From assembly GCF_006542275.1 (NCBI RefSeq), contig NZ_CP041217.1, positions 310,001-374,000 on the forward strand: DNA of 64,000 bases, read 5' to 3'. Every line of letters starts with the position of its first letter. The stretch's first letter is position 1. The notes under the pieces were generated by a model that made no database searches, was not told where the DNA came from, and saw nothing but the letters and a program-made list of their open reading frames with translations. Below are positions 1 through 64,000 of this stretch, piece after piece. The translations under genes and the position numbers were made by a program. This DNA is from Saccharibacillus brassicae (lineage in GTDB: Bacteria; Bacillota; Bacilli; Paenibacillales; Paenibacillaceae).

Positions 1-325
1 GCTCGTCCGTCTGTACGCCGACGATCTGTTCTTTGGCCTGGTCGAGGTAGCCCGGTCCGTGCGACACGATCGATCCCGGCGTGTTGACGTCCACGTCCCA
101 GACGCCGCCTCTTTCCCGTTCTTCCTTGGACAGCTTGGATACGATCTGCCACAGATCGTTCGTGTTCGCCGTAGGTCCCGCCAGGAACTTTTCGTTACCG
201 GTGTAAGGCGTTACGTTTTCGTCGATAAAGTTTTTGGTGTCCACGTGGTTCGTCCATTTGCCCGCTTTGAACCCTCTCCATGCTTCCGAATTCGCGCCCG
301 TGATTTCTTTTTCGATAACCGACAT
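1..325 (-). CDS. pflB: Formate C-acetyltransferase (pyruvate formate-lyase), N-terminal part, cut by window edge
   Basis: Glycyl-radical enzyme that splits pyruvate with CoA into acetyl-CoA and formate during anaerobic growth. Only the first 108 codons are inside the window. Translating the minus strand from the ATG at 325 gives the usual PflB start, with W-R-G-F-K near residue 17, the segment FLAGPTANTNDLW near 47, and SHGPGYLD near 88. The radical glycine and the active-site cysteines lie outside. A strong CGGAGG ribosome binding site sits at 333-338. It is followed leftwards, outside the window, by whatever completes the operon (commonly pflA). The long upstream region carries Fnr boxes. 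Identity is known from family resemblance; the start is well fixed by the ribosome binding site. Confidence 0.93.
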   Translation of the reverse strand, partial: MSVIEKEITGANSEAWRGFKAGKWTNHVDTKNFIDENVTPYTGNEKFLAGPTANTNDLWQIVSKLSKEERERGGVWDVDVNTPGSIVSHGPGYLDQAKEQIVGVQTDE

Positions 326-423
326 GTGATTACCTCCGTTTTATGTGTATTTGGCCGGGATCGCGGTGCCAAGCCTTCCGCGTCCCGCCATCGATCCCTG
401 ATTGCCGACAGCAGCGTTGACAA

Positions 424-439
424 GGTGAAAAATATCACA
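424..439 (-). promoter_or_regulatory. Second Fnr-type box inside the pflB leader
   Basis: GGTGA-AAAATA-TCACA matches the Fnr box at nine of ten arm positions. It lies between the predicted pflB promoter and the start codon, so it may serve a second promoter or act as a repression site. No convincing -10 element is visible at the matching distance. Confidence 0.5.
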
Positions 440-509
440 TTCATCGAAAGAGAACGTCGTTCCGGTGTGGGTTTCCCTCTCGATGCGTTTGGGGACCTTC
501 TATGCCTTT

Positions 510-552
510 ATTATGCGCGCCCTCATCCGTAGATACTGTGACATTTCTCACA
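510..552 (-). promoter_or_regulatory. Predicted Fnr-activated promoter of pflB
   Basis: A perfect Bacillus-type Fnr box, TGTGA-CATTTC-TCACA, lies at 537-552. On the minus strand a CATAAT -10 element lies at 515-510, which puts the predicted start of transcription near 503 and the box centre near -41.5, the classical position for activation by Crp/Fnr proteins. A weaker box-like sequence, TATGA-N6-TCACT, lies at 568-583. The motif is seen; the promoter position is inferred. The resulting leader would be about 180 bases. Confidence 0.75.
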
Positions 553-645
553 GAACCGACTCTTTTTTATGATCTTTATCACTTTTAACGCCGTTTTCTG
601 AATAACACCGCAATTTATGACTGCTTTTCACAGCTTACAAGAAAG

Positions 646-677
646 CAAAAAACGACGCCCCTCGCGGGAGCGCCGTT
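646..677 (-). terminator. Rho-independent terminator of adhE
   Basis: On the minus strand an 11-base-pair stem (arms AACGGCGCTCC and GGGGCGTCGTT, two G-T pairs) is followed by six T residues, 25 bases after the adhE stop codon. Confidence 0.85.
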
Positions 678-702
678 CCAGTTGTTCTGATCTTAGATCT
701 GC

Positions 703-3318
703 TTATTCTTCGAAGCGGCCGTAGAAAGCGTCGCGGTACACGTCGGCAAGTTCCGTCACGAGCGGCATTTTAGGGTTGGCTGTCGTGCATTGGTCTTCGA
801 ACGCGCGGTCGGCCAGGTAGTCGACGCGGCTCTCGAACTGCTTCGCGTCGAAGCCGAGTTCCTGGAACGTCTCGGGTACGCCCAATTTGCGGTTCAGATC
901 GCGGATCGCGTTGATCAGACTCTTCACGCCTTCTTCCGTCGTTCTGGCCGGCAGCCCCAGAATACGGGCGATTTCGGCATACCGTTCGTCGGCGATAAAG
1001 TGCGAGTATTTCGGGAACGAAGCGAACTTCGTCGGTTTTTTGGCATTATAGCGAATAACGTGCGGCATCAGGATCGCGTTGGTGCGGCCGTGGGCCGTAT
1101 GGTATTCCCCGCCCCATTTGTGCGCCAGACTGTGGTTGATGCCCAGGAACGCGTTGGCAAACGCCATGCCGGCAAGCGTCGAAGCGTTGTGCATTTTCTC
1201 GCGGGCCAGCTTGTCGCCGGTCAGCGCGGATTTCTCCAGGTTGGCAAACACGAGCTGGATCGCTTTGATCGCGAGGCCGTCCGTGTAGTCGCTCGCCATG
1301 ACCGATACATAAGCTTCGATCGCGTGCGTCAGCACGTCCATGCCCGTATCGGCTACCGCCACTTTAGGCAGCGAGTAGACGAATTCCGGATCGACGATCG
1401 CCACGTCCGGCGTCAGTTCGTAATCGGCCAGCGGATATTTCGTGTTGCCGTTCTCTTTATCGGTGATGACCGCGAACGACGTCACTTCCGAACCCGTACC
1501 CGAAGTCGTCGGAATCGCGACGAACTTCGCTTTTTTGCCCAGACGCGGGTATTTGTAGATCCGTTTGCGGATATCCATAAATTTCTGTTTGAGGTTGTTG
1601 AAGTCGGTATCCGGATATTCGTAGAACAACCACATGCCTTTGGCGGCATCCATCGGCGAACCGCCGCCCAACGCGATGATGCAGTCCGGCTGGAACCGTT
1701 CCATCATGGCGCGGCCGCGTTCAACGGTCGTCGTCGACGGATCGGGCTCCACTTCGGAGAACACTTCGATCGCGACCGGCGTTTGGCGCTGGCGCAAGTA
1801 ATGCTGCACTCTTTCGACGTAGCCGAGCTGGACCATCATCGGGTCGGTAACGATCGCGACGCGGGTAATGTCCGGCATTTTGGCCAGGTACTGCGTTGCG
1901 TTTTTCTCGAAGTAAATTTTGTCCGGCACTTTAAACCACTGCATATTCACGGTACGACGCGCCACCCTTTTCACGTTGATCAGGTTCACTGCGGTTACGT
2001 TGGAAGAAGTCGAGTTGCGGCCGTACGAGCCGCAGCCGAGCGTCAGCGAAGGCAGGTTCGTGTTGTAGATGTCGCCGATCGCGCCGTGCGTCGAAGGCGA
2101 ATTGACGATGATGCGGCCGGTTTGCAGACGGTTCGCGAAGCGCTGGATGACGGCGTCGTCGTTGGAGTGGATCGCCGAAGAGTGGCCCATACCGCCGAAT
2201 TCCACGACTTCCGCGGCGCGTGCGATGCCTTCGTCCGCCGTTTTGACTCTGTAGCAGGCCAGAACCGGGCTCAATTTCTCGGCCGACAGCGGGAACTTGG
2301 TGCCGACGCCTTCGATTTCGGCCACGAGGATCTTCGTCGTCGCCGGAACGGTGATACCGGCCATTTCCGCGATCTTCACGGCCGATTGTCCGACGATAGC
2401 CGGGTTGACCGCGCATTTGTCCACGTTCATCGCGCTTGGCGTCAGTTTGGCGATTTCGTCTTTGCTCAGGAAGTAACAGCCGTTTGCGATCATTTTCTTT
2501 TTGACGCGATCGTAGATCGGTTCTTCGATGATGACCGCCTGCTCGGAAGCGCAGATCATGCCGTTATCGAACGATTTGGACAAGATCAGGTCGGTAACGG
2601 CCTGGTCGATATCGGCCGTCTTCTCGATGAAGGCCGGCACGTTGCCGGGACCTACGCCGAGCGCCGGCTTGCCGCAGCTGTAAGCTGCGCGGACCATCGC
2701 GCCGCCGCCGGTCGCCAGAATCAGCGCCACGTCGGGGTGGTTCATCAGGATGTTCGTCTTGTCCATCGAAGGCTTGTCGATCCATTGGATACAGCCTTCC
2801 GGAGCGCCGGCTTGGACCGCCGCTTCCTGCAGGATTCGGGCCGCTTCCGAACTGCAGTATTGCGCGGAAGGGTGGAATCCGAATATAATGGGGTTACGTG
2901 TCTTAATGGAAATCAGCGCTTTGAACATCGTTGTGGAGGTCGGGTTCGTGACCGGCGTGATCCCCATCACGATGCCGACCGGCTCCGCGATTTTCTGGAA
3001 GCTGTCATACTCGTTGTCTTCGATCACGCCTACCGTTTTATCATTTTTGATACTGTGGTAGATGTACTCGGTAGCGAAGAGATTTTTCGTAATCTTGTCT
3101 TCGTACACGCCGCGCTTCGTTTCTTCGATCGCGATCCTTGCGAGATACATGTGCTTGTCCAGGCCGGCCAGGGCCATCGCTTGCACGACGGTATCGATTT
3201 GAGCCTGATCCATTTGCATGAAAGCTTCCTGCGCTTTTCTCGCGTTGTCGATCAGCTTCTGAATGTCCTGCTCGGCGGTTGGTTCAACAGTACGGGCGGC
3301 TTCATTTTTCACTGCCAT
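703..3318 (-). CDS. adhE: Bifunctional acetaldehyde-CoA / alcohol dehydrogenase AdhE
   Basis: Reduces acetyl-CoA to acetaldehyde and then to ethanol, using two NADH, to balance redox during fermentation. About 871 residues, the normal length. The first half is an aldehyde dehydrogenase domain with the catalytic cysteine in NGMICASEQ (near residue 250). The second half is an iron-dependent alcohol dehydrogenase with the [10 protein letters not shown] nucleotide motif and the metal-binding histidines in [10 protein letters not shown] and TAHGRTN. The chosen ATG at 3318 stands nine bases after AGGAGG; six in-frame codons upstream include that ribosome binding site, so they are not translated. 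It shares the strand with pflB and lies next to fnr. An Fnr box sits at the activating position upstream. Such enzymes form long helical filaments (spirosomes). Confidence 0.96.
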
Positions 3319-3366
3319 TTCCCTCATCCTCCTCAAGATGTTTGCGTTGTTTTCTCTACGTGAACG

Positions 3367-3410
3367 ATCATAGCATAGCGGTTTTGGTTTGGGAAGTGAA
3401 ATTTTTCACA
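3367..3410 (-). promoter_or_regulatory. Predicted Fnr-activated promoter of adhE
   Basis: An Fnr box, AGTGA-AATTTT-TCACA, lies at 3395-3410. A minus-strand TATGAT -10 element lies at 3372-3367, giving a transcription start near 3360 and a box centre near -42. The geometry matches the pflB promoter and supports oxygen-controlled activation of adhE by the neighbouring Fnr. Confidence 0.75.
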
Positions 3411-3522
3411 AAATAAACGGCGTTTCTTTTCTCTTCGAAACGAGCATTTTTCCCTCATTAATGGCCGATTTCCGCTTTTTTAAAAAAACACAAGAATTAA
3501 TCCAAAAATTTCGTAATAAGAA

Positions 3523-3577
3523 TTGACAAAGTATTCGATTTGACGCATGATAAGGACATAAAGTGAAAAAAGTCACA
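3523..3577 (+). promoter_or_regulatory. fnr promoter with a downstream Fnr box
   Basis: A TTGACA -35 (3523-3528), a 17-base spacer and a CATGAT -10 (3546-3551) predict a start of transcription near 3558. An Fnr box, AGTGA-AAAAAG-TCACA, lies at 3562-3577, that is just after the start. From that place a bound Fnr would be expected to repress, so negative autoregulation is likely. The elements are seen; the sign of regulation is inferred. Confidence 0.65.
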
Positions 3578-3625
3578 ATGTCCGATCAACACGAACTGTG
3601 CGTTTGCGCAAAGGAGAGGTTAACG

Positions 3626-4342
3626 ATGACCCAATACTACCACGCTACCAACCATCGGGGCAATACCGGTTGTTTTTCGGAGTCGAACATGCAGCGTCTG
3701 GAAGTGCTCATGAAAGACCGCCATATTCCCGAAGGCTCCCACCTGTTCTGGGAAGGCGATCTGGCCGACAAGCTCTACTATATCAAGCGCGGCCGGGTCA
3801 AGCTGACCAAATCGACCGACGAAGGCAAAGAACTCATCTTGTACATGTACCAGTCGGACGATATGGTCGGTCAAGCCGATCCTTTTTTCAGCAGCAAGCA
3901 CAGCTTCACGGCGGAAGTGATCGAAGATACCGAAGTCGGCGTAATCGAGCATAAAGATCTGGAAGTGCTGATCTGCCAACACTGCGATTTCGCGATCGAC
4001 TTCATGAAATGGATGGGCATTCATCACCGCCTGACGCAGACGAAGTTCCGGGACCTGATGATGTACGGCAAGCCGGGCGCCCTCTGCTCGACGCTTATCC
4101 GTCTCGGCAACACGTACGGCGAGAAGCACGGCGAGACGATCCTGATCAACAAAAAGATTACGCATACCGATCTGTCGAACATGATCGGAGCGACCCGGGA
4201 AAGCGTGAACCGGATGCTCAGCGATCTGCGCAAAAAAGGCGCGGTCGAATACGAGAACGGCATGATCGTCATTACCGATCTCGGCATGCTGCAGGAAGTG
4301 TGTCACTGCGAAATGTGTCCAAACGAAATATGCCGGATCTAA
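3626..4342 (+). CDS. fnr: Fnr, oxygen-sensing Crp/Fnr-family transcription regulator
   Basis: Global anaerobic regulator of 238 residues. The N-terminal cyclic-nucleotide-like beta-roll runs from about residue 20 to 130, followed by the dimer helix and a winged helix-turn-helix with the recognition segment GATRESVNRMLSDL near residue 185. The C terminus carries four closely spaced cysteines (CHCEMCPNEIC). In Bacillus Fnr the 4Fe-4S cluster is held by C-terminal cysteines, unlike the N-terminal cluster of E. coli FNR, so this is the Bacillus type. The ATG at 3626 is chosen because AAAGGAG lies nine bases before it; upstream in-frame starts overlap the Fnr box. It is adjacent and divergent to adhE, its likely target. 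Confidence 0.93.
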   Translation: MTQYYHATNHRGNTGCFSESNMQRLEVLMKDRHIPEGSHLFWEGDLADKLYYIKRGRVKLTKSTDEGKELILYMYQSDDMVGQADPFFSSKHSFTAEVIEDTEVGVIEHKDLEVLICQHCDFAIDFMKWMGIHHRLTQTKFRDLMMYGKPGALCSTLIRLGNTYGEKHGETILINKKITHTDLSNMIGATRESVNRMLSDLRKKGAVEYENGMIVITDLGMLQEVCHCEMCPNEICRI

Positions 4343-4360
4343 GGAGATCCGGCCTGTTTG
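4332..4360 (+). terminator. Hairpin at the end of fnr
   Basis: A perfect nine-base-pair stem (GCCGGATCT / AGATCCGGC) with loop AAGG overlaps the fnr stop codon and is followed by CTGTTTG. The weak T-tract makes it a probable rather than certain terminator. Confidence 0.6.
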
Positions 4361-4397
4361 CGTTCGCTGCCGGGCGCTTCGCTGAGAAGCGGTTCGG

Positions 4398-5144
4398 CTA
4401 CAGCTTTTCCAATGTCAGTTCCACGTAATCGCCCGGCTGCAGCTGCATGTCGAATCCCCGTTCCCGGTTCAGCTCTTTGCCGTTCACTTTGAGCACCCAG
4501 CGCTCGCTCGGTTTGGTCATGTAGCCTTCCTGCGTATCCGGGCTTGCCTTGACGAGGCGGATCGTGCGGTCGTTCTCGGACATCGTGACGAGGCCGCTCG
4601 CTTTGAGCACGTCGCGCACCATCGTCCCTTCCCGGTAAGGATGGGCGTACGAACCGCCCAGCGAGGCATTCAGCTCGCCGCCGCTGATCAGCAGCGTATT
4701 GACCGGCTCCCCGTCGTTCCCCGGCGCTTCGATATAGAGCAGAATCTCGTCGCCGGGCTGAATGCGCGTGCTGAATCCGCTCTCCGGTATTTCCTGGCCG
4801 TTCTGCTTGACGACCCACATCAATTCGGAATGCAGCTCCGTGTCGTCCACCGAGTCGATCCGCCCTTCGTTGTCGAAACTGACGATGCCGCTGCGCTCCA
4901 GCGCGTCGCGGATCGTGTCTTCCGTGCGGTACGTACTGACAAGCGACCGGTTCTCGTTCGGCATATAGATGCCGCCGTCGACGACCAGCCTGAAGTTCTC
5001 TCCCCCGCTTGCCGCCGCGTCGGCCGCTACGTCCGCCGACGGCTGGCGCAGCAGAAAAGCCATTGCGGCCGCGGCCGCGATGAGCAAGGCGGCAAGCACG
5101 AATAGCAGGACGCGTTGATCGGGCATTTTGATTTTTGTCCGCAT
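4398..5144 (-). CDS. Membrane-anchored or secreted protein with two DUF4430-like repeats
   Basis: Function unknown. 248 residues. Residues 10-35 form one hydrophobic segment (signal peptide or anchor), so the rest is outside the cell. Two similar halves follow, each with a T-x-R-D-A-L or M-V-R-D-V-L motif (near residues 75 and 170) and a closing block of the type W-V-x-K-x-N-G-x-E ... I-Q-P-G-D (near 110 and 205). This pattern is that of DUF4430, the ubiquitin-like domain of transcobalamin-like proteins, here duplicated. Cobalamin binding is not shown. The ribosome binding site GGGAG is weak and close to the ATG; a start at the internal methionine of MPDQR is possible. It stands alone, convergent with fnr. 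Confidence 0.7.
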   Translation of the reverse strand: MRTKIKMPDQRVLLFVLAALLIAAAAAMAFLLRQPSADVAADAAASGGENFRLVVDGGIYMPNENRSLVSTYRTEDTIRDALERSGIVSFDNEGRIDSVDDTELHSELMWVVKQNGQEIPESGFSTRIQPGDEILLYIEAPGNDGEPVNTLLISGGELNASLGGSYAHPYREGTMVRDVLKASGLVTMSENDRTIRLVKASPDTQEGYMTKPSERWVLKVNGKELNRERGFDMQLQPGDYVELTLEKL

Positions 5145-5233
5145 AGGCTCCCGTTCCCTTCATCGAGCGTGTTCTTCCTTATTGTAACAAAACGGGCGGG
5201 CCTTTCTCAAATGCTGTTTGCGTGTGCGGCGGC

Positions 5234-5266
5234 ATCAAAAGAACCCCTTTGCCGGCAAAGGGGTTC
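5234..5266 (-). terminator. Terminator after the HxlR-family regulator gene
   Basis: A perfect 28-base palindrome (arms AGAACCCCTTTGCC and its complement) with TTTT on the minus strand, 15 bases beyond the stop codon. Confidence 0.8.
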
Positions 5267-5281
5267 TGCGCGAAAATTCGG

Positions 5282-5611
5282 TCATTCGACCCAAAATTCC
5301 GCCCACATCTGAATTTGTTCCATAACCGGCTTCAGTGCACGACCTTTTTCGGTCAGCTCGTATTCGATGCGCACCGGAGTCTCCGGATACACGTGACGCG
5401 TCAGAATGCCTTCGCCTTCCAGGTCCTTCATGCGTTCCGATAACATTTTGTCGCTCATCATCGGAATCTGGTTGGAAATATCCTTGAACCGCTTCGGACC
5501 GCTCATCAAAGTCTGAATGATCAGGCCGTTCCAACGTTTGCCCAGAAACGAAAACGCGCTCTCAAAACGCGGGCAAAGCTGCATCGGAATTTCGCTTTTT
5601 TGCTCAATCAT
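5282..5611 (-). CDS. HxlR (DUF24/MarR-like) family transcription regulator
   Basis: Small winged-helix repressor or activator of 109 residues. It shows the family layout: an N-terminal cysteine (C13 in LCPRFE), the segment FLGKRWNGLIIQTL, the helix-turn-helix KRFKDISNQIPMMSDKMLSERMKDLE and the wing with P-V-R-I-E-Y-E-L-T-E-K-G. In relatives such as YodB and HypR the N-terminal cysteine senses quinones, diamide or hypochlorite; a redox role is inferred here. GAGGTG lies before the ATG. An inverted repeat 36-56 bases upstream of the start suggests autoregulation. Neighbours are a DUF4430-like gene and a DNA glycosylase, neither an obvious target. Confidence 0.88.
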   Translation of the reverse strand: MIEQKSEIPMQLCPRFESAFSFLGKRWNGLIIQTLMSGPKRFKDISNQIPMMSDKMLSERMKDLEGEGILTRHVYPETPVRIEYELTEKGRALKPVMEQIQMWAEFWVE

Positions 5612-5646
5612 AGATGATCACCTCTTAGAAGATTCCCTCTGAAGAG

Positions 5647-5667
5647 AAACTTACGATTTGTTAGTTT
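5647..5667 (-). promoter_or_regulatory. Inverted repeat, probable operator of the HxlR regulator
   Basis: Arms AAACTTAC and GTTAGTTT (one mismatch) flank a 5-base spacer. The core TTAC-N5-GTTAG resembles operators of the YodB/HypR group. Binding by the adjacent regulator is inferred from position. Confidence 0.5.
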
Positions 5668-5706
5668 ATTTCATATTAACACATTTCCAAGAAAAAGAAA
5701 ATGCTT

Positions 5707-6390
5707 TTATGAATTATTTTTCAGGTCCAAAAATTGCTTGAGCGCCGCCAAATCCTGCTCGATCACCGCTTCCAGCGAACGATTGTAGATGACGGCCGCC
5801 GGATGGTACAGCGGGAAAATCGAATACGACCGATCCCCGAACACGTAGCGGGAATGCGGATCGGACACTTCTTCCAGCCGCTGGATCGGCCCTTCGAGCA
5901 CTTTGCCGTGCAGCGAAGAGATCGTCTCGTGGCTGCCGATCAGCCGATGCAGCCCGATATTGCCCATCGGCACGATCACCCGGGGCTGCACGAGTTCGAT
6001 CTCCGCGTCGAGGATCGGCGCATGGGCCAACACTTCGTTCTTCGTCGGCGTCCGGTTCGAGCGGCTGATCCTCGGCTCTTTGCCGGGCGCCGTGCCCGCC
6101 ACGACCTTGTCCTTGAACGGGCGGCTGCGCACCGCGCTCGAAATATAGATGTCCTGACGGGTCAGGCCGATCTTCTTCAGATACTCTTCGAGCACTTTGC
6201 CCGCCTGCCCGGTAAACGGGCGTCCTTCCACGATCTCCGTCGCGCCGGGCGCTTCCCCGACGAACATGATTTGGGCCGGGATGGCTCCCTGACCGAGCAA
6301 AAACCCTTCCAGATCGTAACTTGCGGATCGGTGCAGGCATTCCCGGATCAGTTCTTCCGCCACCGGCGCACTGCCGAACTCCACCTTCAT
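5707..6390 (-). CDS. Uracil-DNA glycosylase-like protein (family 4 fold) without the iron-sulfur cysteines
   Basis: Probable DNA repair glycosylase of 227 residues. Motif 1 is GEAPGATEIVEGRPFTGQAG (near residues 47-66) and motif 2 is HPAA (near 200), both typical of family 4 uracil-DNA glycosylases. Canonical family 4 enzymes hold a 4Fe-4S cluster with four cysteines. Here only one (in LIRECLH) is present: the position in the usual VKCRP is serine (VRSRP), and the later one after RTPT is also lost. So it is a cluster-less variant. The ATG at 6390 is chosen because a GGGGG ribosome binding site lies six bases upstream; the longer reading frame adds 27 residues without a site. Confidence 0.82.
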   Translation of the reverse strand: MKVEFGSAPVAEELIRECLHRSASYDLEGFLLGQGAIPAQIMFVGEAPGATEIVEGRPFTGQAGKVLEEYLKKIGLTRQDIYISSAVRSRPFKDKVVAGTAPGKEPRISRSNRTPTKNEVLAHAPILDAEIELVQPRVIVPMGNIGLHRLIGSHETISSLHGKVLEGPIQRLEEVSDPHSRYVFGDRSYSIFPLYHPAAVIYNRSLEAVIEQDLAALKQFLDLKNNS

Positions 6391-6525
6391 CGCCATCCCC
6401 CTTTCTGTTATCGCTACCCGTTGATTAACAGGTATTGCAATTATTTTACCCCAAAACCGATAGAGCGCCAACCATGCAAGGTCTGTTTCGCAAATTTTGT
6501 GAGCGCTCTCTTGGATTCGGGAAAA

Positions 6526-6567
6526 AAAGGCAAAAAAGCCGCTGTTCGCTTGAAGCGAACAACGGCT
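6526..6567 (-). terminator. Terminator of the sugar dehydrogenase/isomerase operon
   Basis: On the minus strand a 15-base-pair stem (arms beginning AGCCGTTGTTCGCTT) with a short loop is followed by six T residues, about 90 bases after the thuA-like stop codon. It marks the end of the operon that starts near 11.5 kb. Confidence 0.85.
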
Positions 6568-6655
6568 TTGCGGCAGCCTCGGCTGCCGGACGAACGATCA
6601 ACGAACCATCAAGTCGCGAACCATCCGTTCGAATTGCGGGCGAAGCCGGCGAGGC

Positions 6656-7387
6656 TTAGACCAGTTCGCGGGCGTGCAGCGGACGAAGCGGCTGCGTATT
6701 GCCGTAGACCGGCTTGGCCGATTGCGTCGGATAAGCCCAACGAACCGAATTGGAGATGACGCGAATCACGTCCTGGTTGTAGTAGGTCGGATACGTCTCG
6801 TGCCCCGGACGGAAGTAGAAAATCTTGCCGGAACCGCGCGTAAACGTGCAGCCGCTGCGGAACACTTCGCCGCCGGAGAAGTTGCTGATAAAGACGATCT
6901 CGTCCGGATTCGGAATATCGAAAAATTCGCCGTACATTTCTTCGTGTTCCAAAATGATGTTCTCGCCGATGCCTTCGGCGATCGGGTGCGAAGGATTGAC
7001 GGCCCACAAAATTTCCTGCTCGCCTTCTTCGCGCCATTTCAGGTCGCAGCCCGTACCCATCAGCTTCTTGAACGGTTTGGAGAAGTGGCCGGAGTGCAGG
7101 ACGATCAGGCCCATGCCTTCGCGGACGCGCTGCGCGACCGCTTCGGCGATCGAATCGTCGACCAGTTCGTGCGCCATATGTCCCCACCAGATCATGACGT
7201 CGGTCGAGTCGAGCACTTCTCTCGTCAGGCCGTGGTCGTCTTCTTCCAGCGTGCAGGTGCGAATCGCGAAGCCTTCCGGCGTCAGGGCGCGTTCCAGCTG
7301 TTTGTGAATGCCGTCCGGATAGACGGCTTTGACCTTTTCGTCTCTGCGTTCGTGCACGAATTCGTTCCAGATGGTTACGTTGATCAT
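6656..7387 (-). CDS. ThuA-family protein (glutamine amidotransferase-like fold)
   Basis: 243 residues. Matches the ThuA domain along its whole length: IWNEFVHERRDEKV at the start, then MIWWGHMAHELV, GMGLIVLHSGHFSKPFK, and the C-terminal YFRPGHETYPTYYN. The fold is that of class I amidotransferases without their catalytic triad. ThuA was found in rhizobial trehalose/maltitol use, together with the dehydrogenase ThuB, in a route that goes through 3-keto disaccharides. Last gene of the five-gene operon with two Gfo/Idh/MocA dehydrogenases and two TIM-barrel isomerases, which fits a role in handling a keto-sugar. The exact substrate cannot be told from sequence. The start has AGGGG 10 bases upstream. 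Confidence 0.85.
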   Translation of the reverse strand: MINVTIWNEFVHERRDEKVKAVYPDGIHKQLERALTPEGFAIRTCTLEEDDHGLTREVLDSTDVMIWWGHMAHELVDDSIAEAVAQRVREGMGLIVLHSGHFSKPFKKLMGTGCDLKWREEGEQEILWAVNPSHPIAEGIGENIILEHEEMYGEFFDIPNPDEIVFISNFSGGEVFRSGCTFTRGSGKIFYFRPGHETYPTYYNQDVIRVISNSVRWAYPTQSAKPVYGNTQPLRPLHARELV

Positions 7388-7444
7388 CGTCGATGTCCCC
7401 TTAGTTATACCTGTATTGTGTGCTGCGGCATTCGGTCGGTTTAT

Positions 7445-8413
7445 TTAGACCCACCACATTTCTCCCGCCGGTTCTTCGATCAGAATCTGCTGGAGATTGC
7501 GGACGGCTTTACTGAATCCTTCGTCCACGGACATTAGTCCGTCTTCGTGTTCGATGCTGACTACGTGATCGTAGCTTTGCAGGCGCAGTTCGCTGATCAT
7601 GTCCGCCCAGATCTTCACGTCGTGGCCGTAGCCCACGCTGCGGAAGTTCCAGCCGCGATCCTGCATCTGCGTATACGACTGCATATCGGTCAGACCGTGC
7701 ATATTGACGTTGCTTTGGTCGATCGTGATATCTTTGGCATGGAAATGGTGGATGGCTCCGGCGCGTCCGAGAATACGGATCGCTTGGACCGGATCGATGC
7801 CCTGCCACCACATGTGGCTCGGATCGAGGTTGACGCCGACGGCTTCGCAGGTCGCTTCGCGCAGGCGCAGCATCGTGGCCGGCGTATGGGCCGAGAACCC
7901 GCCGTGCAGTTCGATCCCGATTTTGACGCCGTGGTCTTCCGCGAATTTGCCGGCTTCTTTCCAGTAGGGAATGACTTTGGTCTCCCACTGCCATTTCAGC
8001 AGATCCTGGTAATCGTTCGGCCACGGAGCGACCGGCCAGTTCGGATATTTGGCATCCTCGCTGTCGCCGGGACAACCGGAGAACGTGTTGACGACCGGAA
8101 TGCCGAGACGCTGCGCCAATTCGACGCTTTGCAGGAATACGTCGTGATCGGCTTTCGCGAGCGCTTTTTGCGGGTGAAGCGGATTGCCGTGACAGCTCAG
8201 TGCGCTGACGACAAGGCCGCGCGACTCGATCGCTTTTCGGAAAGCTTCCAACTTCGACGGGTCGGCCAGCAGTTCTTCCGGGTTGCAGTATTCGTTGCCC
8301 GGATAACCCCCCGTGCCGATCTCTACCGCCTTGAGTCCTTTTTCCGCCACGTAATCGAGAGATTCCTCGAATCCCCGTCCATTGAACAGAACCATGAACA
8401 CTCCAAGTTTCAC
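7445..8413 (-). CDS. Sugar phosphate isomerase/epimerase-like TIM barrel (AP endonuclease 2 family)
   Basis: 322 residues, xylose isomerase-like TIM barrel. Likely metal ligands are visible in order: E of GIELHGG, D and H of NLDPSHMWW, H of HFHAKD and E of SIEHEDG. Family members act as sugar or keto-sugar epimerases, isomerases or lyases (for example YcjR on 3-keto-glucosides). The start is GTG at 8413, seven to eight bases after GAGGAGG; the longer frame has no ribosome binding site. It lies 150 bases after the dehydrogenase gene upstream and 57 bases before the thuA-like gene. That 150-base gap holds only a small GAGGT/ACCTC hairpin. Confidence 0.85.
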   Translation of the reverse strand: MKLGVFMVLFNGRGFEESLDYVAEKGLKAVEIGTGGYPGNEYCNPEELLADPSKLEAFRKAIESRGLVVSALSCHGNPLHPQKALAKADHDVFLQSVELAQRLGIPVVNTFSGCPGDSEDAKYPNWPVAPWPNDYQDLLKWQWETKVIPYWKEAGKFAEDHGVKIGIELHGGFSAHTPATMLRLREATCEAVGVNLDPSHMWWQGIDPVQAIRILGRAGAIHHFHAKDITIDQSNVNMHGLTDMQSYTQMQDRGWNFRSVGYGHDVKIWADMISELRLQSYDHVVSIEHEDGLMSVDEGFSKAVRNLQQILIEEPAGEMWWV

Positions 8414-8564
8414 TAATCGAACCTCCTCGATATAACTATTATATCCGTATTTTAAGTTTGAGCTGAATAGGAAAGAGGTGCGAAAAAACCTCATTTTTCG
8501 ACTTTCGGCGCGGCCGGCAATCGGAGAATGGTACCAGTGGCACGGCCTATTGGCGCTTTACCCC

Positions 8565-9653
8565 TTAATCAAAATAGACGGCTTTGCCGGTCTTCGCGGA
8601 TTCGTAGATCGCTTCGAGAATCTGCGTCACGACGAGCGCCTGCTCCGGCTTGACGACCGGCTCTTTGTCTTCGAGAATCGCTTCGAGCCATTGACGCGCT
8701 TCGCGGTCTTCGGCATTCTCCGAACCGCCGTCGTAGAACGCGACGCCGCCGGAGCCGAAATCGACTTTGGTCTCGATCAGGCGGCTGCGGTCTTCGCCGT
8801 TGATATGCAGGCCGTCCGCCATGTCGGCGCCGCCTTCGGTTCCGCAGAGCAGCGTCTGCGCTTCGCCGAAGTTGCGCACGTTAAGCGCCCAGCTGGATTC
8901 GAGCACGATCGTCGCGCCGTTCTCCATTTTGATAAAGCCGAACGCCGAATCTTCGACCTTGAACTGCTCCGGGTCCCACGGACCGAACGCGTTGGCCGCA
9001 TTCTCGCGGCTGCCCAGCTTGTGGAACGTCGAGCCCATGACGCTTTTCGGTTTGTAATTGTCCATCAGCCAGAGAGTCAGGTCAAGCGCGTGCGTACCGA
9101 TATCGATCAACGGGCCTCCGCCCTGCTTTTCTTCGTCCAGGAATACGCCCCAGGTCGGCACGGCGCGGCGGCGCAGCGCAATCGCCTTGCCGAAGTACAG
9201 ATCGCCGAGTTCGCCTTTTTCGCACATGTCTTTCAAGTGCTGGCTGTCGTCGCGGAAACGGTTCTGATACGCGATGGACAGCTTTTTGCCGGTACGCTCC
9301 GCCGCTTCGATCATGCTGCGCGCTTCTTCCGTCGTTTTGGCCATCGGTTTTTCGCACAGCACGTGCTTGCCGGCTTCGAGCGAAGCGATCGTGATCGCCG
9401 CGTGGGAATCGTTCGGCGTGCAGACGTGCACGACGTCGATACTGCCGTCTTTGAGCAGTTCGTTGTAGTCGGTGTATACTTTGGCGCCTTCGGCACCGTA
9501 TTTGTCGGCCGCTTCGTGGGCGCGGGATTCGACCAGGTCGCAGAAAGCGACGAGGACGGCTTTGCTTTGTTTGGACAGGGCCGGCAGATGCTTGCCGGTG
9601 GCGATGCCTCCGCATCCGATGATGGCGACGTTAAGCGTGTTCGGGTTAGACAT
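8565..9653 (-). CDS. Gfo/Idh/MocA-family NAD(P)-dependent sugar dehydrogenase
   Basis: 362 residues. N-terminal Rossmann fold with NVAIIGCGGIATGKHLPAL (residues 9-27), then the family signature CEKPMAKT (near residue 105) with the catalytic lysine, and HALDLTLWLM (near 190) in the C-terminal domain. Members oxidise or reduce sugars and inositols, and in keto-glycoside routes make or use 3-keto sugars. The ATG at 9653 follows AAGGAG and overlaps the end of the preceding gene by eight bases, showing operon coupling. The substrate is unknown. Confidence 0.9.
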   Translation of the reverse strand: MSNPNTLNVAIIGCGGIATGKHLPALSKQSKAVLVAFCDLVESRAHEAADKYGAEGAKVYTDYNELLKDGSIDVVHVCTPNDSHAAITIASLEAGKHVLCEKPMAKTTEEARSMIEAAERTGKKLSIAYQNRFRDDSQHLKDMCEKGELGDLYFGKAIALRRRAVPTWGVFLDEEKQGGGPLIDIGTHALDLTLWLMDNYKPKSVMGSTFHKLGSRENAANAFGPWDPEQFKVEDSAFGFIKMENGATIVLESSWALNVRNFGEAQTLLCGTEGGADMADGLHINGEDRSRLIETKVDFGSGGVAFYDGGSENAEDREARQWLEAILEDKEPVVKPEQALVVTQILEAIYESAKTGKAVYFD

Positions 9654-10416
9654 TGAGTTTTGCTCCTTCTGCTGCGTATTTTTTGATCCATTCCATGCTG
9701 GTTGCGATACTCTCGAGCGGCTTGCCGCCCGCGCAGTAATCCTGCTCGACGACGATCCACTCCACGCCCGCTTCGATCGCGGCATCCGCGATGCCTTTGA
9801 GGTCGACTTCGCCCACGCCGAGTTCGGCCGTGATCGCTTTGCCGTCCGCGTCGCGCGTCATGTCCTTGAGATGGATGATCGGCAGGCGCCCTTTGTAGCG
9901 TCCGATGTATTCGACCGCGTCGTATCCGCCGTAATGCACCCAACACGTGTCCATTTCGACCTGCAGGTCTTCGGCCGGCACGGCTTCGTACATCGCGTCG
10001 AATACCGGCTTGCCGTCCAGCTGTTCCGTCAGTTCGAATTCGTGGTTATGGTAAGCGAGTACCGCTCCCTGTTCGCGCGCCCGGCGGCCGAGCTTGCGCA
10101 GATTGGCGAACACGTCTTCCCAGACGCGTTCTTCCGCCTGCAGGTAAGGAACGATCAGCGTGTCGTTGCCGATCTGCTTGTTATAGGCAATCTCCGCATC
10201 GAGATGCTCCAGCAGTTGGCCGTACGACGTATGCGTGCCCAGGGCAACAAGTCCGAGTTCGTCGAGCATCGATTTCACTTCATCCGCGCCGTGTCCGAAA
10301 AACGTATGGAACTCGACGCCTTTGTAGCCGAGCGCGGCTACCTTTTCGAGCGTGCCGCGGAAATCCTGTTCCATTTCTTCACGCACGGTATACAATTGCA
10401 GTCCTACTTGGGTCAT
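9646..10416 (-). CDS. Second sugar phosphate isomerase/epimerase-like TIM barrel
   Basis: 256 residues. Starts VGLQLYTVREEM, common in this subgroup, and shows likely metal ligands at E in YHNHEFE, D in VEMDTCWVHYGG, H in IIHLKD and E in VVEQD. Distinct from the other TIM barrel in the same operon (322 residues), so the two probably act on different intermediates. The ATG at 10416 has AAGGTGG eight bases upstream; an in-frame GTG inside that site is rejected as a start. Eight-base overlap with the next dehydrogenase gene, 24 bases from the one before. Confidence 0.86.
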   Translation of the reverse strand: MTQVGLQLYTVREEMEQDFRGTLEKVAALGYKGVEFHTFFGHGADEVKSMLDELGLVALGTHTSYGQLLEHLDAEIAYNKQIGNDTLIVPYLQAEERVWEDVFANLRKLGRRAREQGAVLAYHNHEFELTEQLDGKPVFDAMYEAVPAEDLQVEMDTCWVHYGGYDAVEYIGRYKGRLPIIHLKDMTRDADGKAITAELGVGEVDLKGIADAAIEAGVEWIVVEQDYCAGGKPLESIATSMEWIKKYAAEGAKLNV

Positions 10417-10440
10417 TTTACGTTCCACCTTTTCATCCGA

Positions 10441-11532
10441 TTATAATTTGAGCGAATCGAGTCTTGCAGCGGGAACTTTGTACGAGCTTTCCAGCGTGAC
10501 ATGCCGGCTCTCGGCCGACGACCGCATGAAAGCGTGCATCGTCTCAAGCACGTGGTAGGCCAGGTCGCCGCTTGCGCGGTGACGGCGTTCTTCGCGGATC
10601 GACTTGATCATGTCGTCCACGCCGATGCCGCGTTCGTTATGCTCGGTCTCGAAGACGGCTTCGACCGTCTCCCAGTCGTCCGAACCGGCGCGGCGCAGCT
10701 TCACTTCGCCGCCGAAGAAGTTCGGGTCCGGCAGCGACAGCGTGCCGTTCGTTCCGTAAATTTCCATTCTCGGCAGGTCGCTTGCGCCGCGAACGTCGAA
10801 GCTCATGATCATCGTCACGATCGTGCCGGCGGCAAAATCGAGCGTGCCGGCCAGATGGGTCGGCGTCTGCACGGCGATCGGCGTGCCGGCTTTCGGTCCC
10901 GAGCCGATGACCCGGTCGGGAATCTGAATCCCGGTCGACGAACTGACGCGCCGGATCGGACCGAGCAAATTCACGAGCGCGGACAAATAATACGGGCCCA
11001 TATCGAACATCGGACCGCCGCCGTACGCGTAGAAAAATTCGGGATCGACGTGCCACGATTCGGGACCGCCGCTCAGCATGAACGCGGTGCCCGCGACCGG
11101 GCGGCCGATCAGCCCTTCTTCGATCGCGCGGCGGGCCGTGCTGATGCCTGCTCCGAGGAAGGTATCCGGCGCGCAGCCGACGCGTACGCCGCTTTTTTTC
11201 GCTTCTTCCAGAATGAGGCGTCCGTCTTCCAGCGACACCGCAAGCGGCTTTTCGCCGTACACATGTTTGCCCGCTTTGACGGCGGCCAGGTTGATTTCGG
11301 CATGGCTGGCGGGAATCGTCAGGTTGATGACCAGTTCGATCGATTCGTCGGCCAGCAGTTCCTCTACCGTGCAAGCGTTTGCAATGCCGAATTCGACAGC
11401 CCGCTCCTGCGCCTTCTCGGGGATCCGGTCGGCGACCGCCACCACTTCGGCCCACTCGCTGGAACCCAGGTTTTTCAAATAGATCGCGCTGATATTGCCG
11501 CATCCGATAATTCCGATCTGCATTCGTTTCAA
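10441..11532 (-). CDS. Gfo/Idh/MocA-family dehydrogenase, first gene of the operon
   Basis: 363 residues. Rossmann motif QIGIIGCGNISAIYLKNL at the N terminus and the signature GEKPLAVSLEDG near residue 100; the C-terminal domain includes YGGGPMFDMGPYYLSALVNLLGPI. It is not a close copy of the other dehydrogenase in the operon. The start is taken as TTG at 11532, nine bases after AAGGAG; the ATG three codons on (11523) is too far from that site. The gene is divergent from the AraC regulator, with about 190 bases between the two, which must hold both promoters. Confidence 0.88.
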   Translation of the reverse strand: MKRMQIGIIGCGNISAIYLKNLGSSEWAEVVAVADRIPEKAQERAVEFGIANACTVEELLADESIELVINLTIPASHAEINLAAVKAGKHVYGEKPLAVSLEDGRLILEEAKKSGVRVGCAPDTFLGAGISTARRAIEEGLIGRPVAGTAFMLSGGPESWHVDPEFFYAYGGGPMFDMGPYYLSALVNLLGPIRRVSSSTGIQIPDRVIGSGPKAGTPIAVQTPTHLAGTLDFAAGTIVTMIMSFDVRGASDLPRMEIYGTNGTLSLPDPNFFGGEVKLRRAGSDDWETVEAVFETEHNERGIGVDDMIKSIREERRHRASGDLAYHVLETMHAFMRSSAESRHVTLESSYKVPAARLDSLKL

Positions 11533-11722
11533 GGAACACCACTCCTTACCGTAGTTGTTGGGCTGTATCGAATCAAGGTTGTGTCGGTTCCGGTTGTGTG
11601 GTTGGTTCGCTTTCATGGTATTGCATATCGTTTTGTATTAAAATGAAGAATATAATCGAAACATGAACAATCTGGTCATTATTTTATTTTTAAATTTATT
11701 TTCTTCCCAAGGAGCAGCCCAT

Positions 11723-12547
11723 ATGCAGACGTCCTCACCTTCCTGCCAGGTATTCACCGCAGGATTTTCCTTCCACCGTACGCCTTTTCACGTTCACCGC
11801 ACCGAAGGTCTCGGCAGCTATCTGCTGCGCCTGCAGACGGACGGCACTTCCGAAGCGCTGATCGACGGCCGCATGCAGCGGATCGAAGCCGGCGACCTGC
11901 TGCTCTACGGTCCCGACGACACGTACGAACTGAAAATTTTCCCGCCTTCGGCTTCCGAAGATTCCGGCCAGCCGATGGAGAGCGGCGATTACCACATTTT
12001 CTTCGGCGGCGAATGGATCGACCGCTGGTGGAACGAACGCAAACGCCCGACCCGTATCACGATTCCGCTCAGCGAAGGACTGCTCGGCCTGTTTCGCCAG
12101 ATCGTGATCGAGCAGCGCCGCATCTCGAACCCGGACCCGCGGATCTCGGACTATTACCTGCGCATTCTCTGTCTGGAGACCGACCGCCTGCTGAGCGAAC
12201 AGCCGATTTCGTCGGGCAAGACGTTCCTCGCCTACCGGATCAAGCAGTATATCGAAGAGAACGCTTCGTCGCTGTTCAAGCTGGAAGACGTCGCCTCCTA
12301 CGTGGACACCAGCGTCTCGCGCTGCGTGCACCTGTTCAAGGAAACGTTCGATATGAGCATTATGCAGTACGCGCTCGAAGTCCGGCTCGATATGGCCAAG
12401 GAGCGGATCGTGTTCAGCCCGATGCCGCTCGAACAGGTCGCCGAGACGTCCGGTTTTGCCAACTACACGTATTTCCACCGGGTGTTCCGCGGCAAGTTCG
12501 GCATGTCGCCGAAAGAGTTCCGGCATACGCGGCAGGAGAAAATGTAG
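11723..12547 (+). CDS. AraC-family regulator with N-terminal cupin sugar-sensing domain
   Basis: 274 residues. Residues 1-120 are the AraC-type cupin (GDLLLYGPDDTYEL near 55), the last 100 residues the double helix-turn-helix, including LEDVASYVDTSVSRCVHLFKE and VAETSGFANYTYFHRVFRGKFGMSPKEFR. AAGGAG lies eight bases before the ATG. Divergent from the dehydrogenase/isomerase/ThuA operon, so it is the likely activator of that operon, responding to its sugar. The inference rests on position. Confidence 0.9.
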   Translation: MQTSSPSCQVFTAGFSFHRTPFHVHRTEGLGSYLLRLQTDGTSEALIDGRMQRIEAGDLLLYGPDDTYELKIFPPSASEDSGQPMESGDYHIFFGGEWIDRWWNERKRPTRITIPLSEGLLGLFRQIVIEQRRISNPDPRISDYYLRILCLETDRLLSEQPISSGKTFLAYRIKQYIEENASSLFKLEDVASYVDTSVSRCVHLFKETFDMSIMQYALEVRLDMAKERIVFSPMPLEQVAETSGFANYTYFHRVFRGKFGMSPKEFRHTRQEKM

Positions 12548-12564
12548 CCGGCGCCGCGACGAAC

Positions 12565-12599
12565 AACCGCAAGGACGCCCCGGGCGACCTTGCGGTTTT
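12565..12599 (+). terminator. Terminator of the AraC regulator gene
   Basis: Ten-base-pair stem AACCGCAAGG / CCTTGCGGTT with a 13-base GC-rich loop, followed by TT-G-TT, 18 bases after the stop codon. Confidence 0.75.
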
Positions 12600-12677
12600 G
12601 TTATGAAGTCGATGTTGTTCACGGGCGCTGCGCTTTTATTCCGATCGCCGATCCCGCTCGATGTTGTTCGCGGCCGC

Positions 12678-13046
12678 TCAGCCGCGCTTGGCGCGTTCGC
12701 GGGCTTCGATCGCTTCGGACACGACCATGCCGAGATCCGCGTTGCCGTACATCGACAGCACCCCGAGCAGCGTGTCGTCGGTAATGTCGCCGGCTTCCTC
12801 TTTGGGCACCGTCAGTTCCATCACGCGCGACAACCGCTCGTTCGCGACCTGCTCCGGATACGCCTGGGCGTACAGTTCCACCGGATCGAGATCGTTGTTG
12901 ATACACCACTGCGCATAGACGAGAATCATCATGTCTTCTTCCTGCCGGTAAGCCTCGACGATCTTCTCCTGCGTTTTCTGTTCCCATTCTTTGCGCCCTT
13001 CGGCGCTCTCGTACCGTTCGTAATCGTCATCTCCGTAATCATTCAT
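12678..13046 (-). CDS. Small acidic protein of unknown function
   Basis: 122 residues, not recognised. The N terminus is strongly acidic and tyrosine-rich (MNDYGDDDYERYES), followed by mainly helical sequence with EDMMILVYAQWCINNDLDPVELYAQAYPEQ, and a lysine/arginine-rich end. No signal peptide or membrane segment. AAAGGGG precedes the ATG at 13046 by nine bases; a longer frame exists but has no ribosome binding site and overlaps the dehydrogenase remnant upstream. It probably is co-transcribed with that remnant, whose stop lies 52 bases before its start. Confidence 0.65.
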   Translation of the reverse strand: MNDYGDDDYERYESAEGRKEWEQKTQEKIVEAYRQEEDMMILVYAQWCINNDLDPVELYAQAYPEQVANERLSRVMELTVPKEEAGDITDDTLLGVLSMYGNADLGMVVSEAIEARERAKRG

Positions 13047-13098
13047 ACAAATCTGCCCCTTTCGATTTCTGGTTTTATCGGTGTATCCGTTCATCGCT

Positions 13099-14061
13099 TC
13101 ATAGAAGGCAGGCAGCCCGCTCCGCCAACTCGTGCGAGCCCAGCAGCGCGTCCGCCCGGACCGTGCAGCGCTGCGGCTCATGCAGCGTGTCGAGCACATG
13201 CTGCACGACGCCTTCGAAGCCGCGCCGCTTCAGCACCGTATCCCAGCTGCCGAATCCGCGCTCCTGCGGGTATCCGCCGCTGTCCGTCCACGCCGCGCGC
13301 TCCAGGTCTTCCACGACCGCCGAACGCCCGCTGCCGTGCAGCTCCAGCCGCTCGAAATCCCGGCCCGCGCTGCGCACCATGCCGTAGCTGCCCAGTCCGC
13401 CGGCCAGCGGCAGGAAGCCGAACGCGTGCCGCATCCGCCCCTGACCGTCCGTCTCGACGCCGCCGGTCAGCGGGCCGCTCTGTTCGCCGCCCAGCCAGAG
13501 CAGCAGATCGAGCATATGGATCAGGTCGTCGTATACGGTATCGCGCGCGGAACGCGGCTGCGCTGCGGTCCGATGCTTGACCGCCTGCGCCTGAACGAAG
13601 CCGCCGGCTTCTTCGAGCCACGCTTTGGCTTCGACGTACAGCGGCGCGAAGCGGCGGTTGAATCCGACGCCGAGCAGCAGCCCTTTGCGTTCCGCCAAAG
13701 AAACCATTGCCCGGCTCTCCGCCAGGTCTGTCGACAGCGGCTTGTCCACGTAGACCGGCAGTCCCGCTTCCAGGCACCGCATCACGATCGCGTAATGCGA
13801 ATCCGTGGCGCTGTGCACGAACACCGCGTCGGGCTCCCAGCGCAGCAGATCGTCAAGTTCCGTCGACGCGTTCGGGACGCGGTAGCGCGCCGCCGCCGCG
13901 CGAACGCGATCTTACGTCCGGCTGACGAGGCCCACGATTTCCGCGTCCTTGTGACCGGCCAACAGCGGCAGGTATACTTTTTCCGCGATGCCTCCGATGC
14001 CGACCAGCGCCACCCTTTTTTGCTGCCGTGTCTGTTCCGTGCCGCTTGTCGCCTGATCCAT
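13099..14061 (-). pseudogene. Gfo/Idh/MocA-family dehydrogenase interrupted by an in-frame stop
   Basis: From the ATG at 14061 the frame gives a normal Rossmann start (VALVGIGGIAEKVYLPLL, then EIVGLVSRT) and then TAA at 13914-13912. Reading on in the same frame gives DRVRAAAARYRVPNAS and the remaining 260 residues with the signature VYVDKPLST and the usual C-terminal domain, to a stop at 13099. Without that one codon the protein would be about 320 residues, the family length. No frameshift is needed. Restart at the ATG at 13824 would lack the nucleotide-binding motif. Either a real nonsense mutation or a sequencing error. Confidence 0.8.
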
Positions 14062-14248
14062 ATTCCGTTTCCCCGCTTTCCGTCATGACTGCACGCACCG
14101 CCCGCCGGGGCGATTCCGTTTCTGTTTCGAGTATACGCGTCGCGCCCGGGGTTGGCAAAAAAAAGACCCGGGACCGAAAACGGCGGCGGCGTCCAAGGAA
14201 TCTGATTCGCCAAACTCCGTAACGTTTACTAGCTTTGTGTGGCGAGAC

Positions 14249-14277
14249 TTGGCTAAAAGCGCGAAATCGTTTATAAT
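14249..14277 (+). promoter_or_regulatory. Predicted sigma-A promoter of msrAB
   Basis: TTGGCT at 14249-14254, a 17-base spacer, and a perfect TATAAT at 14272-14277, followed by a leader of about 65 bases to the start codon. Confidence 0.65.
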
Positions 14278-14346
14278 TTAAAACAGTTCTTCATTTAATT
14301 GTTCATCAAACAATCGTTCAAAATAAAAATTGCGGAGGGATTAACC

Positions 14347-15321
14347 ATGGCCGATTATTCATCTTCCATGATCGAAAAAGCAACATTTGCGGGAGGCTGC
14401 TTCTGGTGTATGGTGACGCCGTTCGAAGATCTGCCGGGCATCGTCAAAGTGGTCTCCGGTTACACGGGCGGACATACCGAGAACCCGACTTACAAAGAAG
14501 TCTGCTCGGAGACGACCGGACACGTCGAAGCGGTCCAAATCACGTTCAACCCGGACATTTTCCGTTACGAGAAGCTGCTTGAACTGTTCTGGCAGCAGAT
14601 CGATCCGACCGACGGCGGCGGACAGTTCCACGACCGCGGTTCGTCGTACGGCACGGCGATTTTCTATCATACGGAAGAACAGCGCATCAAAGCCGAAGCT
14701 TCCAAAAAAGCGCTGGCCGAGAGCGGCCGCTTCGACAAACCGATCGTGACGCCGATCCGTCCGGCCGAAACGTTCTACGAAGCCGAAGAATACCACCAGG
14801 ATTACCACAAAAAAAATCCGGGCCATTACAACCGGTACAAAAAAGCGTCCGGCCGCGAAGCGTTTATCGAAAACAACTGGAAAACGCCGGTCGACAAAAG
14901 CGATCTCAAACAACGCCTGAGCGAGATGCAGTATAATGTCACGCAAAAAAGCGGTACCGAGCCGGCGTTCCACAACGAGTTCTGGGATCACCACGGCGAA
15001 GGCATCTACGTCGATATCGTCTCCGGCGAGCCGCTGTTCAGCTCTCTCGACAAATACGATTCCGGCTGCGGCTGGCCGAGCTTTACCCGACCGATCCGCG
15101 ATTACCACGTGAAGGAAAAAGTCGATCTGACCCACTTCATGATCCGGACCGAAGTGCGCAGCAAAGAAGCCGATTCCCATCTGGGCCACGTGTTCGACGA
15201 TGGCCCGGGCCCGGACGGATTGCGCTACTGCATCAACTCCGCGGCGCTGCGTTTCGTGCCGGCGGACAAGCTCGAAGAAGAAGGCTACGGCGAATACCGC
15301 GCGATGTTCGCGCAGGCATAA
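14347..15321 (+). CDS. msrAB: Fused peptide-methionine sulfoxide reductase MsrA-MsrB
   Basis: Repairs both stereoisomers of methionine sulfoxide in oxidised proteins. 324 residues. The MsrA half has the catalytic GGCFWC (near residue 17) and the second half is MsrB with DSGCGWPSF (near 240) and the catalytic cysteine in [11 protein letters not shown] (near 300). The two CxxC zinc sites found in some MsrB proteins are absent ([24 protein letters not shown]), as in Bacillus MsrB, and the cysteine of SGCGW serves as resolving residue. GGAGGG lies seven bases before the ATG. Single gene with its own promoter and terminator. Confidence 0.95.
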
Positions 15322-15402
15322 GCCTGGTCTTCCTCCGAGCGGCATGAGCCGAACCGGAACGCAGGACTCAACCAAAGAAATGGACCGAGTCACTCAACCG
15401 GT

Positions 15403-15459
15403 AACAACAGCAAAACCCCCAGGATTCCGCCGCTGCGGAGTTCGGGGGTTTTGTTGTTG
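15403..15459. terminator. Bidirectional terminator between msrAB and the FMN reductase gene
   Basis: Long stem with arms AACAACAGCAAAACCCCC and GGGGGTTTTGTTGTT, and A- and T-rich flanks on both sides, between two convergent genes. Confidence 0.85.
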
Positions 15460-15478
15460 TCCGGCGTTCGAAAGCCGT

Positions 15479-16012
15479 TTAGCCGTACATGCGGTGAATC
15501 AGATGCACGAACGTATCGACCGCTTTGCGAATACGCAGCTCGGTCGCCTGATCGGCCGGTTCGCCTTCGTCGGTGAACTTGCGCTGGTCGCTGCCGATCG
15601 AGATCCATTCCGGGCAGTTCAGGCCGTGCAGGTTGCGCACGATGCCCTGCAGCGTGCCGAGCGACGAGACGCCGACGGTTCCGCCTGCCGAGCTTGCCGA
15701 CAGTACCGGCTTGCCTTCGAAATATTCGCTGTTGAGAAAATCGAGCGCGTTTTTGAGCACGCCGGAGATCGAAGAATGATATTCGGGCGTCGTCAATACG
15801 ACGGCCTGCGCCGACTTGACCGCCTGCGACAGCTTCAGCACTTCTTCGTGTCCGTACGCTTCCCCGGGACCGTACAGCGGCAGTTGGTGCTCATACAAGC
15901 TGAACACTTCCGCTTCGAATCCCTGCTCTTCCAACAGTCGGGCCATATAGCGGGTCAGCTGCGTGCTGCTGGCCTGCTCCCGGTTGCTTCCGGCAATCAA
16001 AGTTACTTTCAT
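15479..16012 (-). CDS. NADPH-dependent FMN reductase family flavoprotein
   Basis: 177 residues, flavodoxin-like fold. The phosphate-binding loop is AGSNREQASSTQL near the N terminus and the second FMN contact is VLTTPEYHSSISGVLKNALDFL (near residue 75), typical of the azoreductase/chromate reductase group. Likely reduces flavins, quinones or other small acceptors in the cytoplasm. The ATG at 16012 stands seven bases after GGAAGGGG. Single gene, convergent with msrAB. The physiological substrate cannot be told. Confidence 0.88.
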   Translation of the reverse strand: MKVTLIAGSNREQASSTQLTRYMARLLEEQGFEAEVFSLYEHQLPLYGPGEAYGHEEVLKLSQAVKSAQAVVLTTPEYHSSISGVLKNALDFLNSEYFEGKPVLSASSAGGTVGVSSLGTLQGIVRNLHGLNCPEWISIGSDQRKFTDEGEPADQATELRIRKAVDTFVHLIHRMYG

Positions 16013-16231
16013 CGTCAAACCCCTTCCATTCCTATCGGTTATTGTGTCCTTTGCGGACCCTGTTTTTTATCATAACAGGAAGTTTCAAATTTGAACATTC
16101 TTTGTCTCTTTGCGTGAAAAAAACGAGAATGCGTCGAATCTTTCTGCTTTTTGCCCGTGATTGATCTCTTTTGGCCGCGGGTAGGTAATAAGCATAAGCT
16201 TTTTCAAACCCAGCGAACAGGAGGAACCCCC

Positions 16232-16405
16232 ATGCCGTGGAACAAAAAAGATTACCCGCAGTCGATGAAAAATCTGGATGAGCGCGTGCGCGACAAAGCG
16301 ATCGAAATCGCCAATGCGCTGCTGGACGAAGGGTACGAGGAAGGACGCGCGATCGCGATCGCGACAGCCAAAGCCGAAGAATGGGACGAGAACCATCCGG
16401 AATAA
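16232..16405 (+). CDS. Small conserved protein of YdaT-like type, unknown function
   Basis: 57 residues. The sequence begins MPWNKKDYPQSMKNLDERVRDKAIEIANALL and ends with EGRAIAIATAKAEEWDENHPE. This pattern (W-x-x-x-D-Y-P-x-S-M-K-N-L then K-A-I-E-I-A-N-A-L) recurs in small proteins of many bacilli and is sometimes compared with ChaB; no function is established. An excellent AGGAGG site precedes the ATG. Single gene, followed by a strong terminator. Confidence 0.8.
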   Translation: MPWNKKDYPQSMKNLDERVRDKAIEIANALLDEGYEEGRAIAIATAKAEEWDENHPE

Positions 16406-16449
16406 GGTTCTTGGAAATTCTGACCTGAAGCCAATTTTGGAAAAGAAGA

Positions 16450-16500
16450 AAAAAACCGTTTCGGCTTTCTCCACCAGGAGAAAATCGGAACGGTTTTTTA
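16450..16500. terminator. Bidirectional terminator between the small protein gene and yitT-like gene
   Basis: Stem with arms AAAAACCGTTTCGGCTTTCTCC and its near complement, ending in TTTTTT on the plus strand and TTTTTT on the minus strand. It can serve both convergent genes. Confidence 0.85.
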
Positions 16501-16556
16501 AAAAATGCGTGACGGGGAAGTTGGCGGCTGCGGGCCTTCCCCTCGGGCCCTGTATC

Positions 16557-17255
16557 TTACACTCTATTCAAACCTTTGACTTCCGGTGCGACATGTCCGT
16601 GACGTTTCGAAGAAACGAATACCCGTGCGATCGACGCAAGACCGTGGCGCAAAATTTGCGGTTCCACCATCCACGTAATCACTTTGCCTCCGATACATAC
16701 GGCAGCTACGGTGTAGAGCGTCTCGGCCAGCGGCAGATAGAACAGCGACAGCAGAAGTACGGAAGCATCCATCAAGATGAATACGGTCCCGATCTTGAGG
16801 CCGGTCTTCTCGTGCAGCCAGATGGCGGCGCAATCGTCTCCGCCCGTGGCTCCGCCGCAGCGAAGCACGAGTCCGCCGCCGATTCCCGTCAAAATCCCCG
16901 ATAGCAAAGCGGCCAGCCAAAGCTGTCCGTGCAGATCGAAATTCAACGCGGAAAAGTGTTCGATGCCGGCGTAAAACGCGGTGAACGAGCCCGCGGCAAG
17001 CACGGCCGGTCCCATGTTTCTCCACCCTTTTTTGAGTGCGAACAGCAGCATGAACGGAATGTCGAGGATCAGAATCGTCAGCGCGGGCGACAGCCCGAAC
17101 GCATACTCGCCGAGCAGCGAAATGCCGACAAAACCGCCTTCCGAAAGATGGTTTTGAAAATTGATGTGATAAAACGCGAATGCCATAACGAACGTGCCTG
17201 TTAAGATCGCGGCCGCCTGCGCGGACCGCTTCATCCTTTTACCTTTTGCCTTCAT
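16557..17255 (-). CDS. YitT-family membrane protein, without the C-terminal soluble domain
   Basis: 232 residues with five to six hydrophobic segments (near 13-35, 50-72, 80-98, 110-130, 150-172). The family block GGATGGDDCAAIWLHEKTGLKIG is present near residue 133. Most YitT proteins are about 280 residues and end in a soluble DUF2179 domain; this one stops after the membrane part. Function of the family is not established. GGAGAA lies nine bases before the ATG. A 19-codon reading frame with its own ribosome binding site lies just upstream (17347-17288, minus strand), which could be a leader peptide. Confidence 0.82.
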   Translation of the reverse strand: MKAKGKRMKRSAQAAAILTGTFVMAFAFYHINFQNHLSEGGFVGISLLGEYAFGLSPALTILILDIPFMLLFALKKGWRNMGPAVLAAGSFTAFYAGIEHFSALNFDLHGQLWLAALLSGILTGIGGGLVLRCGGATGGDDCAAIWLHEKTGLKIGTVFILMDASVLLLSLFYLPLAETLYTVAAVCIGGKVITWMVEPQILRHGLASIARVFVSSKRHGHVAPEVKGLNRV

Positions 17256-17645
17256 CCGATATTCTCCTCATTTTCGCAATATTTGTCTCAAATCGACAAT
17301 ATGCTGCGAGCCAGAGAAGAAAACCGCGAGGCATTCGTCCTTCGCATGGGTGGTTCCCTTCCTTTCGCAGCGTTTGTCAATAACGGTCGTCCGACAAACT
17401 ATCTACGAAAGGCGCTAAGTATAGGAGAGATCGTAACGTTTCCAGATTGTCCTTTGGGGAATACTCCTTCGGGGACTCATGGTATCCTGATCCTTTCTGT
17501 GGTTGGATGGTGAAGTCTGAGCATTACTTACCCAGCTCGGTCACCTTTTTAAACTATTTTACCACAAAAACGAAGCCGAAGCGACCGAATGATGCTGACC
17601 TTTGTCATTTTCATGTAAAATATGATGTTTTTTTCGTAAAAAAAA
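17256..17645. other. Intergenic region with no recognised gene
   Basis: 390 bases between the yitT-like gene and the Crp-like regulator, both on the minus strand. It should hold the yitT promoter and the end of the regulator gene. I see a possible 19-codon leader frame at 17347-17288 but no match to a riboswitch class I know. Short open frames on the plus strand have no ribosome binding site. Confidence 0.4.
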
Positions 17646-18146
17646 TCATTTGGCCGCCCGCAGCAGACGATTGACCGTTTCGCGCCGAAGCCCGATCAGC
17701 TGGCCGATTTCTTCCTGCGTCAGCAGGTCGGTCAGCGGCTGGCCGTACGTATACGTGCTCATCCAGTGTTGAAGCAGGGCGAGGCGTTCCGCCGGCGTTC
17801 CCGCCGTCAGATGATCGATACGCTGCTGCATGAACCGCACTTTGTCCTGAAGCAGAAGCGCGATTTCCAGCGCCTTTTTGGGATCTTCCTCCAGACTTTT
17901 ATACCAGTCGGCGGCCAGGATCGGTTCCACTTCGCTGCTGACGAGCGCAATCGCGGTGCCGTGCGTCTCTTTGGGGCTGATCAGCGAATGATGCGGTACC
18001 ACTTCCCCGGCGTAGAACACGTTGAACAAAATGATATTGCCGTTCTCGTGCAGGCGCGTGACTTTGAACAACCCGCTATGTACGCGATACAAATACTTGC
18101 CGTCGTCTCCCTGGCGAAACAAAATTTCTCCTTTGTGCAAAATCAT
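17646..18146 (-). CDS. Short Crp/Fnr-family transcription regulator
   Basis: 166 residues, against about 220 for the family. It begins inside the beta-roll (KGEILFRQGDDGKYLYRVHSGLFKVTR) and ends right after the recognition helix (TQEEIGQLIGLRRETVNRLLRAAK), so it lacks the first strand and the C-terminal wing. There are no cysteines, so no iron-sulfur cluster, and the residues that bind cAMP are not evident. The start has only a moderate site (AGAGGGACA). It stands 22 bases after the WYL regulator gene on the same strand and may share its transcript. Its target is unknown. Confidence 0.8.
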   Translation of the reverse strand: MILHKGEILFRQGDDGKYLYRVHSGLFKVTRLHENGNIILFNVFYAGEVVPHHSLISPKETHGTAIALVSSEVEPILAADWYKSLEEDPKKALEIALLLQDKVRFMQQRIDHLTAGTPAERLALLQHWMSTYTYGQPLTDLLTQEEIGQLIGLRRETVNRLLRAAK

Positions 18147-18167
18147 GCCTGTCCCTCTTCTCTTCGA

Positions 18168-19130
18168 TTATTCCCGGTACATGCCGGCTACCCGCTCCGC
18201 TTCGCGCGCGACCGCCTCCTTGAGCGCCTGCGGCCCGTCGATCTTCACCGCGCTTCCGAGTCCCAGCAGGAAGCGCAGCGCGAACTCCGGCGTCGCCAGA
18301 TCGGCCCGCACGGCGCAGGCGCCGTTCTCCAGCGCTTCTTCGCGCAGCACCCGAACGTACCGTTCGGCGCGCACGATCTCCAGCGTCTGCGCCTGCATCG
18401 ACAGCTCCGCTTCGTACCGGGGCAGCTTGGCCGGGAACGCTTCGAGCGACGCCTGCCAATAGCCGGCCAGATCGAAGTCGGCGGGATAGTCGAACGGCTC
18501 GTCCAGACGTTCGGCGTTGAGCATTCTGGAGACGCGGAACGTTTTGATCACGCCGCGATCCCGCGCCACGACGTACCAGACGCCGCGCTTGACAGCGAGC
18601 CCGAGCGGCTCGACGGTACGCGGGGCGGGAGCGGCGGCGCCTTCTTGCTCTTTGACGTAGCCGAATCGCAGCCGCCGCTCGGCCCACAGCGCGTCCTGGC
18701 AAACTTCAAGCGCTTCCGGCACGCCCGGCGCGCGGTCATGCCAGGCGGCTTCGTCGATCAGCAGCCGGCGCAGAAAAGCATGGCCCTGCCGCTCCGGTTC
18801 GGGATAGGCGGCCCGCAGCTTGTGCAGGGCGGCCTCGTAATGCCCGCCGAGCCCCAGATCCTGCAGCGGCCCCGACGAAGCCCGCAGCAGCAGCGCCGAA
18901 GTCTCGTTCGGCGTCATGCCGGTCAGGGTGCTGCGATACCCGTCCAGCAGGCTCCAGCCGCCGAAGCGGCCGCGGTGCGCCACGATCGGAATGCCGGACT
19001 GTCCGAGCGCTTCCAGATCACGGCTGACCGTTCGGGGCGTGACTTCCAGCTCGCCTGCGAGCTGCCGCGTCGACAGGCGGCCCCGGCTCTGAAGCAGCAG
19101 CACGATCTTGAGCATCCGGTCGCCTCGCAT
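18168..19130 (-). CDS. WYL-domain transcription regulator (YafY/DeoR type)
   Basis: 320 residues. The N-terminal winged helix-turn-helix is clear (RMLKIVLLLQSRGRLSTRQLAGELEVTPRTVSRDLEALGQSGIPI), followed by a WYL domain (near residues 145-220, with KRGVWYVVARDRGVIKTFRVSRM) and the C-terminal extension usual for the family. WYL domains sense small ligands or nucleic acids. GAAGGAGG stands seven bases before the ATG at 19130; the longer frame runs into the operator repeats. It is divergent from the SDR gene, and a pair of direct repeats lies between them, so it likely controls that gene and itself. Confidence 0.9.
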   Translation of the reverse strand: MRGDRMLKIVLLLQSRGRLSTRQLAGELEVTPRTVSRDLEALGQSGIPIVAHRGRFGGWSLLDGYRSTLTGMTPNETSALLLRASSGPLQDLGLGGHYEAALHKLRAAYPEPERQGHAFLRRLLIDEAAWHDRAPGVPEALEVCQDALWAERRLRFGYVKEQEGAAAPAPRTVEPLGLAVKRGVWYVVARDRGVIKTFRVSRMLNAERLDEPFDYPADFDLAGYWQASLEAFPAKLPRYEAELSMQAQTLEIVRAERYVRVLREEALENGACAVRADLATPEFALRFLLGLGSAVKIDGPQALKEAVAREAERVAGMYRE

Positions 19131-19181
19131 GGGTCGTCCTCCTTCGCCGCTTGTTGGGTGCGGCCGTTTTTTGTATTTGCC

Positions 19182-19217
19182 TTTTTTAATATAAGACATT
19201 TTTTAATATAAGACAAA
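19182..19217. promoter_or_regulatory. Direct repeats, probable operator of the WYL regulator
   Basis: TTTTTTAATATAAGACA occurs twice, at 19182-19198 and 19201-19217, an exact 17-base repeat with a 19-base period, in the gap between the divergent WYL regulator and SDR genes. The AT-rich exact repetition in a GC-rich neighbourhood suggests a binding site. The spacing of nearly two helical turns would place two proteins on the same face. Confidence 0.55.
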
Positions 19218-19324
19218 GGTTGTCATCTATTATCTTTTATATTGGAAAAGCGGCAAGAGTTCGACCGGCCATGGCCGGGACGGACCTTGATCCGACGACG
19301 AATATTCGAAAAGAGGTGGCTTAC

Positions 19325-20206
19325 ATGCCGGACATGCACAAACCGTTAAGCGGTAAAACGGCGCTGGTCGCCGGAGCGACCAGAGGCGCCGGACGCGGAA
19401 TCGCCCGTCAGTTGGGCGCGCTCGGCGCGCACGTCTACGTGACCGGGCGCACGACGAGAACGTCCGCGTCGGACATGGACCGAAGCGAGACGATCGAAGA
19501 CACGGCCGAACAGGTCGACGCGCTCGGCGGCAGCGCTTCGGCGATCCAGGTCGACCATACCGAGCCCCGGCAGGTCGAAGCTTTGGCGGAACGTATCGCC
19601 GCGGAACGCGGCGGGCTGGACATTCTCGTCAACGATATTTGGGGCGGCGACGCCCTGACGCGCTGGGATCACAAGCTGTGGGAGCATTCGCTCGAAGACG
19701 GCCTGCTGATCCAGCGGCGCGCGGTGCATACGCATCTGATCACGTCCCGCTTCATGCTGCCGCTGATGCTGGACCGTCCCGGCGGAATCGTGCTGGAGAT
19801 TACGGACGGCACGGATTACCGGTTTCGGGGCAACGTGTATTACAGTCTGGCCAAAGTGTCCGGCATCCATCTGGCGGCGGCGATGGCCGAAGAACTTCGG
19901 CCGCACGGCATCGCCGCCGTGTCGCTGACGCCCGGCTTCCTGCGCTCGGAAGCGATGCTGGACCTGTTCGGCGTCACCGAAGCCGACTGGCGCGGCGCGG
20001 TGAAGACGGAGCCGCATTTTATCGCTTCGGAGACGCCGGCGTATGTCGGCCAGGCGGCGGCGAGGCTCGCCGCCGATCCGGAGCGGATGGCGTTCACCGG
20101 GCAGGCGCTCAGCTCGTGGGAACTGTCGGACCGCTACGGCTTCGCCGACGCGGACGGCAGCCGCCCGCATTGGGGACGCTACGCGGCGGAACACGGGCTG
20201 GCCTGA
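19325..20206 (+). CDS. Short-chain dehydrogenase/reductase (SDR) family oxidoreductase
   Basis: 293 residues. Classical Rossmann start KTALVAGATRGAGRGIARQLGALGAHVYVTGRT (TGxxxGxG variant AGATRGAGRG), then ILVNDIWGGD, and the catalytic tyrosine/lysine in YYSLAKVSGIHL (near residue 180). Resembles the DHRS1-like group, with a longer C-terminal part. The substrate is unknown. GAGGTGG precedes the ATG. Divergent from the WYL regulator that probably controls it. Confidence 0.88.
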   Translation: MPDMHKPLSGKTALVAGATRGAGRGIARQLGALGAHVYVTGRTTRTSASDMDRSETIEDTAEQVDALGGSASAIQVDHTEPRQVEALAERIAAERGGLDILVNDIWGGDALTRWDHKLWEHSLEDGLLIQRRAVHTHLITSRFMLPLMLDRPGGIVLEITDGTDYRFRGNVYYSLAKVSGIHLAAAMAEELRPHGIAAVSLTPGFLRSEAMLDLFGVTEADWRGAVKTEPHFIASETPAYVGQAAARLAADPERMAFTGQALSSWELSDRYGFADADGSRPHWGRYAAEHGLA

Positions 20207-20299
20207 CGCCCCCGAAGCGGGAAGATCGGTGCAGGAAGATTGATGCAGGAAGATCCGCATCGGAAAGCCGCAGCAGCAAGATGCGTGCGGAAACTCTGC

Positions 20300-20336
20300 A
20301 AAAAAAGCCGCCGGCATGCAGCCGGCGGCTTTTTTG
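20300..20336. terminator. Bidirectional terminator between the SDR and serine hydrolase genes
   Basis: Perfect stem AAAAAAGCCGCCGGC with loop ATGCA and its complement, with T-tracts on both strands, between two convergent genes. Confidence 0.9.
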
Positions 20337-20342
20337 CGCTTG

Positions 20343-21803
20343 CTATTGATCGAAAGCGAGCCGGCGGATCGCCGCCGTCATCGCATTCGTGTCGAGGCCG
20401 CCGAGATTGCCGAGCAGCACGACGACGGTCCCGTCGCTAAGGCCGCGCCGCAGGCCGGTCGTATAGCCGTTGCCGCCGCCGTTATGGAACACGACTTTGT
20501 CGGCGCCTTCGCCTTCGGTCATCCAGCCGTAGCCGTAATTTTTGTACGGCGTCGGCGTGTACATGGCGTCCATCGTCGCTTCGGACAACAGCTTGCCCGC
20601 GCTCAGCGAATCGGCCCAGATCAGCATGTCGTCGAGCGTCGAATACAGGCTGCCCGTGCCGGAAGGCGAGAAATAATACTCGTCGACGCTTTTCCACGCC
20701 TTCTCCTGCCAATCGTACGTGTAGCCGGTCGGAATCTTCGTCTGGCGCGTCGCCGTGCCGCTGTGCTTCATGCCGAGCGGATCGAGAATTTGCGACTGGA
20801 CGAATTCGGGATAGCTCATGCCGGACGTCTCTTCAATGATGTAAGCGAGCAGCACGTAGCCGCTGTTGCTGTACATATAATCGGTGCCGGGCACGAACTT
20901 GAGCGGGCTGGCCTGGATCTCTTTGACTGTCTCCGCAAGCGGGGTGCCTTCTTTGCGCTCGAAATTGAGCGCGATGCCGGACGTATGCGACAGCAGCATC
21001 CCGAGCGTGATCTCGTCGCCGCGCGGATAACCGGGAATATGCTGCGCCAGCGTATCGTCGACGCTCAGCTTGCCTTCTTCGGCCAGCTTCATGACGGAAG
21101 CGGCGGTGAACGTTTTGGTCAGCGAGCCGAGCCGCATAAGGTCGGTCGGCCGAACGAGCGTCGACGCCGACGAGACGCCGTACGCTTTGCGCATTTTGAC
21201 GCTGCCGTTTTGGGCGACGAGCATGCTGCCCGAGAAATTTTGCGTTTTCAAAAAAGCGTCGACGGGCTCCATGCCGGGATCGACCTGCGTATGCGTATCC
21301 GTCGTCAGCGACAGCTTCAGCGTGCCCGGGCCGGATACCGGCACGACGTCCGCTTTGAGCGGTTCGGTCAGTCCGCGCAGCGGCACGGTCAAAATGCCGT
21401 CCACGTAGCGCGTCGTGCCCGGCATGCGCAGGGCGAAGCCGTTGATCGAGACCGTATCGGAGCCCGGACGGTAGAGCAGTTCGTCGCCGTTGAGCGTCAC
21501 GATCGCGGCGCGCTGGACTTTGTCCCACTTGACCTGCGCCCCGAGCGATACGGCGCCTTCACGCACCGGCACGTACGTCAGCGAACGGTACGTGTAGACG
21601 CTCGGCCCCCACCGGGCCGGCTGTCCGTCGATCTCGGCCGAAATAGCCGTTCGGCCCGCGGCCGCCGGAAGAGAGGCGGCTTCGCCAGTGCCTGCCGCGT
21701 TCGCCGTCTGCGCCGGCAGCGTGCCGCCGACTATGGCCAGCGCCAGGCCGGCGCTCAGCGCGGCGCGGCTCCAGGCGAAGCTTTTTTTCCATTCGAATAT
21801 CAT
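20343..21803 (-). CDS. Secreted serine hydrolase of the beta-lactamase/penicillin-binding class C fold with a stalk domain
   Basis: 486 residues. A signal peptide (residues 1-36, ending ANAAG) is followed by a copper amine oxidase-like N-terminal domain (about 50-170, with YVPVREGAVSLGAQVKWD), a stalk common in Paenibacillus exoproteins. Residues 180-480 are the class C fold: SLTK (catalytic serine and lysine, near 231), YSNSGY (near 315) and HNGGG (near 442). The group contains esterases, D-aminopeptidases and beta-lactamases. Which one this is cannot be told. GAGGGGG lies before the ATG. Convergent with the SDR gene. Confidence 0.88.
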   Translation of the reverse strand: MIFEWKKSFAWSRAALSAGLALAIVGGTLPAQTANAAGTGEAASLPAAAGRTAISAEIDGQPARWGPSVYTYRSLTYVPVREGAVSLGAQVKWDKVQRAAIVTLNGDELLYRPGSDTVSINGFALRMPGTTRYVDGILTVPLRGLTEPLKADVVPVSGPGTLKLSLTTDTHTQVDPGMEPVDAFLKTQNFSGSMLVAQNGSVKMRKAYGVSSASTLVRPTDLMRLGSLTKTFTAASVMKLAEEGKLSVDDTLAQHIPGYPRGDEITLGMLLSHTSGIALNFERKEGTPLAETVKEIQASPLKFVPGTDYMYSNSGYVLLAYIIEETSGMSYPEFVQSQILDPLGMKHSGTATRQTKIPTGYTYDWQEKAWKSVDEYYFSPSGTGSLYSTLDDMLIWADSLSAGKLLSEATMDAMYTPTPYKNYGYGWMTEGEGADKVVFHNGGGNGYTTGLRRGLSDGTVVVLLGNLGGLDTNAMTAAIRRLAFDQ

Positions 21804-21915
21804 GTGCTTGAATCCCCCTCGTGTTCTCTGCCCGCCAAAGCGGATCGTCTATGTATGTATACCGCGCGGGAGAAGAATAGTTGTGCGCTGCGCAAGCGGA
21901 AAGTCATTCATATAA

Positions 21916-21970
21916 CTATACTTTATATAGTACGTTATTTTTTGACGTATGTTTACGAATTTGATATGAT
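21916..21970 (+). promoter_or_regulatory. Promoter of the luciferase-like gene with upstream inverted repeat
   Basis: A sigma-A promoter, TTGACG at 21943-21948, 16 bases, TATGAT at 21965-21970. Ten bases before it a perfect inverted repeat ACTATA-CTTTA-TATAGT (21916-21932) could bind a regulator. No regulator gene is adjacent. Confidence 0.55.
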
Positions 21971-22047
21971 AGAGGTATCAGAACGATAAATTTATTACGC
22001 GCACGGCGCTGTTCCTAACGAATCGCGCTTGAGAGGGGAACCCATAT

Positions 22048-23088
22048 ATGCTTAAGATCGGCATGCTCGACCAATCCACCATCACCGAAGGCTCCGGCCC
22101 GAGAGAAGCGCTTCAGGCGACGACCGCGCTCGCCAAGGAAGCCGACCGGCTCGGCTTCAGCCGCTTCTGGGTGTCGGAACACCACAGTTCCAAAGCGCTC
22201 GCCCATTCCAGCCCGGAAGTGCTGATCGCGCATCTGGCGGCCAACACTTCGCGTATCCGGCTCGGCTCCGGCGGCATCATGCTGCCCCATTACAGCGCTT
22301 ATAAAGTCGCGGAGAACTTCCGCCTGCTCGAAGCGCTGTACCCGAACCGGATCGATCTCGGCGTAGGCCGCGCGCCGGGCGGACGCCCGCTGTCCACCCG
22401 CGCCCTGCAGGAAGGCCATTACCACGGCGCCGACCCGTATCCGCAGCAGATCATCGACCTGATCGCCTACCTGAACGACGCCGTTCCGGCCGACCACCGC
22501 TTCGCCGGACTTAGCGTGTCGCCTTCGGTCGACAGCGTGCCGCAGCTGTGGCTGCTCGGCTCAAGCGGCGGCACCGCGCGCCTGGCCGCACAGACCGGCG
22601 CGTCGTACGCGTTCGCGCAGTTCTTCGGCACGCCGGGCGGACGCGAAGCGACCGAGTTCTACCACGACAACTTCGAGCCGTCGCTGATGGCTCCGAAGCC
22701 GAAATCGCTTGCCGCGATTACCGTCGTCTGCGCGGACACGCAGGAAGAAGCGGAGCGCCTCGCTTCGAGTTCCGACCTGTTCTTCCTCGCCATGTACAAA
22801 GGCATGGAGCTGCCGTATCTGCCGTCGGTGCAGACGGCGATGGATTATCCGTACACGCCGTACGACCGCGAACAGATCGCCGCAACGCGCGCTTACCGCG
22901 TCGTCGGCACGCAGGACGTCGTGAAGAAGCGCCTGCTGGAGCTGGCGGAAGAGTACCATACCGACGAGCTGATGATCGTCTCTTCGGTCCATGATCTCGA
23001 CGCGCGGATCAAGTCGGTGCGCCTCGTCGCGGAAGCGATGGAGCTGAGCGGCCAGACTCAACAGCCCGAAGCGCAGGGCAGCCGCTAA
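22048..23088 (+). CDS. LLM-class flavin-dependent oxidoreductase (bacterial luciferase-like, MsnO8 family)
   Basis: 346 residues, single TIM-barrel. Characteristic blocks are GFSRFWVSEHHSSKALAHSSPEVLIAHLAANTSRIRLGSGGIMLPHYSAYKVAENFRLLEALYPNRIDLGVGRAPGG (given here only as landmarks at residues 36 to 112, shown in part: SRFWVSEHHS, RIRLGSGGIML, RIDLGVGRAPGG). Members use reduced flavin and oxygen; the substrate is usually unknown. GAGAGGGG lies before the ATG. Single gene with its own promoter and terminator. Confidence 0.88.
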   Translation: MLKIGMLDQSTITEGSGPREALQATTALAKEADRLGFSRFWVSEHHSSKALAHSSPEVLIAHLAANTSRIRLGSGGIMLPHYSAYKVAENFRLLEALYPNRIDLGVGRAPGGRPLSTRALQEGHYHGADPYPQQIIDLIAYLNDAVPADHRFAGLSVSPSVDSVPQLWLLGSSGGTARLAAQTGASYAFAQFFGTPGGREATEFYHDNFEPSLMAPKPKSLAAITVVCADTQEEAERLASSSDLFFLAMYKGMELPYLPSVQTAMDYPYTPYDREQIAATRAYRVVGTQDVVKKRLLELAEEYHTDELMIVSSVHDLDARIKSVRLVAEAMELSGQTQQPEAQGSR

Positions 23089-23238
23089 CGAAGCGTTAAG
23101 CCGTCCGAGACGGCCGCCGCCCTCCTGTTCGCACACTTGGCCGGCCCGGCCGAGGCGGCTGCGCGAGCGGACGCCGAGTCCGGCTGCACGCACAAGCCCG
23201 GCTCTCCGCCCGGAGCGAACCGGACTGCTCCCGCAAAT

Positions 23239-23276
23239 GAAAAAAGAGGTTCCCTCCGTGGAGGGAACCTCTTTTT
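23239..23276. terminator. Bidirectional terminator between the luciferase-like gene and aspA
   Basis: Stem AAAAAGAGGTTCCCTCC with a two-base centre and its complement, flanked by A and T tracts, between convergent genes. Confidence 0.9.
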
Positions 23277-23332
23277 GGCCTGAGCGGCGATAGGCTGCGC
23301 GGCCCGACCTTGATCCGACCGCCCGCGGCGGA

Positions 23333-24754
23333 TCAGTCCCGCGTCAGCTGCGACGAACCGGCGATGCCCGGCTTCGTCATCTCGAACGGATTCAGGATGA
23401 TGTCCAGTTCTTCTTCGCTCAGTACGTTGTGCATCAGGCACAGATCGCGCACGGAGCGGCCGGTCGTCATCGCTTCGCGGGCGATACGGGCGCAGATCTC
23501 GTAGCCCAGATACGGGCTGAGCGCCGTAATGACGCCGACGCTGCGCTCGACGTACTCCGCGCAGTTCGCTTCGTTCGCTTCGATGCCGTCGATGCAGTGC
23601 GTACGGAACACGGTCAGCGCCTGGTTCATGATGCTGATCGATTGCAGCAGGTTGAACACGAGCACAGGTTCCATCACGTTCAGTTCCAGCTGTCCGGCTT
23701 CGGACGCGAGCGAAATCGTGTGGTCGTTGCCGATAACCTGGAAAGCGGTCTGGTTGACCACTTCGCACATGACCGGATTGACTTTGCCCGGCATGATCGA
23801 CGAACCCGGCTGGCGTTCCGGCAGCTTGAGCTCGGCCAGGCCCGCGCGCGGACCCGAAGCGAGCAGACGGATATCGTTGGCGATTTTGGACAGGTTGATC
23901 ATGCAAATCTTCAGCGCGCCGGACAACTCCGTGTACGCGTCCGTATTTTGCGTCGCGTCGACGAGGTCTTCGGCGTGGCGCAGCGGCATGGCACTGATCT
24001 CGGCCAGCTTGATCACGACCGCGTCCATGTAGGCCACGTCCGCGTTCAATCCGGTGCCGATCGCCGTCGCGCCCATATTGACTTCGTGCAGCAGTTCCTT
24101 GGAACGGCGCACCCGGTGCAGGTCGCGGCCCAGCACGCGCGCGTAAGCGGCGAATTCCTGGCCCAGCCGGATCGGCACGGCGTCCTGCAGATGCGTGCGG
24201 CCCATTTTGATCACATGGTCGAACTCGCGCGCCTTGTTCTCGAACGAGCGCTGAAGGCGCTCCATCGTGTCTTCGAGCTTCTCGACGAGCGACAGCGCGG
24301 CGATATGGATCGCGGTCGGAAACACGTCGTTCGTCGACTGCGCCATATTGACGTGCACGTTCGGATTGAGATGGAAATAATCGCCTTTGGCTTTGCCCAT
24401 CAGCTCAAGCGCCCGGTTCGCGATCACCTCGTTGGCGTTCATGTTGATCGACGTGCCTGCGCCGCCCTGAATCGGATCGACGATGAACTGCCCGTCCCAG
24501 ATCCCGTCCATCACTTCGCCCGCCGCCTCGACGATCGGCGCGCCGAGATGCGGCTGAAGACGCCCCACTTCCATGTTCGCGAGCGCGGCCGCTTTTTTGA
24601 CGATGCCGAGCGCGCGGATCATCGATTCGTGAATCCGGTAGCCCGTAATCGGGAAGTTTTCGATCGCCCTCATCGTCTGTACGCCGTAGTACGCGTCGGC
24701 GGGAACCTGCTTGGCTCCCAGGAAGTCTTTTTCGATCCGAAACTGCGGTTGCAT
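23333..24754 (-). CDS. aspA: Aspartate ammonia-lyase
   Basis: Converts L-aspartate to fumarate and ammonia. 473 residues, the normal length. The fumarase/aspartase signature is GSSIMPGKVNP (near residue 322), and the other active-site regions are GTSINMNANEVIANRA (near 100), STNDVFPTA (near 140) and GRTHLQDAVP (near 187). N-terminal FRIEKDFLGAKQVPADAYYGVQTMRAIENF points to aspartase more than to fumarase C. AAAGGA stands before the ATG. It is followed on the same strand by no other gene; the ald-osmC pair lies 118 bases upstream, and all three handle amino-acid nitrogen or stress. Confidence 0.94.
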   Translation of the reverse strand: MQPQFRIEKDFLGAKQVPADAYYGVQTMRAIENFPITGYRIHESMIRALGIVKKAAALANMEVGRLQPHLGAPIVEAAGEVMDGIWDGQFIVDPIQGGAGTSINMNANEVIANRALELMGKAKGDYFHLNPNVHVNMAQSTNDVFPTAIHIAALSLVEKLEDTMERLQRSFENKAREFDHVIKMGRTHLQDAVPIRLGQEFAAYARVLGRDLHRVRRSKELLHEVNMGATAIGTGLNADVAYMDAVVIKLAEISAMPLRHAEDLVDATQNTDAYTELSGALKICMINLSKIANDIRLLASGPRAGLAELKLPERQPGSSIMPGKVNPVMCEVVNQTAFQVIGNDHTISLASEAGQLELNVMEPVLVFNLLQSISIMNQALTVFRTHCIDGIEANEANCAEYVERSVGVITALSPYLGYEICARIAREAMTTGRSVRDLCLMHNVLSEEELDIILNPFEMTKPGIAGSSQLTRD

Positions 24755-24871
24755 TATTTTCCGTCCTTTCCAAACTGCTTATTTGGTGAAGCCCGATGTT
24801 ACTTTTTTCCGCCATACTGTATATTTATCGGAAATTTCCAATTTTATGTTTAGCGGTAGGCGCGCCGTTGT

Positions 24872-25327
24872 TCAATGCGCCTTCTGCGCAAACGTGACGG
24901 TCGGCTCGGCCGACACTTCGACGTTGCCCTGAAGCGCCCGCGTAATCATGCACGAACTTTCGGCTTTGCGGGCCAGGCGTTCCGCTTTGGCCAGCGTTTC
25001 TTCGCTCTGCCCGCCGGCCAGAACAAGCAGCGGGCGGTGCGTGATCGAGCGGTATGTGAAAATATTGTCCGTCACGTCCACGACACCTTCCGCGTCCAGC
25101 GTGAGGCTCTCCACTTCGATCGAAGAGCGTTCGAGCATGGCCGCAAGCGTAATGATGTAGCAGGTCGCCGCCGCGCCGAGCAGCATCTCGTCCGGATTGG
25201 TGCCGACGCCCGGTCCGCCCATCGGCTCGGGAATCGAAATGTCCGTTTGCAGCTGTCCGCTTTCGATCCGGCCGGTGCTGTTGCGTCCGCCGTTCCAGTC
25301 CGCTTTGAGCCGGAAAATATGATTCAT
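24872..25327 (-). CDS. OsmC/Ohr-family peroxide-resistance protein
   Basis: 151 residues. The two conserved reactive cysteines are in [13 protein letters not shown] (near residue 56) and SSCMITRAL (near 126). The family reduces organic hydroperoxides with thiols. The subgroup is the SACP/YhfA-like OsmC type. The ATG is inside the stop codon of ald (ATGA overlap at 25324-25327), so it is translated together with ald, an unusual pairing. GGGAGAG lies upstream. Confidence 0.88.
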
Positions 25328-26460
25328 GCGAAAGTCTCTCCCTTTTCACTCAGAATGGCTTCCACTTCAGTATACGCCAATCCGTGCGCTTCGGCGACCG
25401 CCCGGTACGTCACGCGGCCCGCGCACGTGTTGATGCCTTTGGCGATCGCGGGGTTGTGCCGCGCGGCTTCCCGGAAGCCTTTGTTCGCGATCTGCAGACC
25501 GTACGGCGTCGTCACCATGTTCAGCGCAAGCGTCGACGTGCGGGCGACCGCGCCCGGCATGTTCGCGACCGCGTAATGCAGCACGCCGTGCTTGACGTAC
25601 ACGGGATCGTCATGCGTCGTGATCCGGTCGATCGTCTCGATCGAACCGCCCTGGTCGATCGCCACGTCCACGATGACCGAACCTCCTTCCATCGTCCGCA
25701 CCATGTTTTCGGTAACGAGCTTGGGCGCACGCGCTCCCGGGATGAGCACGGCGCCCACGAGCAGATCGGCGCGGGCGACAGCCGTCTCCAGATTGTGCTT
25801 GTCCGACATAAGCGTCTTGAGCCGGCCCGCGAACTGGTCGTCCAGCCGCCGCAGCCGATCCGCGTTGATATCGAGCAGCGTCACATCCGCGCCGAGCCCG
25901 ATCGCCATCTTGGCCGCGTTGACGCCGACCGTGCCGCCGCCGACGATCGTAACCCTGCCCGGCTCCACGCCCGGCACGCCGCCGAGCAGCACGCCTTTGC
26001 CGCCGGACGATTTTTCCAGAAAATGAGCGCCGATCTGGATCGACATCCGGCCCGCGACTTCGCTCATCGGCGTCAGCAGCGGCAGGCTTCCGTCCGGAAG
26101 CTGGATCGTCTCGTACGCGATACCGGTGACGCCCGTGTCCGCCAGGGCGCGGGTCAACTCCGGTTCCGGAGCCAAATGCAGATACGTGTACAAAATCAGC
26201 CGCGCGCGGAAAAAACCGTATTCGGCCGGCAGCGGCTCCTTGATCTTGACGACCATTTCGGCCGCCCACGCTTCCGCCGCGTCGGCTGCAATCGCAGCTC
26301 CGACCGCCTTATAATCTTCGTCCGAAAACCCGATGCCGAGTCCCGCTCCGCTCTGCACCCGGACCTCGTGTCCTTCGGCGATGTACGCTTTGGCGGAAGC
26401 CGGGGTCATGCCGACCCGATACTCGTTGTTCTTGATCTCTTTCGGTACGCCGATGATCAT
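25324..26460 (-). CDS. ald: Alanine dehydrogenase
   Basis: NAD-dependent interconversion of L-alanine with pyruvate and ammonia. 378 residues. N terminus [20 protein letters not shown] is diagnostic, with catalytic lysine in [12 protein letters not shown] (near 73), histidine in [10 protein letters not shown] (near 95) and the Rossmann motif [24 protein letters not shown] (near 170). GGGAGGG precedes the ATG. First gene of a two-gene unit with the OsmC-like gene. Divergent from aroA, about 290 bases apart. Confidence 0.95.
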
Positions 26461-26586
26461 GCCGTATCCCTCCCGTTTGCCCGCTTTTTCTAAGTGGGTA
26501 AAGTTCCCAATTCCATCTTACCATGCCCGAATCCAAAAGAAATGGTCCTTTTTCCGGCGTTTTTTGACCGAAAGATCTATCACGTC

Positions 26587-26616
26587 TTGCTATGTATGCG
26601 CTAACCGGATTAGAAT
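26587..26616 (+). promoter_or_regulatory. Predicted aroA promoter
   Basis: TTGCTA at 26587-26592, 18 bases, TAGAAT at 26611-26616, with a leader of about 130 bases. In the leader CCTGTTTCGAAA occurs twice, 72 bases apart. No riboswitch or T-box motif is seen there. Confidence 0.45.
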
Positions 26617-29252
26617 GTGTAGAAATACGCTTTTAATCCTGTTTCGAAATAACGCGTTGCAGCGGCTGAAGAACCGGTCATTTCGCCGGCTTTTGCCGCT
26701 CTCGCCCCTGTTTCGAAAATGGATAGCCGCGCAAAGGAGACTATGCAGACATGAATGAAACATTGGAACAGCTGCGGGCCAGCGTCGACGGAATCGATTC
26801 CCAACTTCTCGACCTGCTCAGCAAACGCGCCGAACTGGTACACCAGATCGGCCAAGTCAAAGAAAACCAGGGCGTGCCCAAATTCGAACCGGAACGCGAA
26901 AAAGAAATTCTCGACCGCGTTACCGGCCTGAACAAAGGTCCGTTCTCGGACAGCACAGTGAAGCATCTGTTCAAGGAAATCTTCAAAGCGTCGCTGAACA
27001 TCCAGCAGGAAGAGCATAAGCGCCAACTGCTCGTCAGCCGCAAGAAGCGTCCGGAAGACACGATCGTCCGTTTCAAAGGCGTCGAAGTCGGCGGACCGAG
27101 CCCGATCCTCGTGGCGGGCCCCTGCTCGATCGAATCGCGCGAACAGCTGCGTACGGTCGCCAAAGCGCTCAAAGAATCCGGCGTAACGGTTATGCGCGGC
27201 GGCGCGTTCAAGCCGAGAACGTCTCCGTACGATTTCCAGGGCATGGGCCTCGACGGCCTGAAGCTGCTGAAGGAAGTCGCGGACGAGTTCGGCCTGGCGA
27301 CGATCAGCGAGATCGTGCATCCTTCGCATATCGAAATCGCGGCCGATTACATCGACGTGATCCAGATCGGCGCGCGCAACATGCACAACTTCGAACTGCT
27401 CAAGGAAGTGGGCGGCGCGAAAATTCCGGTCCTGCTCAAGCGCGGCCTGTCCGCGACGCTGGACGAGTTCGTGCACGCGGCCGAGTACATCATGGTCAGC
27501 GGCAACGAACAGATCATGCTGATCGAACGCGGTATTCGTACTTATGAAAAAGCGACCCGCAACACGCTCGACATCTCGGCCGTTCCGCTGCTCAAGCAGG
27601 AGACGCATCTGCCGGTCATGGTCGACGTGACGCATTCCACGGGCCGCAAAGACATCATGCTTCCGTGCGCCAAAGCGGCGCTTGCCGCCGGCGCGGACGG
27701 CATCATGATCGAAGTGCATCCGGACCCGCAAACGGCGCTGTCGGATGCCGGGCAGCAGCTCGACATTCCGCAGTTCGGCGTATTCTGGGACGGCCTGAGA
27801 AAATCCGGCCTGTTCGGTCCCCGCACGTAACACGCACAAAGCCCCGCGGCTTGAACCGCGGGGCTTTTTTTGCGTGCTGCGGCCTACAAGGACGGGCCGG
27901 CGAGCGAAATCCGCGGCAGCGGGAATCGGGTCGTTCAAGCAAACGGCAGCGGACGCGCAAGATTCCAGCGGGCTGCCGACTTCGCCCATGAACACGATCA
28001 GCCCGGTCGTCTGTTCGGTAATCGCGAAGAAGAACGGGCGGTTGAACTTCAGCTCGAACGGCGCTTCCGGCGCCGGAGCGGCTCCCGCCCGGGCGATACC
28101 GGTCACGGCCGCCGCTTCGACGCCTTCTTCATCGACTTCGATAAACGTCTTGTGCACGAGGCTGCCGACAGGCCGGCCCTGCTCGGCCGAGATGCCGCCG
28201 AAATCGGCCCGTGCCGGATCGAAAGCCGCACGCATGCCGAGCCGGTGCAGCACCCGGTTCAGCGCAAACGCGCTTTCGACCTTGAACCTGGGCAGCTCGA
28301 CCGTGCCAGACGCGGACTTGAAGCTTCCGCTCCACCGGGCAAAGCCGGCCGGCGTAAGCGCCTCATGCTTTTGCGGCGAATGCCCGGGAGCCGGAACAAT
28401 CAACGTCATCGCATAAGCCCCGCGATCTCCGTAAGGCAGCCGGACCGCCTGTGAATCGCCGTGCTCACAGTAGGCGAATCTCCCCTGCCGCCGCATCGTC
28501 GGCACTTCGATCTCCGCGCCGTCCGCCGTGCGAAACGGAAGAGGCTGCGTCAGGCGCGGATCGAACGGCTCCGACCAGGCGCCTTTTAAATACAGCGCAT
28601 TGGCCAGATAGAACGACAGGCCGCGCAGCGCAGCGGCATCGGCCAACTGCACGATTTTGCCGTGCGTCGACTTCGATACCCAGTCATTGATCGCAAGCGC
28701 CGCCTCGGGCGATTCGAAATCGACCGCGCTGACCTCGGCGTCGTAATCCCGCTGCAGCGCTTCGGCAAACGCCGCATAAGGCGGCTTCCCTTCGCGGGTC
28801 CACAGCGAATTGGCGATCTCGAACCGGACCGAAGGATCGGCGGCGAGCAGCGCATCCAGCAGCCTGCGCTGGCTTGCGCCGAGCCGCTCGCTACCGAGCG
28901 CATGCACATGAAGCAGGCGGTCGATTTCGTCCGCCGCCGAGCCGCGCGCGCCTTCGCGCAGCATCGACACGGCGAACGCGATGCCCGCCGGCGACACCAT
29001 CCGGTTGAGCGGCGCATTCGAAGCGCCGGCGCCGCCCGGGCCGTCCATCGCTTCATACAGCTCGAATGCCCATTCGTTCAGCGCCCGGGCGAAGCGCCGG
29101 TCCGCGGCTTGGGCCGAAGCCCGGCTGCCGCTCCCCGCCGCCGGCTGCCGGGTCCCGTTCGGATCGCTTGCCTCATTTATCTCGTTCGGAACGTTCTTCT
29201 CGTTCATTTCGTTTATCTCGTTCGTCTCGTTTATCTCGTTCGTCTCGTCCAT
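26610..29252 (-). CDS. Serpin-family protein whose stop codon is missing (frame runs antisense through aroA)
   Basis: Serpins trap serine or cysteine proteases. Residues about 45-430 (29120 to near 27970) are a complete serpin: [11 protein letters not shown] and [14 protein letters not shown] at the start, [10 protein letters not shown], the hinge of the reactive loop [15 protein letters not shown] (alanine-rich, the inhibitory type), [22 protein letters not shown] at the end. There is no signal peptide, so it would be cytoplasmic. The first 45 residues are an Asn/Glu/Ile low-complexity repeat. After FMGEV a stop is expected but none occurs; the frame continues 450 codons through the aroA terminator and antisense to aroA. 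In the frame offset by one base a TGA lies at 27937-27935, so a one-base change would end it normally. The real protein is likely 430-440 residues. AAGGAGG fixes the start. Confidence 0.72.
26751..27830 (+). CDS. aroA: Bifunctional chorismate mutase / 3-deoxy-7-phosphoheptulonate synthase
   Basis: First step of the shikimate route, joining phosphoenolpyruvate and erythrose 4-phosphate to DAHP. 359 residues. Residues 1-90 are an AroQ-type chorismate mutase domain ([28 protein letters not shown]), which in Bacillus AroA acts as the feedback-sensing part for chorismate and prephenate. Residues 105-355 are the DAHP synthase of the beta (KDO8P-like) class with [23 protein letters not shown] and [11 protein letters not shown]. 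Bacillus calls this gene aroA (aroG in other notations). AAAGGAG lies 11 bases before the ATG. Its whole length is also an open frame on the other strand, continuing the serpin gene. Confidence 0.95.
27837..27871 (+). terminator. Terminator of aroA
   Basis: Stem AAAGCCCCGCGG / CCGCGGGGCTTT, loop CTTGAA, followed by seven T residues, just after the aroA stop. The same DNA is read as coding sequence in the extended serpin frame. Confidence 0.9.
29172..29250. repeat. Short tandem repeats coding the serpin N terminus
   Basis: Degenerate 9- and 18-base units (core TCTCGTTCGTCTCGTTTA on the plus strand) encode the N-E-I-N-E-T-type run at residues 3-26 of the serpin. Such simple repeats are prone to length change. 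Confidence 0.7.
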
Positions 29253-29538
29253 CTTATACGCCTCCTTGTGCGCGATCGCTTTTCCCTATGAACGCGCGCC
29301 GCGCAGAAAAGGTTGCCGGAACGGGAACAGCCGGAACGGCGCGCAGAGCAAAAAGCGTCCCGCTTCGATCCGAAGATCGGGCGGGACGCTTGATTCATAC
29401 AAAGCTTGGGCGAAGCAGCAGTCAATCCTGTATTCAAGGATGACACGCCGATCCGGCTTAGGCCGCATTCAAAGGCGGATCAAATGCGGATACGGGCCGA
29501 ATTCAGCAGCGGGCCGCACGTCAGCTGTCGTTCGCATA

Positions 29539-32500
29539 TCAGCTGCGCGTCGAATCCGAACGCGTGCGGTCGGGCCGCAGACGTTCGTCGTTCAGCACGC
29601 GTTCGACCTCGTGCGCCGACACCGGCTTGGCGATAAACTCGTCCATACCGCCTTCCAGGCAGCGCTGGATGTCTTCTTTGCGCACGAGCGAACTGACGCC
29701 GACGATCAGCGGCACGCGGCCGGGCGGAAGTTGGGTCCGAATCTGTCCCGCCGCTTCGATGCCGTTGATGTCGGGAAGCTGGACGTCCATAAAGATCAGA
29801 TCGTACGAGCCGGCCAGGGCAAGCCGGATCGCCTGTTCGCCGCTGTCGGCCAGATCCGCGCCGCAGCCGAACCGGGCCAGCATCGCCAGCAGCACTTTGC
29901 GGTTCACCGGGTGGTCTTCGACGACCAGTATGCGCAGGTTCGACAGCGCTTCGGCTTCCGCGGACAAAGGCACATTCTCGGGCAGAGGCGTCCTGCGCCC
30001 TTTGGCGTCAATCTCTTCGATCTGCCGGGCGAAGCGCTCTTCTTCTTCCTGCGGAAGCAGGAAACGCAGCAGGAAGCGGAACGTCGCGCCTTCCCCTTCC
30101 TCGCTGTCCACCGAGATCGTGCCGCCCATCAGTTCGACCAATTTGTGGCTGATCGACAGGCCGAGGCCCGTGCCTCCGTATTTGCGGTTCAGAATCGGGT
30201 GCAGCTGGGAAAACGGCTGGAACAGCCGATGCTGCTTGCCGCGCGCGATGCCGATACCCGTGTCGGCCACTGCGAATTCGATCCAGATCTCGTTCGGCAC
30301 GCGGAACGCTTTGGGCGATACGCTCACCGTCACGCTGCCGCTGTCGGTGAACTTGATCGCGTTGCCGACCAGATTGATCAGCACCTGGCGCAGCCGCTCG
30401 CTGTCGGCCATGACGATCTCGGGCAGCGGGTGCATACTCTCGTCGGCGTCGAACTTGAGTTCAAGCTCTTTTTCCGCCGCGCGGGGCGCGAACAGCTGCA
30501 GCACGCCGCTCAGCACGTCGCGCAGTTCGACCGGTTCCGGCGCGATCTCCATGCGGCCGGCTTCGATTTTGCTGATATCCAAAATTTCGTTCAGAATCTT
30601 GAGCAGCGCGTAGCTGCTCTCGTGGATGATCTCGACGTACTGCCGCTGTTCCCCCTGAATGTCGCTGTCGCGCAGCAGGTCGGTCATGCCGATGATACCG
30701 TTCATCGGCGTCCGCAGTTCGTGGCTGACGATCGACAGGAACTCGGATTTCGCGCGATCGGCCTGCTCGGCCGATTCTTTGGCCCGGATAATTTCTTTCT
30801 CGCCGGTCACGTCGCGGAAGACGAGCACCGCCCCCCGGCGTTCCCCGCGGTCCGAGATCGGCGTCACCTGGTAGGAAGCGAGGAAACTGCCGCCGTCTTT
30901 TCGCCAAAAAACAGCTTCCGGATGCGTCTGCGCGACGCCCGATTCCAGCGCCGCAAGCAGCGCCGTTCCTCCGGTGTCGTAAGCGCTGCCCTGCGTTTGC
31001 GCCTGCCGCATCATCTCTTTGTAGGAAAGTCCCGCCACTTCCGTTCCTTCGTAACCGAGCATCGCCGCGGCCGACGGATTGGCGAACATGACCCGCCCGT
31101 CCGCGCCGAAGCCGACGATGCCTTCCGATACGGTATTGAGCAGCAGCGAATGCTGATAGCTCAGTTCTTCGATCTGCGCGATATACTGCTTGCGCTCCGT
31201 AATGTCCGTGATGATCGCGTAGACGCCTTCCTGCTTCTGTTCCGAGTCGATCGGCACGAACGCGATACTGATATGGCGCAGGCGACCGTCCCGATGGTAA
31301 AAGCACGTCTCGAACATCGAAGATTTGCCTTTTCTCGCTTTCATGAAATGTTCGCCCGACAGCTTCGCGTATTCTTTGGGCTGGAGCATGCCGACGCTGA
31401 GCCGCAGCAGCTGCTCCAACGTATAACCGCTCATTTCTTCCATCGCCGGATTGGCGGATTTCAAGCGCCCTTTCATATCCATCGAGATAATGCCCGCATT
31501 GTGGTTCAGGAACAGCGACCGGTAGCGGCTCTCGCTGCTGCGCAATTTTTCTTCGATCCGTACCCGCTGCGTCACGTCCTGAACGATTCCGATCACCTGC
31601 AGCGGTTCGCCCGTCATGCTGTCTCTGGACACCTGCCAGATGCCGTAAATGGTCTTCTCCTGGCCTCCCGGCAGCACGATGCGGTACGTGAGCTCGCCGT
31701 CCTGGCCTTTGCTCACGGCAGCACCGATTCTCCGGCCCACCTTCGCCCGGTCTTCGGGATGAATCACGCCGACGAACGATTCCGTCCCCGACTCGACCGG
31801 TTCGATCGCATAGTCGAAAATCTCGCGCATCTCCCGGGAGAAAACGAGCCGGTTCTGCGGCACGTCCCAGTACCACGAACCGATATTCGCCAACTGCTGC
31901 GCTTTTTCCAATACGATGTCGTTCATCTTGCGCTCGGTCACGTCCCGGGCGATCACAAGCACCCGGCTGACTTCCCCGTTCGAATCGTGCAGCAGCCGGA
32001 ACGACGTGTCGACCCAGCGCACGCTGCCGTCTTTGTGCAGCACCCGGCGCTCGAACGTTTTGTTTTCCGCGAACAATGTATTTTCCATTTTCATTTTCGT
32101 CGCGTCTCCGGAATGGTAATACTCCGTACGGTTCTGTCCGAGCATCTCTTCGGGCGTGTAGCCGAGCGTCCGTTCGACGGAAGGCGAGACGTAGAGCAGC
32201 GTACCGTCCGGTTTGCTGAACGAGATCATGTCCGGAATATTCTGCGTGATCAGACGATAAATTTCGCGCGTATGGTCGCTCGGCTGCATAGGGTGAAGTT
32301 GGCGGTCGGAGACGTCGTCTATATAGACCACGATAGGCGCGTCATCGCCTTCTTCGGGCAGCTCGCATTGGATGTCGATCCACACTGACTGGCCTTCGCG
32401 GCGTGCCAAACGGATCTCGACCGGGCCGAACGCACGGGGTCTGGACAGCCACGAATCCAACGAATCGAGCATATCGAGCGCGATGTCGGGGTCTGTGCGA

Positions 32501-32676
32501 AGCAGCCGGTGGTAGCCTTCTCCCAGCAGTTCGTCCGCGTTCCAGCCGAAGATGCGGTGCATCGCCGGGTTCGAACCGATACATCGGCCGTCCGCAGTCA
32601 GCAGCAGGATGCCGGTCGCCATTTTATTGTAAATTCTTGCATAAGCGGATAAGTTGGGCACTTGAGGCACAGTCAA
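29539..32676 (-). CDS. Hybrid sensor histidine kinase with five PAS domains and a receiver domain
   Basis: About 1045 residues, no membrane segment, so a cytoplasmic sensor. Five PAS/PAC modules lie roughly at 12-125, 140-252, 258-375, 385-497 and 508-630, the third of the PAS_3 type. HisKA follows with SHELRTPMNGIIGM (His near 654), the ATPase with N-box LINLVGNAIKF (near 770), DTGIGI (near 808) and GGTGLGL (near 837), and a receiver domain with VVEDHP (near 920), phospho-acceptor Asp in FMDVQLP (near 966) and lysine in FIAKP (near 1019). There is no Hpt domain and no regulator gene next to it, so the output partner is unknown. TTG at 32676 is preferred, seven bases after AAAGGAG; the ATG at 32682 is too close to it. 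Confidence 0.92.
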   Translation of the reverse strand: MTVPQVPNLSAYARIYNKMATGILLLTADGRCIGSNPAMHRIFGWNADELLGEGYHRLLRTDPDIALDMLDSLDSWLSRPRAFGPVEIRLARREGQSVWIDIQCELPEEGDDAPIVVYIDDVSDRQLHPMQPSDHTREIYRLITQNIPDMISFSKPDGTLLYVSPSVERTLGYTPEEMLGQNRTEYYHSGDATKMKMENTLFAENKTFERRVLHKDGSVRWVDTSFRLLHDSNGEVSRVLVIARDVTERKMNDIVLEKAQQLANIGSWYWDVPQNRLVFSREMREIFDYAIEPVESGTESFVGVIHPEDRAKVGRRIGAAVSKGQDGELTYRIVLPGGQEKTIYGIWQVSRDSMTGEPLQVIGIVQDVTQRVRIEEKLRSSESRYRSLFLNHNAGIISMDMKGRLKSANPAMEEMSGYTLEQLLRLSVGMLQPKEYAKLSGEHFMKARKGKSSMFETCFYHRDGRLRHISIAFVPIDSEQKQEGVYAIITDITERKQYIAQIEELSYQHSLLLNTVSEGIVGFGADGRVMFANPSAAAMLGYEGTEVAGLSYKEMMRQAQTQGSAYDTGGTALLAALESGVAQTHPEAVFWRKDGGSFLASYQVTPISDRGERRGAVLVFRDVTGEKEIIRAKESAEQADRAKSEFLSIVSHELRTPMNGIIGMTDLLRDSDIQGEQRQYVEIIHESSYALLKILNEILDISKIEAGRMEIAPEPVELRDVLSGVLQLFAPRAAEKELELKFDADESMHPLPEIVMADSERLRQVLINLVGNAIKFTDSGSVTVSVSPKAFRVPNEIWIEFAVADTGIGIARGKQHRLFQPFSQLHPILNRKYGGTGLGLSISHKLVELMGGTISVDSEEGEGATFRFLLRFLLPQEEEERFARQIEEIDAKGRRTPLPENVPLSAEAEALSNLRILVVEDHPVNRKVLLAMLARFGCGADLADSGEQAIRLALAGSYDLIFMDVQLPDINGIEAAGQIRTQLPPGRVPLIVGVSSLVRKEDIQRCLEGGMDEFIAKPVSAHEVERVLNDERLRPDRTRSDSTRS

Positions 32677-33044
32677 TGTCATTCTCCTTTAAAAAAAGCG
32701 TTCTCTCTCTAAAACCTTATCCTTATGATTTACCCAAAAAGCGGTGCTTTCTATCCGAATCGGACCGGGCAAAATCAAATAAATCGGGGTCGTGTCCCGC
32801 TCAAAGCACAGGCGGCTCGGCGACCTAAATGATAACACAATTTTCCGGTCCGTTTCCCGGTCCGTTCACCCTCACGGCATTGCGGTCCGTCGTTTTAATT
32901 TTTTTGTAGAAAAATGTCGTTTTTTGTTTCCTTTACGTAAAAATCCGCTATAGTTAAGTCCATAGAAATAAGGACAACCGTCAACGTCGACGCCGTTAAC
33001 GCTGGTTATTGCGGCATTGGACGTCCGTCCAGAAGGAGGAGCCC
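32677..33044. other. Intergenic region with divergent promoters
   Basis: 368 bases between the divergent kinase and DUF2325 genes. It includes a TATAGT -10-like element near 32950 facing the DUF2325 gene, the palindrome TTTACGTAAA just before it, and CCGGTCCGTT repeated in direct order near 32845-32865. No gene or known RNA motif is seen. Confidence 0.4.
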
Positions 33045-35339
33045 ATGAAACGAATCAAACCTTCCGCACCCGCCGGCGCTGCACTTTCCGCAGACCGGGG
33101 AGCTTATGTCCCCCCGGCCCCGACCGAAGAACAACTATCGAACCTTCCCCTCCAATACGTGCCGCCGCTTATACGCGAGATGAACGAGTCGGCCAAACGC
33201 AAATGGGCGCAGTCCCTTCAATTTCCGTTTGCGCGCCGCGGCACCCGCAAGTGGCCGGAAGCGCTGTTCGCCAAGTCGATGCTCGATCTGCTCGCGCAGG
33301 CCCGCAGCAGCCTGGAACTGCGCGGCAAGCTGTGTTCGGCCCTGCTGCCGGAGCTGCGCCCGCTGCTGACGGCCGAAAATCCTGCGTTCAGCGCAGAACG
33401 GTTCGACGAAGATCCGGGAAGCTGGACGCAGAAGTACGGCAAATGGCATCTGTATTGGGCGCTGTATTTCCAGACGCCTGCGCAGGGTGAAGGCTCCGGC
33501 GCAGAAGAAGCGCAGCGGCGCCTGGAGCGGCTCGCTTCCAGCGAAATGCCTTCTTCTCCGCCAGCGACGGCAGGTCCCGAAGTTCGGGAAGCCCGGCCGG
33601 AACTCCCGGTGTCGGGCAGCCGCGCCGAAGCGGCCGAACAGCGCCGGATCGACAAGCTGAACCGGCGCATCGAAGCGCTGGAACAGCGCTGCCGCAAAGA
33701 CGAAGAGCGGGCGCGCCTCGCGGAAAAAGACGCGGCCGAGCTGCGCCGCGCCGCAGCCCGCGAACAAGAACGGTCCGCCCGGCTCGAGCAGGAACTCGAA
33801 GCCGAGCGGCGGCTCGTCGGCCGCCTGGCCGAAGAACGCGAAGCGGCGGCCGCCAAATCGGCCGAACTGAAGCGCCAGCACAAGCAGGAGCGCAGCCGCT
33901 TCGAAGAAGAGCTGGCCGAAGCTCGGCGCAGCGCCCGCGCGGCGGCGATCCGCGAAGCGCAGGCCGTCGCCGATGCCGAGCGCGGCCGCGGCGCGGCGGA
34001 AGATAGCGCGGTGGGCGGCAGCGATCGGGCCGCCGGCTCCGGCGGCGGGGCGGACCGCCGCGCGGATTCGGGCGTGGACGGGCCGGACGGCGGCGGCTTC
34101 GCGGCGCCGCGCGAGAGCGAACCGGAGGAGACCTTCCGCCGGTTCGACGAGCTGCTGCGGCGCGACCTGCGCGAAGCGGGCGCGGCGCTGCCCGGCGGCG
34201 GCCCGGGCGACCTGGAGGCGCGGACGCATCTGCGCCGCGCGCTCGACCTGCTCGATGCGGTCGACGCGTACGCCGCCGGACGCCGCATGCTTGGCGGCGA
34301 TCCGGCGGCCCTGCCGGGCGAAGCCGGCACGCTCCGGGCGGACGACGCCGGAGCGCCGCGGCCCGGCGCGGAGCGGGCCGCAGGCGGCGACGCGGCGCAA
34401 GCTGGCGCAGCGGCGGCGCCTGCGGAGGAGGCGGCGCTGCCGGCGAGCGAAGCTGCCGGCGATGACGCGCCTGCGCTGCCGGACGCGGCGAAACCGGCCG
34501 AAGACGCCGGGATCGGCGGCTTGTTCCATCGCCGGGACCACGGCGGCTATATCGTGCTGGACAACGGCGAGACGTTCAATATTACCGAATCGATGGTGTA
34601 CAAGCACCAGCTTCAGCACGAAGCCGAAGTGCGGTGCATGCCGCGCGAAGACGGGCACGGCGGCACGCAGTACGAGATCGAGCTGCTGTTCCAGGGAGAC
34701 GACACGTTCTCGCCGGTCCGGCAGTACAACGGCTACGTCGAACTCGGCGAACATGAGATCTGGTACGCGGTCGATATGAACGATGCGGACCGCCGTTATC
34801 CGATCCATGCCAAAGACCTCGATATCCAGCGTCCGGTCGACGGAGCGCCGTGTATCTTCAACGTCGGCGAAGAAGAATCCGTCGCCCGCCTCGCGCGGGT
34901 GTACCGCGACTTCTCCGACCAGGAGACACTGCCGCGGCCGTCCGGCGCCGGAACCCGGCAGCCTTCCCCGTCCGCCAAGACGAGAAAAGAAGGACGCAAA
35001 AAAAAGCCCGAGCCTTATCTGGAAGGCTGCACCGTCGTCGTGCTGGGCGGTCAGCGCAAATGGTTCGAAGACGTCGTCGTCGAGAGCGGCGCCGCTTACG
35101 TGCACGAGAACGGCGAACGGCCCGATCTGGTCGCTTCGGACCTGCGGCGCGCCCAGGCGCTGTTCCTGCTGATTACGTCCACGTCGCACCGCGCGTCCTG
35201 GGAAGGGATCGAACTGGCGAAAGCGTCCGGCGTTCCGTACTTTATTATTCAAGGCTCGAAATCGAACCTGCGGAGCATGCTGTGGGACAACCGCGAAGAG
35301 ATCCGGCAGGCCAACCGCGGCGAGGGCAAACCGTCCTGA
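33045..35339 (+). CDS. Large coiled-coil protein with C-terminal DUF2325 domain
   Basis: 764 residues, function unknown. Residues 30-145 are a helical domain (LPLQYVPPLIREMNESAKRKW). Residues 195-315 form a long charged coiled coil. Residues 315-490 are Gly/Ala/Asp-rich and read from DNA of extreme GC content. Residues 495-620 make a beta-rich domain (GGYIVLDNGETFNITESMVYK). The end, 661-753, is a DUF2325 domain (CTVVVLGGQRKW, LITSTSHRASWEGIELAKASGVPYFIIQG), a Rossmann-like fold thought to bind a nucleotide or nucleic acid. No signal or membrane segment. AGAAGGAGGAG before the ATG at 33045 is a very strong site. Followed by its own terminator, so monocistronic. Confidence 0.75.
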   Translation: MKRIKPSAPAGAALSADRGAYVPPAPTEEQLSNLPLQYVPPLIREMNESAKRKWAQSLQFPFARRGTRKWPEALFAKSMLDLLAQARSSLELRGKLCSALLPELRPLLTAENPAFSAERFDEDPGSWTQKYGKWHLYWALYFQTPAQGEGSGAEEAQRRLERLASSEMPSSPPATAGPEVREARPELPVSGSRAEAAEQRRIDKLNRRIEALEQRCRKDEERARLAEKDAAELRRAAAREQERSARLEQELEAERRLVGRLAEEREAAAAKSAELKRQHKQERSRFEEELAEARRSARAAAIREAQAVADAERGRGAAEDSAVGGSDRAAGSGGGADRRADSGVDGPDGGGFAAPRESEPEETFRRFDELLRRDLREAGAALPGGGPGDLEARTHLRRALDLLDAVDAYAAGRRMLGGDPAALPGEAGTLRADDAGAPRPGAERAAGGDAAQAGAAAAPAEEAALPASEAAGDDAPALPDAAKPAEDAGIGGLFHRRDHGGYIVLDNGETFNITESMVYKHQLQHEAEVRCMPREDGHGGTQYEIELLFQGDDTFSPVRQYNGYVELGEHEIWYAVDMNDADRRYPIHAKDLDIQRPVDGAPCIFNVGEEESVARLARVYRDFSDQETLPRPSGAGTRQPSPSAKTRKEGRKKKPEPYLEGCTVVVLGGQRKWFEDVVVESGAAYVHENGERPDLVASDLRRAQALFLLITSTSHRASWEGIELAKASGVPYFIIQGSKSNLRSMLWDNREEIRQANRGEGKPS

Positions 35340-35420
35340 ATAGGCCGGCGCCGCGCGTCTTATAGCGAAAATGGCGAATCGCCAGCCACCCCCCCGCTTT
35401 TCCGTTCGAATCGCATGCCG

Positions 35421-35478
35421 AAAAAGCTCCGTCCCGCGCGGGATCGATTTCTCGATCCGCGCAGGGCGGAGCTTTTCT
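35421..35478 (+). terminator. Terminator of the DUF2325 gene
   Basis: Long stem with arms AAAAGCTCCGTCCC...GATCGA and its near complement ending GGAGCTTTTCTGTT, about 80 bases after the stop codon. Confidence 0.85.
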
Positions 35479-35489
35479 GTTGTCGCGTT

Positions 35490-35551
35490 AACCCGCATGC
35501 GCCGTCATTCATCAGCGTTCATCCGCATGCGTCGTCGTTCGTCATCGTTTA
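35490..35551. repeat. Two degenerate 30-base direct repeats
   Basis: Two adjacent units starting GCATGCGCCGTC and GCATGCGTCGTC, similar over about 22 of 30 bases, in the non-coding space between the DUF2325 and AAA genes. Confidence 0.5.
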
Positions 35552-35675
35552 TCGCCATCCGCCGGTCGCGTTCTACTGTCTGCGGTTCGTTACCGGCGTT
35601 CGGGCCGATTTCTCCCGGCATGGTCGTTCCGGCAGGCCGCGTCAGCCGGCCCGCCGAGCCAATTCGGTCTAATCC

Positions 35676-35760
35676 GGTCCGCTTCCGATCCGGTTCGCTT
35701 CCAATCCGGGTCCGCTTCCGATCCGGTTCGCTTCCAATCCGGGTCCGCTTCCGATCCGCT
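35676..35760. repeat. 33-base tandem repeat, about two and a half copies
   Basis: Unit starts GGTCCGCTTCCGATCC and continues GGTTCGCTTCCAATCCG. Two exact copies (35676-35708, 35709-35741) and a partial third. Each unit is itself two related halves of about 16 bases. It lies just past the stop codon of the AAA ATPase gene, so would be in its 3' untranslated RNA. Confidence 0.85.
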
Positions 35761-35781
35761 CCGGGTCCGGTCCGGCGAGTC

Positions 35782-36606
35782 CTAGGCGTGTACCCGGACT
35801 TCGGTAGGCGTCGGCGCGTACTCGCGGTACGACAGGCCGATATGCGCGGCATCCAGCGGCCGGCGTTCGATGATCGCTTTGCGTTTGGCTTTGAGCACGA
35901 TCTGCTCGATGTCCGCGAAGCTGCAGCCGCACAGCAGCCGGCACGCTTCGGCTTCCGCTTCCTGCGCGCAGCCGAATTCGCCGATCAGCAGCCGGATATA
36001 ATGGCGCCGGTCCTGCTCGTCCGGAAGCTGGTACGTCATGCGGGTATCGAACCGGCGCCAGATCGCGGGATCGAGTTCGGTCGCGAGATTGGTCGCCGCC
36101 ATGAAGATGCTTACGTCGCCGAACTCGTCGAGACATTGCAGCAGCGTATTGACCGCCCGCGCCATCTCTTTGACTTCGTCGCCGCTCTCGCGGGTGCGGG
36201 CCACGGCGTCGAATTCGTCGAGGAACAGCACGCACGGAACGGTTCGCGCGTAATCGAATATTTTGCGAATATTGCTGCCCGTCTCGCCCAAATGGCTGTG
36301 GATCAACGAATCGAGCCGAACGACGATCAGCGGCAGTTCAAGCGAAGCGGCCACGTGAAAAGCGGTCAGCGTCTTGCCTGTGCCCGGAGGCCCGTACATG
36401 ACGACTTTATTCGGAATCGGCACCTCGTGCCGGTCAAATTCTTCTCGCATGCCGAGAATCGTCATAAACTCTTCCACGATCCGGCGGTTGCGCTCCGGCA
36501 GTACCAGATGCTTGACTTTGCGCATGCAGTCTTTCACTTCGTAAACGGTCGCCATCTCGGTCCCTTTGGACTTCGGCAGACGCGCGGTCATTGCGGATTT
36601 CCCCAT
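35782..36606 (-). CDS. AAA-family ATPase
   Basis: 274 residues, one AAA module: Walker A GPPGTGKT (near residue 75), Walker B VLFLDEFDA (near 130), sensor 1 AATN (near 175), arginine finger region WRRFDTRM (near 190). The short N-terminal part (about 45 residues) has no recognised substrate domain. No protease or other partner lies next to it. The ATG at 36606 follows GAGAGGAG by ten bases; the upstream ATG overlaps that site. It lies between the DUF2325 gene and the ECF transporter operon. Could be a remodelling ATPase acting with an unlinked partner. Confidence 0.85.
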   Translation of the reverse strand: MGKSAMTARLPKSKGTEMATVYEVKDCMRKVKHLVLPERNRRIVEEFMTILGMREEFDRHEVPIPNKVVMYGPPGTGKTLTAFHVAASLELPLIVVRLDSLIHSHLGETGSNIRKIFDYARTVPCVLFLDEFDAVARTRESGDEVKEMARAVNTLLQCLDEFGDVSIFMAATNLATELDPAIWRRFDTRMTYQLPDEQDRRHYIRLLIGEFGCAQEAEAEACRLLCGCSFADIEQIVLKAKRKAIIERRPLDAAHIGLSYREYAPTPTEVRVHA

Positions 36607-36687
36607 TGCTTCCAAACTCCTCTCCATGCCTGGCCGTGCTTATATGCAAAATGCCGAATGTCCCTCGTTAATAGTAATCTTTACTAT

Positions 36688-38199
36688 TTAACTACGGATC
36701 ACGGCTTCTGTCAACGCACGGCGAAAAGAGACAGAGTCCGGCCGGAGATACGTATGCAGGCTGCGATCCCGGACCACGACCAGACGGTCGCAGGCGGCTT
36801 GCATCCACTCGAAGTCGTGGGTAATGACCAAAATGGCGGTGCCGCCCGCCGCGATGTCCCGCAGCAGACGGATGACCTGATACATGTTCCGGCCGTCCAG
36901 CCCGGAGGTCGGTTCGTCCAGCACAAGCACGTCCGGCCGGTTCATGATGCCCGCCGCCAGAGCGAGCCGCTGCTTCTGCCCGCCGGACAGCGCAAGCGGA
37001 TGACGCTCGCGCAGTTCCCACAGACCCAACTCGCGCAGCAGGCGTTCCGCCAGCGCCGGCGCTTCGGGATCTTTTTCCCGCGTAAGCAGCAGTTCGCCCC
37101 GGACACTGTCCGCGAACAGCTGGCACTCGCTATCTTGCATAACGAACCCGACCCGGCCCAATCGCTTCGAAGCGCGCAGGCGTTCGCCGGACAACGACAC
37201 CGATCCTTCGCGTTCGCGGATCAACCCGGACAGCGTTTTGGCCAACGTCGATTTGCCGGCGCCGTTCGGACCGGTCAAAGCGGTAATCTCGCCGGGACGC
37301 AGTACCAACTCCACGTTGTCCAGCATGTTTCGCGCCGAGTGCCGCCCACCGAGCGAGACGCCGAGATTGACGGCCGTCAGGCGGTCCGGTCGTCCAACGC
37401 CGGATTCGGCATCCGGCATACGCTCGCCGCCTGCGGGATCAAGTTCCAGGCGGGGCGAGCGCAGACCGAAGTGTTCCAGTTCCGCGGCGCTCAACGACAG
37501 CAGCTGCTGCGGCGTCCACTCCGCGCGGATACTCCCTGCTTCCATGTAGACAATCCGGTCGGCGATCGGCAGCAGGTCGTGCAGCCGGTGTTCCGCGATC
37601 AGCAGCGTGCGGCCTTCCTGCTTGAGTTCCGCCAGCAGCCGCGACAATTGAAGCGAAGCGGAGCGATCCAGATTCGCCGAAGGCTCGTCCAATACGTACA
37701 ATTCCGGACCGGGCAGACTGGCCGCCGCGAAAGCGACTTTCTGCTTCTCTCCGCCCGACAGCGTCTGCACGTTCGCTTCCAACTGCCCGCCGATCCCAAG
37801 CCTGCCGGCCAACCTGTCCAAGCGGCTCCGAATCTCTTCCGGTTCCATCCCGAGGTTCTCCCCGCCGAACGCGATCTCGTCCCGCACCACCGCATTGAAA
37901 AATTGGCTGCGCGAGTCCTGAAAGATGCTACCGGCGATTTGGCTGAATTCCCAGCTCTCCATCCCGGCGGTCGAACGGCCGAACAGTTCCATATCCCCGG
38001 TCAGCTGCCCTTCGTAAAAATGGGGAATCAGTCCGTTGAACAATCGGATCAACGTCGATTTCCCGCTGCCCGACGGCCCCGTCAGCAGCACGCACTCGCC
38101 CCGATGCAGCGTGAAATCGATCTCCTTCAGCGGCGCTTCGGCTTCGTTGTAGCGAAAACCCACTCGGTTCAGCCGGGCCGCGATCGGTCTGCTGTTCAT
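36688..38199 (-). CDS. ECF-type ABC transporter ATPase with two fused ATP-binding domains
   Basis: 503 residues. Two complete ABC domains: the first with GPSGSGKST (near residue 42), LSGGEKQK and LDEPSANLD, the second with GPNGAGKST (near 310), LSGGQKQR and LDEPTSGLD. Such tandem ATPases power energy-coupling-factor importers, here the last gene of the operon that also encodes EcfT and an S component. GAAGGAGTC precedes the ATG, and only seven bases separate it from the ecfT-like gene. The terminus lies 80 bases before the AAA ATPase gene, with no clear terminator. Confidence 0.92.
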   Translation of the reverse strand: MNSRPIAARLNRVGFRYNEAEAPLKEIDFTLHRGECVLLTGPSGSGKSTLIRLFNGLIPHFYEGQLTGDMELFGRSTAGMESWEFSQIAGSIFQDSRSQFFNAVVRDEIAFGGENLGMEPEEIRSRLDRLAGRLGIGGQLEANVQTLSGGEKQKVAFAAASLPGPELYVLDEPSANLDRSASLQLSRLLAELKQEGRTLLIAEHRLHDLLPIADRIVYMEAGSIRAEWTPQQLLSLSAAELEHFGLRSPRLELDPAGGERMPDAESGVGRPDRLTAVNLGVSLGGRHSARNMLDNVELVLRPGEITALTGPNGAGKSTLAKTLSGLIREREGSVSLSGERLRASKRLGRVGFVMQDSECQLFADSVRGELLLTREKDPEAPALAERLLRELGLWELRERHPLALSGGQKQRLALAAGIMNRPDVLVLDEPTSGLDGRNMYQVIRLLRDIAAGGTAILVITHDFEWMQAACDRLVVVRDRSLHTYLRPDSVSFRRALTEAVIRS

Positions 38200-38206
38200 G
38201 ACTCCT

Positions 38207-38929
38207 TCACCCTCCCATATTCCATGCCAAGCCCCACACCGACAAGCCCGCGATCGCAAGCAGCGCCGCGTAATCGAATCCGTTCATCCGGACGGCGTAC
38301 ACGCTGCTTCGCCGGCCGGGCGCTTCCATGCCCCGGATCGAAGCCGAAGCCGCCAGCTCGTCCGCGATCTTGAGGCTGCGCACCATCAGCGGCACGATCC
38401 GGTATTCGAACATCCGCAGCGGACGGCGCCAATTGGACAGCCGCCCCGCGGACAATCCGCGCAGGCGGACCGACGTCTGCACCGCTTCGTATTCCAGCCG
38501 CAGCATCGGAATGAACCGAAGTCCGACGACGAGCGCGATCAGCAGGCCGGGCGGCAGCTTCCACCGCTGCAGCGCCGCCATCAGCCGCCCGGCCGGAACC
38601 CGGCTGAGCGGATAGGCCGACAGCGCGACCGGAACGAGGCGCAGCAGCAATCCGAATATAAAAATCAGGAAGCCGGACAAGGTGCCCGGCGAGGCGGCGG
38701 CCGCTTGATGTCCGCCAAACAGCAGCGCGGCGACCGCCAAAAATCCGGCCCCCTGCCGGGCGTATCCCTGCAGGGCGGCATACGCGGCCAGCACGCCCGT
38801 CAGCAGCAGTGCGCCTAACGGCGGACAAAAAGCGACCGCAAGGCCCGCCGATCCGACCGCGATCAGCTGCGTGCGCGGATCGAGCTTGACGGTCCGATTC
38901 CGTCTTCTCGCACTCATTTGAGACTCCAT
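38207..38929 (-). CDS. EcfT-like (CbiQ family) transmembrane subunit
   Basis: 240 residues with five to six membrane segments and, near residue 155-200, the coupling region LRFIPMLRLEYEAVQTSVRLRGL and MVRSLKIADELAASASIRGME. The two A-R-G/S-I-R-G-type motifs touch the ATPase in ECF transporters. Start at 38929 is chosen for its GGAGGAGG site; an ATG at 38917 that overlaps the upstream stop as ATGA is a fair alternative. It overlaps the end of the ABC gene before it by 16 bases. Confidence 0.88.
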   Translation of the reverse strand: MESQMSARRRNRTVKLDPRTQLIAVGSAGLAVAFCPPLGALLLTGVLAAYAALQGYARQGAGFLAVAALLFGGHQAAAASPGTLSGFLIFIFGLLLRLVPVALSAYPLSRVPAGRLMAALQRWKLPPGLLIALVVGLRFIPMLRLEYEAVQTSVRLRGLSAGRLSNWRRPLRMFEYRIVPLMVRSLKIADELAASASIRGMEAPGRRSSVYAVRMNGFDYAALLAIAGLSVWGLAWNMGG

Positions 38930-40650
38930 GCTCCCGCCTCCTCCTGCAGTTTCCACAATCGGGCATACAGGCCGTTTTGCTCCACGAGTTCGTCATGCGT
39001 CCCCGATTCGCGCAGTTGGCCGTCGTCGAGAACGAGAATGCGATCCGCGCCGCGGATCGTTTTGAGGCGATGCGCGATCAGGATGACCGTCTTGCTTCGA
39101 ACCAGCTCGTTGATCGCCTGCTGGACCGACTGTTCGTTCTCGGGATCAAGCGACGCGGTCGCTTCGTCGAGCAGTACGATCGGCGCGTCCTTGAGCAGCG
39201 CGCGGGCGATCGAGATGCGCTGCTTCTCCCCGCCGGACAGCGTCGAACCGCCTTCGCCGACCGGCGTGTCGTAGCCGTGCGGCAGCGCTTGGATAAACTC
39301 GTGGCAGCAGGCCCGGCGGGCCGCTTCCTCGATCTGCTCCTGGGTCGCTCCCGGGCGCCCGACGCCGATATTGCGCCCGATCGTGTCCCGGAACAGGTAT
39401 ACGTCCTGGAACACGACCGAAATATGTTCCAAGAGCCGCTCGGGATCGCAGTCCCGAATACGCTGCCCGCCGATCCGGATCTCGCCGCCGTCGACTTCCC
39501 AGAAGCGGGCGATCAGCCGGGTAACGGTGCTTTTGCCGCTCCCCGAAGGACCGACGAGAGCCGTAATCGTCCGGGGCGGGATCGTGAACGACAGATCGCG
39601 CAGCACCGGCTTCCCCGCTTCGTAGCCGAACCGGACGCGATCGAATTCGATCGTGCCCCGCTCCGCCGGCTGATCGCCCGGCAGCGGATTCTCGCGCCGG
39701 ACGTCCATGATGCGGGCCGCGCTGAACGCCGAATACCGGATTTCGCCGTAATTCATCAGCACGACGGTCAGCGGTTCGAACACTTTGTTGCCCACGAGCA
39801 GGAAGAGCAGAAATGTCGGCAGCGTCAACGTCCCGCCGGCCAGCACGTACGTGCCGGTCACGATCATGAGCGTCATGCCCGAACGGGTCAGCAGCATCGC
39901 GCCCATGATCAGCGGCCCCATCACGCCTTCCAGACGGATCGACGCCCGCATAAGCGCGTCGAACGACAGGCGCAGACGTTCAAAACGCGCGCCGCCGACA
40001 TGATGCGCCTTGATCTCCCGAATGCCGCCCAAATATTCCTGCAGACGGCTCGCCGCTTCGTTTTTGGCCCGGACGTGGTTGTCGCTCAGCCGAGCTTGCA
40101 GACGGTCGGTCAGCCACAGCAGCAGCAGGCCGATCGGCAGCGCCGCGAACAGCGCGATCGCCATGCGCCAGTCCAGAAACAGCAGCCCGCACAGCGCGAG
40201 CGTCGGCAGCATGACCGCGCTGATCAGCTGCGGCACGTTATGCGAAATCGTATGTTCGACCTGCGCGTAATCGCTGAGCAGCAGATTGGTGAGGTCCGCC
40301 GGGTCCCTTTTGCCGAAAAATCCGAGCGGAAGCCGGCGGAGATGTTCGGCCAGCTCCATCCGTCCCTGCGCCGCCGTCAGGTAAGCCGCTCGATACGTTT
40401 TGTCGTACAGCATGGAAAACGTCGCATATTCGATACCGATCCACACTAGCATAACGACGCAGACGATCCACATCCGGGCGAGGTCCAGCCCGGCCGCCGG
40501 ATCGGCGAAAGACCGATACAGCGTGTTGAACAAATCGACCAGCAGGACGGCCGGCACGATTTTGACCAGACCGTCCAATACGGCCGAGAGCGCCGACGGC
40601 AGCAGCATTCTAGGTTGGCCCGCCGTCAGGTTATGCAAGTACGATTTCAT
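38914..40650 (-). CDS. ABC transporter, fused membrane and ATPase domains (YbtQ/IrtB-like), second of the pair
   Basis: 578 residues. Six membrane helices in residues 1-320 (type IV exporter fold), then an ATPase with GPSGSGKST (near 372), LSGGEKQRISIARALL and VLLDEATASLDPENE. In the YbtPQ/IrtAB group such exporter-shaped proteins act as heterodimeric importers of iron-siderophore. It starts inside the end of the preceding ABC gene (20-base overlap) at an ATG nine bases after AAGGAGG. Together with that gene it forms the heterodimer. Import rather than export is inferred from the operon. Confidence 0.9.
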   Translation of the reverse strand: MKSYLHNLTAGQPRMLLPSALSAVLDGLVKIVPAVLLVDLFNTLYRSFADPAAGLDLARMWIVCVVMLVWIGIEYATFSMLYDKTYRAAYLTAAQGRMELAEHLRRLPLGFFGKRDPADLTNLLLSDYAQVEHTISHNVPQLISAVMLPTLALCGLLFLDWRMAIALFAALPIGLLLLWLTDRLQARLSDNHVRAKNEAASRLQEYLGGIREIKAHHVGGARFERLRLSFDALMRASIRLEGVMGPLIMGAMLLTRSGMTLMIVTGTYVLAGGTLTLPTFLLFLLVGNKVFEPLTVVLMNYGEIRYSAFSAARIMDVRRENPLPGDQPAERGTIEFDRVRFGYEAGKPVLRDLSFTIPPRTITALVGPSGSGKSTVTRLIARFWEVDGGEIRIGGQRIRDCDPERLLEHISVVFQDVYLFRDTIGRNIGVGRPGATQEQIEEAARRACCHEFIQALPHGYDTPVGEGGSTLSGGEKQRISIARALLKDAPIVLLDEATASLDPENEQSVQQAINELVRSKTVILIAHRLKTIRGADRILVLDDGQLRESGTHDELVEQNGLYARLWKLQEEAGAWSLK

Positions 40651-42463
40651 CGTCTCCGTCCTCCTTCCGCTTCGCGCCGCCGATTTTCCAGTCGGAAGCC
40701 GCTCGGTGCGCCCGCCACATCCGCTCGTACAAGCCGCCCAGTCCGAGCAGCTCGTCGTGGCGGCCCCGCTCTGCAATCTGTCCGCCCCGGATGACGAGAA
40801 TCTGCTCGGCTCCCCGAATCGTCGACAGGCGGTGCGCGATGACCAGCACGGTCTTGCCCCGGATCAGTTCGGCCAGCCCGCGCTGGATCTCATGCTCGTT
40901 CTCCGCGTCGGTATAGGCCGTCGCTTCGTCGAGCACCAAGATGGGCGCGTTCTTGAGCAGCGCGCGGGCGATCGCGATCCGCTGCGCTTCCCCGCCGGAG
41001 AGATAAGTGCCGTTTGCCCCGATCACGGTCCGATACCCGTCGTCCAGCCGCTCGATAAACGAATGGCAGCAGGCGATACGCGCCGCGTTCACGACGTCCG
41101 CGTGACTTGCGGCCTCGTTGCCCATCCGGATATTGGCTTCGATCGTGTCATAGAACAGGTGCACGTCCTGGAACACGAACGAGACCAGATCCATCAGCTG
41201 CTCGGTCCCGATCTCCCGGATCGGCACGCCTCCGATCGCGATCTCGCCGGACCGCACTTCCCAGAAGCGCAGCAGCAGGTTCGCGATCGTCGATTTGCCG
41301 CCGCCCGACGGACCGACAAGCGCGGTCATCTCGCCGCTTCGGGCCGTAAAGCCGATGCGGTCCAGCACCGGCCGGCCAGCCGGCGCGCCGGGCTGCGCAT
41401 AGTCGAATACCACGTTGTCGAACGTAATGTCGTACGTCGACGGACGTCTCGGCGCCTCCGGTTCCGCGACGATCGGCTCGTTGAACACCGCTTGAATACG
41501 GCGAACCCCTTCCGACACTTCGCGCAGTCCGCTGCCGACGTACATCAGCTTCACAAGCGGCGCGGACAAGCTCGGCGACACGAGCAGGAACAAAATAAAA
41601 GTAATGGCAAACGCCTGGTCGCCCGGATGCCGCCCCAGCAGCAGCACGCCGATCGGCACGGCAAACGTGAACAACGAACCCATCAGCACCGCGAACAGGC
41701 TGTACGCTCCTTTGAACAGGTCCGTAATGTCGAGCGAAATCTTCCGATACCGATCCACCGCCTGGCGAAACGTCAAAAAAGAAGCGGCCGTAATCCCGAA
41801 GATTTTGACGGCGGGCATGCCGCGCACATATTCGACCGCCGTCGCGTTCATCTCTTCCCCGGCGTGCTGAAAATCCCGGTAATGCCCCTGGGCGTCCGCG
41901 CTGCCGTACATACGGGCCTGGATCGCAAGCCCGATTCCGATCGGCACGCACAGAATGAGCGCCATCCGCCAGTCCAGCACGAACAAATAGCCGATCAGCA
42001 CAAGCGGCAGCGCGACGGCGCTCACCGTATCGGGCAGCTGGTGCGCGATAAATTTCTCGATCTTTTCGACCGCCACTTCGATAATTTTTTTGAGTTCGCC
42101 GGAAGGGGTGCGCACATGGTACCCCATCGACACTTTCGCCACGTGTTCGGACAGCCGCACCCTGAGCGCGTACAAGATCCGGAACGCCGCAATATGCGAA
42201 CACATCGCTCCCGCGTACAAAGCGGCCAACGCAGCCGCGAGCGCGGCCAGCGCCGCAAATCCCAAGCGCGTCAGCGCCGGACCGTCCAGCGCTTCCGGCT
42301 GGCCGGCGGCGCGGAACACCTGATCGACGATCCGGTACACCACGATAAACGGAACGATTTGCAGCAGGCCGGACACGATCGACAGCAAGCTCGCCGCGAT
42401 CAGCAGTCCTTTGCGGCTGCCGGCCAGATCAAGCAGAACGGACAATTCCGATTTGCTGCGCAT
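40631..42463 (-). CDS. ABC transporter, fused membrane and ATPase domains (YbtP/IrtA-like), first of the pair
   Basis: 610 residues. Six membrane helices in the first 310 residues, then an ATPase with GPSGGGKST (near 385), LSGGEAQRIAIARALL and VLDEATAYTDAENE. It lacks the N-terminal siderophore-reducing domain of mycobacterial IrtA. The D-loop Y-T-D differs from the usual S-L-D or T-L-D of its partner, so one site may be weaker, as in many heterodimers. GGAGG precedes the ATG. It follows the S-component gene by 34 bases. Confidence 0.9.
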   Translation of the reverse strand: MRSKSELSVLLDLAGSRKGLLIAASLLSIVSGLLQIVPFIVVYRIVDQVFRAAGQPEALDGPALTRLGFAALAALAAALAALYAGAMCSHIAAFRILYALRVRLSEHVAKVSMGYHVRTPSGELKKIIEVAVEKIEKFIAHQLPDTVSAVALPLVLIGYLFVLDWRMALILCVPIGIGLAIQARMYGSADAQGHYRDFQHAGEEMNATAVEYVRGMPAVKIFGITAASFLTFRQAVDRYRKISLDITDLFKGAYSLFAVLMGSLFTFAVPIGVLLLGRHPGDQAFAITFILFLLVSPSLSAPLVKLMYVGSGLREVSEGVRRIQAVFNEPIVAEPEAPRRPSTYDITFDNVVFDYAQPGAPAGRPVLDRIGFTARSGEMTALVGPSGGGKSTIANLLLRFWEVRSGEIAIGGVPIREIGTEQLMDLVSFVFQDVHLFYDTIEANIRMGNEAASHADVVNAARIACCHSFIERLDDGYRTVIGANGTYLSGGEAQRIAIARALLKNAPILVLDEATAYTDAENEHEIQRGLAELIRGKTVLVIAHRLSTIRGAEQILVIRGGQIAERGRHDELLGLGGLYERMWRAHRAASDWKIGGAKRKEDGDDEIVLA

Positions 42464-42497
42464 AGAGCTCGAACCTCCTCTCCAATCGCCGCGGCGC

Positions 42498-43121
42498 TCA
42501 ACGGATAAGCCCCGATTTGATGAAGTGTTTGCGCAGCAGGCGTCTGCCCAGCACGCTACCGAGCAGCACCATGACGAACGAGAACGCCATGCTGCCGATC
42601 ATCCATACGGGCGAATAGGCAAATCCGACCATAAGCGCAAGCGTATCCGGCGCGAACATGTCGGCAAGCGCCGCTCCGCTGTACACGTAGATCATGACGA
42701 ACGAACCCATGCCGTAGACGACTCCGTACGCCCCGAACGCGGCGGCCTGGCGGATAAAGCTCCGGTAAGCCGCTTGGCCTCCGCCAAGCAGCGCCAACTC
42801 GCCGACGATTCCCGCACAAGCCATAAAAGGCAGCATAAACGGCACACCCATCAGCGTGTAGAAAAGACCGGTGACGATCGCGAACAGCAGCAGAACGCCG
42901 CGTTTGCCGATTTTGATCGCCATCACCTGGTACACAACCGTCGAGAACAGCAGACAGATACCGCCGATCAGCGGCATGGCCGTAAGCCCCAGAAACGGCA
43001 TGGCAGCCATCCCCACGACCGCATTGACGATATAGATCAAAATGGAGAAGACCCCGATCAAAATATAATCCCTGGTCAACAGTGCCGTACGTCCCGCGTT
43101 CAAATCCGCAGCTTTTTGCAT
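42498..43121 (-). CDS. ECF transporter substrate-binding (S) component, MptD/Trep_Strep family
   Basis: 207 residues, five to six membrane segments, short N-terminal cytoplasmic tail (MQKAADLNAGR). Pattern of the Trep_Strep (MptD-like) integral proteins: DYILIGVFSILIYIVNAVVG at the first helix, then GLTAMPLIGGICLLFSTVVYQVMAIKIGKRG and LMGVPFMLPFMACAGIVGELAL. In streptococci and other Firmicutes these stand with EcfT, a fused ATPase and two YbtPQ-like proteins, in loci linked to iron or siderophore. The substrate is not proven. AGAGGGGG precedes the ATG. Confidence 0.82.
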   Translation of the reverse strand: MQKAADLNAGRTALLTRDYILIGVFSILIYIVNAVVGMAAMPFLGLTAMPLIGGICLLFSTVVYQVMAIKIGKRGVLLLFAIVTGLFYTLMGVPFMLPFMACAGIVGELALLGGGQAAYRSFIRQAAAFGAYGVVYGMGSFVMIYVYSGAALADMFAPDTLALMVGFAYSPVWMIGSMAFSFVMVLLGSVLGRRLLRKHFIKSGLIR

Positions 43122-43141
43122 TTTGCATCCCCCTCTGAGAA

Positions 43142-43156
43142 AAATAATCATTACGA
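43142..43156 (-). promoter_or_regulatory. Weak Fur-like box before the S-component gene
   Basis: Matches the 7-1-7 Fur pattern TGATAAT-N-ATTATCA at 10 of 14 positions, 21 to 35 bases before the start codon. Confidence 0.35.
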
Positions 43157-43296
43157 TTAAAAACAGGCAGTACGTCAGCCTTGTCCGCTCTGCCCGCTCT
43201 CGCATGAATGTTATTTTCGCATGGGGTACACGGCCGCGCGACCCAAAACGGGAGGAAAACGACCTCAATCGGGATTTTCTCGCCGCCATCCGATGC

Positions 43297-44307
43297 TTAG
43301 CGTTCCAACGCTTTTTGCCGGGCCAAAAAGCTCGAAGGCGCTTCGCCATATTTTTCCCGGAATTTTTGCGCAAAATGGCTCGGTTTGCCGAAGCCTGCGC
43401 TCAACGCGGCCTCCGTCACATTCATGCGCCCCGTATACAGCAGCCGATACGCTTCTTCCAGGCGTCGTTCGATCACGTACGCGTGAATCGAGCTGCCGAA
43501 CAGCTGCTTGAAGCCGCGCTTCAATTTGAACTCGTTCAACGACACGAGCCGCGACAATTCGCGAATGCCGGGCGTATCCGTCAACCGGGCGTCAAGAATG
43601 TCCCGGGCTTTGCCGAGCGCTTCCCGTTCCGTTCGGGACCAGCCGGAAGCAGCCGGTGCGCGCATCGACGTCTCGTGGATATAGACCGACGCCAACTCGA
43701 TCGCTTTGCCTTCCAGATACAACCGCTTCAAATCTCCCGCGTACGTGCAGCCCGCCATGTCCGACACGATTCGGCGGATCGACGGGGACAGACCTTCTTT
43801 GCGAAATACGGGTCCTGCGAAAAGAGAGCTGCCCGGCAGCGACGTACCGCCCGCTTCCTGCAGCCTGTCCACGAAGGAACGGTCCATGCTCAGGCAAAGC
43901 CCCCGGTACGTTTTGCCCGCTTCGTAGCCGCCCGTGCTGTCGAAGCCGCCCGCGCCGGAGATCAGCATCTCTGCTTCGTTGAGGCGGTAAGACACGCTGC
44001 CCTGCGGTCCCTGCGTCGACCATTCCACTTCTTCCCCGAGACAAAAACTCCAGCTGATCCCGGGATCGTATTCCCGGCTGCGCATGACGATGGCCCGGTC
44101 GAACGTCATGTGGCACGCGCGAAGTTCGAGCGAAGCGTTCAACCTCGACTTTTCGAACGCGCCCAGCCCGACGTCAGAGGCAAGGTCCGCGCTTGCCGAA
44201 GGCGACGATCCCGAGCGGTACATCCGGTTCAACGACTCGCTGATCCCGCATGCCGATTCATGAATATTGCTGACCACGAATGCGGCCGGCTGCACAATGG
44301 TAGTCAT
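43297..44307 (-). CDS. AraC-family regulator of the ECF/ABC uptake operon (PchR-like)
   Basis: 336 residues. The last 100 residues are the AraC DNA-binding region (GIRELSRLVSLNEFKLKRGFKQLFGSSIHAYVIERRLEEAYRLLYTGRMNVTEAALSAGFGKPSHFAQKF, quoted by landmarks: LKRGFKQLFG near 265, ALSAGFGKPSHF near 310). The N-terminal part is not an obvious cupin and resembles the PchR/YbtA group, which senses iron-siderophore in the cytoplasm. First gene of the minus-strand unit, 175 bases before the S-component gene. AAGGAG precedes the ATG and a Fur box lies 34 bases upstream. Confidence 0.88.
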   Translation of the reverse strand: MTTIVQPAAFVVSNIHESACGISESLNRMYRSGSSPSASADLASDVGLGAFEKSRLNASLELRACHMTFDRAIVMRSREYDPGISWSFCLGEEVEWSTQGPQGSVSYRLNEAEMLISGAGGFDSTGGYEAGKTYRGLCLSMDRSFVDRLQEAGGTSLPGSSLFAGPVFRKEGLSPSIRRIVSDMAGCTYAGDLKRLYLEGKAIELASVYIHETSMRAPAASGWSRTEREALGKARDILDARLTDTPGIRELSRLVSLNEFKLKRGFKQLFGSSIHAYVIERRLEEAYRLLYTGRMNVTEAALSAGFGKPSHFAQKFREKYGEAPSSFLARQKALER

Positions 44308-44340
44308 ATGGACTCTCCTTCTTTCTCAGCGTCTCGCCTT

Positions 44341-44355
44341 TGATAATGATTCTCA
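44341..44355 (-). promoter_or_regulatory. Fur box upstream of the AraC regulator
   Basis: TGATAAT-G-ATTCTCA matches the Bacillus Fur 7-1-7 consensus at 13 of 14 arm positions, 34 bases before the start codon. It strongly suggests that iron represses the regulator and through it the transporter operon. Confidence 0.75.
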
Positions 44356-44363
44356 GTATAGCA

Positions 44364-44392
44364 CAAAAAAAGGCCCTGCCCGAGGCCTTTTC
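44364..44392 (-). terminator. Terminator of the MFS transporter gene
   Basis: Stem AAAAGGCC / GGCCTTTT with an eight-base loop, then TTTTTTT on the minus strand, 15 bases after the stop codon. Confidence 0.8.
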
Positions 44393-44406
44393 TTCCGGTA
44401 TTCCAC

Positions 44407-45627
44407 TTAGCTACTTCCGCCCGGCCCGTTCTCCGCGGCAGCCGCGCCCGAACGCGGCTGCATCGAGCGGCCGTTAAGCAGCGCGACGACGGCGGCGATC
44501 AGCGCGAGTCCCGTGCAGCAGCCGAACACCGCCGGATACGAGAAATACTGCGCGACCGCGCCCAGCGCCAGTCCCCCGAGCGAGAAACCCAGATCGTACG
44601 CCGACATGAACAGACCCATCAGCGTATACCGGGATCGGGCCGGCAGGGCAAACGACAGATACGTCGTCAGCGCCGGATACAGAAACGCCAGCGCGATCCC
44701 GTTGAAGGCGGCCGAGACGTACAGCAGCAGCCCGAAAGTCTGCGGCATCGCCAGCATCTGCGTGCCCGCCGCCGAACAGAGCAGCAGCCCGGCGATCAGC
44801 GCGGTGCCGAAGCGTCCGTCCGAAGGGATTTTTTTGCGAAACACGAACCTGCACAGCACGACGACGGCGCCCTGCAGCGCCAGGTACAAGCCCGCGCTGC
44901 CGATGCCCGAAGAGATCATGTACAGCGGCAAGAACGTCGCCAGCGCGCCGAACACGCACGACACCAGCAGCATGATCAGCGTGCTGACGCCGAGCGCGCG
45001 GCTGCGCCGGATCTCGCCGAACGAGCCGAGCATGCCGCGCAGCGTGTACGTCGACCGCTGCCCGGACGCGCCGGGCAGCGGTAGCGCGAAGCCCGAGCAG
45101 ACCGCCGCCGCGGCCAGCAGCACCATGACTCCGCCGAAGCCGAAGCTGCCGCCCCGCTCCCACAGTTCCACCGCAAGCAGCGGACCGGCCAGCGAAGGCA
45201 GCATCGTCGAGAGCGTGTAGAGCGACAATCCCTGCCCGCGATCGCGATCGGCCAGCTTCTCCACGATGCCCGCCTGCATCGCCATGGAGAAGAAAGCGGT
45301 CACCGCGCCCTGCATCGCCCGCAGCCAGACATATCCGCCGATGTCCGAGACCGCGAACAGCAGCAGCGTGAGCGCATGCGCCGCCAGCAGTCCGCGCATG
45401 ACCGCAAGCGGGCCGAACCGGCCGATCCACTGTCCCGCGAGCGGGCGCAGCAGCATGCAGGTCAGCATATACGTGCTCATCATCAGGCCGATCGCGCCCG
45501 ATTCCAGCCCGGCCTGCGCGCCGCGCAGCGGAAGCACGACGGTCAGCACCGAATTTGCGAAAAAGAATACGAAAGACAGTCCGTACAGACGGATAAAAGC
45601 CGCCGAAGCGGGCCCGGTGCGGCTCAA
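44407..45627 (-). CDS. MFS transporter
   Basis: 406 residues with twelve hydrophobic segments, the major facilitator pattern, and the loop 2-3 motif region LLRPLAGQWIGRFGPLAVMRG (near residue 60). A drug or metabolite exporter by general resemblance. The start is TTG at 45627, seven bases after GGGAGG. It follows the amidohydrolase gene by 16 bases on the same strand, so both are likely co-transcribed and may share a substrate. Confidence 0.86.
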   Translation of the reverse strand: MSRTGPASAAFIRLYGLSFVFFFANSVLTVVLPLRGAQAGLESGAIGLMMSTYMLTCMLLRPLAGQWIGRFGPLAVMRGLLAAHALTLLLFAVSDIGGYVWLRAMQGAVTAFFSMAMQAGIVEKLADRDRGQGLSLYTLSTMLPSLAGPLLAVELWERGGSFGFGGVMVLLAAAAVCSGFALPLPGASGQRSTYTLRGMLGSFGEIRRSRALGVSTLIMLLVSCVFGALATFLPLYMISSGIGSAGLYLALQGAVVVLCRFVFRKKIPSDGRFGTALIAGLLLCSAAGTQMLAMPQTFGLLLYVSAAFNGIALAFLYPALTTYLSFALPARSRYTLMGLFMSAYDLGFSLGGLALGAVAQYFSYPAVFGCCTGLALIAAVVALLNGRSMQPRSGAAAAENGPGGSS

Positions 45628-45643
45628 TGCCGATCCTCCCCGG

Positions 45644-47257
45644 TCACGCCCGGTAAGCGACTTGGCCGTTCACGACGGTCATGAGCGCCCGGGCTTGCGT
45701 CAGCTCGTTTTCGCCGGCGGCAATATCGCGGTTCAGCACGGTAAAATCGGCCGCGAAGCCCGGCCGGATCTGTCCGCGCTCGTTCTCTTCGGCCGCCGCG
45801 AGCGCGCTGCCTTCGGTGAACAGCCACAGCGCGCGTTCCAGGCTCAGCCGCTCCTGCGGCAGATAGCCTTCCGCCGGCTCCAGGCTGCCGGGGCGGCGCC
45901 GGGCCACGGCCGCGTGCAGCCCGAGCAGCGGGTTAAGCGGCTCGATCGGCGCGTCGCTGCCTCCGGCGCAGATCACGCCCGCGTCCATCATTTTTTTCCA
46001 CGCGTACAAATAGTCGGTCCGCTCCGGTCCGACGCGTTCCAGCACCCACGGAAAATCGCTGATGACGAAGCGCGGCTGAATGTCCGCGATCAGCTGCAGC
46101 TTCGTCATCCGCTCCAGCAGCGAAGCATCGAGCACCTGCGCATGGATAAAGCGGTCCGGCAGCGAAGTGATCCCCGCAAGCGGATAAGCTTCCATCGCGC
46201 CGAGCGTCAGACCCGCCGCGCCGTCGCCGATCGCATGCACGGCAATCGGAAAACCGAGCGACCGTGCCCGGGCCGTAATCCCGTGCAGCCGCTCCCGCGG
46301 ATGGATCGCCATGCCCATCGTGGACGGCGCGTCATGGTACGGCGCGTTAAGCAGCGCCGTCCGCCCGCCGATCGCTCCGTCGGAGAAAATCTTCGCCGCT
46401 CCGATGCGCAGCCATTCGTCGCCGTCGCCCGCTCTCAGCCCGAGCGCTTCCGCTTCGTCCAGATACTCGTGGAACACAAGCTGATGCGAGCGGAAGCGCA
46501 GACCTTCTTCGCGCAGCTCGCGGTGAATACGACGCATGACGTCGATTCCGCCGAGATAGCGCAAATCTTCCGTATGCGCCGCCGTCAATCCCAGACTGAG
46601 CGCATATTCGCAGGCCCGGCGGATCGCCGCTTTTTTGGCTGCGTAATCCGGCTCCGGCTGCACGGCCGTCAGCAGCTTGGACGCTTCTTCGTAGATCCAG
46701 CCGTTGAGCTCGCCGGATTCGTTTCGTCCCAGCGCGCCGGACGGCGGATCGGGCGTGTCCGCGGTAACGCCCGCGCGCCGGAACGCTTCGCGGTTGGCGA
46801 GAAAAGCGTGGAAGCACGTGCGCGTCAAATAGAGCGGGCGGCTGCCCGCCGCTTCGTCCAGTTCGTCGAGCGTCGGAGCCTCGGCCGGCGAGAAGGCGTT
46901 CTCGTTCCAGTTCAGCCCGAAGATCCACTCCCCGTCCGGCGTCTTCGCCGCGCGTTCGCGCACCTGCCACAGCATCTGCTCTTTGGACGCCGTCTCCGAA
47001 AAGTCCAGCGCTTCGAGCTTCACGCCCTGCATCGACAAATGCATATGCGAATCCGTCAGGCCGGGCAGCACGTGCGCCCCCGCCCAATCGACGACTTCGT
47101 GCGGCCGGCCCGACAGCTGAAGCGCAAGCTCCGCCGAAGTGCCGATCGCCCGGATCATGCCGTTCTCCGCATAGACCGCGTCCGCTCCGCTTGGCGAAGC
47201 GCCAAGGCCGATCCGGCCGTTTTTGAACAAGGTTCCCTGATACTGCTGCTCTGTCAT
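45644..47257 (-). CDS. Amidohydrolase of the YtcJ type
   Basis: 537 residues, metal-dependent hydrolase TIM barrel. The first metal motif is DSHMHLSM (near residue 70), further ligand regions are HAIGDGA (near 320) and GGSDAPIEPLNP (near 440), and a C-terminal beta-sandwich part returns with ADFTVLNRDI. The whole-length pattern is that of YtcJ-like exoenzymes/amidohydrolases whose natural substrates are mostly unknown. AGAGGAAG lies before the ATG. First gene of a pair with the MFS transporter. Confidence 0.88.
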   Translation of the reverse strand: MTEQQYQGTLFKNGRIGLGASPSGADAVYAENGMIRAIGTSAELALQLSGRPHEVVDWAGAHVLPGLTDSHMHLSMQGVKLEALDFSETASKEQMLWQVRERAAKTPDGEWIFGLNWNENAFSPAEAPTLDELDEAAGSRPLYLTRTCFHAFLANREAFRRAGVTADTPDPPSGALGRNESGELNGWIYEEASKLLTAVQPEPDYAAKKAAIRRACEYALSLGLTAAHTEDLRYLGGIDVMRRIHRELREEGLRFRSHQLVFHEYLDEAEALGLRAGDGDEWLRIGAAKIFSDGAIGGRTALLNAPYHDAPSTMGMAIHPRERLHGITARARSLGFPIAVHAIGDGAAGLTLGAMEAYPLAGITSLPDRFIHAQVLDASLLERMTKLQLIADIQPRFVISDFPWVLERVGPERTDYLYAWKKMMDAGVICAGGSDAPIEPLNPLLGLHAAVARRRPGSLEPAEGYLPQERLSLERALWLFTEGSALAAAEENERGQIRPGFAADFTVLNRDIAAGENELTQARALMTVVNGQVAYRA

Positions 47258-47411
47258 AGGCTTCTTCCTCTCTTGATCCGTTTGCCGATCGGCTGTGCCG
47301 CTGCCCGATTCGGTTCTTGTCCAAGTCTATCATATGCGCACGAACCCGGCACCGGTCTCCAAGGGCGGGACATTCGCGGCAGGCTGCTGCGCAGGGCGTT
47401 CACGGAAGACG

Positions 47412-47465
47412 TTTACAAAAAGCATCTTCGTTTTTGACACCCGGCATACATTCCGTCTTTACAAT
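47412..47465 (+). promoter_or_regulatory. Possible Pho-box-like repeats before the beta-propeller gene
   Basis: TTTACA (47412), TTGACA (47434) and CATACA (47445) fall on an 11-base period, with a poor fourth unit between, as in PhoP boxes of Bacillus (TTAACA-like units every 11 bases). Low confidence, offered because the gene product resembles phytase-like propellers. The rest of the 380-base upstream region shows no gene. Confidence 0.25.
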
Positions 47466-47640
47466 GGCAGAAGTCTGCGGGCTTTTTACCGGTATCCGCG
47501 GAACTTTTTACATAGTTAGGCAGCTTGACACGGACAGTGATACGGGCAGTATGGAAAAAAACCGTTCGCAAGCTTGTCCTTCATTTTACTTCATCTCATC
47601 TCATCTCACCCAGACCTTGGACCGAAAAAGGAGCCTGTAC

Positions 47641-49251
47641 ATGAAAAGAAAACGCCGTACCCCAACGCTGTCCCGAAAAATCCGCCGCTTCCTGCTGGGA
47701 GTCGGCACGCTTACGCTCGCTTCCGGCGTCCTGACGCTAAGCGCCGGCGAACTGCGCGCCGCCGAAGCGGACACCCCGGTGCAGCTGCGCACCGCCGTGC
47801 AGAACATGCTCGGCACCGCCGAATGGAACGCGGCCGCGGGCCGCGTGGACATTCGCTCGGCGGGAGTTGCCGCGGCGCTCAAGCTCGGCGGCACGTCGAT
47901 GACGCTGAACGGCCAGAGCATCAAGCTGGATGCGGCGCCTTACGCCGAGAAAGGCCGGGTATACGTCTCGCCGGCGACGCTGAAGGCGCTGCAGGGCGCG
48001 GCGGCCGCAGCCCAGAACCGGACCGGGTTCGCCCTGAGCGCTTCGTTCCAGATGCCGTCCGGCAAAGCGGAGATCGCAGCGTCCACGCCTGACGGACAAC
48101 GCTTAATCGTGACGGAAGCGGATCAGGGCAGTATCGGCGTGCTGAATATCTCCGATATCGGCCGGACTTCGCTGATCCAAAGCGTGAGCTTCAAATCGCT
48201 GTCCAAAGACGCGGAAGTGACGAGCGTCGCGGTGACGCCGGACGGCAAATACGCGCTGGCCGCCGTGCGCGGCGGCGATACGATGCAGCTTGCGAATCCC
48301 GGCTTCCTGGCCATCGTTGACCTGAAAACGTACCGGATCGCCAAGACGTACCCGCTCGGTATCGGACCGGATTCGATCGCCGTTTCGCCGGACGGCACCT
48401 ATGCCGTGATCGCGATCGAGGACGAAGAACTCGATCCCAAGACGGACGAATTCGATTATCCGAACGCCAAGCGGCCGGGCAGCATATCCGTGCTGGAATT
48501 CGCCGGCGGCGACGCGCTGAGCGGTACGCTGACCGATCTGCCGGTCGACCTGAGCGCCGTGCCGGGCACCGTCTATCCGCACGAACCCCAGCCGGAGTAC
48601 GTCGCGATCGATCCAGGCGGCAAGCTGGCCGCAGTAACGCTGCAGGAAAACAACGCCGTCGCTCTGGTCGACCTCGCCGCCAAAAAAGTGACGAAAGTGT
48701 TCGCTCTCGGCACGACCCGGCATGCCGCCGATCTCGAAGACGACGGCGTCGTCTCGTTCTCCGGCACGCTGACCGGACGTTTCGAGCCGGACGGCATCGC
48801 CTTCACGCCGGACGGGCGGCATCTCATTACCGCCAACGAAGGCGATCTCGGCAGCAACGAGTTCAAAGACGGCGTAAGCGCCGGCGGTCGGGGCATCGCC
48901 GTATGGGACCTCGACGGCAAGCTGGTCTACGACAGCTTGAATCGGGTCGATGCAGCCGCGGCTGCGGCCGGCCTCTACCCCGACGACCGCAGCGGGAAAA
49001 AAGGCAGCGAGGTGGAAAACCTCACAACGTCCATCGTGAACGGACGTTCCCTGCTCGCCGTCGCCGCGGAACGCGCGGACGCCGTCCTCTTTTTCGATAT
49101 CGCGGACGCCGCGAAGCCGAAATATCTGGGCCTGATCCCGACCGCCGGCAAATCGCCGGAAGGCATCCACCGCGTCAGCGGCCGCGACCTGTTCGTCAGC
49201 GCCGACGAAAGCACCGGCACGATCAGCTTCTACGCGCCGACCGGCCGCTGA
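47641..49251 (+). CDS. Secreted beta-propeller protein (choice-of-anchor I / phytase-esterase-like) with stalk domain
   Basis: 536 residues. Signal peptide 1-40 with a basic start and cut near LRA-AEA. Residues 45-125 are a copper amine oxidase-like stalk domain. From 140 to the end there are propeller repeats, seen as PDGQRLIVTEAD, VAVTPDGKYALAAV, VAIDPGGKLAAVTLQENNAVALVD, GIAFTPDGRHLITANEGDLG, SLLAVAAERADAVLFFDI and SPEGIHRVSGRDLFVSAD. The NEGD and E-x-A-D acidic loops are typical of the choice-of-anchor I family, linked with alkaline phosphatase or phytase-like proteins. No catalytic assignment. AAAAAGGAG precedes the ATG at 47641. The stop codon is inside the first unit of a tandem repeat. 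Confidence 0.8.
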   Translation: MKRKRRTPTLSRKIRRFLLGVGTLTLASGVLTLSAGELRAAEADTPVQLRTAVQNMLGTAEWNAAAGRVDIRSAGVAAALKLGGTSMTLNGQSIKLDAAPYAEKGRVYVSPATLKALQGAAAAAQNRTGFALSASFQMPSGKAEIAASTPDGQRLIVTEADQGSIGVLNISDIGRTSLIQSVSFKSLSKDAEVTSVAVTPDGKYALAAVRGGDTMQLANPGFLAIVDLKTYRIAKTYPLGIGPDSIAVSPDGTYAVIAIEDEELDPKTDEFDYPNAKRPGSISVLEFAGGDALSGTLTDLPVDLSAVPGTVYPHEPQPEYVAIDPGGKLAAVTLQENNAVALVDLAAKKVTKVFALGTTRHAADLEDDGVVSFSGTLTGRFEPDGIAFTPDGRHLITANEGDLGSNEFKDGVSAGGRGIAVWDLDGKLVYDSLNRVDAAAAAAGLYPDDRSGKKGSEVENLTTSIVNGRSLLAVAAERADAVLFFDIADAAKPKYLGLIPTAGKSPEGIHRVSGRDLFVSADESTGTISFYAPTGR

Positions 49252-49496
49252 GCGGTGCGGTCGGGAGCGGTTGGCCGCTAAGCGGATCGATCAGTTGCTG
49301 AGCGGGGCGGTTGGTCGCGGAGCGGGGCGGTCAGTCGCTGAGCGGGGCGGTTGGACGCTGAGCGGAGCGGTCGGACGCGGAGCGGGGCGGTCAGTCGCTG
49401 AGCGGGGCGGTTGGACGCGGAGCGGAACGGTCAGTCGCTGAGCGGCGCGGTTGGACGCTGAGCGGAGCGTTCAGTCGCTGAGCGGGGCGGTCGGCG
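49247..49496. repeat. 20-base minisatellite, about twelve copies
   Basis: Unit GCTGAGCGGGGCGGTTGGAC and variants such as GCGGAGCGGGGCGGTCAGTC repeat in exact 20-base steps from 49277 to 49496, preceded by one unit (49247-49266) and a 10-base half unit. The two variants alternate in part, hinting at a 40-base higher-order unit. The first copy includes the TGA stop codon of the propeller gene. Confidence 0.9.
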
Positions 49497-49625
49497 GGCC
49501 GTGGAACCCGGCATGGTGGCGGCGAGGCGTTGAATTTTGCGGAGACGAACTCGCTATGCGACGCCCTGCCCTGTCGCAACGAATGCACGATACCGCACCG
49601 CGTCAACGCGAACCGCGATCATCGC

Positions 49626-49665
49626 GAAAAAGCCGGAGTCCCTTTTGAGGGACTCCGGCTTTTTG
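49626..49665 (+). terminator. Terminator after the minisatellite, probably of the propeller gene
   Basis: Seventeen-base-pair stem AAAAAGCCGGAGTCCCT with loop TTTG, then TTTTT. No other plus-strand gene lies between, so the propeller transcript would carry the whole repeat tract in its 3' end. Confidence 0.75.
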
Positions 49666-49899
49666 AACATGTTCGCCTTTTTCGGCATGGATACGCAAAC
49701 TTCAGGCAGCTAATCGGTTCCAAGCGGCTCCGTTCCCGCTTGGCTGCGTCCGATTTCAACGACTCCGTTTCCATTTCGGCGCCTTCATCCCGATTCACGG
49801 ACGTTCGAAAGCCGGTTTGGCGAAGAAGTATGAAGGTTGAGGTAATCCGGCTGCATCTGCATCTGCGAAAACCTTTCGCATTTCCAAGGTACAGCCGTA

Positions 49900-50200
49900 T
49901 CAACGGATTGAGTTCACTTGTTTTCGCCAACTGGCCATTTGGAGCACGAATAACTCTACAAATGCACCTGTTTCCACCAACACGCAGCCGGCGCCACAAA
50001 TAACTGCACAGATACACTTATTTTCGCCAACACACGGCCGGCCTTACCCATAACTGCGCAGATGCAGTTATTTTCGCGAAAAATGGGGGGTTCCGTGTCT
50101 GGTTGCCAAAATAACTGCTCTCAGGACGTTATTTCGCATTATACGGACAATTCGGGCAAAATAACTGTTCTCACGCAGTTATTCGCGAGAAAACAGACGA
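49900..50200. repeat. Six 50-base tandem repeats with inner dyad
   Basis: TTTTCGCCAAC-like ends recur at 49921, 49971, 50021 and 50071, exactly 50 bases apart, then at 50131 and 50181. Each unit contains AATAACTG...CAGTTATTTT or a decayed form, so each can form a small stem-loop, best in the copies at 50050-50075 and 50160-50185. The region 49670-50360 otherwise holds no gene. Confidence 0.75.
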
Positions 50201-50361
50201 AAGTATGAAGTTTGGCGTACGGCGGGCATGCTCAAGTGTTCAGGCCGGCCGGCGCCCAAACGGCGCAGCTTTTTCGAATCGGTTCGTTTTGGTTAGAATC
50301 GGCCCGCTCTGGCCAAAACGCGGCGCAGCCGTAACGAAGCCGATTCGGCTTACATACAGGC

Positions 50362-52392
50362 TTACAAATCCATCAACCCGTAGACCTGCTTCTCCAGCTT
50401 TTTCTTGCTCTGCTCCAGCGTTTTGCGGGCTTGTTCGGAGCGGCGCAGCTGTTCGCGGTACTCGGCTTGCAGTTTCTCCAGCCGCGAGATCTCGGCATCG
50501 AGGAACGCGATCCGTTCGCGTTCGGCGGCGACGACGTAACGTTCGCCCTGGCCCCATTCGCCTTCGTTGTGCAGCGCTTCGTCGGCCATGCGCTCCAACA
50601 GGCGGTCCTGTTTGCGGCGAAGGTCGATCAGCGTGACGCTGGACGTCGCGTAATTCAGCGTATACTTCAGCAGCCCGGCGAAGCCCTGGCCGCGTTCCTG
50701 ACGGGAATTTTCCGCGTCGGCGATCCGCTGGCGGTTGTCGGCGTATTCCGCCAACAGCCGGTCGAACGAATCGGAAATATACGGCAGCTGCATGCTGCTG
50801 GCCCGCAGCTTGTCCACGAGCGAACCACGGATTTCGAAGATCCGTTTCTCGGACCCCGCCCGCTCGGTCTTCGAAGCTTCGAGCTGCTCGGCGCAGCTGG
50901 CCGATTCGCGCTTGTAATAGTCGATATGCGAATCTTCTTCGGCGATTTCGCTCTTGAACGTGCCGTGCTGTTCGGCACGCGCGCGCCACAGCGCAAGCAT
51001 CGGCTCGTAGTCCGCGTCGTGCTCGTCTTCCGAGACGAGCTCCGGCAGGAACAGCTGCACGAGCAGCAGCGGCAGACGGCGGCGCTGCGGATTGAGGCTG
51101 CGGTACAGGGTCCGCGGCGCGCTTTTGCTTCCGCCCGGAAGCACGTGCAGGAACACCGGACTGGCCGAGACGGCCAGGAAGCTTACGCGGCGGCCGTACA
51201 GATCCGGCATCCCGCCGATGCCGAGCAGCCCTTCCGCCGCGGCCAGCAGCGACATCAGCGTCTCGTAGTAGGCGTAGCCTTTGCGCGACTCCAAAGCGGC
51301 CAGCAGCAGCTTGACGCCGCTCGGACGCGGCGGTCCGGACGCCTGCTGCGCGTCGTCCGGCCGTTCGCTTTCGCCGTCGGCCTCGTAACCGGCCGCCCCG
51401 GCATCATCGCCGCCTGCCCCGCCGGCGGCCGAAGATTGCGCCTTATCCAGGCGCACGCCCGGCACGGCTCCCGCGGCTTCGGCGGTCGAAGCCGCGCCGG
51501 AATCGCTTCGCCCGCCAAGCGCGCGTTCCCATTCGGCGTCTGCCGCCTGGCTGCCGGGAAGCGGCGCAGCTTCGCCCGCGTGCCGCAGCGCTTCCGCCGC
51601 TCCCGGCGATTCGGCGATGCCCGGCGGATAATCTTCGCCGCCGAACGGCTCCCATTCGGGCGCGCGGTCTTCGAAAGCCGACAGGTCGGCTCCTTCGCCG
51701 CGCGGCGGAACGCCCGCGGCCGCGGCCGACGGCGAACTTCCCGTTCCGGCCGCCGTTCCGGCTTCTGCCGCCGTTCCCATTCCGGCTTCTCCCGCCATTC
51801 CGCTTCCCGCCATTCCGCTTCCCGCCATTCCGCTTCCCGCCGCGCCGCCATTCGGCCAAGCGGCGGTTGCCCACAGCTCCGACATTCCTTCCGGCAGCAG
51901 CGGTTCGATTCGCCGGATATACTCCTCCCATTCGGACTGCGGAGCGGCATCGAGCAGCCGGCCGAGCCCTTCGGTCCATTGTTCGATCTGGTAATCGATC
52001 AACGCTTCGAGCGCGCTCGATTCCGGGTGTTCTTCGCGGTAAGTGAAATAGGCGCGATCTTCTTCCGCCGCCCCGAGTTCGATCTGCTCGACGATCCCGC
52101 CGGCAAATTCCTCCAGCTCCGCCGCGGTCGTCAGCGGCGCTCCGTGCAGCCGCGAACGCTTGGCCAATTCGAGCAAAATGGCGAGCCGCAGCTCGTCGTC
52201 GCTCCATTCCCGGTAAGCGAGCACTTTTTCTTGAAGCTGCGCGGTAAACCGCTCGGGCTCGCGCTTGAGGAAATCGCGAATTTTGGAGACAAGCAGTTCC
52301 TGAACCGCGGTGTCGCAGCATAAGACGTAGACCAGCCTCAACTCGTCGCCGCCCAACTTGCACAATGCCTGGGCAAAAGTATGTCCGTACAT
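50362..52392 (-). CDS. Cytoplasmic coiled-coil protein of unknown function
   Basis: 676 residues, not recognised. Residues 1-175 are helical and conserved-looking (MYGHTFAQALCKLGGDELRLVYVLCC). Residues 180-355 are Gly/Ala/Glu-rich linker with three GSGMA repeats at 186-200. Residues 358-470 look globular (VKLLLAALESRKGYAYYETLMSLLAAAEGLLGI near 360-392). Residues 480-676 are coiled coil. No signal or membrane segment. GGAGGG precedes the ATG. Its build (helical head, low-complexity linker, coiled coil) parallels the DUF2325 protein at 33.0 kb, but no sequence kinship is evident. Monocistronic, divergent from thrS. Confidence 0.7.
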   Translation of the reverse strand: MYGHTFAQALCKLGGDELRLVYVLCCDTAVQELLVSKIRDFLKREPERFTAQLQEKVLAYREWSDDELRLAILLELAKRSRLHGAPLTTAAELEEFAGGIVEQIELGAAEEDRAYFTYREEHPESSALEALIDYQIEQWTEGLGRLLDAAPQSEWEEYIRRIEPLLPEGMSELWATAAWPNGGAAGSGMAGSGMAGSGMAGEAGMGTAAEAGTAAGTGSSPSAAAAGVPPRGEGADLSAFEDRAPEWEPFGGEDYPPGIAESPGAAEALRHAGEAAPLPGSQAADAEWERALGGRSDSGAASTAEAAGAVPGVRLDKAQSSAAGGAGGDDAGAAGYEADGESERPDDAQQASGPPRPSGVKLLLAALESRKGYAYYETLMSLLAAAEGLLGIGGMPDLYGRRVSFLAVSASPVFLHVLPGGSKSAPRTLYRSLNPQRRRLPLLLVQLFLPELVSEDEHDADYEPMLALWRARAEQHGTFKSEIAEEDSHIDYYKRESASCAEQLEASKTERAGSEKRIFEIRGSLVDKLRASSMQLPYISDSFDRLLAEYADNRQRIADAENSRQERGQGFAGLLKYTLNYATSSVTLIDLRRKQDRLLERMADEALHNEGEWGQGERYVVAAERERIAFLDAEISRLEKLQAEYREQLRRSEQARKTLEQSKKKLEKQVYGLMDL
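51794..51842. repeat. 15-base tandem repeat inside the coiled-coil protein gene
   Basis: Unit CGCCATTCCGCTTCC three times on the plus strand, coding GSGMA three times in frame at residues 186-200. Confidence 0.85.
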
Positions 52393-52492
52393 GACCAGCC
52401 CTCCTTTTTTCCGTATAATTCGTATACTTCTATCATACCCTCCCGCGGGGGTTCGTTCAAATCGCCGCTCGTTCGCTTTTTTTACTTTATGC

Positions 52493-52521
52493 TTGACCTT
52501 TCGCGATTTGCCGCCTATAAT
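52493..52521 (+). promoter_or_regulatory. thrS promoter
   Basis: TTGACC (52493-52498), 17-base spacer, perfect TATAAT (52516-52521), placing the T-box leader at the start of the transcript. Confidence 0.8.
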
Positions 52522-52559
52522 TCAGAACCAACGAACCATTCGGCTTTGACCGGAGTCAA

Positions 52560-52858
52560 CATTCCCCGTGCGCACCGTCCAGAGAGAGAAGCGATTGCTG
52601 TGAGCTTCTTCGGTAAGCGGCCCGGAATTACCTCTTCGCAGCCGCGCAAGCGAACGCCGCGCCCGATGCCCGTCCTGAGTGGACGCGCACGGCGGCTTTT
52701 AGCTTCCGCCGCCCGATCCCCGTTAACGGATCCCAAGTAAGGGTCACGGATTTGCCTTGAAGCGTAAGCTTCCGGGTACCGGGACCGAATGAGGGTGGAA
52801 CCACGAGCCGAGCGCACTCGTCCCTTTCCGGGGAGAGTGCGTTTTTGCGTTCTCCGGA
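52560..52858 (+). ncRNA. T-box leader of thrS (tRNA-Thr sensing)
   Basis: The T-box sequence AGGGTGGAACCACG lies at 52792-52805, followed by an intrinsic terminator (stem CGCACTCGTCCC / GGGGAGAGTGCG, then TTTTT, 52812-52846). A probable specifier codon ACC (threonine) lies at 52630-52632 within GGAATTACCTC. Uncharged tRNA-Thr would pair with both and open the terminator. The class is established; the specifier choice is inferred. A start for stem I near 52575 is approximate. Confidence 0.88.
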
Positions 52859-52903
52859 AGCTCGTCTGCGCTCGCCATCCCACTATACTTGGAGGAATGC
52901 CGC

Positions 52904-54883
52904 ATGTCCGAACGATCCGATTCCCTATCCAGCTCCGCCGCAAAGTCCTTGTCCGCCCCGATTGAGATCACGTTTCCGAACGGGGATATTCGCCGGGTGC
53001 AGCCGGGCACGTCCGTGCTCGAAATTGCCCGCTCCGCCGGGACGTCGCTCGGCAAAAATGCCGTCGCCGCCCGATTGAACGGCCGCCTCGTCGATCTCGA
53101 CGAACCGGTGCCGGACTCCGCTTCGCTTGAGATTCTGCTTCCCGGCGACGCGGACAGTCTGCCGATCTACCGGCTCAGCGCCGCCCATCTGCTCGCCCAG
53201 GCCGTCAAACGGCTGTACGGCGAAGCGGAGGTCAAGCTTGCGATCGGTCTGAATACCCAGGACGGGTTTTACTACGATTTCGATCTGCCGTCTGCCCTGT
53301 CCTCCGACGATCTCCCTCTGATCGAACGCGAAATGCGGCGCATCGCCGAACAAAACCTGCCGATCCGCCGCCGGGTCGTCTCGCGCGAAGAAGCGCTGTC
53401 TTTTTACCGGGAGCGCGGCGAATCGTTCAAGCTCGAAATGATCGAAGACGCGCCGGAAGGCGAAACTTTTTCGCTGTACGAACAAGGCGAATTCACGGAT
53501 CTGGATCGCGGCCCGCATCTTCCGTCGACAAGCCGGCTCAAAGCGTTCAAGCTGCTCGGCGTCGCTGGCGCTTACTGGCGCGGCGATTCGGACCGCCCGG
53601 TGCTGCAGCGGATCTACGGTACCGCTTTTCCCCGCAAAGAACAGCTCGACGACCATCTGCGCCTGCTCGAAGAAGCGAAGAAGCGCGATCACCGCAAACT
53701 CGGGCGCGAGCTGAAATTGTTCATGTTTTCCGACGAAGCGCCGGGCATGCCTTTCTATCTGCCGAACGGCATGACGCTGCGCACGGAGCTCGAACAGTTC
53801 TCGCGCGGCGTGCAGCTGCGCGGCGGCTACGACGAAGTCCGCTCGCCGTTCATGATGAACCGCCGCCTGTGGGAAGAATCCGGGCATTGGGATCATTACA
53901 AGGACAACATGTATTTTTCCGAAGTCGACGACGAAGCGTTCGCGCTCAAGCCGATGAACTGCCCGGGCCATATGCTGATGTACAAAAACGAGCTGCATTC
54001 CTACCGCGACCTGCCGATCCGGATGATGGAGTTCGGCCAGGTGCACCGCCACGAATACTCGGGCGCGCTCAGCGGTCTGATGCGGGTGCGGACGTTCTGC
54101 CAGGACGACGCGCATCTGTTCGTCCTCCCCAGCCAGATCGAAGACGAGATCGGCCGGGTCATGGATCTGATCGACGGCATGTACCGCGTGTTCGGCTTCG
54201 ATTACCGGATCGAGCTGTCGACGCGCCCAAGCGATTCCATGGGCTCGCAGGAGCTGTGGGACGAAGCGGAGAACGCGCTGCGCCACGTGCTCGACGACCG
54301 CGGAGCGGCGTACCGGCTGAACGAAGGCGACGGCGCCTTCTACGGACCGAAGATCGATTACCACGTGCTCGACGCGCTCGGGCGGAGCTGGCAGTGCGGC
54401 ACAATCCAGCTCGATTTCCAGATGCCGGAGAAGTTCGACCTGTCGTATATCGGCGAAGACGGCGGCAAGCACCGGCCGGTCGTGATCCATCGCGCCATCT
54501 ACGGGTCGATCGACCGCTTCATCGGCATTCTGATCGAGCATTACGCCGGCGCCTTCCCGCTGTGGCTGTCGCCTGTCCAGGTCCGCGTGCTGCCGGTATC
54601 GGCGCATTACGACGATTACGCGTTCGAAGTCCGCAAAGCTCTGCGCGACGCCGGCCTGCGGGCCGAAGCGGACATGAGCGGCAACAAACTCGGCTACAAA
54701 ATGCGGGCGGCGCAGCAGGATAAAATTCCGTACGTATTCGTGGTCGGGGAAAAAGAAAAAGAAGCTGGCAGCGTGAACGTGCGGCGCTATGGCGACGAAG
54801 CCCAGCTTGCGCGGCCGCTTCAAGCAGCGATCCAGGATCTGCTCCGCGAACTCGCGGCCAAAGCGCAGTCCGTCGGCAGCTAA
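52904..54883 (+). CDS. thrS: Threonyl-tRNA synthetase, with altered editing site
   Basis: Charges tRNA-Thr. 659 residues: TGS domain 20-80, editing domain about 95-250, catalytic core 270-540 with NCPGHMLMYK and RTFCQDDAHLF zinc/active-site parts, anticodon-binding domain 555-650. In the editing domain the usual H-S-x-A-H is L-S-A-A-H (RLSAAHLLAQAVKRLY), and the usual DLCRGPH is DLDRGPH, so two of the residues needed to remove mischarged serine are changed. The remaining two histidines are present. GGAGG stands eight bases before the ATG. Controlled by the T-box. It may be the second, regulated synthetase, like thrZ of Bacillus, in which case another thrS would exist elsewhere. Confidence 0.94.
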   Translation: MSERSDSLSSSAAKSLSAPIEITFPNGDIRRVQPGTSVLEIARSAGTSLGKNAVAARLNGRLVDLDEPVPDSASLEILLPGDADSLPIYRLSAAHLLAQAVKRLYGEAEVKLAIGLNTQDGFYYDFDLPSALSSDDLPLIEREMRRIAEQNLPIRRRVVSREEALSFYRERGESFKLEMIEDAPEGETFSLYEQGEFTDLDRGPHLPSTSRLKAFKLLGVAGAYWRGDSDRPVLQRIYGTAFPRKEQLDDHLRLLEEAKKRDHRKLGRELKLFMFSDEAPGMPFYLPNGMTLRTELEQFSRGVQLRGGYDEVRSPFMMNRRLWEESGHWDHYKDNMYFSEVDDEAFALKPMNCPGHMLMYKNELHSYRDLPIRMMEFGQVHRHEYSGALSGLMRVRTFCQDDAHLFVLPSQIEDEIGRVMDLIDGMYRVFGFDYRIELSTRPSDSMGSQELWDEAENALRHVLDDRGAAYRLNEGDGAFYGPKIDYHVLDALGRSWQCGTIQLDFQMPEKFDLSYIGEDGGKHRPVVIHRAIYGSIDRFIGILIEHYAGAFPLWLSPVQVRVLPVSAHYDDYAFEVRKALRDAGLRAEADMSGNKLGYKMRAAQQDKIPYVFVVGEKEKEAGSVNVRRYGDEAQLARPLQAAIQDLLRELAAKAQSVGS

Positions 54884-54964
54884 GCCCGGGCAGCCAAAAT
54901 CCCGAATCTCGATCGTCCGGTATACCCGGGGCGACGCGTCTTGTGGAATAAGCGAATCAGGAAC

Positions 54965-55010
54965 GAAAAAAAGCACGGCATGGTCCCAATCGGACTATGC
55001 CGTGCTTTTT
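54965..55010. terminator. Terminator between thrS and the secreted-protein genes
   Basis: Stem AAAAAGCACGGCAT with a 15-base loop and its complement, with A- and T-tracts that allow use on both strands. Confidence 0.85.
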
Positions 55011-55143
55011 GCTCGGTTCCGGATAGTGCGGTTCCGGATAGTGTGCTTCCGAGCCTTCCCCTCTGCGCGGGTTACGCGGAAAACTTTGCGAGGCGCTCGG
55101 GAACAGGCTTGGGCAAACAATCGCCATCCTGTCCGCTTAACGC

Positions 55144-56247
55144 CTAGAGCTTTCTGCGCACCAGAAAATCCATTTGCGCATCGGCCAGTTCATTATGGGC
55201 CTGTCTCAGTTCCGGCAGCTTTGTGGAGGTCTCCAGTACGCGTTCCGCTTTGCGCAGCGCGCGGCGCAGATCCCCAAAAGCCGAAGGCGGGTATTCGCCG
55301 GTCCGAATGCCTTTCGGCAGATCCATCATCGTCCATATGTTCGCGATTGCTCTTTTTAAATCCTGGTATTCTTCGCTGTTTTGGATCGGGCTATCCAATT
55401 TCAACTCGTTGACCAGATTGGAGTATCTGACCTCAAGATTGCCTTTGGCTACTTTGACCTGGTTGTAAGAAGCGCGGGCTGCGACGATTTGTTCCAGCAG
55501 GGACGTCGACTGTTCGAACGCTTGCAGCGACGCCGAATGATTGGCGGGACTGCCGCTGACCGCGGCAAGTCTCGCCTGAATATCGGCGCGATACTTGGCG
55601 ATCAGAGAAGAATACGTCGAAGCGTCGTAGGTTTCGAGATCGTCGGCTTTGGCGGAAAGAGGCAGATACACTTCCTTGTAGGCTCGCAGCGCATTTCCCT
55701 GGATCGAAGAACCTCCGAGCTGCTCGATCCGGGCCTGCGCGTCCCATACCGCATGCAGTTCGCCCCGTTCGGCCGGCGTCAGCTTGCTCTCGTCCTGATT
55801 GATTCGGCTGTGGTAATAAAGCAGATACCCGAGCGTAGCAAAATGCCGAAGTGCGTCGTAATCCCGCAAATAATAATCGATATAATCGTTGAGCGCTTTC
55901 TCATGCTGCTGCTGCACGGCCGACAATTCCGACTGGGAAGCGGCCGGGTCCGTGACGAGCGTATACGTTTTGTTCTGGATCGCGATCAAATCGTGATACC
56001 GGTAGGAATCGGGATCGAACGTGAATGTGTCGGTCAGCAAAAACATATTTTCCGTTCTCGCGTTCAAATACACGAGTTCGGCCCGCAGCGGATCGGATAA
56101 ATAAGCCAGCGAAGCAGAAGTCGAAGACGCCGCTGCCGGTTCGGCCGCCTGAACCGACGGCTGAAATCCGAATCCGCTAATACCGATCGTGACGGCCAAA
56201 GCGGCCGCCGAAGTACGGGCAAGGAAGGACCTGGAGTATGGATTCAA
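55144..56247 (-). CDS. Secreted helical protein, third paralogue of the quorum-sensing-linked set
   Basis: 367 residues, function unknown. Signal peptide 1-35 (cut near VQAAE). The mature part is almost all helix. Near residue 45 it has AYLSDPLRAELVYLNARTE, and the last 50 residues carry a FIVAR-like pattern (GEYPPSAFGDLRRALRKAERVLE, then L-R-Q-A-H-N-E-L-A-D-A). The two genes upstream encode the same plan. The start is TTG, seven bases after AGGAGG in the conserved context TAGGAGGCT. The Ala-spaced heptads suggest a surface or cell-wall helical bundle. Confidence 0.75.
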   Translation of the reverse strand: MNPYSRSFLARTSAAALAVTIGISGFGFQPSVQAAEPAAASSTSASLAYLSDPLRAELVYLNARTENMFLLTDTFTFDPDSYRYHDLIAIQNKTYTLVTDPAASQSELSAVQQQHEKALNDYIDYYLRDYDALRHFATLGYLLYYHSRINQDESKLTPAERGELHAVWDAQARIEQLGGSSIQGNALRAYKEVYLPLSAKADDLETYDASTYSSLIAKYRADIQARLAAVSGSPANHSASLQAFEQSTSLLEQIVAARASYNQVKVAKGNLEVRYSNLVNELKLDSPIQNSEEYQDLKRAIANIWTMMDLPKGIRTGEYPPSAFGDLRRALRKAERVLETSTKLPELRQAHNELADAQMDFLVRRKL

Positions 56248-56280
56248 AGTACAGCCTCCTAGTTATCGAATGAGCGTACA

Positions 56281-56304
56281 GGGTCCGAACTTCTAGTCGG
56301 ACCC
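56281..56304. other. Perfect hairpin between two paralogous genes
   Basis: Arms GGGTCCGA and TCGGACCC with an eight-base loop, 25 bases after the stop of the second paralogue and 34 before the third. No T-tract, so it could stabilise or process the message, or attenuate. Confidence 0.5.
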
Positions 56305-56328
56305 GATATTGCGTTTTAGGCCTGCGCC

Positions 56329-57438
56329 TTATTGAGCATACGGAAGGTGGGTCTCATAAAATTTCATCAGGGCTTGGTCAAGCTTGGAAGCGGCAATTCC
56401 GTATTCGACACGCGTTTTGGCCTGGCTCAAGTCTTTTTCGGCCGCTTTGAGCACGAGACGGAACTTGCTGACTGCGGTAGCCGGAAATTGGCCGGGCTGA
56501 TTGTCCGTAGGCAGAGCCAGAAGCTCTTTGGAACGCGCGATCAGATTGACCAGCAGATTCCGTTCGCTCGTCGACGAAGTCGGCGGGAGATAGGAGTCGA
56601 GCGCCGCGAGCAGGTTGTCGTACTTCGAACTGATGTATCCGAGGCTGAAATCGACCTTTTTCTGATTGGCCGAAGACGCGAGCAGCTGTTCGAAACTCGA
56701 AATTGCCTGCTCGATCTCCGCCGTGTACGACGAATAATCTTCGGTGCTGCCTGCGGCGACCGCTTTCGCGATATCCTCCTGCACCCATTGCCGATACCGG
56801 CTGATTTGCGAATCATAACGCGTTTTATCGTAAGAAGTCTGCAGATCGAATTCGTTAACCTGTACCGGAATATAATACTTAACGAAAACGTCCCGGTAAT
56901 TTTTGTCCGTTTTGTTTTTTCCCAAAGCCGCTTCCGCCGCCATCACCGCTTCGATAGTACGTTTGTCGGGAGGCGAGAGATGACTATTTTCGTAACTGAC
57001 TCCGCGTAAAATAGCCATTTTCAATTTATAGAAGTAATTGTCTACCCAAAATTCGTCCAATACGATTTCCTGGTAATTTTTCAGTTTTTGCTCGTATTTT
57101 CTCGCAATCGCCTGAAGACGCGCCTGGGACGTAGTCGGGTCCATGACCGCCGCGTAAGCTTCGTTTCGGATCTCCAACAGTTCGTAAACTTCCACACGGT
57201 CGATGGAAGTCGTTTGGGTAGGCCAAGACGAGACCAGCTGCTCGGCTTCCAGATTGATCAGCTTCATCCGGCCGGCATCGTTCAAGTACGCGAAAGCGTC
57301 GGCTTCGGCTGCCTGCGGAGCCGGCGTTTCGGCATGGACAGGCGGAAGTGTGCCGATGCCGCCGAGGGTAATGACGGATGCGAGAGCGGCTGCGGATAAC
57401 ACTTTGAGAGGGGAACGTTTTACGGTTTCGTTGTTCAA
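56329..57438 (-). CDS. Secreted helical protein, second paralogue
   Basis: 369 residues, function unknown. Signal peptide 1-36 (cut near VHAET). It has AFAYLNDAGRMKLINLEAEQL near residue 48 and the C-terminal block GQFPATAVSKFRLVLKAAEKDLSQ, matching the two neighbours in place and type. Helical throughout, no cysteine. TTG start, seven bases after AGGAGG. Same strand and order as the other two, gap of 81 bases to the third; probably one transcript with it. Confidence 0.75.
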   Translation of the reverse strand: MNNETVKRSPLKVLSAAALASVITLGGIGTLPPVHAETPAPQAAEADAFAYLNDAGRMKLINLEAEQLVSSWPTQTTSIDRVEVYELLEIRNEAYAAVMDPTTSQARLQAIARKYEQKLKNYQEIVLDEFWVDNYFYKLKMAILRGVSYENSHLSPPDKRTIEAVMAAEAALGKNKTDKNYRDVFVKYYIPVQVNEFDLQTSYDKTRYDSQISRYRQWVQEDIAKAVAAGSTEDYSSYTAEIEQAISSFEQLLASSANQKKVDFSLGYISSKYDNLLAALDSYLPPTSSTSERNLLVNLIARSKELLALPTDNQPGQFPATAVSKFRLVLKAAEKDLSQAKTRVEYGIAASKLDQALMKFYETHLPYAQ

Positions 57439-57652
57439 GGTAAAGCCTCCTATGTATCGAATGGAAGTGCACGAGCTGATGCCTATACCGGATCTTCGTG
57501 ATCCCGTTCAGACCTTTACTCGCCTTCATTAAATGGAACTTATTGCATATATAAACAGATTACTAAACATTAGAAGCATAAAAAGCCCCCACCCGAAAAT
57601 ATTTTCGCCGTCTTTGTTTTTTGTTCGAAAACGGTTATAGAAAAGAGTTAAT

Positions 57653-57688
57653 AAAAAAGCCTTCCCCCTGCAACGGGAAAGACTTTCG
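57653..57688 (-). terminator. Terminator after the first paralogue
   Basis: Stem with arms AAGTCTTTCCC and GGGGGAAGGCTT on the minus strand, loop GTTGCA, followed by TTTTTT. Confidence 0.75.
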
Positions 57689-57709
57689 GTACCGATCATG
57701 ACGCGAATT

Positions 57710-58915
57710 TTAGGAATTGCGGCTGTTTTTGAACTCCGTGACTGCCGCCGCCAGCGCCTTCCGGGCCTGATTGAGCGGTTCGGTCGTTTTGGACGTTTCG
57801 AGCGCGCGTTCCGCTTTGCCGATCGCGCGTTTGAGCGTTCCGATCTTGGAAGCGCCGTACTGGCCTTTTTCTTTGCCGGCCGGCGAGTCGAGCAGCGGCT
57901 CGGCCGTCTGAATGTCCTGGGCCAGCGTCAGTCCTTCGTTAAGCGCTTCGTACGTCACTTTGACGCTCGCCTGCGCGGCGTCCAACGCGTTTTTGCCTGT
58001 CGAACGTTCGATCGCCGCTTTGAGCGAAGCCGCCGACGTGCGGTACGCCTTGTCCAGCTTGTTCGCCGATTTTGCGTACGAGCCGGCCGCTTCGGTGCGC
58101 GCTTTGATATTCGCTTCGTACTGCGTCAACGCCGTGCTGTAGCTCGCGGGATCGAACGACTGGATATCGTTCGCTTCGGCGGAGCGCAGCAGGAAATGCT
58201 TGTACGCCGACAAGGCTCCCGCTTCGCTGGAATCGGCTTTCAACCGGCTCTGCGCTTCCGTCAATCCTTGAAGCGCCAGCCGTCCGGAAGCGTCCAGTGC
58301 GCTTTCGCTGCGGCCGCCCAAAATCTCGGTCCGCGCCTGCGCCAACAGGTTCGTCACGGCATTCGCGCCGCGAATCGCTTCGTCGTTATACCGGTCGACC
58401 GCTTCTTCCAATTTGCGCGAAGCGGAGAAGACCCGGTCCGCCGGTGCGTTGAGATCCGAAGACACTTCGTTGGCCCGATTGCGCGCTTCGATCAGCTTGA
58501 CCGACTGCTTCTCGGACAAGCCGAGCGCCAGCAGCTTTTCCGTGCGCAGGCTCATGATTTGCAGTTCGATCAGCGCGACGCGCGATACGCCGGCCGAAGC
58601 TTTTTTGGGATCGACCGATACGACAGGCAGGACGACTTCGGCATTCCGCGCCGTCGATCCGCTTGCAGAGCGAACCGGAACCGGCGTAAGAGCAGAAGCT
58701 GCGGCAGAAGAAGCGGACGTTTGCGAAGCAGACAGCTTGGTCGCCGCCGGCGCGGTTTGCTTGGCGGCCGTTTGCGGAGCGCTCGCCGACTGCGTCGTTT
58801 CCGACGGCGCGTCAGCAAATACTTTCGGCAGCGCATACGCACTGCCCGCTACGACGACCGTTGCCAAGACGGCAATCGGCCACTTTTTGCTTTGACCCGT
58901 TTTCTTGTTGTCCAT
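57710..58915 (-). CDS. Secreted helical protein, first paralogue
   Basis: 401 residues, function unknown. Signal peptide or anchor at 13-33 (WPIAVLATVVVAGSAYALP), then an Ala/Ser/Thr-rich linker to about 95, then the shared helical part with VSRVALIELQIMSLRTEKLL and the C-terminal GQYGASKIGTLKRAIGKAERALE. It differs from its two neighbours by the extra linker. The ATG at 58915 follows AGGAGG in the same TAGGAGGCTT context. It is the gene directly downstream of the pro-peptide gene, separated by a terminator. Confidence 0.75.
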   Translation of the reverse strand: MDNKKTGQSKKWPIAVLATVVVAGSAYALPKVFADAPSETTQSASAPQTAAKQTAPAATKLSASQTSASSAAASALTPVPVRSASGSTARNAEVVLPVVSVDPKKASAGVSRVALIELQIMSLRTEKLLALGLSEKQSVKLIEARNRANEVSSDLNAPADRVFSASRKLEEAVDRYNDEAIRGANAVTNLLAQARTEILGGRSESALDASGRLALQGLTEAQSRLKADSSEAGALSAYKHFLLRSAEANDIQSFDPASYSTALTQYEANIKARTEAAGSYAKSANKLDKAYRTSAASLKAAIERSTGKNALDAAQASVKVTYEALNEGLTLAQDIQTAEPLLDSPAGKEKGQYGASKIGTLKRAIGKAERALETSKTTEPLNQARKALAAAVTEFKNSRNS

Positions 58916-58998
58916 GTGAAGCCTCCTATGTATGTACACCCATCTGCACAGTAGTATGGTACTACCTCCTCTTTAACCAATCCAAAAATCCCGAACCT

Positions 58999-59048
58999 AA
59001 AAAAAGCCCCTCTTTTCAGAAAAGGACTGAAAAGAAGCAGCTTTTTTC
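58999..59048 (-). terminator. Terminator after the pro-peptide gene
   Basis: Imperfect 16-base-pair stem (arms AAGCTGCTTCTTTTCAG and CTGAAAAGAGGGGCTT on the minus strand) with seven T residues, 48 bases after the peptide stop. Confidence 0.7.
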
Positions 59049-59095
59049 GAAATCGGCGACTTGCTGCACATAGCTAACAAAATCTCTGATTTATT

Positions 59096-59260
59096 TTACC
59101 ATTCTCCGATGCCAGGACCGTGCAGCGTTATGATTTTTCCTGGTTTTTGCACAGTCGAAGCGGCTTGGGCGTCATTTCCGGCAGGAGCATTGGCGAAAGT
59201 TCCGCTTACGGCTACCGACAACACGAACACGGGAATCAATTTCAACAGATGTTTTTTCAT
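59096..59260 (-). CDS. Small secreted pro-peptide, candidate quorum-sensing signal
   Basis: 54 residues: MKKHLLKLIPVFVLSVAV and SGTF form a classical signal peptide (basic start, hydrophobic core), a cut is likely after AQA or ANA (residues 25-33), and a short tail ends in GKIITLHGPGIGEW. Length, secretion signal and short C-terminal tail match Phr/AimP/AloP-type precursors, whose tail is trimmed to 5-10 residues and reimported. Its ATG overlaps the receptor stop (TAATG), so the two are made together. AGGAGG lies 12 bases upstream. The mature peptide cannot be fixed from sequence; the last 10 or so residues are the best guess. Confidence 0.72.
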   Translation of the reverse strand: MKKHLLKLIPVFVLSVAVSGTFANAPAGNDAQAASTVQKPGKIITLHGPGIGEW

Positions 59261-60621
59261 TATTTGGATAAGCCTCCTACTAATTTTTTATAATGTATTT
59301 TGTGCGCTTCCGAAGCTTGGCTTCTGTATTCTTCGAATAAAGAAACATTGTTCATAAACATTTCCTTGTTAACGATTTTGACAACCACCTCCATTCCTTT
59401 GAGGATGTAATCGAACATTTTTTCATAATCCATTCTTTCAAGGAAATATAGAGCAGCTTGGTAGCATGTTCCACAATACAGATTATAACTGATTATGCTT
59501 TTGTCGTGATGAAATTGTTGGGTTAAATAATTCGCGATAGAGCCGGAAAATTCTTCGAAAAGAATATCGGCGTCGTACTTGTATGTATTGGCGGATTTCA
59601 AAATGGAAAAAGTAAATTGCAGCAGCTCATTCGGATTATCTTTCATAAAAGAAATGCAGGTCGCCAATATATTTTCGTTCCCGATCAAGAGTTCCAGGTT
59701 CAAGCGATTGGCCAGGGCATAAAATTTGAATTTTTCGACTTCTTTCAAGCCTTCTTCATCCAGCCCGATAAACCAGCTTAGATCTTCATACCCTTGAATG
59801 TACCGTTCGGCTTCTTCAAAATCATTTTGCTGAATCCTGATATTTTGCATGCACATCAGACCGTAGCCGTAGTACACAACCAACGGATATCTGCCGGCAA
59901 GCGTAGGCTCGCGGGAATCTGCCCCCAATCTTTCCGCTTGATTCTTATAAATGATACTGGAAAATTTATTGAGCGCTATCGAATATTTCTCCGCTTCCGC
60001 ATACTTATCGAGCGAAAAATACACGTTCACCAGCTTCATCAGCCCGTCCAGCCGATGATGGTCCGGCAGCTTTTCGCAGAACGGTTCGAACTCGATCGCC
60101 GCTCGCAGATTCTGTTCGTTATCTTCGCCGAGAGCCGCACGGAACAACCGGTAATGGCTGATGGCCAGACGCTCCGACTGGTGGTACTTCTCGTTCTGCA
60201 CGATGCAGCGGTAAAAAACGACCGATTCCTTGATGCTGCCGCTCGCATACAACGCTTCCGCAATGTCAAAGATCGTATCGAGTTGGCGCAGGTCTTCGAG
60301 CAGCCGGGACAGCACCTCCTCGATGCATTCGTTTCGCCCGAGTGCGGCGCAGCGGAGCAGAAAAGGCTCCACCCTGCGGCGATTCGGCCGACCGTCGTAA
60401 AAGCATTCGTTGATGTACACTTCGAACATCCACCCGTCTTCGCGCCCGAGCGCGCGGCCGATTCTTTCCAGTTGGTTGAGCGAAATCGGTTTGGGCGGAT
60501 TGCTGTTCAGTATAGCGCTGAAAATCCCCCGGTTAATCCCCGACCACTCGCCAAACTCCGAAAAATTCATGCCCATGCCCGCGATCCCTTTTTCAATTTC
60601 GGAACGCAGCGTCATTTCCAT
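59260..60621 (-). CDS. HTH-TPR receptor of the RNPP type (AimR/Rap/PlcR-like), candidate peptide-sensing regulator
   Basis: 453 residues. Residues 1-70 are a Cro/C1-type helix-turn-helix (IEKGIAGMGMNFSEFGEWSGINRGIFSAILN), the rest about nine TPR-like helical pairs (SERLAISHYRLFRAALGED, RLDGLMKLVNVYFSLDKYAEAEKYSIALN, YLTQQFHHDKSIISYNLYCG). This is the layout of AimR, PlcR and NprR. AimR-like receptors with adjacent peptide genes are known in Paenibacillus polymyxa as Alo systems. The peptide gene overlaps its stop. ATG at 60621 lies eight bases after AAAGAGG; the GTG three codons upstream overlaps that site. Two direct repeats upstream may be its operator. Confidence 0.82.
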   Translation of the reverse strand: MEMTLRSEIEKGIAGMGMNFSEFGEWSGINRGIFSAILNSNPPKPISLNQLERIGRALGREDGWMFEVYINECFYDGRPNRRRVEPFLLRCAALGRNECIEEVLSRLLEDLRQLDTIFDIAEALYASGSIKESVVFYRCIVQNEKYHQSERLAISHYRLFRAALGEDNEQNLRAAIEFEPFCEKLPDHHRLDGLMKLVNVYFSLDKYAEAEKYSIALNKFSSIIYKNQAERLGADSREPTLAGRYPLVVYYGYGLMCMQNIRIQQNDFEEAERYIQGYEDLSWFIGLDEEGLKEVEKFKFYALANRLNLELLIGNENILATCISFMKDNPNELLQFTFSILKSANTYKYDADILFEEFSGSIANYLTQQFHHDKSIISYNLYCGTCYQAALYFLERMDYEKMFDYILKGMEVVVKIVNKEMFMNNVSLFEEYRSQASEAHKIHYKKLVGGLSK

Positions 60622-61045
60622 TTCCCGCACCTCTTTCGCTTAAACCCGTCCTGTATATGAAGCTTATCAGTTAATGTTTTCCTTACAATTAATTTACAAT
60701 ATACAGAATAAATAAACATTGGTCAATTTCTTTTTTTACCCAATTATACTGCACGATTGTATACTGCAAGTCTTTCGCAGCAAGCTTTCCCAAAAACAGA
60801 ACACGTTTTCTGAACTGACCCCCGAGTCACGCATGAATATGCAGTTTTCTGATATTTTAAAATGATAGTAATAATACGGTTTGAAGCTTATTGCTAGACA
60901 TTATTTGTTTTTGAGATATCGCTTTCATAGAGGAAAAGCTTTTGCTCAACTGTCCGCCGGGCGAAGACAAAGATAAGCAAACGGTCTTGAACGCAAACAT
61001 GCATCCGGGGAACGTTCAGCTCCGTCGAATGCATGCGGTCTCGAA
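60622..61045. other. AT-rich upstream region of the receptor gene
   Basis: 424 bases, clearly richer in A and T than the left part of the window. It should hold the receptor promoter. The only order I see is the TATACTGCA repeat and TATACAGA near 60700. No gene with a ribosome binding site is found. Confidence 0.5.
60745..60768 (-). promoter_or_regulatory. Direct repeats, possible receptor-binding site
   Basis: TATACTGCA occurs at 60745-60753 and 60760-60768, a 15-base period, about 130 bases before the receptor start; a related TATACAGA lies near 60700. Role inferred from place only. Confidence 0.35.
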
Positions 61046-61216
61046 TCATTTCTCTTCCTCGCGGGAATCGGACTCGCCGGAATGGGTCTCCGCCTGCGAC
61101 AATACCGATCCGGCCAGCGACTTGGCTTTCTTCTCCGCCGATTTGTCATGCAGTACCTTGGAAGCCAGAGCCGACATTTTCTTCGAAGAATGCTTCCCGT
61201 CATGGTTGTTGGACAT
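61046..61216 (-). CDS. Small basic-acidic protein with K-A-K-S-L-A-G-S-x-L-S-Q motif
   Basis: 56 residues: MSNNHDGKHSSKKMSALASK, then VLHDKSAEKKAKSLAGSVLS and a glutamate-rich tail. Small proteins with this motif occur widely and have no known function. No signal peptide. GGGAGGTGATACAG before the ATG is an excellent ribosome binding site, which supports expression despite the small size. It lies 79 bases after the SMC-like gene on the same strand and may be its last operon member, and about 425 bases before the receptor gene. Confidence 0.7.
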   Translation of the reverse strand: MSNNHDGKHSSKKMSALASKVLHDKSAEKKAKSLAGSVLSQAETHSGESDSREEEK

Positions 61217-61294
61217 CTGTATCACCTCCCATACGTCGAAATAACCGGTTTGGGCGGTGGGGAAACTTTTGACGAGTAATTAGCCTTCCCTTTT

Positions 61295-64000
61295 TTAAAA
61301 CAGATTCAACGGCCTCGGTTCGCCCAAATAGGCTATCGTCTCCGGATTGAGATCCCGAAAATATGCCTGATTCATGCTCTGCTGCTGATCCACAATCTGT
61401 TTACTTGAATCTCCTGCCGCGCCGCGCAGCCTACAGCTGTACAAAATCGGGAAATAATCGTGCAGAAATTTTCCTTCCGCATGCGCGGTCAAGGCAATGA
61501 TTTGAAAACCCAATTGTTCGGCAATATAGAAAACGGGACTTAGTACATGTTCGCTGGAAGCTTTGCCGAACGGATTGTCGAGGATCACGGATCGGTGTCT
61601 CGGCATATCCCCCTGGATCGGCTGTCGCTTCTCGGCCACGTAGTTAAGCAGCCCCAGAAAAAGCGCCATGTTTTTGCTCCAACGTTCACCGCCGGACCAA
61701 GAGTTCGACGTTTCCCAGCTGTATGCCGCCGACGTTACCCGGTTGTCGTTGCTCACTTTTCGGCATTGAATACGGATCGCGTTTTCGCCCAGTACTTTGA
61801 ACAGCAGTTGCTTGGAATCCAGCCACTTTTCAAGGTCTTTGCGTACAATCGTGTCTTGCGATTCCCCATGGTCATCTATATACCTCGATCCGTCTAGTTG
61901 ACGGCTGATCCAGTCAATATGATTCTGGATTTTCTCACGAGCGATTTTCTCTTCCCACTGCGGAATTCGGAAAGAATAGATCTCCTTTGTTCCTTCGCTC
62001 GTTTTGACTCTCGTCTTTTTCGGAATTTCGCCGAGCTCTTGAGCCAGCTGCTTCAAATGATTGTGAATACGCGTGATATAATGCTGCAACTTTTTATCTT
62101 CGGCCTGCATATAGGTTTCGGCAACTTGGTTGGCTCGCAGCAAATTTTGTTTAAGCAGACGTTTGAATTCTTGCAGTTCGGCGTATTCTTGAGTTTCGGA
62201 GACTCCGTTTTTGGCCATCTGGCTTTGCTTGAGATCTGCAACCTGTTTATCGCAAAAATCGATGAAACGCTTTTTACTTGCGTCAGCTTTGCGTTTTTCT
62301 TCGTCGACTTTGCGCCTTTGTTCTTCAAGCCTATGCACAGTAGCTTTGCTGTGTTCAAGCATATCGTACAACCAGTCGTTTTGTTCGGACAACGATAGTT
62401 CGGTAGACTCTGTTTTTAGTGCTGGATTTTCGAGGTCGTGCACTCGAAGCTGCAGCAGCCATACTTCGCGGGATTTGGAAATACCGGCATGCTGTTTTCG
62501 CGCTGCTGTTATGAGCTCGTTCAGACGATTTTCTTCTTGCTCCAAACGTCGCTCCTCCTCAAATGCCCGTTCTTCTACGCGGCTTAATGGTTCAAGGAAA
62601 ACAATCGCATCTTTACCACCGAACTGCTCTTTGTATCGTTCTTGCTCTGATTTCAAAATTCCAGCCTGCTGCTGATAATATTTATTTCTCCGATCTTTTT
62701 CCAATGCAAGTAAGTCACTTTTTTCTTTGCTTGTCTGAATCCTGCTCCACAGCTCTTCTACCTGCTCTTCTGCCCGCGAAGAAAGTTCAAGTATTTGATC
62801 GAGCGAAGAATACTGTTGAAGCATACGATTCATCAGTTTGTCCGCTTGCTCTTTGGCCGTCCGGTAACGTCCAATTTCCCGTTCTAGTCCAACGCGATCG
62901 GTCGCAACCTTGTTACGCTGCCGTTCAAGATCCCTTCGGACTTCTTGAAGCATAGGCAGCGTAAATTCGTTTTCCAAAGGAAATTCTGATGCGACCGCTG
63001 TATAAAGCTCTTGCTGCCGCCAATATTTAAGCTCTACAGACAATTCCTTCAGATGACCTTCCTTCTTTTTTTGCTCTTCTATACGCTCAGATACGATATT
63101 CTGTGCATCCTGCAAAGCTTGTTCCTGATGCTTGAGCTTGACGAACAAATCTCGGCGATTCCGATCCAATTCGGCTATTTTTCGTTCAAGTGCAAGATAG
63201 CGATTTCCTAGATCCATTTTCCTCTCAAGATCAATAATCTGCTGTCTGGAAAGCTCCTGTTTTTGCTGAAGCTCTTTCTGCTCCTGTTCAGTGCGAATTT
63301 CGTCCACCGCTTGAACATCAAGACGTTTTTCCAGAGTGTTTTCTCGGGCTGCAACTTCGTTTCGACGTAGCTCCGAGGCATGGCGCTCTTCGTTTGGATA
63401 ACGTTTCAACAGCTCGTCAAGTTGACGCTCCCCGCCTTGCCACTCCTGAAGTTCCCGTTCTTTAGCCATTCGCACACGTTCTGCGTGTCCTGCACGCTCT
63501 GCCGCCCCGCTTTTCCAAGCTTCGAAGACAGCCCGATCTTCAAACGAACGCCACAACAAGGGTTCAACCCAGTTGCCGTCATTCAAATCAGAAGCTTCAT
63601 TTCGAATATCTCGGGCTTCGTCCACACTCAGCACTCGAACCGGAAACTGAAGGCGATCCGCGACCTCAACGATTTTGCTCTTCAGCTTTTCCTTTTCATG
63701 AGTCGTCGTAATCAGGGTTAACGCCCAAATTTTTTCACCAAGATCGGATTCTTCATGCTGCTGTGCATACTCGACGCCGGACTGCAGCAGCGAAAACTGA
63801 CCGCTCCATCTGCGCAGCAGCTCGAAAGCGTAAGGATCGGCGAAAAAAGTTTCCTGCTCGCCGTAATCGTCCACATGACGCCGAGCCAGTCGTTCCTGAC
63901 GATACAAATCGTCTTTTTGCGCTGCTTTGGATTCAATCTCCCGCATCATTCGCTGGCGAATCGATTCCTCTTTTTCCGGAATAGAGACCAATCTGGCCCA
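61295..64000 (-). CDS. SMC-like ATPase, C-terminal 901 residues, cut by window edge
   Basis: The frame is open to the window edge. Most of it is charged coiled coil; the last 135 residues are the C-terminal half of an ABC-type head: signature SWSGGERWSKNMALFLGLLN, Walker B RSVILDNPFG, H-loop ALTAHAEG. The N-terminal half with Walker A must lie beyond 64000. This is the SMC/Rad50/MukB build, in which head halves meet after a long hairpin. SMC-like ATPases occur in plasmid-defence (Wadjet) and other immune systems and in chromosome maintenance; which applies is not known. AT-rich sequence and isolation suggest acquisition. No TOPRIM nuclease gene follows, unlike Wadjet. Confidence 0.8.
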   Translation of the reverse strand, partial: WARLVSIPEKEESIRQRMMREIESKAAQKDDLYRQERLARRHVDDYGEQETFFADPYAFELLRRWSGQFSLLQSGVEYAQQHEESDLGEKIWALTLITTTHEKEKLKSKIVEVADRLQFPVRVLSVDEARDIRNEASDLNDGNWVEPLLWRSFEDRAVFEAWKSGAAERAGHAERVRMAKERELQEWQGGERQLDELLKRYPNEERHASELRRNEVAARENTLEKRLDVQAVDEIRTEQEQKELQQKQELSRQQIIDLERKMDLGNRYLALERKIAELDRNRRDLFVKLKHQEQALQDAQNIVSERIEEQKKKEGHLKELSVELKYWRQQELYTAVASEFPLENEFTLPMLQEVRRDLERQRNKVATDRVGLEREIGRYRTAKEQADKLMNRMLQQYSSLDQILELSSRAEEQVEELWSRIQTSKEKSDLLALEKDRRNKYYQQQAGILKSEQERYKEQFGGKDAIVFLEPLSRVEERAFEEERRLEQEENRLNELITAARKQHAGISKSREVWLLQLRVHDLENPALKTESTELSLSEQNDWLYDMLEHSKATVHRLEEQRRKVDEEKRKADASKKRFIDFCDKQVADLKQSQMAKNGVSETQEYAELQEFKRLLKQNLLRANQVAETYMQAEDKKLQHYITRIHNHLKQLAQELGEIPKKTRVKTSEGTKEIYSFRIPQWEEKIAREKIQNHIDWISRQLDGSRYIDDHGESQDTIVRKDLEKWLDSKQLLFKVLGENAIRIQCRKVSNDNRVTSAAYSWETSNSWSGGERWSKNMALFLGLLNYVAEKRQPIQGDMPRHRSVILDNPFGKASSEHVLSPVFYIAEQLGFQIIALTAHAEGKFLHDYFPILYSCRLRGAAGDSSKQIVDQQQSMNQAYFRDLNPETIAYLGEPRPLNLF

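Follow-up and report, generated by a model that had tools for sequence, protein, structure and literature searches.

The overlapping gene pair described here is very probably an AloR-AloP peptide signalling pair of Saccharibacillus that works by the full mechanism set out below. It consists of a receptor gene and, at the 3′ end of that gene, a small frame for a secreted propeptide, and it lies within a stretch of 64,000 nucleotides that was analysed as a whole (the window). By all sequence evidence, the receptor and the small secreted-peptide frame are a genuine signalling pair. Sequence comparison supported membership of the AloR-AloP family of Paenibacillaceae, which has already been described (Voichek 2020); the main text of that study already names Saccharibacillus among the AloR-bearing genera (PMC7425212). 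A first-pass annotation had proposed an RNPP-like receptor-propeptide arrangement, and this is still the best reading, specifically of the Alo kind of RRNPP system. What appears to be new, judging from the sequences compared, is a clade of propeptide tails ending in GxGx[WF], a frozen promoter block, and a fixed DNA site set against a changing signal.

The features of the locus are collected in Table 1. As first annotated, a 453-residue protein is followed through TAATG by a 54-residue frame; both genes are on the minus strand, which had gone unmentioned. At the junction, the receptor's stop codon TAA (59262-59260) and the ATG of the small frame have A59260 in common. The receptor length of 453 residues follows from the ATG start, and an in-frame GTG at 60630 would make it 456. 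RNA folding of the terminator region (58985-59060) gave -31.6 kcal/mol with a z of -4.52, and the terminator was graded strong. As a chance control, every ORF of at least 100 residues on either strand of the window was examined for a signal-type ATG frame, 30-70 residues long, within 20 nt of its end. Only 1 of 177 ORF ends had one; with four signal-type ATG starts on both strands of the window, the expectation is ~0.0013 per ORF end, and the overlapping frame is therefore beyond chance. We regard conservation as the more telling argument that the small frame is real. A pattern scan of named genomes returned five relatives of the receptor, all from Saccharibacillus and 59-69% identical to it. 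Their frames have 51-57 residues and start between -20 and +4 nt from the receptor stop; all five open with MKK and all five end in GxGx[WF].

Table 1. Features of the receptor-propeptide locus (window coordinates).
Feature	Position	Strand	Basis
aloR-type receptor gene, 453 aa	59260..60621	(-)	ORF and translation, model, orthologues at 59-69% identity
aloP-type propeptide gene, 54 aa	59260..59096	(-)	translation; kept in 6/6 orthologues; chance control
Predicted signal sequence, residues 1-33	59162..59260	(-)	read from translation; hydrophobic peak 2.83
HGPGIGEW, last eight residues; candidate for mature peptide (6-8 residues)	59099..59122	(-)	
Ribosome-binding site AGGAGG of propeptide, within the receptor's end	59273..59278	(-)	sequence
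Intrinsic terminator 3′ of propeptide gene	59009..59037	(-)	terminator search and RNA fold
Promoter TTGACC-17-TATATT of receptor-propeptide pair	60698..60726	(-)	both hexamers invariant in 6/6 orthologues
36-bp invariant block, promoter spacer to past -10; proposed AloR operator	60682..60717	(-)	six species
Inverted repeat RTGAC-N6-GTCAK	60815..60830	(-)	in 5/6 orthologues
ATTATTACTA	60866..60875	(-)	invariant in 6/6 orthologues

The propeptide (MKKHLLKLIPVFVLSVAVSGTFANAPAGNDAQAASTVQKPGKIITLHGPGIGEW) has a basic start (MKKHLLK), a hydrophobic core and A-x-A sites after A25 and A33, the signal sequence and cleavage sites being judged by eye from the translation. The signal peptide claimed in the first-pass annotation stands as a signal-type frame; the tail, given there as 20 residues, would have 21 if the cut falls after A33, as we predict. 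A Pfam search returned a single match below the cut-off, to DUF6520 (residues 1-45, E 0.00053, 20.7 of 25.4 bits), and this mainly spans the signal sequence. Searches of NCBIfam and PHROGs gave no family up to E 1. The small frame had also been thought too short for the usual gene callers, which holds only in part. Frames after the second receptor of L072, in L073 and in L074 are indeed absent from the PLSDB gene table (itself incomplete), but the comparable 43-aa frame on the plasmid of P. polymyxa ATCC 842 is annotated.

The helix-turn-helix (HTH) and TPR-like character of the receptor, also proposed earlier, is weak in its own sequence: Pfam gave TPR_10 at E 0.065 and HTH_26 at E 0.21, both below the cut-off. 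It becomes plain from the relatives and the helical model. Among 32 aligned members, 13 matched HTH_26 and 14 matched TPR_2 at E 0.01. L024 was dropped from this alignment (A1, 32 rows) because it nearly duplicates L021, and neither the second receptor of L067 (4716-6050) nor any extra receptor of L014-L019, L030, L034 and L038 is part of it. The model (mean pLDDT 90.1, pTM 0.84) is all helical, with an N-terminal HTH bundle at about residues 5-57 (helices 5-15, 20-27, 31-39 and 48-57) and then a C-terminal TPR-like helical array. Foldseek with this model returned mostly TPR proteins, and LGN alone reached E <=0.001 among the matches listed. AimR (5zw5, 6jg5, 5zw6, 6hp3) and the phage Rap 8rtc were among the best 50, with E 0.01-0.03 and TM-scores of 0.25-0.39 by query length; the AimR matches were weak, reaching TM 0.25-0.29 (by query length) at E 0.01-0.02. 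Such low-scoring fold matches support a predicted HTH-TPR architecture and no close relation to AimR. A single-sequence search of the PDB produced one match, at chance level.

AloR-AloP systems are described as HTH-TPR receptors with a propeptide gene at the 3′ end, and AloP13, whose active peptide is SHGRGG, acts through its receptor (PMC7425212, main text). The window's pair is similar in its HTH-TPR receptor, in the short ORF with a predicted signal sequence immediately downstream, in a Gly-rich tail (as in AloP13 SHGRGG), and in the occurrence of several copies per genome, orphans included. It differs in that its tail ends in GxGx[WF], in a promoter block known so far from Saccharibacillus alone, and in having no adjoining spo0E-like gene: three Spo0E-like genes are present in the genome, none of them in the window. 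A spo0E-like neighbour is a feature of only some Alo systems and does not define the family; the main text of the Alo study places one at only 6 Alo systems of P. polymyxa (PMC7425212).

Homology extends over the full length of the receptor to proteins of other Paenibacillaceae, including the Alo reference strain, P. polymyxa ATCC 842, where the comparison was with a plasmid receptor. That receptor is 29% identical (E 8e-47) and has an overlapping signal-type frame of 43 residues with the tail GYIGGA. Two plasmid receptors of B. laterosporus LMG 15441 are 36-38% identical, the best at 38% with E 1e-89, and their tails are YEHGVGG and YGHGMGG; the YGHGMGG frame is followed by a Spo0E-family gene. 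Alignments to the ATCC 842 and LMG 15441 receptors cover 98-99% of the window's. The RRNPP_detector article treats AloR as a known subfamily, and one of the AloR-AloP systems it reports lies on an LMG 15441 plasmid (PMC10075063). Together with a receptor on a P. polymyxa M1 plasmid (32% identity, tail VQHGGF), a frame was present at 4 of 4 plasmid receptors examined in named records. GxG occurs in 2 of these 4 tails and is missing from those of the ATCC 842 and M1 plasmids. In the one phage examined, Brevibacillus phage SecTim467, the homologue (31%) has no signal-type frame, and the next frame annotated differs in kind.

Other peptide-sensing families were considered. AimR-AimP of Bacillus phages resembles the pair in its HTH and TPR superhelix, its adjoining propeptide gene and the fold matches. 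However, the window's pair is chromosomal, at a conserved site beside thrS and a jetC-like gene, no AimR was among the PDB sequence matches of the receptor, and PHROGs gave no match. We therefore rejected arbitrium membership, on the chromosomal setting and the weak AimR fold matches as well. Rap-Phr, NprR-NprX and PlcR-PapR share the order of receptor and then secreted propeptide, and the phage Rap 8rtc was among the best 50 fold matches; in contrast, none of them appeared among the PDB sequence matches of the receptor. Rap works by protein contact and not via an HTH.

A receptor match was present in 46 of 147 genomes around the window's (its own included), among the matches listed, and in 30 of those 46 the locus of the best hit was retrieved. 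A frame was counted when its hydrophobic peak exceeded 1.6 and its start fell between -80 and +160 nt from the receptor stop, the signal-type one being chosen by eye. On this basis, 26 of the 30 best-hit receptors (window included) have a signal-type 3′ frame, starting with ATG in 23 cases and with GTG or TTG in 3; the four without are L021, L023, L024 and L032. Homologues consistently lacking the frame, which the first-pass annotation said would speak against the pair, are thus not the pattern seen, and in the orthologue group the frame is present in 6 of 6. The expectation of a small frame at each homologous receptor held for most of these best hits, but not for further receptors in the fetched loci, where it was found at 1 of 14 (L002). 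The 13 frameless ones are two in L067, two in L034 (one of them a fragment) and those of L038, L014-L019, L030 and L066; additional receptors of L068 and receptors running off a locus were left out of this count. Orphan receptors are therefore common in the AloR-type family.

In the tree, the window's receptor, its five orthologues, L010 and the orphan L066 form one clade (support 100/99). The window's genome carries four receptors of the AloR-type family, two of them with a frame. As a separate observation, three aloR-type receptors stand in tandem at L067:2881-7416 (G000:C1 ~2086880-2091415), where the first receptor alone has the promoter core and a propeptide, whose tail is VNGVGT.

The tails of the five orthologues end in TIPGQGEW, GVPGIGGW, GTSGIGAW, SGGGLGTW and GGGGIGSF, so that GxGx[WF] is common to all six, the window included. 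A further receptor of the same genus, L010, has the tail GPDGIGQF, and GxGx[WF] ends all 7 of 7 tails in the clade of the window's receptor. Among homologues with a frame, window included, 23 of 26 tails contain GxG within the last eight residues, where ~4% would be expected, given how much Gly the stretch from residue 20 to the last eight contains. In the tails compared, it is the aromatic cap GxGx[WF] that distinguishes this clade, not GxG itself. The earlier impression that the tail is unlike known peptides had to be abandoned, given AloP13 SHGRGG and the frequency of GxG here. A secreted small effector would also suit the signal sequence and the Gly-rich tail, and receptor binding is only predicted; the small frame could on that account be a secreted or membrane-active peptide (bacteriocin-like, or a small toxin) under the HTH protein's control rather than a sensed signal. 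We consider this very improbable, since the pair arrangement and a short GxG tail recur beside homologous receptors, a terminator directly after the propeptide frame leaves no further gene in the unit, and AloP13, of the same family, acts through its receptor (PMC7425212, main text).

The promoter TTGACC-17-TATATT has 10 of 12 consensus bases, and sites of this quality are about equally frequent in shuffles. From TTGACC on, 45 of 50 columns are invariant in six species, 36 of them in a row. For comparison, invariance was seen at 8 of 59 four-fold sites within the receptor genes, and in the region further upstream at 37 of 257 columns. The promoter core TGTATATTGTAAATTA (16 bp) has 15 exact copies in 16 Saccharibacillus genomes, and all 15 lie within ~130 bp upstream of aloR-type genes, among the matches listed. 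Five copies have one mismatch: two lie upstream of receptors, one is inside a receptor gene (G009) and two are near no receptor among the matches listed. The reversed core, used as a control, gave 2 matches with up to one mismatch. This confinement of the core to promoters of aloR-type genes suggests autoregulation of the pair. A broad regulon was tried and rejected: in the window's genome a 20-base promoter pattern is exact only twice, both times before aloR-type genes, with two more matches at 3 mismatches and 1 for the reversed control. An Rfam scan of 58700-61300 found no structured RNA at E 0.1.

Based upon these observations, we predict, with somewhat more confidence than doubt, that the 36-bp block is the AloR operator. 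It may instead be the site of another regulator or merely a strong promoter, with the receptor acting elsewhere, a less favoured possibility that nevertheless deserves weight: TTGACC-17-TATATT alone is a good sigma-A type promoter, and further conserved elements stand upstream of the block. Against this, the spacer and the downstream bases are invariant as well, in a run of 36 bp, and every exact copy of the core stands at an aloR-type promoter (15/15, among the matches listed). Outside Saccharibacillus the promoter core is absent or reduced, and it was not found before the six receptor-type genes examined from a phage and from plasmids of Paenibacillus and Brevibacillus; the block thus argues for autoregulation only within Saccharibacillus. 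The two exact copies of TGTATATTGTAAATTA in the window's genome precede the window's receptor and a paralogue with a propeptide (tail VNGVGT). The first 75 columns of these two receptors are 76% identical, and there is perhaps cross-talk between the two pairs. The words motif, operator and binding site do not occur in the main text of the Alo study (PMC7425212), so that a predicted AloR site would render the regulation of the family directly testable. Among the titles and abstract openings retrieved for Saccharibacillus and quorum sensing, only Voichek concerned peptide signalling.

Across the six orthologues, mean pairwise identity of the receptor falls from 91% (residues 1-75) to 37-46% (residues 226-453). 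An HTH that is nearly fixed and a C-terminal half that has diverged are what a constant DNA target combined with a changing ligand would lead one to expect, and the receptor series would thus combine fixed DNA reading with changing ligand reading. In the mechanism we propose, one promoter would drive the receptor and propeptide as an overlapping pair, ending at the terminator. The propeptide would be exported via its signal sequence (Sec route) and trimmed outside, and its C-terminal 6-8 residues (a hexa- to octapeptide within HGPGIGEW, AloP13 SHGRGG being a precedent of six residues) would re-enter via an oligopeptide permease; ten Opp-type binding-protein matches lie above the cut-off in the window's genome. 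The peptide would then dock in the receptor's C-terminal TPR half and alter the action of the receptor on DNA, where the target best backed by conservation would be the pair's own promoter, at the 36-bp block. The sequences themselves show the gene anatomy and its conservation, the homology to receptors of the Alo reference strain, and the frozen block with its confinement to aloR-type promoters in the genus; the steps of signalling, from export and processing through uptake and peptide binding to autoregulation (and its sign), we infer by analogy with Alo13 and other RRNPP systems. More tentatively, and with more doubt than confidence, the series could be one in which the DNA address is frozen while the words change: each species would use a private GxGx[WF] dialect for the same, mainly self-directed switch, in a pair gained or lost at one site. 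The orthologues are a natural series for following joint change of peptide and receptor at a constant DNA site. They also give a known but little-studied signalling family a clean, single-genus set of orthologous pairs, and they supply concrete peptides for synthesis together with a candidate operator.

The order at the site is a 59-residue gene, the pair, gene 57710-58939, two relatives of the latter, and thrS. Gene 57710-58939 is exported by eye and lies downstream on the same strand in 6 of 6 orthologous loci; in L034 and L038, further receptor genes intervene before its homologue. This arrangement raises the possibility that the pair is real and its main output is gene 57710-58939, as in Alo13, where the peptide SHGRGG reduces expression of the adjoining spo0E-like gene (PMC7425212, main text). 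We think this unlikely: a strong terminator stands between the pair and the gene, the aloR promoter pattern was not found before it (up to 3 mismatches), and G002 and G008, without a pair at this site, retain both the gene and the element GGTAGNACCATACTAC upstream of it, the gene being present in G014 as well. Gene 57710-58939 as the sole output was rejected, as it is present where the pair is missing.

By ThrS identity (87%, as for G007), G002 and G008 belong with the nearest species; they keep the 59-residue gene, the 57710-58939 homologue and thrS, and the pair is replaced by other sequence, which by eye encodes a small lipoprotein on the opposite strand. The jetC-like gene is kept in G002; in the part of the G008 locus that was extracted it was not found. 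In G014 the pair is missing at the site and the 57710-58939 homologue is present, and G013 has a diverged receptor there (L066) without peptide and without promoter core. Since G002, G008 and G014 have no pair at the site, the signalling module is dispensable, and since the downstream gene persists without the pair, that gene needs no module.

Several further features were noted around the site. The promoter region of gene 57710-58939 contains an inverted repeat, GTAGTA-N3-TACTAC (58948-58963), which is largely retained in relatives with or without the signalling pair. Three mutually related proteins (20-30% identity), exported by eye, are encoded in a row before thrS (55144-58939, minus strand); they have no Pfam match above the cut-off and many further copies in genomes of the genus. 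At 61295-64000 (minus strand) the window holds 898 residues of a JetC3-type protein, its C-terminal part; given the match to PADLOC JetC3 (E 1.8e-269), the immediate upstream neighbour of the pair appears to be a Wadjet type III system. Near the same site, translated ORFs at L064:82-3954 (G008) and L037:1061-1540 resemble CRISPR repeats by eye, with Cas genes also seen by eye in L064, and the CRISPR-like ORFs suggest a spot of frequent gene exchange.
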